The notes below the pieces were generated by a model that searched no databases, had not been told where the DNA came from, and saw only the letters and a list, made by a program, of their open reading frames with translations. From Guptibacillus hwajinpoensis (GTDB lineage: Bacteria; Bacillota; Bacilli; Bacillales; Bacillaceae_J), in NCBI GenBank assembly GCA_016841285.1, contig JAENZK010000005.1, positions 1-33,718 of the forward strand: a stretch of 33,718 nucleotides of DNA. Reading direction: 5' to 3'. A program made the position numbers and the translations under genes. Positions 1 to 33,718 of the stretch are shown here, in pieces. Within the stretch, counting starts at the first letter, position 1; the number at the start of each line of letters is the position of its first letter.

Positions 1-102
1 CGCCGGGCAGAACTTGGTATTAGAGACGGTCTAGTTCGTATCTCAGTTGGCCTTGAGGATGTAGAGGATTTAATTGAGGATTTAGCTCAAGCTTTAAAAT
101 AA
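1..102 (+). CDS. C-terminal end of a PLP-dependent trans-sulfuration enzyme (cystathionine gamma-synthase/lyase family), partial
   Basis: Open frame from the window edge reads [33 protein letters not shown], the typical C-terminus of the Cys/Met metabolism PLP enzyme family; stop TAA at 100-102. Confidence 0.85.
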
Positions 103-103
103 G

Positions 104-163
104 AAAAGCGGAAGCGCCCGTTTAGCGAAGTTTACGAGTCGCTGGGCGCTGGAGCTGGACAAT
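104..163. repeat. Intergenic hairpin element (AAAGCGGAAGCGCCC...GGGCGCTGGAGCTGGAC)
   Basis: AGCGCCC (113-119) pairs with GGGCGCT (144-150), with an inner AGCG/CGCT pair. The motif resembles a dispersed Bacillaceae intergenic repeat I recall; copy number cannot be checked here. Confidence 0.5.
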
Positions 164-180
164 GATCCTAGAAAAACGAG

Positions 181-213
181 GAAGCCCCTGTTGTTATAAG
201 GGCTTCTTTTTTC
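181..213 (+). terminator. Rho-independent terminator of the upstream PLP enzyme gene
   Basis: GAAGCCC-ctgttgttata-aGGGCTTC followed by TTTTTT. Confidence 0.85.
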
Positions 214-341
214 TTTTCAAAATTATTTTCTGTGCTAAAATGGGTTATATCCATCGGTCCTAAGACTGATGTCTAAATTTTTGGAAACAATTATGATAAG
301 TATAGAATTTGTGGTTGGATTCAAAGGAGGATTTTTTTAAA

Positions 342-1223
342 ATGAAAAAACAAATCATCGTTGGATGGTTGCTTTTATTGTTCTTTGGACTTCCGGCAGG
401 AATCAGTTATGCCGACGCACAGCCTGGAGATGTCATTATTACTCTTGGAGAAAACTTAACGCCTGAACAGCAAGAGGCCATTAAACAAGAAATGGGCTAT
501 AAAGAAGGTGACACCATTGTCACTGTCAGCAATGAAGAAGAACATAAATACTTAGGTCAATATATAAGTAAAGCGCAAATTGGTTCAAAAGCTATTTCAT
601 CAGCCAAAATCACTTTAAAAGAGGCGGGCTCAGGGCTTAATGTCGAAACTAAAAATATTAGTTGGGTTACTGAGGATATGTACTCAAATTCATTGATTAC
701 AGCTGGTGTTAAAGATGCTGATATCTATGTAACAGCACCTTTTGAAGTATCAGGTACAGCCGGATTAACGGGGATTTTAAAAGCCTATGAAGTTTCTGGT
801 GAAAAAGTGATACCGGAAGAGCAAAAGCAAATCGCAAACGAAGAAATGGTAAAAACAGCGCAATTAGGTGAACGTATTGGAGCTGATGAAGCCACTGCAT
901 TGTTCACAAGAATTAAAGAGGAAATTGCGAATAACCCGAACTTAACAGATGAGCAGGTTTCTGCTTTAATTGACCGGATTGCTGCTGAACTTGGCATCCA
1001 ATTAACAGACACCGAAAAACAAGGGTTAATTGATTTATTTAATAAAATGAAAAATATGAACATTGACTGGAATCAAGTAAAAAATGATTTAGTGTATGTC
1101 TCAGAACGTCTGCAGGAATTTATGAAAGATGAGCGAACTCAAGGAATTATGAACAATATTATCGACGGATTGATTGCATTTTTAAATTGGTTAAAAGGTC
1201 TTTTCGGGGCAGCTGAAGCTTAA
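342..1223 (+). CDS. DUF1002 family secreted protein
   Basis: Signal peptide MKKQIIVGWLLLLFFGLPAGISYADA; ATG 342 is preceded by AAAGGAGG. Sequence resembles Bacillus YpuA-like DUF1002 proteins. The ORF-track start at 309 is too early. Confidence 0.8.
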   Translation: MKKQIIVGWLLLLFFGLPAGISYADAQPGDVIITLGENLTPEQQEAIKQEMGYKEGDTIVTVSNEEEHKYLGQYISKAQIGSKAISSAKITLKEAGSGLNVETKNISWVTEDMYSNSLITAGVKDADIYVTAPFEVSGTAGLTGILKAYEVSGEKVIPEEQKQIANEEMVKTAQLGERIGADEATALFTRIKEEIANNPNLTDEQVSALIDRIAAELGIQLTDTEKQGLIDLFNKMKNMNIDWNQVKNDLVYVSERLQEFMKDERTQGIMNNIIDGLIAFLNWLKGLFGAAEA

Positions 1224-1237
1224 AAAATATTTAGGTT

Positions 1238-1272
1238 CTTAAAAAACGCTTGGATTACAAGCGTTTTTTTAT
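1238..1272 (+). terminator. Rho-independent terminator after the DUF1002 gene
   Basis: AAAAAACGCTTG-gatta-CAAGCGTTTTTTT. Confidence 0.85.
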
Positions 1273-1365
1273 TTTCCCCTTTTTCCCTCTGTTTTTGGAA
1301 TACTTTTTCCTGAACAAGGGAATTTTATTAAATGACTTATTATATGATTTCAAGCTCCCAAAGGA

Positions 1366-2310
1366 GTGGTAGACATTTTACAAAATATAAACAAAAACAC
1401 AATCGGCTGGGTAATCACTTCTTCTCTAAAAGGAATTTCTCAGGTAATCCTAATTGAAAATGCAGTTTCAGGATTTATTATTTTGGTCGCAATCACCATT
1501 GCATCCTATTCATTAGGAATAATCGCTTTTTCATCTGCGGTTATTGGTACATTAATTGCGAAAATTGGTGGCGCGAGCCAGGATAGTATCAGTCAAGGTT
1601 TGTTTGGGTATAACTCCGTACTTACAGGTATGGCACTTTCTTTATTTTTAATAGGAGATGATCGTTGGATTATCGCCTTGTGTGGCGCAGCAATCGTGGC
1701 CATTTTTAGCGCAGCGATGATGCACTTCATGGATCCGTCAGGCATCCCGATATTAACATTTCCATTTATTGCTTTAACATGGTTTTTGCTTTTGACAACG
1801 TATAAATTAGTTAGTTTCAAGTTATCTCCTGAACTCGTGCCACAAAATTTAGCCTCTTGGCATTTAAACATTGAAGGAAGGGAACATGAAAATTGGCTAG
1901 AAGGAGCCGTGCATGGAATTGGTCAAATATACTTCCTTGATTATACTTTATCAGGGATTTTGCTTTTTGTGGCTGTGTTTTGGGCAGGTTGGAGATTTGG
2001 ATTTTATGCCATAATCGGGAATATTGCTGCATTACTAACAGCGTACGGCCTAGGAGGAGAGCACCACGTGATTTTCTTGGGACTTTATGGATATAACGCC
2101 ATTTTATCCATTATTGCTGTTTCCATTGTTTTTAAAGATAATGAACGGCATGGACTTTTAATTGGAATTTTTGTTTCGTGTTTAACAGTTCCAATTACAG
2201 CAAGCATCGCTACTTGGCTTATACCATTTGGGCTCCCTGCCCTCACTATGCCTTTCGTGTTATGTACATGGCTTATCCTTGGGGCTAGAAAAGTTCTTCC
2301 TAAATTATAA
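1366..2310 (+). CDS. Urea transporter (UT family)
   Basis: Hydrophobic protein with duplicated halves (LKGISQVILIENAVSGFIIL / QIYFLDYTLSGILLFVAVFWAGW) and FGYNSVLTGMAL / LGLYGYNAILSIIA repeats typical of UT-family transporters; next to the urease operon. Start codon ambiguous (see findings). Confidence 0.85.
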   Translation: MVDILQNINKNTIGWVITSSLKGISQVILIENAVSGFIILVAITIASYSLGIIAFSSAVIGTLIAKIGGASQDSISQGLFGYNSVLTGMALSLFLIGDDRWIIALCGAAIVAIFSAAMMHFMDPSGIPILTFPFIALTWFLLLTTYKLVSFKLSPELVPQNLASWHLNIEGREHENWLEGAVHGIGQIYFLDYTLSGILLFVAVFWAGWRFGFYAIIGNIAALLTAYGLGGEHHVIFLGLYGYNAILSIIAVSIVFKDNERHGLLIGIFVSCLTVPITASIATWLIPFGLPALTMPFVLCTWLILGARKVLPKL

Positions 2311-2375
2311 TGAAAAATAACAAGAGGAAGCCCTTTTGGACCTCCTCTTATGTTATAAATAATTAATACCGGAAA

Positions 2376-3044
2376 TTAAACCCAAAGGCTAAACAAACCG
2401 TCATTAACACCTAAATTATACATATAATATATTCCAAAACCCGTACTAATCACACCAGTAGAAAATAGCAGTGTTTTACTAGTTATCGTCCTTTTCATAC
2501 TTAGAATAAAGGGAATTCCGATGATTGTTGTAAACAGCAACATACCAATAACCGTTCCTAATCCAAAAACTACAATATATATGGCCCCTTCCCATACTGA
2601 ATTGACAGTGCTCATTGTAAGAATTACCATCGCTGCACTTCCCGCAAGACCATGAATAAAGCCAACTATTAGGGATTTATAGTATGTATATCTTTTTATA
2701 GGAACATTATGTAACTCTTCATGTTGATGTTGCATTCCTTTATTTCCTCTAAGGGATAGCATACTTGCTACTCCTAAATATACAAGCATGATTCCAACAA
2801 AAAATTCTAATGTCATTGACCATTTTTCCGGGATATCATTCTTCATCATAATTAGAATGATCCCGATAATAAATAAAGTTGCCGTATGTCCTATTCCCCA
2901 AAAAACTCCAGCAAGTGACGCTTGCCAAAGCTTTCTACTTTGACTTGCAATCGTAGAAACTGCGATCACATGATCGGGTTCAATGGCATGTTTTATCCCT
3001 AAAATAAAACCCAATCCCAAAATTGAGATCAATGTAATATCCAT
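2376..3044 (-). CDS. ureH: Urease-associated nickel permease, NiCoT/UreH type
   Basis: GFILGIKHAIEPDHVIAVSTIA matches the H(X4)DH signature; last gene of the urease operon. Confidence 0.88.
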   Translation of the reverse strand: MDITLISILGLGFILGIKHAIEPDHVIAVSTIASQSRKLWQASLAGVFWGIGHTATLFIIGIILIMMKNDIPEKWSMTLEFFVGIMLVYLGVASMLSLRGNKGMQHQHEELHNVPIKRYTYYKSLIVGFIHGLAGSAAMVILTMSTVNSVWEGAIYIVVFGLGTVIGMLLFTTIIGIPFILSMKRTITSKTLLFSTGVISTGFGIYYMYNLGVNDGLFSLWV

Positions 3045-3082
3045 TTTTCTTCCTCCCCCAAAGAACTTATTCTCTTTTTATA

Positions 3083-3907
3083 TTAATATTTTCTTAGAAA
3101 GCATGAATTTGTCTTTAACCATTCTTGACTGATTATACGGCTTATGTCTGAGAATGCTTTTTCAATGACTTGTGTTGAATTAGCAAACATACGAATTATA
3201 AATCCCGGAACTGGCAACTCCGATATCCCAACTCTATAATCATATGTATTCGTCTCAATTACGGAATATAACCGGTCTAGCAAGGAACTGTTTGACTGGT
3301 TTCCAACAACTATCATCGAGCCTAAATGAGTAAATCCTTCCATAAAGCCTAATCCCCTAATATTTTGTAACGAAGGATCTAATTTAATATGATCAAAGAC
3401 CACTAATTCATCATCTATATAGATTTCATTTAATAATTGGATCGAACTATAACTGAAATGTTTCCCTTCTGGCGACCAGCCTGGAGTAATGATGTCGGAA
3501 TAAAGAAAGGTCGCTGTTTTATCCATTCGAATGATATTTTTTTGTTTGTAATTTGCATTTTGATAGGCAATTAACGGATCAGGGATATATTCAAGAAAAC
3601 TTCCTGCTTGGAGAAGAATTTCAGACTCTTGATAGGCATAACTTTTCGGTGTCCTATAAACTTTTGTAGCCCCTTGAGTTGTTAACGTCAATTTCGCATT
3701 TTCACCAAGATGGATTTTCATCTGATAGCGGTCACCATCCAAATATCCACCTCCAGGGTTTAATAAATAATAACAAACACGACCTGAATCATCATGGTAA
3801 ATAGGGCGCATCACCTTAAATGCACCCTGAAAATATACTTTTTGAGGAACGGTTTTCCCTTTTCGCTCTTTAACATTTAAATGTAAAGATCCTGTCCAGT
3901 TCCTCAT
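3083..3907 (-). CDS. ureD: Urease accessory protein UreD
   Basis: NPGGGYLDGDRY, TQGATKVYRT and SDIITPGW motifs; position after ureG. Confidence 0.93.
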   Translation of the reverse strand: MRNWTGSLHLNVKERKGKTVPQKVYFQGAFKVMRPIYHDDSGRVCYYLLNPGGGYLDGDRYQMKIHLGENAKLTLTTQGATKVYRTPKSYAYQESEILLQAGSFLEYIPDPLIAYQNANYKQKNIIRMDKTATFLYSDIITPGWSPEGKHFSYSSIQLLNEIYIDDELVVFDHIKLDPSLQNIRGLGFMEGFTHLGSMIVVGNQSNSSLLDRLYSVIETNTYDYRVGISELPVPGFIIRMFANSTQVIEKAFSDISRIISQEWLKTNSCFLRKY

Positions 3908-3908
3908 C

Positions 3909-4520
3909 TTAGGCCAATCCTTTTAATAATGCATTTTCTTTTAACCAATCTGTCACACGATCCAAGCCTGTATTATCCTTTAAATTAGTAAAGACAAATG
4001 GCTTTTCTCCGCGAAACACTTTAGTATCTGACTCCATCACATCAAGTCTAGCTCCAACATGCGGTGCTAAGTCAATTTTATTAATAATAAATAAATCTGA
4101 CTTAATCATACCTTGCCCACCTTTCCTCGGGATTTTTTCACCTTGAGCGACATCAATAATATATATCGAGAAATCAACTAATTCAGGACTGAAGGTGGCC
4201 GCTAAATTATCACCGCCACTTTCAACAAAAATTAACTCGACATCTGGATGCCTTTCCTGTAATTCATGAATGGCTGCAAAATTCATTGAAGCATCTTCAC
4301 GAATGGCCGTATGTGGACATCCTCCCGTTTCCACACCAATAATTCGATCGGCAGGGAGGACTCCATTTTGCATTAAAAATTTAGCATCTTCTTTTGTATA
4401 GATGTCGTTTGTTATGACTGCCATACTAAGCTCATCTTGCAAATGACGAGTTAATTTTTCAACTAGCATCGTTTTTCCTGCTCCTACTGGTCCGCCTACA
4501 CCAATTCTAATAGGTTCCAT
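3909..4520 (-). CDS. ureG: Urease accessory GTPase UreG
   Basis: [28 protein letters not shown]-loop, [18 protein letters not shown] and [11 protein letters not shown]. Start chosen at 4520 (ATG), not 4580. Confidence 0.96.
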
Positions 4521-4545
4521 AAACTCAACACTTCCTTTCTGCTTT

Positions 4546-5232
4546 TTAGGACATAAAAATTCGAATATTGACCCGCTCATGCCTCATCTGAGACAATTCA
4601 ATTCCCGGGGAAACAATCCCAAAATCCTCTTCATCCATCTGTTCAATTTTTTCCACTGCTTCTACTAAAACAGACTGAACATCATGAAGTACTATTTGAC
4701 CTGCTGTCTGCCCCAGAGGAATTCCCCTTACTGCATTTTGCACTAAGCTAGAAACAACAGAATACAGGTAAAATAAAATTGCTGTCGGTTTTGGCACCTT
4801 CAGATAGTGGGCAACCATAGTAAACACAATGGAAGGATGGCCGAACGATTGCTTTTTTTCAATCCTTCTTTTATAAACCGATAAAGCAGGCGCATTATAC
4901 ATAGAGCTCACAAGCTTTAACATTTGCTCCCCCATTCTCTGGGTACCCTCTCTAGTTTCACGTGGCAAATTTTGAACAGTTAATAATCGATCCATTTTCC
5001 ATACTTTCGGATAGTGTTCTTCTTCCAATGCCTGATAAACTAAATGACAGGTCAGCCCATCAGAATAGATGAGCTGCTCCTTAATATAAACTCGAAGCCA
5101 TTTGATAAATGTCTCCTGATCGTACACTATATTTTCTTGAATATAACTTTCTAGTCCATATGAATGACTGAAGGCTCCTGTCGGAAAGTTTGAATCACAA
5201 ATCTGAAACAATGGTAGAATATTTTTATCCAT
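4546..5232 (-). CDS. ureF: Urease accessory protein UreF
   Basis: [25 protein letters not shown] motif. ATG at 5232 overlaps the ureE end. Confidence 0.94.
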
Positions 5233-5680
5233 GACTATGACCAATATGTCGAAAAGCCTGTTTCACTTTTCGTTTTTCCCGTTGATATGGAATATTTAAT
5301 TCACTTAATAATTCCTCTACTAGGTAGTCGTATTGTACCATCATCACATCATTTTCGAATTGTGCAGGGAGATGTCTATTTCCTAATTGATGAGCAATTG
5401 TTCCCATTTCCAGGAAATTTCTTGGACTAATCACTAATAAATCGTCAGCGACTACGTCAATCACAATCATATTTTTTTCATCCATAAACAATACATCGCC
5501 CGCAACAAGGTCGCGTGCTTCTTTTAAGCGAATCCCAATTTCTCTGCCATGATCAGTTTTAACCCTTTGAACACGCTTCACAAGGTTATCACTTTCAAGG
5601 AACACTTTTTCAATATGACGACGAATTACTTCTTCTCTTTCTAAATTTTCAATATTGGTTTCAATTCTTTCGACGAGCAT
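5225..5680 (-). CDS. ureE: Urease accessory protein UreE (nickel chaperone)
   Basis: UreE-type sequence between ureC and ureF; C-terminal HIGHSHG. Confidence 0.93.
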
Positions 5681-5689
5681 TTTTTCACC

Positions 5690-7402
5690 TCAAAATAGAA
5701 AATATCGCTGCCCCATCGGGACTTTGTCAACAGGGTCACATGTAATAAGTTCTCCGTTTACTTTGACCTCATATGTTTGTGGATCAACGGATAATTCTGG
5801 AGTTTCCGAATTAAACTTCATGTCTTTTTTTGTTAACTTACGGATTCCGTGCACAGGTAAAATTACTTTTTCTAACCCGAGTTTTTCATGTACTTTATCT
5901 TCATAGGCTGCCTGGGATACAAATGTTATCGAACTCTTAGACAGTGCTTTACCATATGCTGCATACATTGGACGGCAAATGACGGGCTGCGGTGTTGGTA
6001 TAGAAGCATTGGCGTCTCCCATCATTCCATATACAATTAATCCACTTTTCAGAACCAATTCCGGTTTTACTCCAAAGAACGCTGGAGACCAAATAACTAG
6101 GTCGGCAATTTTTCCGACTTCAATGGAACCTACATAATCAGAAATGCCATGAGTAATGGCCGGATTGATCGTATATTTGGCGATATAGCGCTTCGCCCGG
6201 TTATTATCGGACAGTTTGCTATCCCCCTCAAGGGAGCCTCTTTGTAGTTTCATTTTGTCAGCCACTTGCCAAGTCCGTATAACTACCTCGCCAATCCGAC
6301 CCATTGCCTGAGCATCGGAACTAGTCATACTAAAAATCCCCATATCCTGAAGAATGTCCTCAGCAGCAATCGTTTCTTTTCTAATCCGAGAATCTGCAAA
6401 GGCAATATCCTCAGGTACAGATGGATTTAAATGGTGACACACCATTAACATATCGAGATGTTCATCAACCGTATTCACGGTATATGGTAATGTCGGATTA
6501 GTAGAAGAAGGCAGTACATTCATAAAACTAGCCGATTTAATTAAATCTGGTGCATGACCACCGCCAGCTCCTTCCGTGTGATACATGTGAATAACCCGAT
6601 CTTTTAATGCTGCCATCGTATTTTCCACAAATCCCGCTTCATTTAAAGTATCTGCATGAAGGGCAACCTGTACATCATATTTGTCGGCTACACTTAAGGC
6701 ATGATCAATTGCTGAAGGCGTTGCCCCCCAGTCTTCATGGACTTTAAGACCGATGGCACCCGCTCGTATCTGCTCAGCTAATGGTTCTTCTGATGCTGCT
6801 TGTCCTTTTCCAGTCAACCCAACATTAATTGGTAGTCCCTCTACGGCTTCTAACATCCGATGGATATTCCACTCACCTGGTGTAACCGTTGTCGCCCTCG
6901 AGCCAGCGGTCGGGCCTGTACCCCCTCCAATCAAAGTGGTAAGTCCAGCAGAAAGAGCGACATCTACTTGGGCTGGGTTGATAAAATGTACATGGGTGTC
7001 AAGACCTCCTGCTGTCACAATCATTCCTTCACCTGCAATAATCTCAGTTGAAGCCCCAATAACAATATCTACCCCATCCATAACTAGTGGGTTTCCAGCC
7101 TTTCCAATTCCTGAGATTTTCCCATCACGGATCGCGATATCCGCTTTGTATATTCCGGTATAATCCAAAATAACTGCATTTGTAATAACCACATCAGGAA
7201 TCCCATCGCCGCGTGTGACAAGCGGATCCTGTCCCATTCCATCACGAATAACCTTTCCGCCTCCAAAAACTACCTCTTCACCATAAGTAGTAAAATCCTT
7301 TTCGATTTGAATGAACAAATTGGTATCTGCCAATCGGATCGAATCCCCTGTGGTCGGACCGTACATTTCTGCATATTGCTTTCTAGACATTTCAAAACTC
7401 AT
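5690..7402 (-). CDS. ureC: Urease alpha subunit
   Basis: [33 protein letters not shown] (carbamylated Lys), [12 protein letters not shown] and MVCHHLNP (flap Cys/His) motifs. Confidence 0.98.
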
Positions 7403-7407
7403 TGAAC

Positions 7408-7728
7408 TTACCCTCTTTCAATAGACCCGTCGGTTTTATTGTTAAAGCCATAGACTTTACGTTCTCCAGCATAGAAAACTAATTCCACTTCTTTTTCATC
7501 TCCAGGTTCGAAGCGAACAGCTGCCCCAGCAGGGATATTAAGTCGTTTACCAAAGGCATCTTCCCTATTAAATTTCAAAGCTTCATTAACTTCATAGAAA
7601 TGATAGTGAGAACCAATTTGTACAGGACGATCTCCAGTATTTGTTACTTTCACCTTGAATTTGTCTCTTCCTTGATTACAAATAATCGGCTCCTCTTTTA
7701 AAAACAATTGACCTGGTTCCATATCCAT
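7408..7728 (-). CDS. ureB: Urease beta subunit
   Basis: [11 protein letters not shown]...[21 protein letters not shown] motif. Confidence 0.97.
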
Positions 7729-7750
7729 TATTTAACTTCCTCCTGTCACT

Positions 7751-8053
7751 TTATCTAACGGGCGTGTGTACTGTAACTAGTTTTGTCCCATCTGGGAAAG
7801 TCGCTTCAACCTGAATATCATCAATGATATCCGCTATCCCTTCCATTACATCCTCACGAGTTAAAATTGAAGCCCCATATTCCATCAATTCCGCCACTGT
7901 TTTCCCATCTCTAGCACCTTCTAACACTTCAAATGTAATAAGGGCAACTGCTTCGGGATAGTTTAACTTTAATCCTCTTTCTAGCCTTCTTTTTGCAAGA
8001 TCGGCTGCGACCACAATCATGAGTTTGTCTAATTCTCGCGGTACAAGCAACAT
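7751..8053 (-). CDS. ureA: Urease gamma subunit
   Basis: [19 protein letters not shown]-like motif, [27 protein letters not shown]; strong RBS AAAGGAGG upstream. Confidence 0.97.
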
Positions 8054-8181
8054 GCCAATGCCTCCTTTTAAAATTGATGTAAAGTGTAATAAATTTCCAC
8101 CTTCACTATAATTTCCATATTAATACTATTTAAAACAGATCTTTAATTTTTTTCTTTAAAGAAGGAAATATGAACTCCAAA

Positions 8182-8216
8182 TAGAAAAGCCTAAATCTCA
8201 TAGAGATTTAGGCTTA
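8182..8216 (-). terminator. Rho-independent terminator of the RND operon, overlapping the permease stop codon
   Basis: 13-bp perfect stem AAGCCTAAATCTC-(TAT)-GAGATTTAGGCTT followed by TTCTAT on the minus strand; permease stop at 8214-8216 lies inside the stem. Confidence 0.85.
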
Positions 8217-11200
8217 ATTTTTACCATTTATTGTTTTATCCTGCTTTTGCAACTTTTTGAGGTATCTTTTCTCTTTCAAACCTGCCAGCACCATATAAAG
8301 TGACGGCACCAGTACAAGGGTTAGAATCGTTGAAAAAATCAAGCCCGAAATGATTGTCATCGCCATCGGTGAAAATAATGGGTCTCTTGAAATCGCTAGT
8401 GGTGACAGACCTGCTACTGCGGTTGCCGATGTCAGCAAAATCGGACGAAAACGAGCTTCCCCGGCACTGATAACCGCTTCTTTCAATCCAACACCTTTCC
8501 GGCGTGCTTCTTCAATGAATTCAATTAGTACGATCCCATTCCTTACCACAATACCCGATAAAGATATAGCACCCATCATCGTCATGAAGCCAAGTGGAGT
8601 TTGTGTAATAAACAGGCCAATTAAACTTCCCGCAAATGCCAAGTAAACTGTACTCATCACTAAGAGTGGCAACGACAAGGAATAGAACTGCATTGCAATT
8701 AAAATAATGATGATAAATAAAACGGCAACAGAAAGTTTCCCCATATCAATGAAAATATCAGTTTGTTCAGAGGTCTCCCCACCAATTTTCCAGCTATAGC
8801 CATCCGGTAACTTCATATTTTCCAAGTGAGGCCTTAATTCTTTAATGACCTCTGTTGCTGTCCGGTCTCGAATCTCACTTGTTATCGTCACAACACGAGC
8901 CATATCCTTATGGGCAATTGCTCGAGCAGCAAAGGTTGGTTTAATCTCAACCAATTCAGATAAAGGAATCTGTTGACCTGTTAAATTGGGTACCGATAAT
9001 TTTTCAAAAATAGCAAGAGGGTCATCCTCCCCATTATTTGCATAGAGTTGCATGTCGACAAGATCTTTTCCATCATCATATTTAGAAATCGTGATCCCTT
9101 CTCCAACAAGACGAAGTGTTTTTGATAGATCATTATAGCTAACTAACTTCTGATCCATCAATTCCTTATTCACATTAAAATCAAGCGCATATCGATCAAT
9201 CCCAAAATTATCATTTATATTATGCGTTCCTTGAAGTACTGCAATTTGCTCTTTTATTTGCTGCGATATTTTCCTAAGTTCGTCAATGTTGTCACCATAT
9301 ACTTCGATTTCGATTGGCTTTCCAACCGGTGGTCCAGTTACAAGAATCTTAGGTGTGATCAGAACACCCGGAAATTGTTTTTTAAATGCTTCTGACCATT
9401 CCTGCTCAATTTCTATAGGCAGCTTTTTATCTTTATCGAGAATGACGACAAGTTGACCTACCTCAATCCCCTCACCGGCTCCTGTATCTCCTAAAAACAT
9501 TTTAGGAGCACTTCCACCAGCATAGGAAGACACGGTTTTAACCTCATCTCTACTTAGTAAATATTCCGTAACATTATGAACAACCTCATTTGTCGCGTTA
9601 ATGTTTTGACCTGTCGGCACCCTAATATCAACGAGCAGTTCAGGGCGGTCATCAACCGGAAAGAGATCAATCGGGATAAATGGAATTAATACATAGGCAA
9701 AGGTACCAATTAATACACCGATGATACTTGCTTGTTTCGGACAGTTAAGAATTTTCGGCATTAAACGCTTCGAATACCAATTCGTCAGAGAAGATAATTG
9801 TTTTCCTAATAAACCAGCATATCGTTTTTCTTTTTGTGTTTTATTGATTTGAAGATTCCTAGATTCGCGCCAGCGCCGATAAATTGGAACGATCGTTAAT
9901 GACATCACCATCGATGCCAGCATCGTCATGGAAATGATGGTTGGAACAGGCTTGATGAAAAAGCCAACATTTCCTTTTAAGAATAATAATGGAGCAAACG
10001 AAGCAATCGTTGCTAAAGTGGCTGTGATGATTGAAATAGAAACCTCTTTAGCCCCGTTTACGGCTGCTTTTTCCGGATTTTCCCCGAGCGCCCGAAGTCT
10101 CCGTTCAATATTATCGTTTACCACAACGGCATCATCTACTAAAATACCAAGAACAATGATTAGACCAACAAGTGACATTTGATTTAGAGTAATGTCTAAA
10201 GTTGGTAAAAACATCAATCCTAATGCTAGTGAAATCGGGATGGCAAGGGCAACTACAATAGAGGAAGATAAATTCAATCCTAGTGTACAGACAAATAGGA
10301 CTGCAGCAATCGCAATTAACATCTCCCTACCGAGTTCACCGAATAGTTCTTTTACTCTTTCATTCTGTGAAAATAGGGGATGGATCTCAGCCCATTCTGG
10401 TAAATCCTTCGATAGTCGATCGATAAGTGGATCTATTTCCTTTTGTATTGAAGGTACGTCACTGCCGACCTCACCGTTGATATTAATGGAGATCGCTGGA
10501 ACTCCATTATGATAGGCATAATACTCTGCCTTTTCTGTTGTTAATTCGACTTTTCCAATATCACGAAGATAGACTGGAAAGCCTTGAGGAGTTCTTGTTA
10601 TAATAACATTTTCAAGATTTTCTACTGGATATAATTCCGGAAGCTTTAATTGATAGGTGCGTTCATCTATATCCAGATTGCCTAATGGAATTTTCTCGTT
10701 TTCTTGTTTGATTGCTTGTAATACTTGTGTCCATGACAAATGGTACGCTGATAACTTTTCAAGATCAATTTCCATACGTACTTCTTTATCCGGAAGACCT
10801 TGAATCTGCACCTCGGCCACATTTGGTATAGCCCTCAGTTGCTGCTTCCAATCCTCCACTTCTTCCCGCAAACTATAAAGATCTTTTATAGTGGGGGCCG
10901 TTATATTGAAGGATTGAATAAAGGATCTATTTAAATCATCGTTGATGACTGGAAGAATCGCTTCATCAGGAAGGTCTTTTTCAGCATCCTTCACCTTTTT
11001 ACGCAGCTCATCCCATTTCTGCTTTGGGTCGACGTCGGCATTTGCTTCAATAACAATGACTGAACGTCCTAGTGATGACGTCGATGCTATCGATTTTAGA
11101 TCTTCAATTTCATTTATTTTTTCCTCAAGAATATTAGTAACATTTTGCTCTACCTTTTCCGGAGAAGCTCCTGGATAAATTGTTGTTACAGTAGCAACGT

Positions 11201-11321
11201 TCACTATGATATCCGGCATTTCTTGTTTTGGTAACTGAAAGAAACTAAAAACACCAATAATAACGACCATTGCAAAAAATAACAATGTGATTTTTTGCTT
11301 CTTAATCATATAGCTTATCAT
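8214..11321 (-). CDS. Efflux RND transporter permease subunit (HAE1/SwrC-like)
   Basis: 1035 aa; FFSFFQLPKQEMPDI N-terminus, GILVDDAVVVNDNIERR and GIVVRNGIVLIEFIEEARR motifs. Confidence 0.92.
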   Translation of the reverse strand: MISYMIKKQKITLLFFAMVVIIGVFSFFQLPKQEMPDIIVNVATVTTIYPGASPEKVEQNVTNILEEKINEIEDLKSIASTSSLGRSVIVIEANADVDPKQKWDELRKKVKDAEKDLPDEAILPVINDDLNRSFIQSFNITAPTIKDLYSLREEVEDWKQQLRAIPNVAEVQIQGLPDKEVRMEIDLEKLSAYHLSWTQVLQAIKQENEKIPLGNLDIDERTYQLKLPELYPVENLENVIITRTPQGFPVYLRDIGKVELTTEKAEYYAYHNGVPAISININGEVGSDVPSIQKEIDPLIDRLSKDLPEWAEIHPLFSQNERVKELFGELGREMLIAIAAVLFVCTLGLNLSSSIVVALAIPISLALGLMFLPTLDITLNQMSLVGLIIVLGILVDDAVVVNDNIERRLRALGENPEKAAVNGAKEVSISIITATLATIASFAPLLFLKGNVGFFIKPVPTIISMTMLASMVMSLTIVPIYRRWRESRNLQINKTQKEKRYAGLLGKQLSSLTNWYSKRLMPKILNCPKQASIIGVLIGTFAYVLIPFIPIDLFPVDDRPELLVDIRVPTGQNINATNEVVHNVTEYLLSRDEVKTVSSYAGGSAPKMFLGDTGAGEGIEVGQLVVILDKDKKLPIEIEQEWSEAFKKQFPGVLITPKILVTGPPVGKPIEIEVYGDNIDELRKISQQIKEQIAVLQGTHNINDNFGIDRYALDFNVNKELMDQKLVSYNDLSKTLRLVGEGITISKYDDGKDLVDMQLYANNGEDDPLAIFEKLSVPNLTGQQIPLSELVEIKPTFAARAIAHKDMARVVTITSEIRDRTATEVIKELRPHLENMKLPDGYSWKIGGETSEQTDIFIDMGKLSVAVLFIIIILIAMQFYSLSLPLLVMSTVYLAFAGSLIGLFITQTPLGFMTMMGAISLSGIVVRNGIVLIEFIEEARRKGVGLKEAVISAGEARFRPILLTSATAVAGLSPLAISRDPLFSPMAMTIISGLIFSTILTLVLVPSLYMVLAGLKEKRYLKKLQKQDKTINGKN

Positions 11322-12604
11322 TGCTTTTTCGTCCCTTCGTTCTGCCGGGCAGTAACTTGGTCCCCATCAAACAAACGATCTGCACCCTTCGTAATCACTT
11401 GGTCCATATCCGTAAGACCTGAAGTAATTTCTAGCTTATTTTCAAAGAGCTTCCCTACAGTTACTTCTGTTTTCACTGCTTTCCCATCCTCATAGAGGAA
11501 TACATAAGGCTTGTTATCAGTCCCTGTACTTATAACTGCTTCTACAGGTACAAATAGTCCAAGTTGTTCCTTAAGCTTTGCTTCAGCTTTTACAATCTGA
11601 CCCGGGAACCACTTATGGTCTTGATTTGGAATTTCCACCTCTACACTGATTGTTCCGGTATTTTGGTTAGTCGATGGAAAAACATTTATAACCTTCCCTT
11701 GTTTTTTCTCCCCATAAAGGTCGACTGTCACTTCTTTCCCTTTTTCCCAGTCTGGAATTTGATAATCAGGTACGGGCAGTAGCACCTTCAATGGATCAAT
11801 TTGAGAGAGCTTATATACAGGGGTTCCTGGTCCAACTAATTGTCCAATAGATGCTAGTTTTGCTGTAATCACACCAGAAAACGGTGCTTTTAACGACGTT
11901 TTTGATAGCGCTAATTGAGCTTGTTCTTTCGAAACTTGTGCATTAAGAAGACCCGCTTGTGCTTGGTTTACGCCTGCCTTTATTTGCTTTTCTTTTTCCG
12001 GACGAACTCCTTCTTCCATTAGTGAGTATGCTAGTTTAGCACTTTCATAGCTGTTCCCAGCATTTATGTAGTTTAATTTTGCTCCTTCAAGTGTCTGTGA
12101 AGAAATAGCACCCGCTTCAAAAAGCTTTTTCATCCGTTCATAATCAGCGGTGGCATTTTTATAAGCCTCTTCAGCACTATCAACATTGAGCTTTGCCTGT
12201 GTTCTTTCTTGCGTGCGGGCTCCATTTGCGGCCTCTTCTAGATTCGCTTGTGCTGCTGATAAACTGGCATTTGAAGACTGAATGGCCGCTTTTGCTTTTT
12301 CAAGCTGGAGTTCATAATCCCGCCCGTCCATGTTGGCCAAAACATCTCCCAGGTTTACATATTGGCCTTCCGCATATTGAAGAGATTGAATGCTTCCACC
12401 AATCTCAAATGAAATTAAGGCTTCTTCCTTCGCTAGAAGTGTGCCAGATAGCCTTGAATACTCCACCCCTTTTTCTTTTTTCACAGCTTCTACCATGACA
12501 ACTTTACTATCTTCCTTCGTCATGGCTGGTTCTGCATTACAGCCTACTAATAACAATAATGACAAGCCGATTGCTATATAACCATTTGTCTTTTTTGAAA
12601 CCAT
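11318..12604 (-). CDS. RND efflux periplasmic-adaptor-type (MFP) lipoprotein
   Basis: Lipobox LLLLVGCNAEP; biotinyl-lipoyl-like and alpha-hairpin regions; SLKAPFSGVITAKLASIGQLVGPGTPVYKL motif; overlaps the permease start. Confidence 0.9.
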   Translation of the reverse strand: MVSKKTNGYIAIGLSLLLLVGCNAEPAMTKEDSKVVMVEAVKKEKGVEYSRLSGTLLAKEEALISFEIGGSIQSLQYAEGQYVNLGDVLANMDGRDYELQLEKAKAAIQSSNASLSAAQANLEEAANGARTQERTQAKLNVDSAEEAYKNATADYERMKKLFEAGAISSQTLEGAKLNYINAGNSYESAKLAYSLMEEGVRPEKEKQIKAGVNQAQAGLLNAQVSKEQAQLALSKTSLKAPFSGVITAKLASIGQLVGPGTPVYKLSQIDPLKVLLPVPDYQIPDWEKGKEVTVDLYGEKKQGKVINVFPSTNQNTGTISVEVEIPNQDHKWFPGQIVKAEAKLKEQLGLFVPVEAVISTGTDNKPYVFLYEDGKAVKTEVTVGKLFENKLEITSGLTDMDQVITKGADRLFDGDQVTARQNEGTKKQ

Positions 12605-12629
12605 AATTTTCCTACCCCCATTACAACCA

Positions 12630-12708
12630 GTTGCTTATGCAACACACTGTATTTATAATTTATAAATAAATGAATGTCTCCTGCAACCAACAATATAAAT
12701 TATACTGT
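12630..12708. promoter_or_regulatory. Candidate TetR operators between the divergent adaptor and tetR genes
   Basis: GTTGCttatGCAAC (12630-12643), near-palindrome TATTTATAATTTATAAATA (12650-12668), near-palindrome ACAATATAAATTATACTGT (12690-12708) flanked by TGCAAC...GTTGCA. Confidence 0.55.
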
Positions 12709-12763
12709 TGCAAAAACAACAAAAATTGGAAATGTGTTGTATATTTTTTTAGGTGGTGCCCAA

Positions 12764-13378
12764 ATGATGGCTGAATTTATTGATCCTAGGATTAAGAGAA
12801 CTAAAGAGCTGATTAGTAATTCCTTTTTATTACTGATCGACGAAAAGGGATTTGACGCAATTTCCGTTCAAGATATTACGAAAAAATCCGAGATTAACCG
12901 TGCAACCTTTTATCGTCACTACAAGGATAAGTACGACCTATTGGAGAAAATTATTGATGAAAGATTGGAAGTTTTCTTAAAAAGTATTAATCCAAAATCG
13001 TTTCACAGTATTTCCTATCAATATAATGAGGAGGAACCTCATCCGATCTTTATGGCTTTATTCCAACATGTGATGGAGCACATTGACTTTTATAAAGTAA
13101 TGCTCGGCAGCAATGGTATTAATGAATTTAGGGTAAGGATGCTAAATGTCATAATGGATACGTTCTATAATCAATTTTTAGAGATTTTTCAAAAGAGAGA
13201 GGTGAAAATTCCGGAGGATATTTTATTGAATTATATTATTTCAGCTTATTTAGGCGTGATTACCTTTTGGGTCGAAAATGGAATGAAATATTCCCCAAAA
13301 TTTATGGCTATACAATTAACAAAACTCTCATTATTCGGCCCATTACGTTCGGCTGGATTTTCAGATTTTCAGAGGTAG
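12764..13378 (+). CDS. TetR/AcrR family transcriptional regulator
   Basis: N-terminal HTH: RIKRTKELISNSFLLLIDEKGFDAISVQDITKKSEINRATFYRHYKDKYDLLEKI. ATG 12764 follows an AGGTGGTG ribosome site. Confidence 0.9.
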   Translation: MMAEFIDPRIKRTKELISNSFLLLIDEKGFDAISVQDITKKSEINRATFYRHYKDKYDLLEKIIDERLEVFLKSINPKSFHSISYQYNEEEPHPIFMALFQHVMEHIDFYKVMLGSNGINEFRVRMLNVIMDTFYNQFLEIFQKREVKIPEDILLNYIISAYLGVITFWVENGMKYSPKFMAIQLTKLSLFGPLRSAGFSDFQR

Positions 13379-13394
13379 TTTTTAGGTATAAAAA

Positions 13395-13424
13395 TAGCGG
13401 CCCCAATGTGGCAGGGAGCCGCTA
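13395..13424 (+). terminator. Probable hairpin terminator after tetR
   Basis: TAGCGGC...GCCGCTA inverted repeat; only a weak T-run follows. Confidence 0.4.
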
Positions 13425-13433
13425 GTTGTTCTT

Positions 13434-13622
13434 AATCAAATGCCTTGGCGTATTTGCGCCCAGATTTTTTAGGCCCACACGATGTGGGTCACAAAGACGT
13501 TGCCACAGGATGTGGCGTTCTTAGTCTTTGATCTTATGCTCGAAAAACTACCATTGAAAATCTGTGGCATCCGCCGGAGGCTGTAAATTTATTCAGCAGT
13601 GAACTTCTGCTGAATAAATTTA
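13434..13622. repeat. Structured intergenic repeat element, long form
   Basis: Contains CCCACA-cga-TGTGGG, CAAAGAC-[GCCACA-gga-TGTGGC]-GTCTTTG and TAAATTTATTCAGCAG-(tgaactt)-CTGCTGAATAAATTTA; shares both ends with the short element at 14473-14534. Confidence 0.6.
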
Positions 13623-14375
13623 AATATTATCTTGGTCTGTTAAGATGATCGGACCATCTTTTGTAATGGCAAGGGTGTGCTCATATTGAGCAGAAAGCTT
13701 TCCATCAATTGTACGAGCTGTCCATTTATTATCGTCCATTGTACTTTTCCATTCACCAACGTTAACCATTGGTTCGATTGTAATTACCATACCTTCTTTA
13801 AGCCTTGTTCCTTTTCCGGGTTGACCGTAGTGAAGAACCATCGGTTCCTCGTGGATTGTAGGACCAATTCCATGTCCTGTAAATTCACGAACAACCGAAA
13901 AGCCTTCTCCTTCAACAAATGTTTGAATGGCATGGCCGATATCTCCTACCCGATTTCCAACCACTGCTTGTTCAATTCCAAGGTAAAGGGCTTTTTTAGT
14001 TACATCAAGCAATTTTGTTGTTTCTTCCGTTGCCTCACCCACTTGGTATGTCCAAGCCGAATCCGCAAGTCCGCCATTTAAGTTCACAACCATATCAATT
14101 GTTACAATATCCCCATCTTTTAACGGCTCATTTCTCGGAAAGCCGTGGCAAATTTCATCATTGACTGATGCGCAAGTTGCAAATTGATAGCCTTGATATC
14201 CCTTCTGTTCCGGCGTAGCACCGTGCTTTTCAAGAAACTCCTCAACAAAACTATCTATTTCACTCGTCGTAACGCCTGGTTTAATCATTTTAGCAATTTC
14301 ACAGTGGACTTTTGCCAATAATTTTCCGGCTTCATGCATTAATTCAATTTCCCTTTGTGATTTTAATGTAATCAT
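13620..14375 (-). CDS. map: Type I methionyl aminopeptidase
   Basis: CASVNDEICHGFPRN, DGDIVTIDMVVNLNGGLADSAWT, GHGIGPTIHEEP and ITIEPMVN motifs. Confidence 0.95.
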   Translation of the reverse strand: MITLKSQREIELMHEAGKLLAKVHCEIAKMIKPGVTTSEIDSFVEEFLEKHGATPEQKGYQGYQFATCASVNDEICHGFPRNEPLKDGDIVTIDMVVNLNGGLADSAWTYQVGEATEETTKLLDVTKKALYLGIEQAVVGNRVGDIGHAIQTFVEGEGFSVVREFTGHGIGPTIHEEPMVLHYGQPGKGTRLKEGMVITIEPMVNVGEWKSTMDDNKWTARTIDGKLSAQYEHTLAITKDGPIILTDQDNI

Positions 14376-14472
14376 TGTATTCCTCTTTTCAATAAAAATT
14401 ATTTCTAATATAACTATTTTAATCTAAAAATCCTTTGTAATCCATAATATGCAATTTTCAGGAGGGAATCGA

Positions 14473-14534
14473 CTCAAATGTGCCTTGCGTATTTTCTCCC
14501 AGACTTTTTTTGATCCCGAGGATTCAAATTTATT
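14473..14534. repeat. Short, internally deleted copy of the 13.4-kb intergenic repeat
   Basis: CTCAAATGTGCCTTGCGTATTTTCTCCCAGACTTTTTTTGATCC...GAGGATTCAAATTTATTC aligns to AATCAAATGCCTTGGCGTATTTGCGCCCAGATTTTTTAGGCC...GAGGCTGTAAATTTATTC. Confidence 0.55.
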
Positions 14535-14967
14535 CTTGGACTACTTCCCCTGTCCACTCATTCATGCCACCGGTCATATTATAAATTTTCTTCATTCCAT
14601 TTTGCACTAAAATTTCACTTGCTTGAGTAGAACGATTTCCGGAACGACATACAATTAAGTATTGCTCATCAACTGAAAATTCCTTTAAACGCGAATCAAT
14701 TTCCTGTAGCGGTATTAATTTTGCACCAGGAATATGGCCCTCCGCGAATTCCTCAGGAGTACGTACATCCACAACAGCTATTCCTTGTTCTATGAGCTTC
14801 AAAGCTTCATTTACGTCAACGTTAGTAAATGTGTCTGCATCAACACTTTCAATATTTTGGGAAGGCTGAGATGATGTTTTGGTTTCAGTTTGATTATTTC
14901 CTGCTCCGGAACAACCAGCTGTTGTGATTGCAGCTGCCAAAACAAAAATAGTTAGTATTTTCTTCAT
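14530..14967 (-). CDS. Rhodanese-like domain lipoprotein
   Basis: Lipobox ITTAGCSG; VDVRTPEEFAEGHIPGAKLIPLQEI and active-site loop YLIVCRSGNRSTQAS. Confidence 0.92.
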   Translation of the reverse strand: MKKILTIFVLAAAITTAGCSGAGNNQTETKTSSQPSQNIESVDADTFTNVDVNEALKLIEQGIAVVDVRTPEEFAEGHIPGAKLIPLQEIDSRLKEFSVDEQYLIVCRSGNRSTQASEILVQNGMKKIYNMTGGMNEWTGEVVQE

Positions 14968-15154
14968 AAAAAGGCTCCTTTGTTATAAATTAATAGTGAA
15001 TTGTTGTTTTATTTTCTTGTACAACTTCAATTTTACACGATTATAAGAATACGTATATAAGTATTTTTTCACAATAGTCTATTTCGATTTTCACTGTCGT
15101 TTTTTGATAAATTATGATAACATTTGACGTATTACCCATTAGGGAGTGATTGCT

Positions 15155-15424
15155 TTGACCCTCAATCTTGATGATGTAAAAAAGGCTTTTTTAGACTGTG
15201 AATTTCCTTTTTATAAAGGTTTGAAGACGGAAGGAACTAGGGCTGTATGTACTTTATATAGCATAAAATCTGACTATCATACCACCATAATGATGGAACT
15301 TTCAAGCTACGAAAAGCTAATTCATCAAATATCTATCGAACTTATTAAGTTTAGATCACAGGAATTATTAGAAAATCAAACTGCTCAGACGCAAGCAGAT
15401 ACGATTGCCTTTAGTTATGATTAA
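15155..15424 (+). CDS. Small conserved-type hypothetical protein
   Basis: About 89 aa ORF; AGGGAG (15141-15146) is correctly spaced for TTG at 15155, not for GTG at 15146. Confidence 0.6.
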   Translation: MTLNLDDVKKAFLDCEFPFYKGLKTEGTRAVCTLYSIKSDYHTTIMMELSSYEKLIHQISIELIKFRSQELLENQTAQTQADTIAFSYD

Positions 15425-15430
15425 TAATGA

Positions 15431-15458
15431 TTTACAAAACTTGTCACTACTGATATAG
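15431..15458 (+). promoter_or_regulatory. Candidate SigA promoter of the TPP riboswitch-thiT transcript
   Basis: TTTACA-16 nt-TATAGT just upstream of the aptamer. Confidence 0.45.
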
Positions 15459-15467
15459 TGAAAAATA

Positions 15468-15556
15468 TAAGGGGAGCTGAGGGAACTTGGCTGAGAGGAT
15501 ACTAGCACGTATCGACCCGTTTAACCTGATCTGGGTAATGCCAGCGTAGGAATGAA
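15468..15556 (+). ncRNA. TPP riboswitch (THI element)
   Basis: GGGGAGC...GGCTGAGAGG...GACCCGTTTAACCTGATCTGGGTAATGCCAGCGTAGGAA matches the conserved TPP aptamer core; thiT downstream. Confidence 0.95.
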
Positions 15557-15590
15557 CATTGATTTTGAATGTTTTCACACTTTTTACGTT

Positions 15591-15625
15591 TTGGCTTGCT
15601 ACCCTATGGGTGGCTTTTTTTATTT
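15591..15625 (+). terminator. Riboswitch expression-platform terminator
   Basis: GGCTTGCTACCC-tat-GGGTGGC followed by TTTTTTT, between aptamer and thiT. Confidence 0.75.
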
Positions 15626-15656
15626 TATTTTTATCTTTTAAGGAGGCTTTTCACTT

Positions 15657-16250
15657 ATGAAAAGGAGTAAGACGCTATTTTTAGTCGAAGTCGCATTGTT
15701 TTCAGCGCTTGCTTTTGTTTTTGATTTATTAGCTAATATTTTTCAATTAAAAATTTGGGCTCAGGGTGGATCCATTTCCATTGCCATGGTTCCAGTTTTC
15801 TTAATTGCTTTCAGATGGGGAATCAAGGGCGGTATGCTATCAGGTCTATTGCTGGGCGGACTGCAGGTCGTATCTGGTCAAGCGTATATTGCCCACCCTG
15901 TTCAAGGTTTGCTTGATTATTTCGTTGCCTTTATCGTTCTTGGATTGGCTGGAGTGTTTATGAAACAAATCCAGCATGCCATTAATGAGCACTCAAAAAG
16001 TAAAGTGATAACCTATGTGATTGCTGGAACACTATTGGGAAGTGCTTTGCGGTACGCAGCCCATGTTGTAGCTGGAATCGTATTTTTCGGTGAGTATGCA
16101 CCCGCGGGTACTCCAGTAGCCATTTATTCACTATTATACAATGGTACCTATATGCTTCCTGCTTTTATTTTAAGTGCCATTTTTGTATCGTTGCTTATTA
16201 ACACCGCACCGAAGTATTTTAATGTAACAAGTGCAAAGTTAAATTATTAA
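15657..16250 (+). CDS. thiT: Energy-coupled thiamine transporter substrate-binding component ThiT
   Basis: MKRSKTLFLVEVALFSALAFVFDLL... six-TM ThiT/YuaJ-like protein behind a TPP riboswitch; AAGGAGG RBS. Confidence 0.93.
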   Translation: MKRSKTLFLVEVALFSALAFVFDLLANIFQLKIWAQGGSISIAMVPVFLIAFRWGIKGGMLSGLLLGGLQVVSGQAYIAHPVQGLLDYFVAFIVLGLAGVFMKQIQHAINEHSKSKVITYVIAGTLLGSALRYAAHVVAGIVFFGEYAPAGTPVAIYSLLYNGTYMLPAFILSAIFVSLLINTAPKYFNVTSAKLNY

Positions 16251-16268
16251 TTTAATTTATGGTTTGGA

Positions 16269-16308
16269 AATGGCCGTCCCTATTTGGGATGGCTGTTTTG
16301 TTTTTTCG
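16269..16308 (+). terminator. Rho-independent terminator of thiT
   Basis: GGCCGTCCC-tattt-GGGATGGCT followed by GTTTTGTTTTTT. Confidence 0.8.
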
Positions 16309-16334
16309 GGACAAGTTGATTGATGTTTGACTGG

Positions 16335-16543
16335 TTTGGACTGAGTTTGGGGATATGCGTTGCGTTTGTGTCTGAAGTTCGGGTTGCTTCGGACTCGGTT
16401 GGTGGAAGTACTCACGGTTGTGTCTGAACCTTGGGGGGCTTCGGACTCGTTTGGTGAAAATACTGGCGATGGAGTCCGAACACGTGGTGTCTTCGGACAG
16501 CTTTGCTGAGTGTGCTGGCAATCGAGTCCGAACACGAGACGAC
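16335..16543. repeat. Hairpin array A: 52-bp-period tandem repeat with GTCYGAA-N11-TTCGGAC hairpins
   Basis: Left arms GTCYGAA start at 16370, 16422, 16474, 16526 (exactly 52 bp apart); right arms TTCGGAC at 16388, 16440, 16492; degenerate end units. Confidence 0.85.
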
Positions 16544-16580
16544 GTTACCCAGACAACAAGAGCAAGCTAAAGTTTTCCTA

Positions 16581-17041
16581 ATGAAGACCATCCTCCAGGG
16601 AGTTAACAATAGTTATTGTCTTCATACCTATGATGAAGACATGTTTCCAAGGAACTGAACTAAGTTTTTGTCTTCATACCTAAAATGAAGACCAATTTCC
16701 AAGGTTCCAACTCTAATTTTAGTCTTCATTCTGGAGATGAAGACATGTTTTCAAGAAACTGACGTAAATTTTTGTCTTCATACCCAATATGAAGACCAGT
16801 TCACAAGGTTCCAACTCTAATTTTGGTCTTCATTCCGGAGATGAAGACATGTTTCCAAGGAACTGACATAAATTATTGTCTTCATACCAATGATGAAAAC
16901 CATTTCCCTAGGATACAACTCTAATTTTAGTCTTCATTCTGGAGATGAAGACATGTTTTCAAAAATCTGACGTAAATTTTTGTCTTCATACCAATGATGA
17001 AGACCAGTTCACAAGGTTCCAACTCTAATTTTGGTCTTCGT
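16581..17041. repeat. Hairpin array B: nine 52-bp-period units, ATGAAGAC-N29-GTCTTCAT, 7-bp linkers
   Basis: Units start at 16581, 16633, 16685, 16737, 16789, 16841, 16893, 16945, 16997, all 45 bp with 7-bp linkers; no indels. Confidence 0.95.
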
Positions 17042-17261
17042 CCTTTATTCACCCTGGGATTCGAGTCACCGTACCAGTCACCATACTAAAGTTGGTGCAG
17101 CAGTCATCCGTCTACCGCTCCATTCACCACAATTGCGACAGTTGAAGAAAACTAGTTGAAACTGCTGTACAGTACCCCCTTACCTCCACCGTTTGATGGT
17201 GCCCCACTACTTTAACTATGGTAAAATATTCTATATAAAGAAAATTGGGGAGGGTTTGTTC

Positions 17262-19646
17262 ATGTTAGAAGATTCAAGCTTTGCGATACACCCTGATTCT
17301 ATTGAGAACCTAACGAAGATTACGTATTACGATATTGGGTCACTCCTCTCTTTCCACCAAACCGATTCAATATTCACGTTTCAATGTCAACATGGATTTG
17401 TTCGATTACTTTTTTATAGAGATGATATTGTACGTATGGTTATGAATCCTTCTTCGGAACCTTCCTTAAAGAGCAGTGTTGCTTTAGTTAAACAGCCGGA
17501 AACAGTTCATGTTCAACTAAAAGAGCTTGATGAAAAGATCACATTAACCTCATCTAAAATCATTATTGAGCTTCAAAAATCACCGCTACGTGTTTGCGTT
17601 AAAGATAAAAATGGAAACATCCTTGTTACTGAATCCGAACTAGGAATGGGGTATACAAGTTCGAATGCTGTATTTTGTTTTAAAGATATGGATGTAGATG
17701 ACCATTTTTATGGCTTTGGTGAAAAAACAGGTTTTCTTGATAAGCGGGGGGAAAAAATGACAATGTGGAATTCTGATGTTTTTTCCCCACACAATCCTGA
17801 AACCGACGCACTATACCAATCAATCCCTTACTTCATGACTGTCAAAAACGGAAAAGCCCACGGGATTTTCTTTGATAATACATTTAAAACAACATTTGAT
17901 TTTATGTCAAACAACGATACCTATTCCTTTTCAGCCGAAGGTGGACAGCTTGACTATTACATTTTGGCAGGTCCAACCCCTAAGGCTGTAATCGAGCAGT
18001 TTACCGAATTAACAGGGCGCATGCCTCTTCCACCTAAATGGGCGTTAGGCTACCATCAGTCAAAATATAGCTATAAATCGGAGCAGGAAGTTAGGGAGCT
18101 TGTCAGTAAATTCGCCCAAAAAGAAATACCCATTGATGCCATTTATTTTGATATCCATTATATGAACGGCTATCGAGTCTTCACGTTCGACCGTGCTGCA
18201 TTTCCGGAACCAAAACAACTGATACAAGATTTAAAACAAGAGGGGATTCATGTTGTACCAATCGTTGACCCGGGTGTTAAAAAGGATCCAAACTACTACA
18301 TTTATAAAGAGGGGGTTCTTCAAAATCATTTCTGTAAATACCTAGAAGGTGACCTATACCTAGACGAAGTTTGGCCAGGAATGAGTTCCTTCCCTGATTT
18401 CACAAAAACAGAAACACAAAAATGGTGGGGAGAAAAGCATTCATTTTACACGGATTTAGGAATTGAAGGCATATGGAATGACATGAATGAGCCTGCTGTT
18501 TTTAATAAGACAAAAACAATGGATCTTGATGTGATCCATGACAATGATGGGGACTTAAAAACTCATCAAGAACTCCATAATGTATATGGTTTATTAATGG
18601 GAAAGGCCACGTATGAGGGCCTTAAACAGCAGTTAAATGGTAGGCGGCGCCCCTTTCTTCTAACTCGTGCAGGCTATGCCGGTATCCAAAGATATGCGGC
18701 AGTTTGGACAGGGGACAATCGGAGCTTTTGGGAGCATCTAGAAATGTCTCTGCCGATGTGCATGAATCTTGGGATTTCAGGGATTCCATTTTGCGGCCCG
18801 GATGTTGGCGGTTTTGCCCATGACTCAAACGGCCAATTATTAACAAGATGGATGCAGGTCGGAGCTTTTACACCATTTTTCCGAAATCATAATGCACTTG
18901 ATACAGTACCGCAGGAACCATGGGCATTCGGGGAAAAATATGAAAAAATCATAAAAAAATATATTCAACTTCGTTATCAATGGCTTCCTCACCTTTACAC
19001 ATTATTTATGGAAGCAAGCCGAACTGGAATTCCTGTAATGCGACCATTGTTTTTAGAATATCCAAATGACCCGAAGACAGCCAATCTGTCAGATCAATTT
19101 TTAATTGGTGATAACATTCTTATTGCCCCAATTTTGAGGCCTGATACTAATCACCGCGTAGTTTATTTACCCCATGGAGATTGGGTCAATTACTGGAACG
19201 ATGAGGTTATCCAAGGTGGAACCCATATCTTATTTGAAGCTGATCTGGAAACTCTGCCTATTTTTATAAAAAAAGGATCGATGATTGGTAATGGAGCGAT
19301 CAAGCACTCAACAATGGTTGCGGAAACCAATATGAAAATTCATCTCTACCCTAACGAACATAGAGAAATTACTTACAATTTATATGATGATGACGGAGAA
19401 ACTTTCGCATATGAAGAAGGCGAATATTTTCATAAAAAAATAACCTGTCAACTCATTCAATCTGATATTCAAATATCGATTCATAATGAGAACACTTCAT
19501 TCAAACCAAGCTGGAACGAGTGGACATTAGTGATTCATCTCTTAAAAAAACCAATAAGGGTATTTGTCAACGGTGAAAAAATCACGGATGAAAGGCTCAA
19601 ATACAATAGCGAAAAACATACATTTTCAATTAAATTTTATGAATAG
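17262..19646 (+). CDS. Glycoside hydrolase family 31 alpha-glucosidase
   Basis: GIEGIWNDMNEPAVF catalytic motif, WTGDNRSFWEHL, GISGIPFCGPDVGGF. ATG 17262 follows GGGGAGGG; the ORF-track start 17193 is too early. Confidence 0.93.
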   Translation: MLEDSSFAIHPDSIENLTKITYYDIGSLLSFHQTDSIFTFQCQHGFVRLLFYRDDIVRMVMNPSSEPSLKSSVALVKQPETVHVQLKELDEKITLTSSKIIIELQKSPLRVCVKDKNGNILVTESELGMGYTSSNAVFCFKDMDVDDHFYGFGEKTGFLDKRGEKMTMWNSDVFSPHNPETDALYQSIPYFMTVKNGKAHGIFFDNTFKTTFDFMSNNDTYSFSAEGGQLDYYILAGPTPKAVIEQFTELTGRMPLPPKWALGYHQSKYSYKSEQEVRELVSKFAQKEIPIDAIYFDIHYMNGYRVFTFDRAAFPEPKQLIQDLKQEGIHVVPIVDPGVKKDPNYYIYKEGVLQNHFCKYLEGDLYLDEVWPGMSSFPDFTKTETQKWWGEKHSFYTDLGIEGIWNDMNEPAVFNKTKTMDLDVIHDNDGDLKTHQELHNVYGLLMGKATYEGLKQQLNGRRRPFLLTRAGYAGIQRYAAVWTGDNRSFWEHLEMSLPMCMNLGISGIPFCGPDVGGFAHDSNGQLLTRWMQVGAFTPFFRNHNALDTVPQEPWAFGEKYEKIIKKYIQLRYQWLPHLYTLFMEASRTGIPVMRPLFLEYPNDPKTANLSDQFLIGDNILIAPILRPDTNHRVVYLPHGDWVNYWNDEVIQGGTHILFEADLETLPIFIKKGSMIGNGAIKHSTMVAETNMKIHLYPNEHREITYNLYDDDGETFAYEEGEYFHKKITCQLIQSDIQISIHNENTSFKPSWNEWTLVIHLLKKPIRVFVNGEKITDERLKYNSEKHTFSIKFYE

Positions 19647-19653
19647 TTTGTGA

Positions 19654-19684
19654 AAACGGCCCTTTTTAGGGCTATTTTTATTAG
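19654..19684 (+). terminator. Rho-independent terminator of the GH31 gene
   Basis: GGCCCT-tttt-AGGGCT followed by ATTTTTATT. Confidence 0.75.
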
Positions 19685-19688
19685 TTTT

Positions 19689-19731
19689 CGTGATTTGCAT
19701 CACACTACCTCCTCTTTCTTAGGCTTATAAT
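19689..19731 (+). promoter_or_regulatory. Fnr/Crp-like site with a downstream -10 box
   Basis: CGTGATTTGCATCACA (19689-19704) and TATAAT (19726-19731); site centre is about 41.5 bp upstream of the expected start site. Confidence 0.7.
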
Positions 19732-19764
19732 GAAAAAAATTTGGCCATATATGGAGGGGTTTAG

Positions 19765-20784
19765 ATGATCAATACTTCTACCCTAAAAAGAAAAATTAAA
19801 AGAAAACCAATACAGTGGACAAGACATTCTGTTCAAATAGTATTCTCTCTGTTCCTTTTATTTGTGGGCTGGCAATTCTATCAATTTTATGCCCATTTTG
19901 AATCACTAGGAGCAGCACCTTATGTTGAGAAGCCACCGGCTGTAGAAGGATTCTTGCCAATCGGTTCCTTAGTAGCCTTAAAGGTTTGGGTCACAACTGG
20001 AGAGTTCGATTTTATCCACCCCGCGGGATTAATTCTTTTTACTTTTTTTATTTTATCCGGTTTCCTATTTCGAAAAGCTTTCTGCGGCTGGCTATGCCCG
20101 GTTGGAACAGTAAGCGAGTTTCTTGGGATGTTTGGCCGAAAAATAATGAAAAAGAAAATTAATCCACCAAAGTGGTTAAGATGGATTTTATATTCGATCA
20201 AATACTTATTATTAATTGTTTTTCTAAAAGCTGTTATTTTTGACATGTCAATTCCAGATTCGCAGGACTTTTTAAGTTCTCCGTACAACAAAGTAGCCGA
20301 TGTTAAAATGATGCTATTTTTCATAGGTCTCAGCGCTGTTGCCATTAAAGTATTGCTTGTTCTTGCACTGTTAGGGATTTTCATTCAAAACTTTTGGTGT
20401 CGTTATTTATGTCCATATGGAGCGCTAATTGGCTTAGGCTCGCTATTTCGCATTACAAAGATTAAGAGAAATGAGTCGACCTGTATTGAATGTAACCAAT
20501 GTACGAGAGTTTGCCCGCAAGGGATTAATGTGGCCAAGCTAAAAGCGGTAACAACTCCAGAATGTACCTCTTGTTTTTCCTGTATTGAAGCATGTCCTGT
20601 TAAAGACACTTTAAATATGACGGTAGCGGGTAAAAAGGTAAATAAATGGGCTGTTCCAACATCATTTCTAGTATTATTTACTGTAGTAATTATTGTTGCA
20701 AAAGCTACTGGCTATTGGGATTCAACTATTACATATGAAGAATTCCAGGAATTAATCCCTATCGTAAATTATTTAAGCCATTAA
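19765..20784 (+). CDS. NapH/NosR-like membrane polyferredoxin (4Fe-4S binding protein)
   Basis: CGWLCPVG and CRYLCPYG motifs plus two ferredoxin clusters CIECNQCTRVCPQ and CTSCFSCIEACPVK; several TM segments. Confidence 0.9.
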   Translation: MINTSTLKRKIKRKPIQWTRHSVQIVFSLFLLFVGWQFYQFYAHFESLGAAPYVEKPPAVEGFLPIGSLVALKVWVTTGEFDFIHPAGLILFTFFILSGFLFRKAFCGWLCPVGTVSEFLGMFGRKIMKKKINPPKWLRWILYSIKYLLLIVFLKAVIFDMSIPDSQDFLSSPYNKVADVKMMLFFIGLSAVAIKVLLVLALLGIFIQNFWCRYLCPYGALIGLGSLFRITKIKRNESTCIECNQCTRVCPQGINVAKLKAVTTPECTSCFSCIEACPVKDTLNMTVAGKKVNKWAVPTSFLVLFTVVIIVAKATGYWDSTITYEEFQELIPIVNYLSH

Positions 20785-20820
20785 AAAAAGACCCGAAACA
20801 AGGGTCTTTTCTTCTATTTT
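20782..20820 (+). terminator. Rho-independent terminator (possibly bidirectional)
   Basis: AAAAAGACCC-gaaacaa-GGGTCTTTTCTTCTATTTT between convergent genes. Confidence 0.8.
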
Positions 20821-22025
20821 ACATTCAACGAAATCAAACAAATGTCATCCTTTAATGCTTTCCCATTTACGAACTTATTTTTAATCTCCTCGATTAACTG
20901 GACATTGTTGGGCTTATTCACAATTATAGTCTCAATTGTATTGATCGCATCACTAATAACCGGATTGATTAATTCAATAAGACCATCCGTGTACAGCATT
21001 ATGGTGGACGATTCATTATAATGCAATAATTGTTTTTTAACTTTTAAATTAGGGAATATCCCTAATATGATACTGCCCACGTCCATCCTTTCCATCGTTT
21101 TCTGATCTAGAAATAATAGGCCAGACGGATGGCCGGCATTGACATATTCAATTGTTTTTAACTCCGTATCAACCACCAAATAAATGGCTGTTGCGTACGT
21201 AGATTGGTTGGTTGAATTAAATAAAGAAAAAATATGATGATTGAGCTCTTTAATGACCTCAATTGGGTCAGAAATGCTAGTTATTAAACCTTTCAGCAAC
21301 GAACGAATCGACATACTTATTAGTGCCGCTGATACCCCATGACCCATGACATCAATCAAGATGATCCCATATTTATTATGTGATATTTCGAACCAGCTAT
21401 ACATATCCCCTGATAATGATTCAGAAGATGGGTAGTAAGCCTGAATATTAATATTTTCAAGAATAATGGGTTCCGACAGGACGCTTGTTTGAACCTTTTT
21501 CGCCAATTCAAGCTCTCTTTTAACCCTTTGTTCTTCGGCTAGAATTACCTCATAGGCCTGACCTAAGTCAATCGCATTGGCTATAAAGTTGGCCAACGTC
21601 TGCATTAACTCCAAGTCGCTTGTATCAAACTTATGTGGTGAAGGATCAATCGCACACAAAGTTCCGAACATCGTGTTGTCTTCTAAAATAATGGGTACAC
21701 CCAAATAGGAACCAATATTGGCTGAATAGGTGATATCTAGTTTTTTCACAATTGGATGCTTCGATGTATCTTCAATCATTAACGGCTCACGGCCGTGGCT
21801 AAATATAATGTTTCAATACGATTTCTGAATGGGTACCGTTTTACCCTCATCTATAATACAGCCATCTTCCTGATTGAAAACTTTTAGTATAGAAAACGAC
21901 TCCTCTGTTGTTCTGCCAACAAAAAAAGTCCGTACTTTTATAGATTGATTTAATAACTCAAAGGCATGGACTGTCGCTTCGTTAAATTTCCTTGAAATTT
22001 TATCAAGCGTCTTTGAAGTATTCAA
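20814..22025 (-). pseudogene. GAF domain PP2C/SpoIIE-type phosphatase interrupted by an in-frame TGA
   Basis: ORFs 21813..22025 and 20814..21779 are in the same frame and together form a GAF domain followed by a PP2C/SpoIIE phosphatase; a single TGA at 21813-21815 separates them. TTG start at 22025 follows AGGAGGAG. Confidence 0.8.
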
Positions 22026-22162
22026 ACACTAACTCCTCCTTCCATCCTCTCATTGTTATTTTCATTATAGCAACTTTATTAACGTTCCGTACAATGATTT
22101 TATTTTACAAAAATAATAAATATCTATGTTTCAAAATTACTAATAATCGTTCAATAAATATT

Positions 22163-22192
22163 AAAAGGAACCAAATCGCTTCAGTTCCTTCT
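22163..22192 (-). terminator. Rho-independent terminator of the pilus operon
   Basis: On the minus strand AAGGAAC-N12-GTTCCTT followed by TTAATATTTATT. Confidence 0.65.
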
Positions 22193-22197
22193 AAAAA

Positions 22198-22722
22198 CTA
22201 CTCTATAAAATAAAAATCTAGTGAAAGTGTGGTGATGAATTCCCCTCCCTCTACCTCTGTCAATCTACCATCCTTCACGGCATATAGATAGGGCAGCGAA
22301 TTCATTCTCTCTATAAAATCCATCGTGGCTTCGAAAGATCCTTGAATACTTAGTGATGTATTCATCGTATTTTCTTCGCTCACTTTTTCTCCCTCTTGCA
22401 TAACAATTACTTCAACGTTCGATTCCTTCGCTCTTTTCAGTATCGTATCCCAATACTTATGAGAGGAATTTCCGTCCGGAATCATTTCCCTAAACTTATT
22501 ATTTTCTTCGCTAAGTCGTGAAATTGAATTACGTATTTCTGTTTCTTTATTTATATATTTACTAATTTCCTCCCATTGACTTTGAAGCTGTTCTCTCTCT
22601 ATAACTAATTTATTTCTGTTATCCAGATAAGACGGCAACCATGAATTTACGATCAGCGCAATCAGGACAAAAATAATAAAAATCGTTAATAGCACCGTTT
22701 CACGTTTGTTTAATTTTCTCAT
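22198..22722 (-). CDS. PilO-like type IV pilus biogenesis protein
   Basis: N-terminal TM, coiled coil, then a small ferredoxin-like fold region (VIVMQEGEKVSEENTMNTSLSIQGSFEATMDFIERMNSLPYL); last gene after PilM-PilN. Confidence 0.8.
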   Translation of the reverse strand: MRKLNKRETVLLTIFIIFVLIALIVNSWLPSYLDNRNKLVIEREQLQSQWEEISKYINKETEIRNSISRLSEENNKFREMIPDGNSSHKYWDTILKRAKESNVEVIVMQEGEKVSEENTMNTSLSIQGSFEATMDFIERMNSLPYLYAVKDGRLTEVEGGEFITTLSLDFYFIE

Positions 22723-22726
22723 CCCA

Positions 22727-24181
22727 TTACTTCCCCTCTATCAATGAAGGAATTAATTGAAATTCGATTGTGAATATAACTCCCTCATTACTTTTACTAG
22801 ATTGGGTTAGATGAACGTTATGGTACTCCACATCCGATTGCAGTTTTTTATAAAAGGTCATGACTTCCTCTTGCGTCCTCCCTATTCCTCCAAGATTGAT
22901 CTGTTCCCTTGAAAAACCTATTTCTGAAAGCTTCACTGAATTCGGAAGATAGCTTTTTATTTTATTTATTATTACAAAACCATTTAGATGGCTTTGCTCG
23001 GAGTTTGTTTTTATTAATTCCAGATTTCCCTTTTCATTCATTAATTGTTTTCTTTGAATTAATAGATCTACTAAATCCTGTGAGTTATCAATATTGGCAT
23101 GTAAGGTCTCTATATCCGTTCGTAATTGAAATTCTGTACTTAGAAAAAATAATAATAAAAAGGCAAGAAATGCAAATAAAGGATAGATTATAAACCTATT
23201 TTTTCTATATTGAACGATTTGTTCTTTTGGATATAGATTTATTGCTTCTTCAGGTCCATTATTTAAAGCTATTCCAAGACAAGCGGCATAAGGACAGGTT
23301 ATGATTTGAAGTTCTAAAAATGGCATAAAAACTTTTATTCCTTGCTCCGTGTTCTTCCAATGCTCTTCTTCACCTAACAAAATAACGGATTTAATTCTGT
23401 CCTTCGTATATTTTCCATTCCAACTTAGAATAGTTCTTGTTATCTCTTCTTCATCATCCTCCTCTCGACCATATGCTGAGGATATTGGTGTATACCTTGA
23501 GTACATCAATTTATCTTGCTTATAAACAGACAACATCATCCTTCTGGAATCTTTACGTATTATTAAAAGAGGGCCATCCACCTCTTTTAGCACACCCTTA
23601 TGGAATAGCCCCTTGTATAAAGCTTCTGGTTCCAATCCAAAGGATTCAATCAATAATCCAGCCTGTTTAAAAGATTGTATCGCCTTTTCTATAAATGAAC
23701 GGTAAACGGCTATTACCGTATACTCTTCCTGAACCTTCCCATCTATAACCTGGCTGTTTAAATGAGAAAAATGGATAATTAACTCTTTTACATTTACGGG
23801 CAATTCAGATTGTGCCTTATATTGGATCGCTTCTTTAATCTCCTTTTTAGGCAATTGCGGCAGCCTAATTTGTCGAACGAAAAATGGAAGCTCTTCTATG
23901 AAAACACTAACCTTTTTTTCTTTTATATTATGATTTATTAAAGTTTCTCTAATTTTAAATCCAAGAATCTCAGGTTGAAGAATTTTCCCTTCACTAACGA
24001 GATCATCTGCTAGTTTTTCAGTAATTTCTTCTTTAACATTCCATTGTCCACTTTTTTCACGTTCTAATAATACAATCTTTAATATGGAATCCCCGATTTG
24101 AATTCCGAGTTTTGAACGGGAAAAATCAAACTTATTATTCATTTTGAAGAGACGCGAACTATTCTTATTATTCTTCTTCAT
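22727..24181 (-). CDS. PilM-PilN fusion-type pilus assembly protein
   Basis: Actin-like PilM region (KLGIQIGDSILKIVLLE..., LPQLPKKEIKEAIQYKAQSELPV) followed by a TM segment and PilN-like region (LNGFVIINKIKSYLPNSVKLSEIGFSREQINLGGIGRTQEEVMTFYKKLQ). ATG 24181 has AAAGGAGA upstream. Confidence 0.8.
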   Translation of the reverse strand: MKKNNKNSSRLFKMNNKFDFSRSKLGIQIGDSILKIVLLEREKSGQWNVKEEITEKLADDLVSEGKILQPEILGFKIRETLINHNIKEKKVSVFIEELPFFVRQIRLPQLPKKEIKEAIQYKAQSELPVNVKELIIHFSHLNSQVIDGKVQEEYTVIAVYRSFIEKAIQSFKQAGLLIESFGLEPEALYKGLFHKGVLKEVDGPLLIIRKDSRRMMLSVYKQDKLMYSRYTPISSAYGREEDDEEEITRTILSWNGKYTKDRIKSVILLGEEEHWKNTEQGIKVFMPFLELQIITCPYAACLGIALNNGPEEAINLYPKEQIVQYRKNRFIIYPLFAFLAFLLLFFLSTEFQLRTDIETLHANIDNSQDLVDLLIQRKQLMNEKGNLELIKTNSEQSHLNGFVIINKIKSYLPNSVKLSEIGFSREQINLGGIGRTQEEVMTFYKKLQSDVEYHNVHLTQSSKSNEGVIFTIEFQLIPSLIEGK

Positions 24182-25436
24182 TTGCAGCGCTCTCCTTTTG
24201 CTCAATAACTTCCACTTCGTTTTGTTTAAAGCCGATTCCGGATGGGAGGTTTTCAAAAGAACATCGATTATAGACGAATTTCATATCACCGTTAACCAAG
24301 CTAAGAATACTGTCTAACAATCCCGTTACCAACCCTGTTCCAAACTTTACATCCTTAGCTCCAACATATCCATTAACTTCAACATGACCTTTTGTACTAA
24401 TTTCTCCCTGTGAAAATAGAATTCCGTTAATTTGTAAACCTGTCACTAAACCTAAAAAATTTATATCATCCTTGGCTATAATATTAAGATTAGTAGGGAT
24501 AAATTCTAATCCCCCAACTTCCAATAATCCTGTAACCTCTCCATTCACAACTATTGTCCTATTCATTAATGATAATCCCAATAAATCAAGACCAGTAATA
24601 ACCATATCTCCATCTACAAAAATAACCTTATCCGTTGTTGTTAATCCCAAAAGTGAAATACTTAATAAATCATGTGGAATATATTTCCCTTCCTCTTGGG
24701 CCTTTTTCCGAGCATAATCAAAATCAAACAATGGCATTGGAACTTCTTCTTCTTCAACTTTTTTACTGGACTCTAAACCATCCACTCTAATGTTTTCTTT
24801 CCTAGTACTACTAGCGAAACTATTAACCTTTGGGTCTGTTGTAAAGAGCCCATAATGTTTAAGTTCTACGATTCCATTACTATGAACATTACCATTCACT
24901 TTGATTTCATGTGTACTTAAGAAACCTAAGCCTAACAGGCCTGAAACTGTTTGAATTTTCACATTCTCTTTACCGTAAATAGCATATTCCAGTGCCTTTG
25001 GTGGATCTCCACCATTCTCCGGCCAAATAGGTTGTCTTACCCAACTTGTGAGAGTTCTCTTTTCACCTTTATACATCCCAGAAGAAATAATATCGTATCC
25101 TATATTTTCTCCAAAATCATTTATCTTGGGAGTTATGGAAACATCATATTGTCCACCTTGAAAAGAAGTGTTAGATAGTGTCGTGGGCGGCACATTGTTA
25201 CTTTTAATCTCTTTATTAACTTCATAGACACCCTCTTCTAAACCAGCCTCTGCAATATAATAAGCGTTTGTTTGATTTTCATGTTTAAATGAGCTTCTTA
25301 TGTCAGTATTAGAGTATTTAATAATGATCGTTGCCAATGAGATCAATAAAAAAGTAACTATGAGAACAAATACTAAGCTTGCTCCTTCTTGATTAGAACA
25401 GTTAAGTTTTATTAAATTTTCTTTTCTTTGCCCCAT
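24168..25436 (-). CDS. PilX-like pilus protein with a long glycine/valine-rich C-terminal region
   Basis: N-terminus EGASLVFVLIVTFLLISLATIIIKYSNTDIRSSFKHENQTNAYYIAEAGLEEG matches PilX N-terminal region; position in the pilus operon. Confidence 0.75.
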   Translation of the reverse strand: MGQRKENLIKLNCSNQEGASLVFVLIVTFLLISLATIIIKYSNTDIRSSFKHENQTNAYYIAEAGLEEGVYEVNKEIKSNNVPPTTLSNTSFQGGQYDVSITPKINDFGENIGYDIISSGMYKGEKRTLTSWVRQPIWPENGGDPPKALEYAIYGKENVKIQTVSGLLGLGFLSTHEIKVNGNVHSNGIVELKHYGLFTTDPKVNSFASSTRKENIRVDGLESSKKVEEEEVPMPLFDFDYARKKAQEEGKYIPHDLLSISLLGLTTTDKVIFVDGDMVITGLDLLGLSLMNRTIVVNGEVTGLLEVGGLEFIPTNLNIIAKDDINFLGLVTGLQINGILFSQGEISTKGHVEVNGYVGAKDVKFGTGLVTGLLDSILSLVNGDMKFVYNRCSFENLPSGIGFKQNEVEVIEQKESAANEEE

Positions 25437-25459
25437 AGTTATCCCCTACTATCCCGAAC

Positions 25460-26005
25460 TTACCTTTGAATTTTCCCCCGAGGCTTTGCTTGGATCTCTA
25501 TCTCTTTATCTACTATTTGTGAAGAATAATCTGTTAAAATTTTTCTAAACAGCGTTACTTTAATGAGAGAATCAGTCTCGTCAATTCCAAAAACAGCAGA
25601 AATACCTTCTATTAAAAGATCTCTATTTAGAACCACTGTCTCATCTTCTTCAACTTTATAAAGCTCTTCAGAACGATATAATGCACCCTCTTCAACCGAA
25701 TAGATGACAATTTTATGATTTACGCCGGATTCTTCTAAAAGCGTTAAACTATTTGTTTCACTCACAGGATACGAGATACCATCAATTGTTCCGATTTTAC
25801 TGCTAACAATATCCCTCTTAATAAGATTGTGAATGTGTCGTAAATTAAGTTGCACATCTGCTTGACTAACTGTCCTGTCATAGCTTACTAAGCCTTCCCT
25901 AAACATCGAAAAAATGACTGTAAATATAACCATTGATATCGAAACTGTAATTAATAGTTCAATTAACGTAAAGCCTTTATTGGTATGGACGCTTTTAAAA
26001 GACAT
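25460..26005 (-). CDS. Prepilin-type N-terminal cleavage/methylation domain protein (minor pilin)
   Basis: NKGFTLIELLITVSISMVIFTVIFSMF. Confidence 0.85.
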   Translation of the reverse strand: MSFKSVHTNKGFTLIELLITVSISMVIFTVIFSMFREGLVSYDRTVSQADVQLNLRHIHNLIKRDIVSSKIGTIDGISYPVSETNSLTLLEESGVNHKIVIYSVEEGALYRSEELYKVEEDETVVLNRDLLIEGISAVFGIDETDSLIKVTLFRKILTDYSSQIVDKEIEIQAKPRGKIQR

Positions 26006-26457
26006 TACGGAGATTCACCTTTCCGTAGTAATAAACTGCCAATCTCTACCCCATTTCCATTCTTTTCAACACGAACATTAATTTGCATAATTTCATTAAT
26101 TGGCTTCCCACTAAAAGGAAGCAAATCAAATTCAATCTCATAGAAATTTGCACATTGTAATTGGTCATCACTATCTATAAAAATCTCTGTATAATTTATA
26201 TTCTCATCTTCCTCGGCACGGTTATCTAATAAGGTTTGATAAGGCAACGATTTCAATTGCTCCATAACATTACTAGCACATTCATTTTTATCCGTTCGAT
26301 CCCAGCTTTGTTCCACACCGGCTCTGCCGCTAATGAAGACTGCGATAATGACTGTTAGGACCAAGGTTAAAATAAAGATTGAGATAAGCAGTTCGAGTAA
26401 GGTTTCACCTTTTGAGTTTAGAAATTTGATGGTATCAATACATTTAAGATTGCTCAT
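26005..26457 (-). CDS. Minor prepilin-like protein with variant cleavage motif
   Basis: KGETLLELLISIFILTLVLTVIIAVF; Glu+5 retained, +1 is Glu rather than Phe. Overlaps the next gene. Confidence 0.75.
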   Translation of the reverse strand: MSNLKCIDTIKFLNSKGETLLELLISIFILTLVLTVIIAVFISGRAGVEQSWDRTDKNECASNVMEQLKSLPYQTLLDNRAEEDENINYTEIFIDSDDQLQCANFYEIEFDLLPFSGKPINEIMQINVRVEKNGNGVEIGSLLLRKGESP

Positions 26458-26504
26458 TAGTGCACAACCTTTAATTAGCTATGGTTTAAATGTAAAAACC
26501 TTAA

Positions 26505-26876
26505 CTATTCGAATTTAACATTTCCGTTTGCATCAAGAATATATGCCTTAGTTTTATTGTCATGCCCTGTTACATCTTTCCAAGGATTTTCTGCAATTTC
26601 ATTTATATACTTACCATTAATTAATTTATTTTGGTTAATTACCTTATCTGCATTCCCATCCGATGTTGGATATTTCCCTGTATCAAAATGATATCTTTCA
26701 ACAGCCGATTGAAGTAAAGATACATTCGCTGAATTTGCAGCCTTCCTCGAATCTTCCCCCGTATCAGCAAATCTCGGAATTATAATTACAGCTAAAATCG
26801 CCAAAATTCCGATTACAATTAGTAATTCTATTAATGAAAAGCCCTTCTGATTACGTAACAACTTTTTGATGCTCAT
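26505..26876 (-). CDS. Major-pilin-like / PulG-ComGC-like prepilin
   Basis: NQKGFSLIELLIVIGILAILAVIIIPRFAD; start ATG 26876 preceded by GGAGGGAAAAACG. Confidence 0.9.
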   Translation of the reverse strand: MSIKKLLRNQKGFSLIELLIVIGILAILAVIIIPRFADTGEDSRKAANSANVSLLQSAVERYHFDTGKYPTSDGNADKVINQNKLINGKYINEIAENPWKDVTGHDNKTKAYILDANGNVKFE

Positions 26877-26920
26877 CGTTTTTCCCTCCAATTTTAAACA
26901 AAAGGATTATCTTTTAATCT

Positions 26921-28120
26921 TTAATTATTAATCATTGACATACCATCGTACATTGGTAGAAGAATTCCAATGATGATACTGCCTACCATTAAACCAATGA
27001 CGATAAGAAGGAAGGGTTCAATCAACGAAGTCATTTGATTGACCTTCAATTCCAATTCGCTTTTCGTATAGTTTGCTAGATCATCTAATAACTGATCTAA
27101 ATCACCGGTTTCTTCCCCAACCTTAACCATTGAAACAAGGATGCTTGGGAATATGGTTCGTTTTTCTAATGCACTGCCAAATTCGACTCCGGAACGGATT
27201 TCCTCAGAAATATCACTAATTTCATTACTAAAGTATTTATTGCTAATGATTTTGGCTGTAATGTCCAAAGACCGATCAATTGAAATTCCACTTTTGAATA
27301 AATCATGTACACATTGACTGAAACGATAAACCATTACATCTGTAACAAGCTTACCTACAAATGGAATTTTAATTAATTGAAAATCAACCCACTTCCTCAC
27401 AGTTGGATTTGACATCAACTTCATTCCCATTAGAACTAATAAAACTAAAAGTATTAATAAAATAAGTCCATAATTCATTAATCCGTTGTGAATTAATAAT
27501 AGAATTTTTGTAATGATGGGAAGTTCTGCCTTTGAATTTTCAAACATTGTTAGGAATGTTGGTAAAGCGTATAAAATTAACCCAAGTGAAACAATATTTG
27601 CAAAAATGATTATAACAATGGGATAAGCAAATGCGGCCTTTACTTTACCAGTTACTTGATGGGTTGACTGAAAACTATCAGCAAGCAAGTCCAACACATG
27701 GTCAAGTTCTCCACTTTCTTCTGAAGCAAACAGCATATTAATAAATAAAGGTGGAAAAAAGCGTCCATGCTTCTGAAATGCTTTGGATAAATTTTCACCG
27801 TTTAAGAGGTCATTTGTGACCAACCCTGATATTTCTTTAAGTTTTTTATTTTTAACCTGTGCTTCTACTAGATTAATAGCTTGGATGATTGGAACTCCTG
27901 TCCGAATCATTGAGCTTAATTGCCTGCAAAAAAACGCCAATTCTTTATTAGGTATTTTTTTCTGAAAAAGGCGATGTTCTTGTTTTTCTTCGATATGGGT
28001 TACGGTATATCCACTATTTTCCAACCTACGAATCAAATCTTGTTCTGAATAAGCTTCAATATCGCCCCTTAAAAGTCTTCCATTGTTGTCCCTTGCGCTA
28101 AATTGATAAATTTGCCCCAT
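26921..28120 (-). CDS. pilC: Type IV pilus inner-membrane platform protein (PilC/GspF family)
   Basis: ELAFFCRQLSSMIRTGVPIIQAINL, KVKAAFAYPIVIIIFA and VKVGEETGDLDQLLDDLANYTKSELELKVNQMTSLIEPFLLI motifs. Confidence 0.92.
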   Translation of the reverse strand: MGQIYQFSARDNNGRLLRGDIEAYSEQDLIRRLENSGYTVTHIEEKQEHRLFQKKIPNKELAFFCRQLSSMIRTGVPIIQAINLVEAQVKNKKLKEISGLVTNDLLNGENLSKAFQKHGRFFPPLFINMLFASEESGELDHVLDLLADSFQSTHQVTGKVKAAFAYPIVIIIFANIVSLGLILYALPTFLTMFENSKAELPIITKILLLIHNGLMNYGLILLILLVLLVLMGMKLMSNPTVRKWVDFQLIKIPFVGKLVTDVMVYRFSQCVHDLFKSGISIDRSLDITAKIISNKYFSNEISDISEEIRSGVEFGSALEKRTIFPSILVSMVKVGEETGDLDQLLDDLANYTKSELELKVNQMTSLIEPFLLIVIGLMVGSIIIGILLPMYDGMSMINN

Positions 28121-28143
28121 AAAATCACGCCTTTATGTTCCAA

Positions 28144-29811
28144 TTAGAAATAAACCACTCTTATAACCTCTTCTATAGTTGTCAGGCCATTTCTTGCTTT
28201 TTCTATACCATCATCCGCTAATGGAACATACCAGTTTTTATTTGATAATACATTTTTTAATTCAAATTCGGATACGCGGTCATTAATTAAGGAACTAATC
28301 TCATCGTCAATTTTTATTACCTCTTGAATGCCCATTCTGCCTTTATAACCGCTATTTTGACACTTAAAGCAGCCTTTCCCTTTATAAAAGGTATGTCCTC
28401 CATTCAAGTTTTTACTGCCAATCCTCTCCAACACACCATTTCCTATCTTTACCTCTGTTTTGCAGTAGGGACAAATAGTTCTTACAAGTCTTTGTGAGAT
28501 AACCCCTTTTATTGATGCAGCTAAAAGATAAGGTTCTATCCCCATATTAAGGAAGCGGAACACACTGCCAATTGCCGTATTCGTATGCAGTGTACTAAGT
28601 ACCAAGTGCCCCGTTAATGCAGCTTGTACAGCAATTTTTGCCGTTTCTTCGTCACGAATTTCCCCAACCATTATGATATCGGGGTCTTGCCTAAGGATAG
28701 AACGTAGACCGGAAGCAAATGTCAACCCTGCCGGAGTGTTAATTTGAATTTGGTTGACCCTAGGTAACACGTATTCTATCGCATCTTCAATTGTTACAAT
28801 ATTGTTATCATTATTATTAATTTCATTAAGCGCTGCATATAAGGTTGTTGATTTCCCACTACCTGTAGGCCCTGTTATTAAAATAATGCCATGCGGCAAA
28901 TTAATTAATTGCCGGAAAAGATGTAAATTAGAGGGCTGAAATCCTAGTTCACTCAATTTATGAACATTATCTTTTTCTAATAAACGTAGAACAACTTTTT
29001 CACCAAACATGGTTGGAATCGTTGACATCCTTACATCCAACATTTTGCTAGCAACTCTAAGATGAAAGCTTCCATCCTGTGGCTTTCGTCTTTCAATAAT
29101 ACTTAGATTCGCCATTACTTTTAATCTGGATATCGTTGTTTCCTTCAATTGATCGGTAAGTGACATAATGTCGAGAAGGACACCATCAATTCTAAATCGG
29201 ATAACCATTTCCTTTTCATGGGTTTCAATATGAATATCACTGGCATTCATGGCAACGGCCTTATTAATTAGAGATTTTACAAATGTTATTGTTGGGGCAT
29301 CTGATGAGTCATCTTGTTGTAATTCTGAAGATAGATTCAGGTCCGATTTTTTAATTTCTTCAATTTTAGCTTTCTGATCCCGTGGCAAGTAAAACCGATT
29401 TATCGCCCAATCAATATCCTTTTTGGCAGCGATAACAATTTTAATTTCATAATTGGTTAACATAAACAAATCATCTATGACCGATAGTTTTAATGGATCC
29501 GAAATCGCTACAGTTAATGTATTATTTTCAAATTCTATAGGGATAATTTGATACCTTTTGGCCAAATCTTCATTGATCTCTTTTAGAGCATGTTCGGAAA
29601 TATGTTTTTGGCGTAAATCAACATAAGACAAATCTAATTGTTTTCCTAGAACTCGTAAAAACTGTTCCTCATTTATCAACCCTTCGTTAATAAAAATTTG
29701 ACCAAGAGGCTCCCCAGTTATCTTTTGTTTTTTCAAACAACGCTCTAAGTCAATTTCACTTATAGCCTTTTCATTAACAAGAATTTGCCCGATGCGCGTG
29801 TATTTCCCCAT
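28144..29811 (-). CDS. pilB: Type IV pilus assembly ATPase (PilB/GspE family)
   Basis: Walker A GPTGSGKSTTLYAAL, Asp box, LRQDPDIIMVGEIRDEETA, tetracysteine CPYC...CFKC. Confidence 0.93.
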   Translation of the reverse strand: MGKYTRIGQILVNEKAISEIDLERCLKKQKITGEPLGQIFINEGLINEEQFLRVLGKQLDLSYVDLRQKHISEHALKEINEDLAKRYQIIPIEFENNTLTVAISDPLKLSVIDDLFMLTNYEIKIVIAAKKDIDWAINRFYLPRDQKAKIEEIKKSDLNLSSELQQDDSSDAPTITFVKSLINKAVAMNASDIHIETHEKEMVIRFRIDGVLLDIMSLTDQLKETTISRLKVMANLSIIERRKPQDGSFHLRVASKMLDVRMSTIPTMFGEKVVLRLLEKDNVHKLSELGFQPSNLHLFRQLINLPHGIILITGPTGSGKSTTLYAALNEINNNDNNIVTIEDAIEYVLPRVNQIQINTPAGLTFASGLRSILRQDPDIIMVGEIRDEETAKIAVQAALTGHLVLSTLHTNTAIGSVFRFLNMGIEPYLLAASIKGVISQRLVRTICPYCKTEVKIGNGVLERIGSKNLNGGHTFYKGKGCFKCQNSGYKGRMGIQEVIKIDDEISSLINDRVSEFELKNVLSNKNWYVPLADDGIEKARNGLTTIEEVIRVVYF

Positions 29812-30122
29812 ATCATTTTCTCCTATACTCTCTACTTTTGAATCTATGTTTCCTATAATCAGGAAATTTTTTTAGTAAAATATAAGAAATAATTACCACC
29901 ACCTTTTCACCCAAATAATAACATAGGCCCAAGAATTTGAAAGAAGTTGGAAGAATAATTCCGAATTTTGTAAATTACACGTCACAAAATTATCACAATA
30001 TTTTCAAATTACTGTAACATTGATTTAAATGAGGGATAATTTTTTCACGGACATAAAAATGATTAATATATTAGCTGAAATGGGATTTTATTTTGCAATT
30101 AGTAAAAAAGGGGATTTTAATT

Positions 30123-30620
30123 ATGAAACATACAGTTAAACGAGGGGAAACACTTAGTTCAATTGCCCTTGATTATAGGACTCCTCTTCATGCGATAATC
30201 CAAGCAAATCCAACTATAAACCCAAATATGATTTACCCCGGACAACTTATCACAATCCCGGGTTTCCCTTCAGTTGAAACGCAACCTTACCGGATTCATA
30301 TCTCGATTTCAAATAGAAAGCTTTCATTATATAAGCATGGTAATTTAGTAAAGGTGTACCCAATTGCTGTTGGAAAAATGGTAACTGAAACTCCAGTTGG
30401 GGACTACATTATTATTAATAAAGCTCCTAACCCTGGGGGACCATTTGGAACGATGTGGATGAGTCTCTCGAAGCAGCATTACGGGATCCATGGTACGAAC
30501 AATCCAAGTTCTATTGGGAAGGCTGTGTCGCATGGTTGTATCAGGATGTACAACCATGATGTTGAGGAACTTTCGCGGATTGTACCGATTGGTACACCTG
30601 TTCATATAAGGCCGAGTTGA
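30123..30620 (+). CDS. LysM domain L,D-transpeptidase (YkuD family)
   Basis: [30 protein letters not shown] LysM; catalytic [26 protein letters not shown] 30123 has AAAGGGG upstream. Confidence 0.93.
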
Positions 30621-30638
30621 TTGGAGAGCACTGCTTGC

Positions 30639-30782
30639 GTGCTTGGTTTTGGGTAGGGTCCGTGATTTGAGAACGCGAAACTTTCTTATACGTACCCATT
30701 TTCCTGTTTTGGCGCGGGGGTTCGGGTACGCTAGACACATTTTCGTTACCGGTTTCTGGTTTTGAACGGGATCCCGGTAACG
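30639..30782. repeat. Hairpin array C1: about 52-53-bp units with CGTACCC/GGGTACG and CGTTACC/GGTAACG stems
   Basis: CGTACCC 30691 pairs with GGGTACG ending 30730; CGTTACC 30744 pairs with GGTAACG ending 30782; related loop sequence (TTTCYTGTTTTG / TTTCTGGTTTTG). Confidence 0.75.
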
Positions 30783-30788
30783 CAAAAA

Positions 30789-31010
30789 CACTAATGACTC
30801 TAATTCCATTTAGTGACTGGCCGCCTAATTTTTCTGGCATATCGGGCTCTAAACTCTGCTTTAGCGACTGTACGCTCTCTTTTTCTTCCGCCTCGGTCAC
30901 TAAACCCGGCTTTAGTGACCGACCTCACTCCTTTTCCTCCTACTCAGGCTCTAAACTCTGCTTTAGTGACCGACCTCACTCTTTTTTGCCCATCTCGGGC
31001 TCTAAAAGCT
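30789..31010. repeat. Hairpin array C2: 51-bp-period units with CTAAA...TTTAGTGAC hairpins
   Basis: TAGYGAC at 30811, 30862, 30913, 30964 (51 bp apart); perfect GTCACTAAA-cccggc-TTTAGTGAC at 30896-30919. Confidence 0.9.
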
Positions 31011-31056
31011 CCCCTTGCGCACAAATCCCGACTCCCGCTCCCCAGGTTCAGAACAA

Positions 31057-31089
31057 GAAAAAAAGAGCTCCCCAGTCTATAGGGAGCCC
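31057..31089 (-). terminator. Rho-independent terminator of the MFS gene, overlapping its stop codon
   Basis: On the minus strand GGCTCCC-tatagact-GGGGAGC-TC-TTTTTTTC. Confidence 0.8.
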
Positions 31090-32249
31090 CTCACCTTTAC
31101 TTTTCCTTCATATATTCGATACAACACAAACGCAACAACCGAAATCAGTGCACCTGAAATATACGGCAAATCCATCATTGTTTCATATAGTAGTCCGGCT
31201 AATGGTGGACCCAGAATGCGCCCCAATGATTCAAAAGAGGAAAGCACTCCGGTTACACTTCCATGTCCACTTGTATTAATTTTGGTTAATAAGGAAGACA
31301 CACTTGGGCGAATCACGCCATTTCCTAGACCAAATATAGTTAAAAAGAGTGCTGCTGTAAAAAAATCTTTAATAAATAAAATCAAACCAAAGCCAATGAT
31401 GGAAACGACGATCCCGGCCTGAATGACCTTTCCTTCACCGAATTTTTTAATAAATCGGCCGACTAAACCACCTTGTACAGCTGCTCCTGCAAAACCCATT
31501 ATCATGAAAATATACCCTAGATTAACCGAATCAATCCCCGCACGTGCAGCTGCATAGTAAGCAAATGTTGCTTCTAGTCCCGCTAATGAAAACGAAATAA
31601 AAAAGGATAGAAAATAAAGAATTCCCATGGTCCCCTTAACGGTGCTCCAAGGTGTTGCTGCAGCATTTCTTTCTTTTGCAAGCTCCCTCTCTTCTTTTGA
31701 CAATGATTCCTTTAAAACAAATAAAACAAAAACAAATGTAATTAACGATACGATGCCCGCAATCCAAAATGGTGTATTTAAACTAACTTTGGAAAACAGC
31801 CCTCCAATAGCTGGGCCAAATATAAAACCAAGCCCTACTGCTGCGCCAATAATCCCCATTCCCTTGCCACGATCCTCAGGGGTAGTGATATCAGCAACGT
31901 ACGCCATCGATGTTGGCATATTAGCAGAGGACAAAATTCCACCGATTATTCTCGCCGCAAAAAGCATCCATAACTCGGTAGAAATGGCGAATAAGAAAAA
32001 GGAAAGAGCCAGCCCGACAATTCCAATTAACAAAACCGGTTTTCTCCCGATTCGGTCTGAAACCCGGCCCCACATCGGGGCAAATAATAACTGCATCAGA
32101 GAATAAACGGCCATTAACCAGCCTAACTCTGTTGGTGATGCTCCGATCTCTTCTGCAAAAAATGGAAGCACAGGGATGATGATCCCGAAGCCCACCATTA
32201 CTAAAAACATAATTATAAATAGAAGCAATAATGCCTTTTTGTTTCCCAA
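31077..32249 (-). CDS. MFS drug exporter (TetA/NorA-like, 12 TM)
   Basis: MVGFGIIIPVLPFFAEEIGASPTELGWLMAVYSLMQLLFAPMWGRVSDRIGRKPVLLIG (motif A) and GAAVGLGFIFGPAIGG (motif C). Confidence 0.9.
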   Translation of the reverse strand: MGNKKALLLLFIIMFLVMVGFGIIIPVLPFFAEEIGASPTELGWLMAVYSLMQLLFAPMWGRVSDRIGRKPVLLIGIVGLALSFFLFAISTELWMLFAARIIGGILSSANMPTSMAYVADITTPEDRGKGMGIIGAAVGLGFIFGPAIGGLFSKVSLNTPFWIAGIVSLITFVFVLFVLKESLSKEERELAKERNAAATPWSTVKGTMGILYFLSFFISFSLAGLEATFAYYAAARAGIDSVNLGYIFMIMGFAGAAVQGGLVGRFIKKFGEGKVIQAGIVVSIIGFGLILFIKDFFTAALFLTIFGLGNGVIRPSVSSLLTKINTSGHGSVTGVLSSFESLGRILGPPLAGLLYETMMDLPYISGALISVVAFVLYRIYEGKVKVRGSL

Positions 32250-32346
32250 ACTCGATCCTCCGTTTCACTTAAAGAAATTTCCATAACCACTATCATATAT
32301 TATTTACCAATTAATTTCTATTTTTTAGGCCATATTATGGTTGAAA

Positions 32347-32442
32347 ATGTGGGACACAGTTCCTGACCCCATGGCTCGCCGCGGCCAAAAAAATCGGGAC
32401 GAAGAACCCGACCCTCTGGCGCACACCGACCCTAAGGCTCAA
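32347..32442. repeat. Short GC-rich degenerate repeat (GGGAC / GACCCYNNGGCKC)
   Basis: GACCC at 32365, 32410, 32428, each followed by GGCKC; GGGAC at 32351 and 32396 (45 bp apart); hairpin TCGGG-N8-CCCGA at 32394-32411. Confidence 0.55.
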
Positions 32443-32469
32443 AAATATTATTTCAGTAAAACAAACCAC

Positions 32470-32523
32470 TTGAATTTCTTATATAAAACGAATATTATAA
32501 GACAGGTACGTCTAAAATGTTCG
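32470..32523 (+). promoter_or_regulatory. Candidate promoter overlapping a PurBox-like inverted repeat upstream of the purine permease
   Basis: TTGAAT-17-TATTAT; AAAACGAATATT (from 32485) and AATGTTCGTCT form an inverted repeat CGAAYATT...AATGTTCG (32489-32523). Confidence 0.55.
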
Positions 32524-32542
32524 TCTCTTGGAGGTTTTACTA

Positions 32543-33718
32543 TTGTTTAATTTAAAGGAAAATCATACAAATGTAAAAACGGAAATCCTGGCGGGGATTA
32601 CTACGTTCTTAACAATGGTATATGTTGTTGTTGTAAACCCAATTATTTTATCTGATGCTGGTGTTCCTTTTGAACAAGTTTTTGCAGCTACTATAATCGC
32701 TACAGTTATCGGTACGTTATGGATGGGACTAGCAGCCAACTATCCAATAGGGATCGCACCAGGGATGGGGTTAAACGCTTATTTTGCTTATTCGGTTGTT
32801 GGTGCACATACTGAAATTACATATCAAACTGCTTTTGCAGCTGTTTTTGTTGCAGGTATACTTTTTGTTATTTTATCATTAACACCTTTCCGCCAAAAAC
32901 TAATTGAAGCTATACCAGAAAATTTAAAGCACGGAATTACAGCCGGAATTGGTCTGTTCATCGCCTTTATCGGACTAAGAATGACAGGGATCATTACAGA
33001 TCACCCTTCAAATTTAGTTGCACTTGGCGATCTTCACTCTCCATCTGCAGTTTTGGCTCTCATAGGTTTAGCAATCACCTTAATCTTATTAGCGCTAAAT
33101 GTAAATGGAGCACTATTTATTGGAATGATTGCTACCGGTATCATTGCTTATTTATCCGGAAATCTTTCTTTTGATCAAGGCTTTGTATCCATGCCGTCTC
33201 TACCGGAAGGTTTGATTATCGTTAATCCTGTTAATGCCTTTCTAGATGTTATAAACTATGGTCTCTATGCAGTCGTTTTTTCATTCTTGCTTGTTACTAT
33301 TTTTGATACAACTGGAACAATGATTGGTGTTGCCGAGCAAGCTGGTTTAATGAAGGGAAATACACTACCAAGGGCTAGACAAGCTTTATTAGCGGATTCC
33401 ATCGCTACAACCGCAGGAGCTGTGTTTGGGACTAGTCCAACAAGCGCCTATATTGAGTCATCATCAGGGGTTGCAGCTGGTGGTCGGACTGGATTAACCT
33501 CAGTGACAGTTGCAATCCTCTTTATTATTGCAGCCTTTTTCGGTCCATTAGTTGGGGCCGTTTCTGGACTCTCAGCCATTACTGCTCCGGCACTTATTGT
33601 TGTTGGTAGCTTAATGATCGGCAGCGTTGCCAATATTAAATGGAATGAAATTGACGAAGCATTTCCGGCGTTTTTAATTATTTTAAGTATGCCGTTAACA
33701 TCAAGTATTGCGACAGGG
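32543..33718 (+). CDS. NCS2 family purine (guanine/hypoxanthine-type) permease, 3' truncated by window end
   Basis: TTG start after TTGGAGG; reads LFNLKENHTNVKTEILAGITTFLTMVYVVVVNPIILSDAG...IAPGMGLNAYFAY...DTTGTMIGVAEQAGL...GTSPTSAYIESSSGVAAGGRTGLTS, in frame to 33718. Confidence 0.93.
   Translation, partial: MFNLKENHTNVKTEILAGITTFLTMVYVVVVNPIILSDAGVPFEQVFAATIIATVIGTLWMGLAANYPIGIAPGMGLNAYFAYSVVGAHTEITYQTAFAAVFVAGILFVILSLTPFRQKLIEAIPENLKHGITAGIGLFIAFIGLRMTGIITDHPSNLVALGDLHSPSAVLALIGLAITLILLALNVNGALFIGMIATGIIAYLSGNLSFDQGFVSMPSLPEGLIIVNPVNAFLDVINYGLYAVVFSFLLVTIFDTTGTMIGVAEQAGLMKGNTLPRARQALLADSIATTAGAVFGTSPTSAYIESSSGVAAGGRTGLTSVTVAILFIIAAFFGPLVGAVSGLSAITAPALIVVGSLMIGSVANIKWNEIDEAFPAFLIILSMPLTSSIATG

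Follow-up and report, generated by a model that had tools for sequence, protein, structure and literature searches.

Tandem repeats with a 52-nucleotide unit have been described in Bacillus and other Firmicutes as a class of constant size and variable sequence, with no sequence conservation between species (Subirana and Messeguer, PMC8161180). Several such families occur per genome, as a rule with 4-10 units each, and they are partly conserved between strains (PMC8161180; PMC8625621). Their discoverers proposed either a protein whose polymerisation on DNA requires repeats of constant size or a role through small RNAs (PMC8161180), and transcripts of repeats of this type have been reported from RNA-seq in B. 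coagulans (PMC8625621). The words palindrome, terminator and intergenic are absent from the 2021 paper (PMC8161180).

Other described systems share parts of the design reported here. REP/BIME elements with RAYT transposases are likewise dispersed intergenic palindromes that form tandem clusters and lie near gene ends, whereas the present arrays keep a fixed 52-bp phase and none of the RAYT genes examined is flanked by their arms, a different palindrome standing beside some RAYT genes. CRISPR arrays resemble them in the alternation of a palindromic element of 23-25 bp with one of 27-29 bp; this identity is not supported, as the ‘spacers’ here are homologous copies of each other within an array rather than unique, and tens of arrays occur in one genome. 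By eye, no cas genes were seen among the window open reading frames. In sopC of F, the tandem units are near integral helical turns, and a dimer binds the inverted repeat in each. The arrays share the near-integral spacing and the inverted repeat and differ from sopC in occupying many dispersed loci of chromosomal type, in lacking a recurring neighbour gene (in all-against-all blastp of 808 nearby open reading frames no family stands out by distance) and in the absence of any plasmid match for the window array; a plasmid centromere is therefore not supported, and a plasmid origin was rejected for want of such a match. A phage origin was rejected as well, neither of two arm families matching a viral contig.

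The window, by which we mean the whole stretch of 33,718 nucleotides that was analysed, carries a nine-unit array between a thiamin-transporter-like and a GH31-like gene, both on the + strand. The features referred to below are as follows.

15460..15569, + strand: TPP riboswitch of the upstream gene (Rfam RF00059)
15657..16250, + strand: upstream gene, thiamin-transporter-like (thiT), named from the riboswitch and the protein sequence
16268..16306, + strand: terminator-like hairpin with T-run, GGCCGTCCCTATTTGGGATGGC + TGTTTTGTTTTTT, following the upstream gene, read from the sequence
16306..17197, no strand: about 890 bp holding both intergenic arrays, missing from the orthologous locus of congener G001 (L197), from locus comparison
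16370..16532, no strand: second array of the same class, GTCYGAA four times and TTCGGAC three times, gap 11, interior 27, 52-bp register (TRF and pattern search)
16370, 16422, 16474, 16526 and 16388, 16440, 16492, no strand: half-sites of that second array, from the sequence
16581..17041, no strand: nine-unit array with A/B alternation from unit 2 (sequence, TRF, unit comparison)
16618..17004, no strand: eight dyads GTCTTCAT-N7-ATGAAGAC, one of them mismatched, in 52-bp steps, from the sequence
16618, 16670, 16722, 16774, 16826, 16878 (mismatch in unit 7), 16930, 16982, no strand: starts of these dyads, from the sequence
17263..19646, + strand: downstream gene, GH31-like alpha-glucosidase, named from its sequence
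30809..31012, no strand: third array, degenerate, its half-sites resembling TTTAGTGACC / GGTCACTAAA, with a gap of 6 and a period of 51 (TRF and sequence)

Congener G001 has the same gene pair with a short spacer between, and orthologues of the GH31-like gene are present in 7 of 7 genomes of the family. The array at 30809-31012 apparently represents the 52-bp class with other arms. Neither of the two further arrays nor the genome-wide family described below appeared in the first-pass annotation of this DNA. An Rfam scan of the window returned matches to TPP, Bacillaceae-1 and 5' ureB only, none of them on the array; the 5' ureB sRNA match (6963-7250, + strand) and the urease gene are on opposite strands, and the Bacillaceae-1 RNA match is at 13474-13540 (- strand).

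The nine 45-bp units, 7-bp linkers and exact 52-bp register that the first-pass annotation had described are borne out by the unit starts, which fall at 16581 + 52n with no indels, and by TRF, which finds periods of 52, 104 and 208, each with 0% indels and with scores of 335, 613 and 695, respectively. Every unit has the layout ATGAAGAC-N29-GTCTTCAT, the only imperfect arms being in unit 7 (ATGAAAAC) and at the last position (GTCTTCGT). The alternation of A and B types also holds: identities are 82-98% among A units, 84-96% among B units and 64-73% between them, unit 1 is an outlier to both, the alternation beginning with unit 2, and identity over interior plus linker rises from 0.49 at lag 1 to 0.81 at lag 2 and falls back to 0.49 at lag 3 (shuffle p ~0.02). 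The A consensus that had been quoted needs a small correction, as A units 3 and 7 deviate from it. Amplification of a dimer, one of the two origins suggested at first pass, fits the lag-2 identity of this array and fails as a general rule, period-2 order at p<=0.05 being present in about 5 of 52 arrays of six or more units. The other suggestion, selection on spacing, is strongly supported by the recurrence of a 7-bp gap, a 29-bp interior and a 52-bp period across many genera with unrelated interiors. As a class the array is no assembly artefact, a concern raised at the outset, since it is internal to a 33.7-kb contig and many independent assemblies contain arrays of this design; the source genome is a 484-contig draft, and the exact copy number of nine could still be collapsed.

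This array belongs to the published, unexplained 52-nt satellite class. That class is delimited by a length of 52 +/-1 with at least four repeats, and here there are nine units of exactly 52 bp; several families of equal length and unlike sequence occur in the genome (arrays with ATGAAGAC or TTCGGAC, besides others of 51-53 bp), and short signals are accompanied by their reverse (ATGAAGAC/GTCTTCAT in all units). The consensus repeats published for B. horikoshii and sp. m3-13 (PMC8161180) are members of the window arm family. Where the original description states no sequence conservation (PMC8161180), we find a common TGTCC-N17-GGACA frame and a placement beyond terminators. This dyad frame, the locked sub-spacings, the swapping of boxes and the evidence against pairing were not found in the papers compared. 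We propose, with a probability of about 0.5, that this array is a single locus among dispersed 52-bp satellites which would act as helically phased putative sites for a candidate dimeric DNA-binding protein.

How far does the design extend beyond this locus? With loops of 3-14 bp allowed, a search of this genome returned 69 perfect palindromes, the loop being 7 in all copies listed, and the reversed control gave 0; a fixed-loop search again gave a total of 69. Chance is excluded by this uniform loop under a free search together with the empty control. The palindromes are grouped in about 16 period-52 arrays whose interiors have diverged. Other genomes contribute at least 105 stretches with two palindromes in 52-bp register, all from Bacillales, judging by name, except for one Bacillota MAG; the genera among the matches listed are Sutcliffiella, Neobacillus, Mesobacillus, Ureibacillus, Lysinibacillus, Halalkalibacter and Metabacillus, with several Bacillus species. 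The single palindrome was found in 24 of 384 sampled genomes of the order, with up to 198 copies (one control match each in two genomes). The distribution of arrays is patchy, also within genera. Copy numbers at two loci of this draft genome (L002, ~1396-1496; L005, ~1442-1452) are unsafe because assembly gaps, seen as N runs, fall inside the repeats. Two other loci of the same genome (L037, 2054-2170; L077, 2105-2265) hold arrays of 21/42-bp period with TTACCCGTAAATT-like units, probably the published 20-21-nt class.

The geometry is locked while the sequence between the arms is free. Across loci, 562 gaps have a length of 7 (five have 8, two have 6), 585 interiors a length of 29 (21 have 28, nine have 30) and 519 periods a length of 52 (17 have 51, 13 have 53); since the foreign loci were retrieved with a single exact pair in register, part of this constancy reflects their selection, from which the search of the own genome is free. 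Per-site divergence within arrays is 0.00-0.10 in the arms, 0.14-0.32 in the interior and 0.33-0.48 in the linker, which is thus the fastest-changing segment and yet keeps its length. Interior positions 12, 23 and 34 are A/T-rich (92%, 79% and 85%), one helical turn apart and symmetric about the unit centre; the TTCGGAC family has similar positions, and weak symmetric covariation occurs within the interior at 9-37, 10-36 and 11-35. Since five turns of B-DNA take up nearly 52 bp, the dyads would face one side of the helix. Arrays end in a full 45-bp unit in about two-thirds of cases and in a full dyad in about one-third, and since both endings occur the ends were rejected as a guide to the true unit. 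Terminal half-sites without a 7-bp partner are perfect in 64-70% of cases against 80-84%, and are still fairly conserved.

The same period is found with different arms. The TTCGGAC family (gap 11, interior 27, period 52) occurs in 25 of 289 genomes, mostly a different set from that of the window-arm family. A third family, GTCCAATAG-N7-CTATTGGAC in 52-bp steps, is present in two genomes of one genus, and the third sampled member of that genus carries GTCTTCAT arrays in its place; in the same two genomes AATAG and TTCAT units stand adjacent in a single array, in a single register and with similar interiors. What is common is a frame, TGTCC-box-N7-box-GGACA, with a 5-bp box and a recurrence every 52 bp, of which the window arms are an instance less one base per side. 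A box-blind pattern, GTCC-N17-GGAC-N27-GTCC-N17-GGAC, is present in 68 of 374 Bacillales genomes, belonging to 30 of 131 genera, with up to 181 matches per genome, and its reversed control has no match in any of the 374. In 233 distinct dyads the flanking bases outside the query are T in 79% and A in 89%. These dyads contain 63 different boxes; within a dyad both boxes tend to be similar (0.77 vs 0.34 when shuffled), and they are identical in only 82 of 233. Dyads with unequal inner boxes, for example GTCCGATTG and GTCCCTTTG, occur in G054, G133, G143 and G186, as if there were two readers or a heterodimer. The GTC..GAC frame covers much of the 52-nt class and not all of it: 8 of the 18 published 52-nt consensus repeats tested fit, the rest being other inverted repeats or none clear. 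One 52-bp array (L134, 1996-2347), with the dyad GAAGAGA-CCGCT-TCTCTAC, is outside the frame, equal in length and different in its outer bases.

The arrays lie beyond gene ends and terminators and are nearly absent between divergent promoters. By simple ORF and terminator finders, on which these counts rest, 63 of 90 arrays are in co-directional, 22 in convergent and 5 in divergent contexts, one of the five being this window, mis-scored through a spurious ORF. A terminator is aimed at the array from the side of the upstream gene in 30 of the 63 co-directional cases, and from the other side in 1.

The main rival to phased protein sites is a selfish, REP-like element whose palindromic units would be copied to new intergenic places by an enzyme acting in trans, the 52 bp meeting a need of that enzyme and the cell gaining no benefit. 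The patchy presence fits this explanation, as does presence or absence at orthologous sites, one 3-unit array being missing at its orthologous place (L111 vs L161). In most of the genomes tried, interiors from separate loci of the genome resemble one another more closely than column-shuffled interiors do, which speaks for it too and indicates that arrays have also been copied between loci. We nevertheless consider it unlikely. RAYT genes occur with and without arrays: Y1_Tnp is found in 30 of 32 genomes regardless of arrays, and array-bearing G244 has none. At the Y1_Tnp loci examined, part of the copies per genome, arm palindromes are absent. There is no link to resolvases, target-site duplication was not recognised, and neither phage copies (of two arm families) nor plasmid copies (of the window array) were found. 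In Sutcliffiella-type genomes a long palindrome, AAAACACCTTTAGGGGTCTGACCCCTAAAGGTGTTTT, stands near RAYT-like (Y1_Tnp) genes at L220, L223 and L225, and is likely a REP or terminator of these genes.

Improbable, in our estimate, is an RNA function, by which the array would be transcribed and its alternative hairpins would serve as a small RNA, a sponge or a termination/stability element. The first-pass annotation had noted two mutually exclusive folds. These are physically possible, and the predicted RNA fold of the array strand is strong (z -6.5), as such inverted repeats would give; the reported B. coagulans transcripts (PMC8625621) favour the same explanation. Pairing is, however, no conserved feature of the arrays. 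Among changed arm pairs, 7 of 341 inside units and 6 of 227 spanning the gap are compensated, one-sided changes far outnumbering these, and wobble-preserving and pair-breaking changes are balanced at 29 vs 31 loci (p 0.90). Changes in the arms being neither compensated nor wobble-tolerant, hairpin selection is not indicated, and the unequal inner boxes in dyads of other genomes agree with this. The position of arrays beyond terminators and an exact period that an RNA stem does not need count further against RNA. The arms are conserved as sequence and not as base pairs, which favours recognition of the double-stranded sequence.

Still less probable is a neutral satellite grown by slippage and unequal exchange from a chance ancestral unit, its length kept by descent rather than selection. 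Concerted evolution is indeed seen: orthologous arrays of Sutcliffiella-type genomes keep their place, change in copy number (12, 7 and 8 in one case, 9 and ~20 in another) and homogenise by locus, and terminal units are the more divergent in 43 of 52 arrays. Neutrality does not, however, account for arms that are nearly invariant beside diverging linkers and interiors, for lengths fixed over genera with unrelated interiors, or for one period with different arms. Recombinase core sites have conserved inverted arms round a short variable gap, and an array of such cores, with 8-bp arms round a variable 7-bp overlap and expanding and contracting by recombination, would match the strict 7-bp gap of our dyads, but it is highly implausible given gap-plus-arm lengths that vary by family, a fixed 29-bp interior that it would not need, the lack of inverted units in the arrays read and the absence of small serine resolvases (HTH_7), a candidate prompted by the outer TGTC, from array-rich G151, G175, G190, G199, G277, G015, G054 and G240.

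Phased protein-binding sites are suggested by the locked lengths with free sequence, the linker above all, and by the common period despite different arms, with TGTCC-N17-GGACA present against an empty control and its unqueried flanking T and A conserved. A/T-rich positions one helical turn apart, arms conserved as sequence, the placement beyond terminators and the two box types sharing a register and similar interiors in a single array point the same way. Each half-site (ATGAAGAC here; generally GGACA/TGTCC with its 5-bp inner box) would be bound by one subunit of the candidate protein, and two half-sites across the short gap would form a dyad. Dyads repeated every 52 bp, about five helical turns, would lie on one face, where bound protein may bridge or polymerise along the array, with a presumed architectural effect. 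Arrays would grow by local tandem amplification and be homogenised by unequal exchange; they are copied to other intergenic places beyond terminators, and the inner box is exchangeable with the frame kept. Several points count against this proposal. Patchiness within genera is odd for a housekeeping architectural role, the conservation of partnerless terminal half-sites leaves the functional dyad spacing ambiguous, and the transcripts reported in B. coagulans (PMC8625621) have to be set against it; a search for the binding protein found none, and no gene tested tracks the arrays.

A more tentative idea, which we regard as possible though doubtful, is that the constant frame and swappable 5-bp box constitute a code for diversifying DNA-binding proteins which form polymers along phased arrays, with co-evolution of box and protein as lock and key. 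This would account for the change of box type between congeners and even within one array, and if a specific reader exists the box-swap signature should covary with a gene family. The 52-bp phasing predicts that half-turn insertions should abolish cooperativity. The 52-nt satellites had been an enigma, constant in length and seemingly without common sequence or known function. The dyad frame makes the class testable, supplying a defined bait, TGTCC-box-N7-box-GGACA, and a search pattern with no reversed-control match in 374 genomes.
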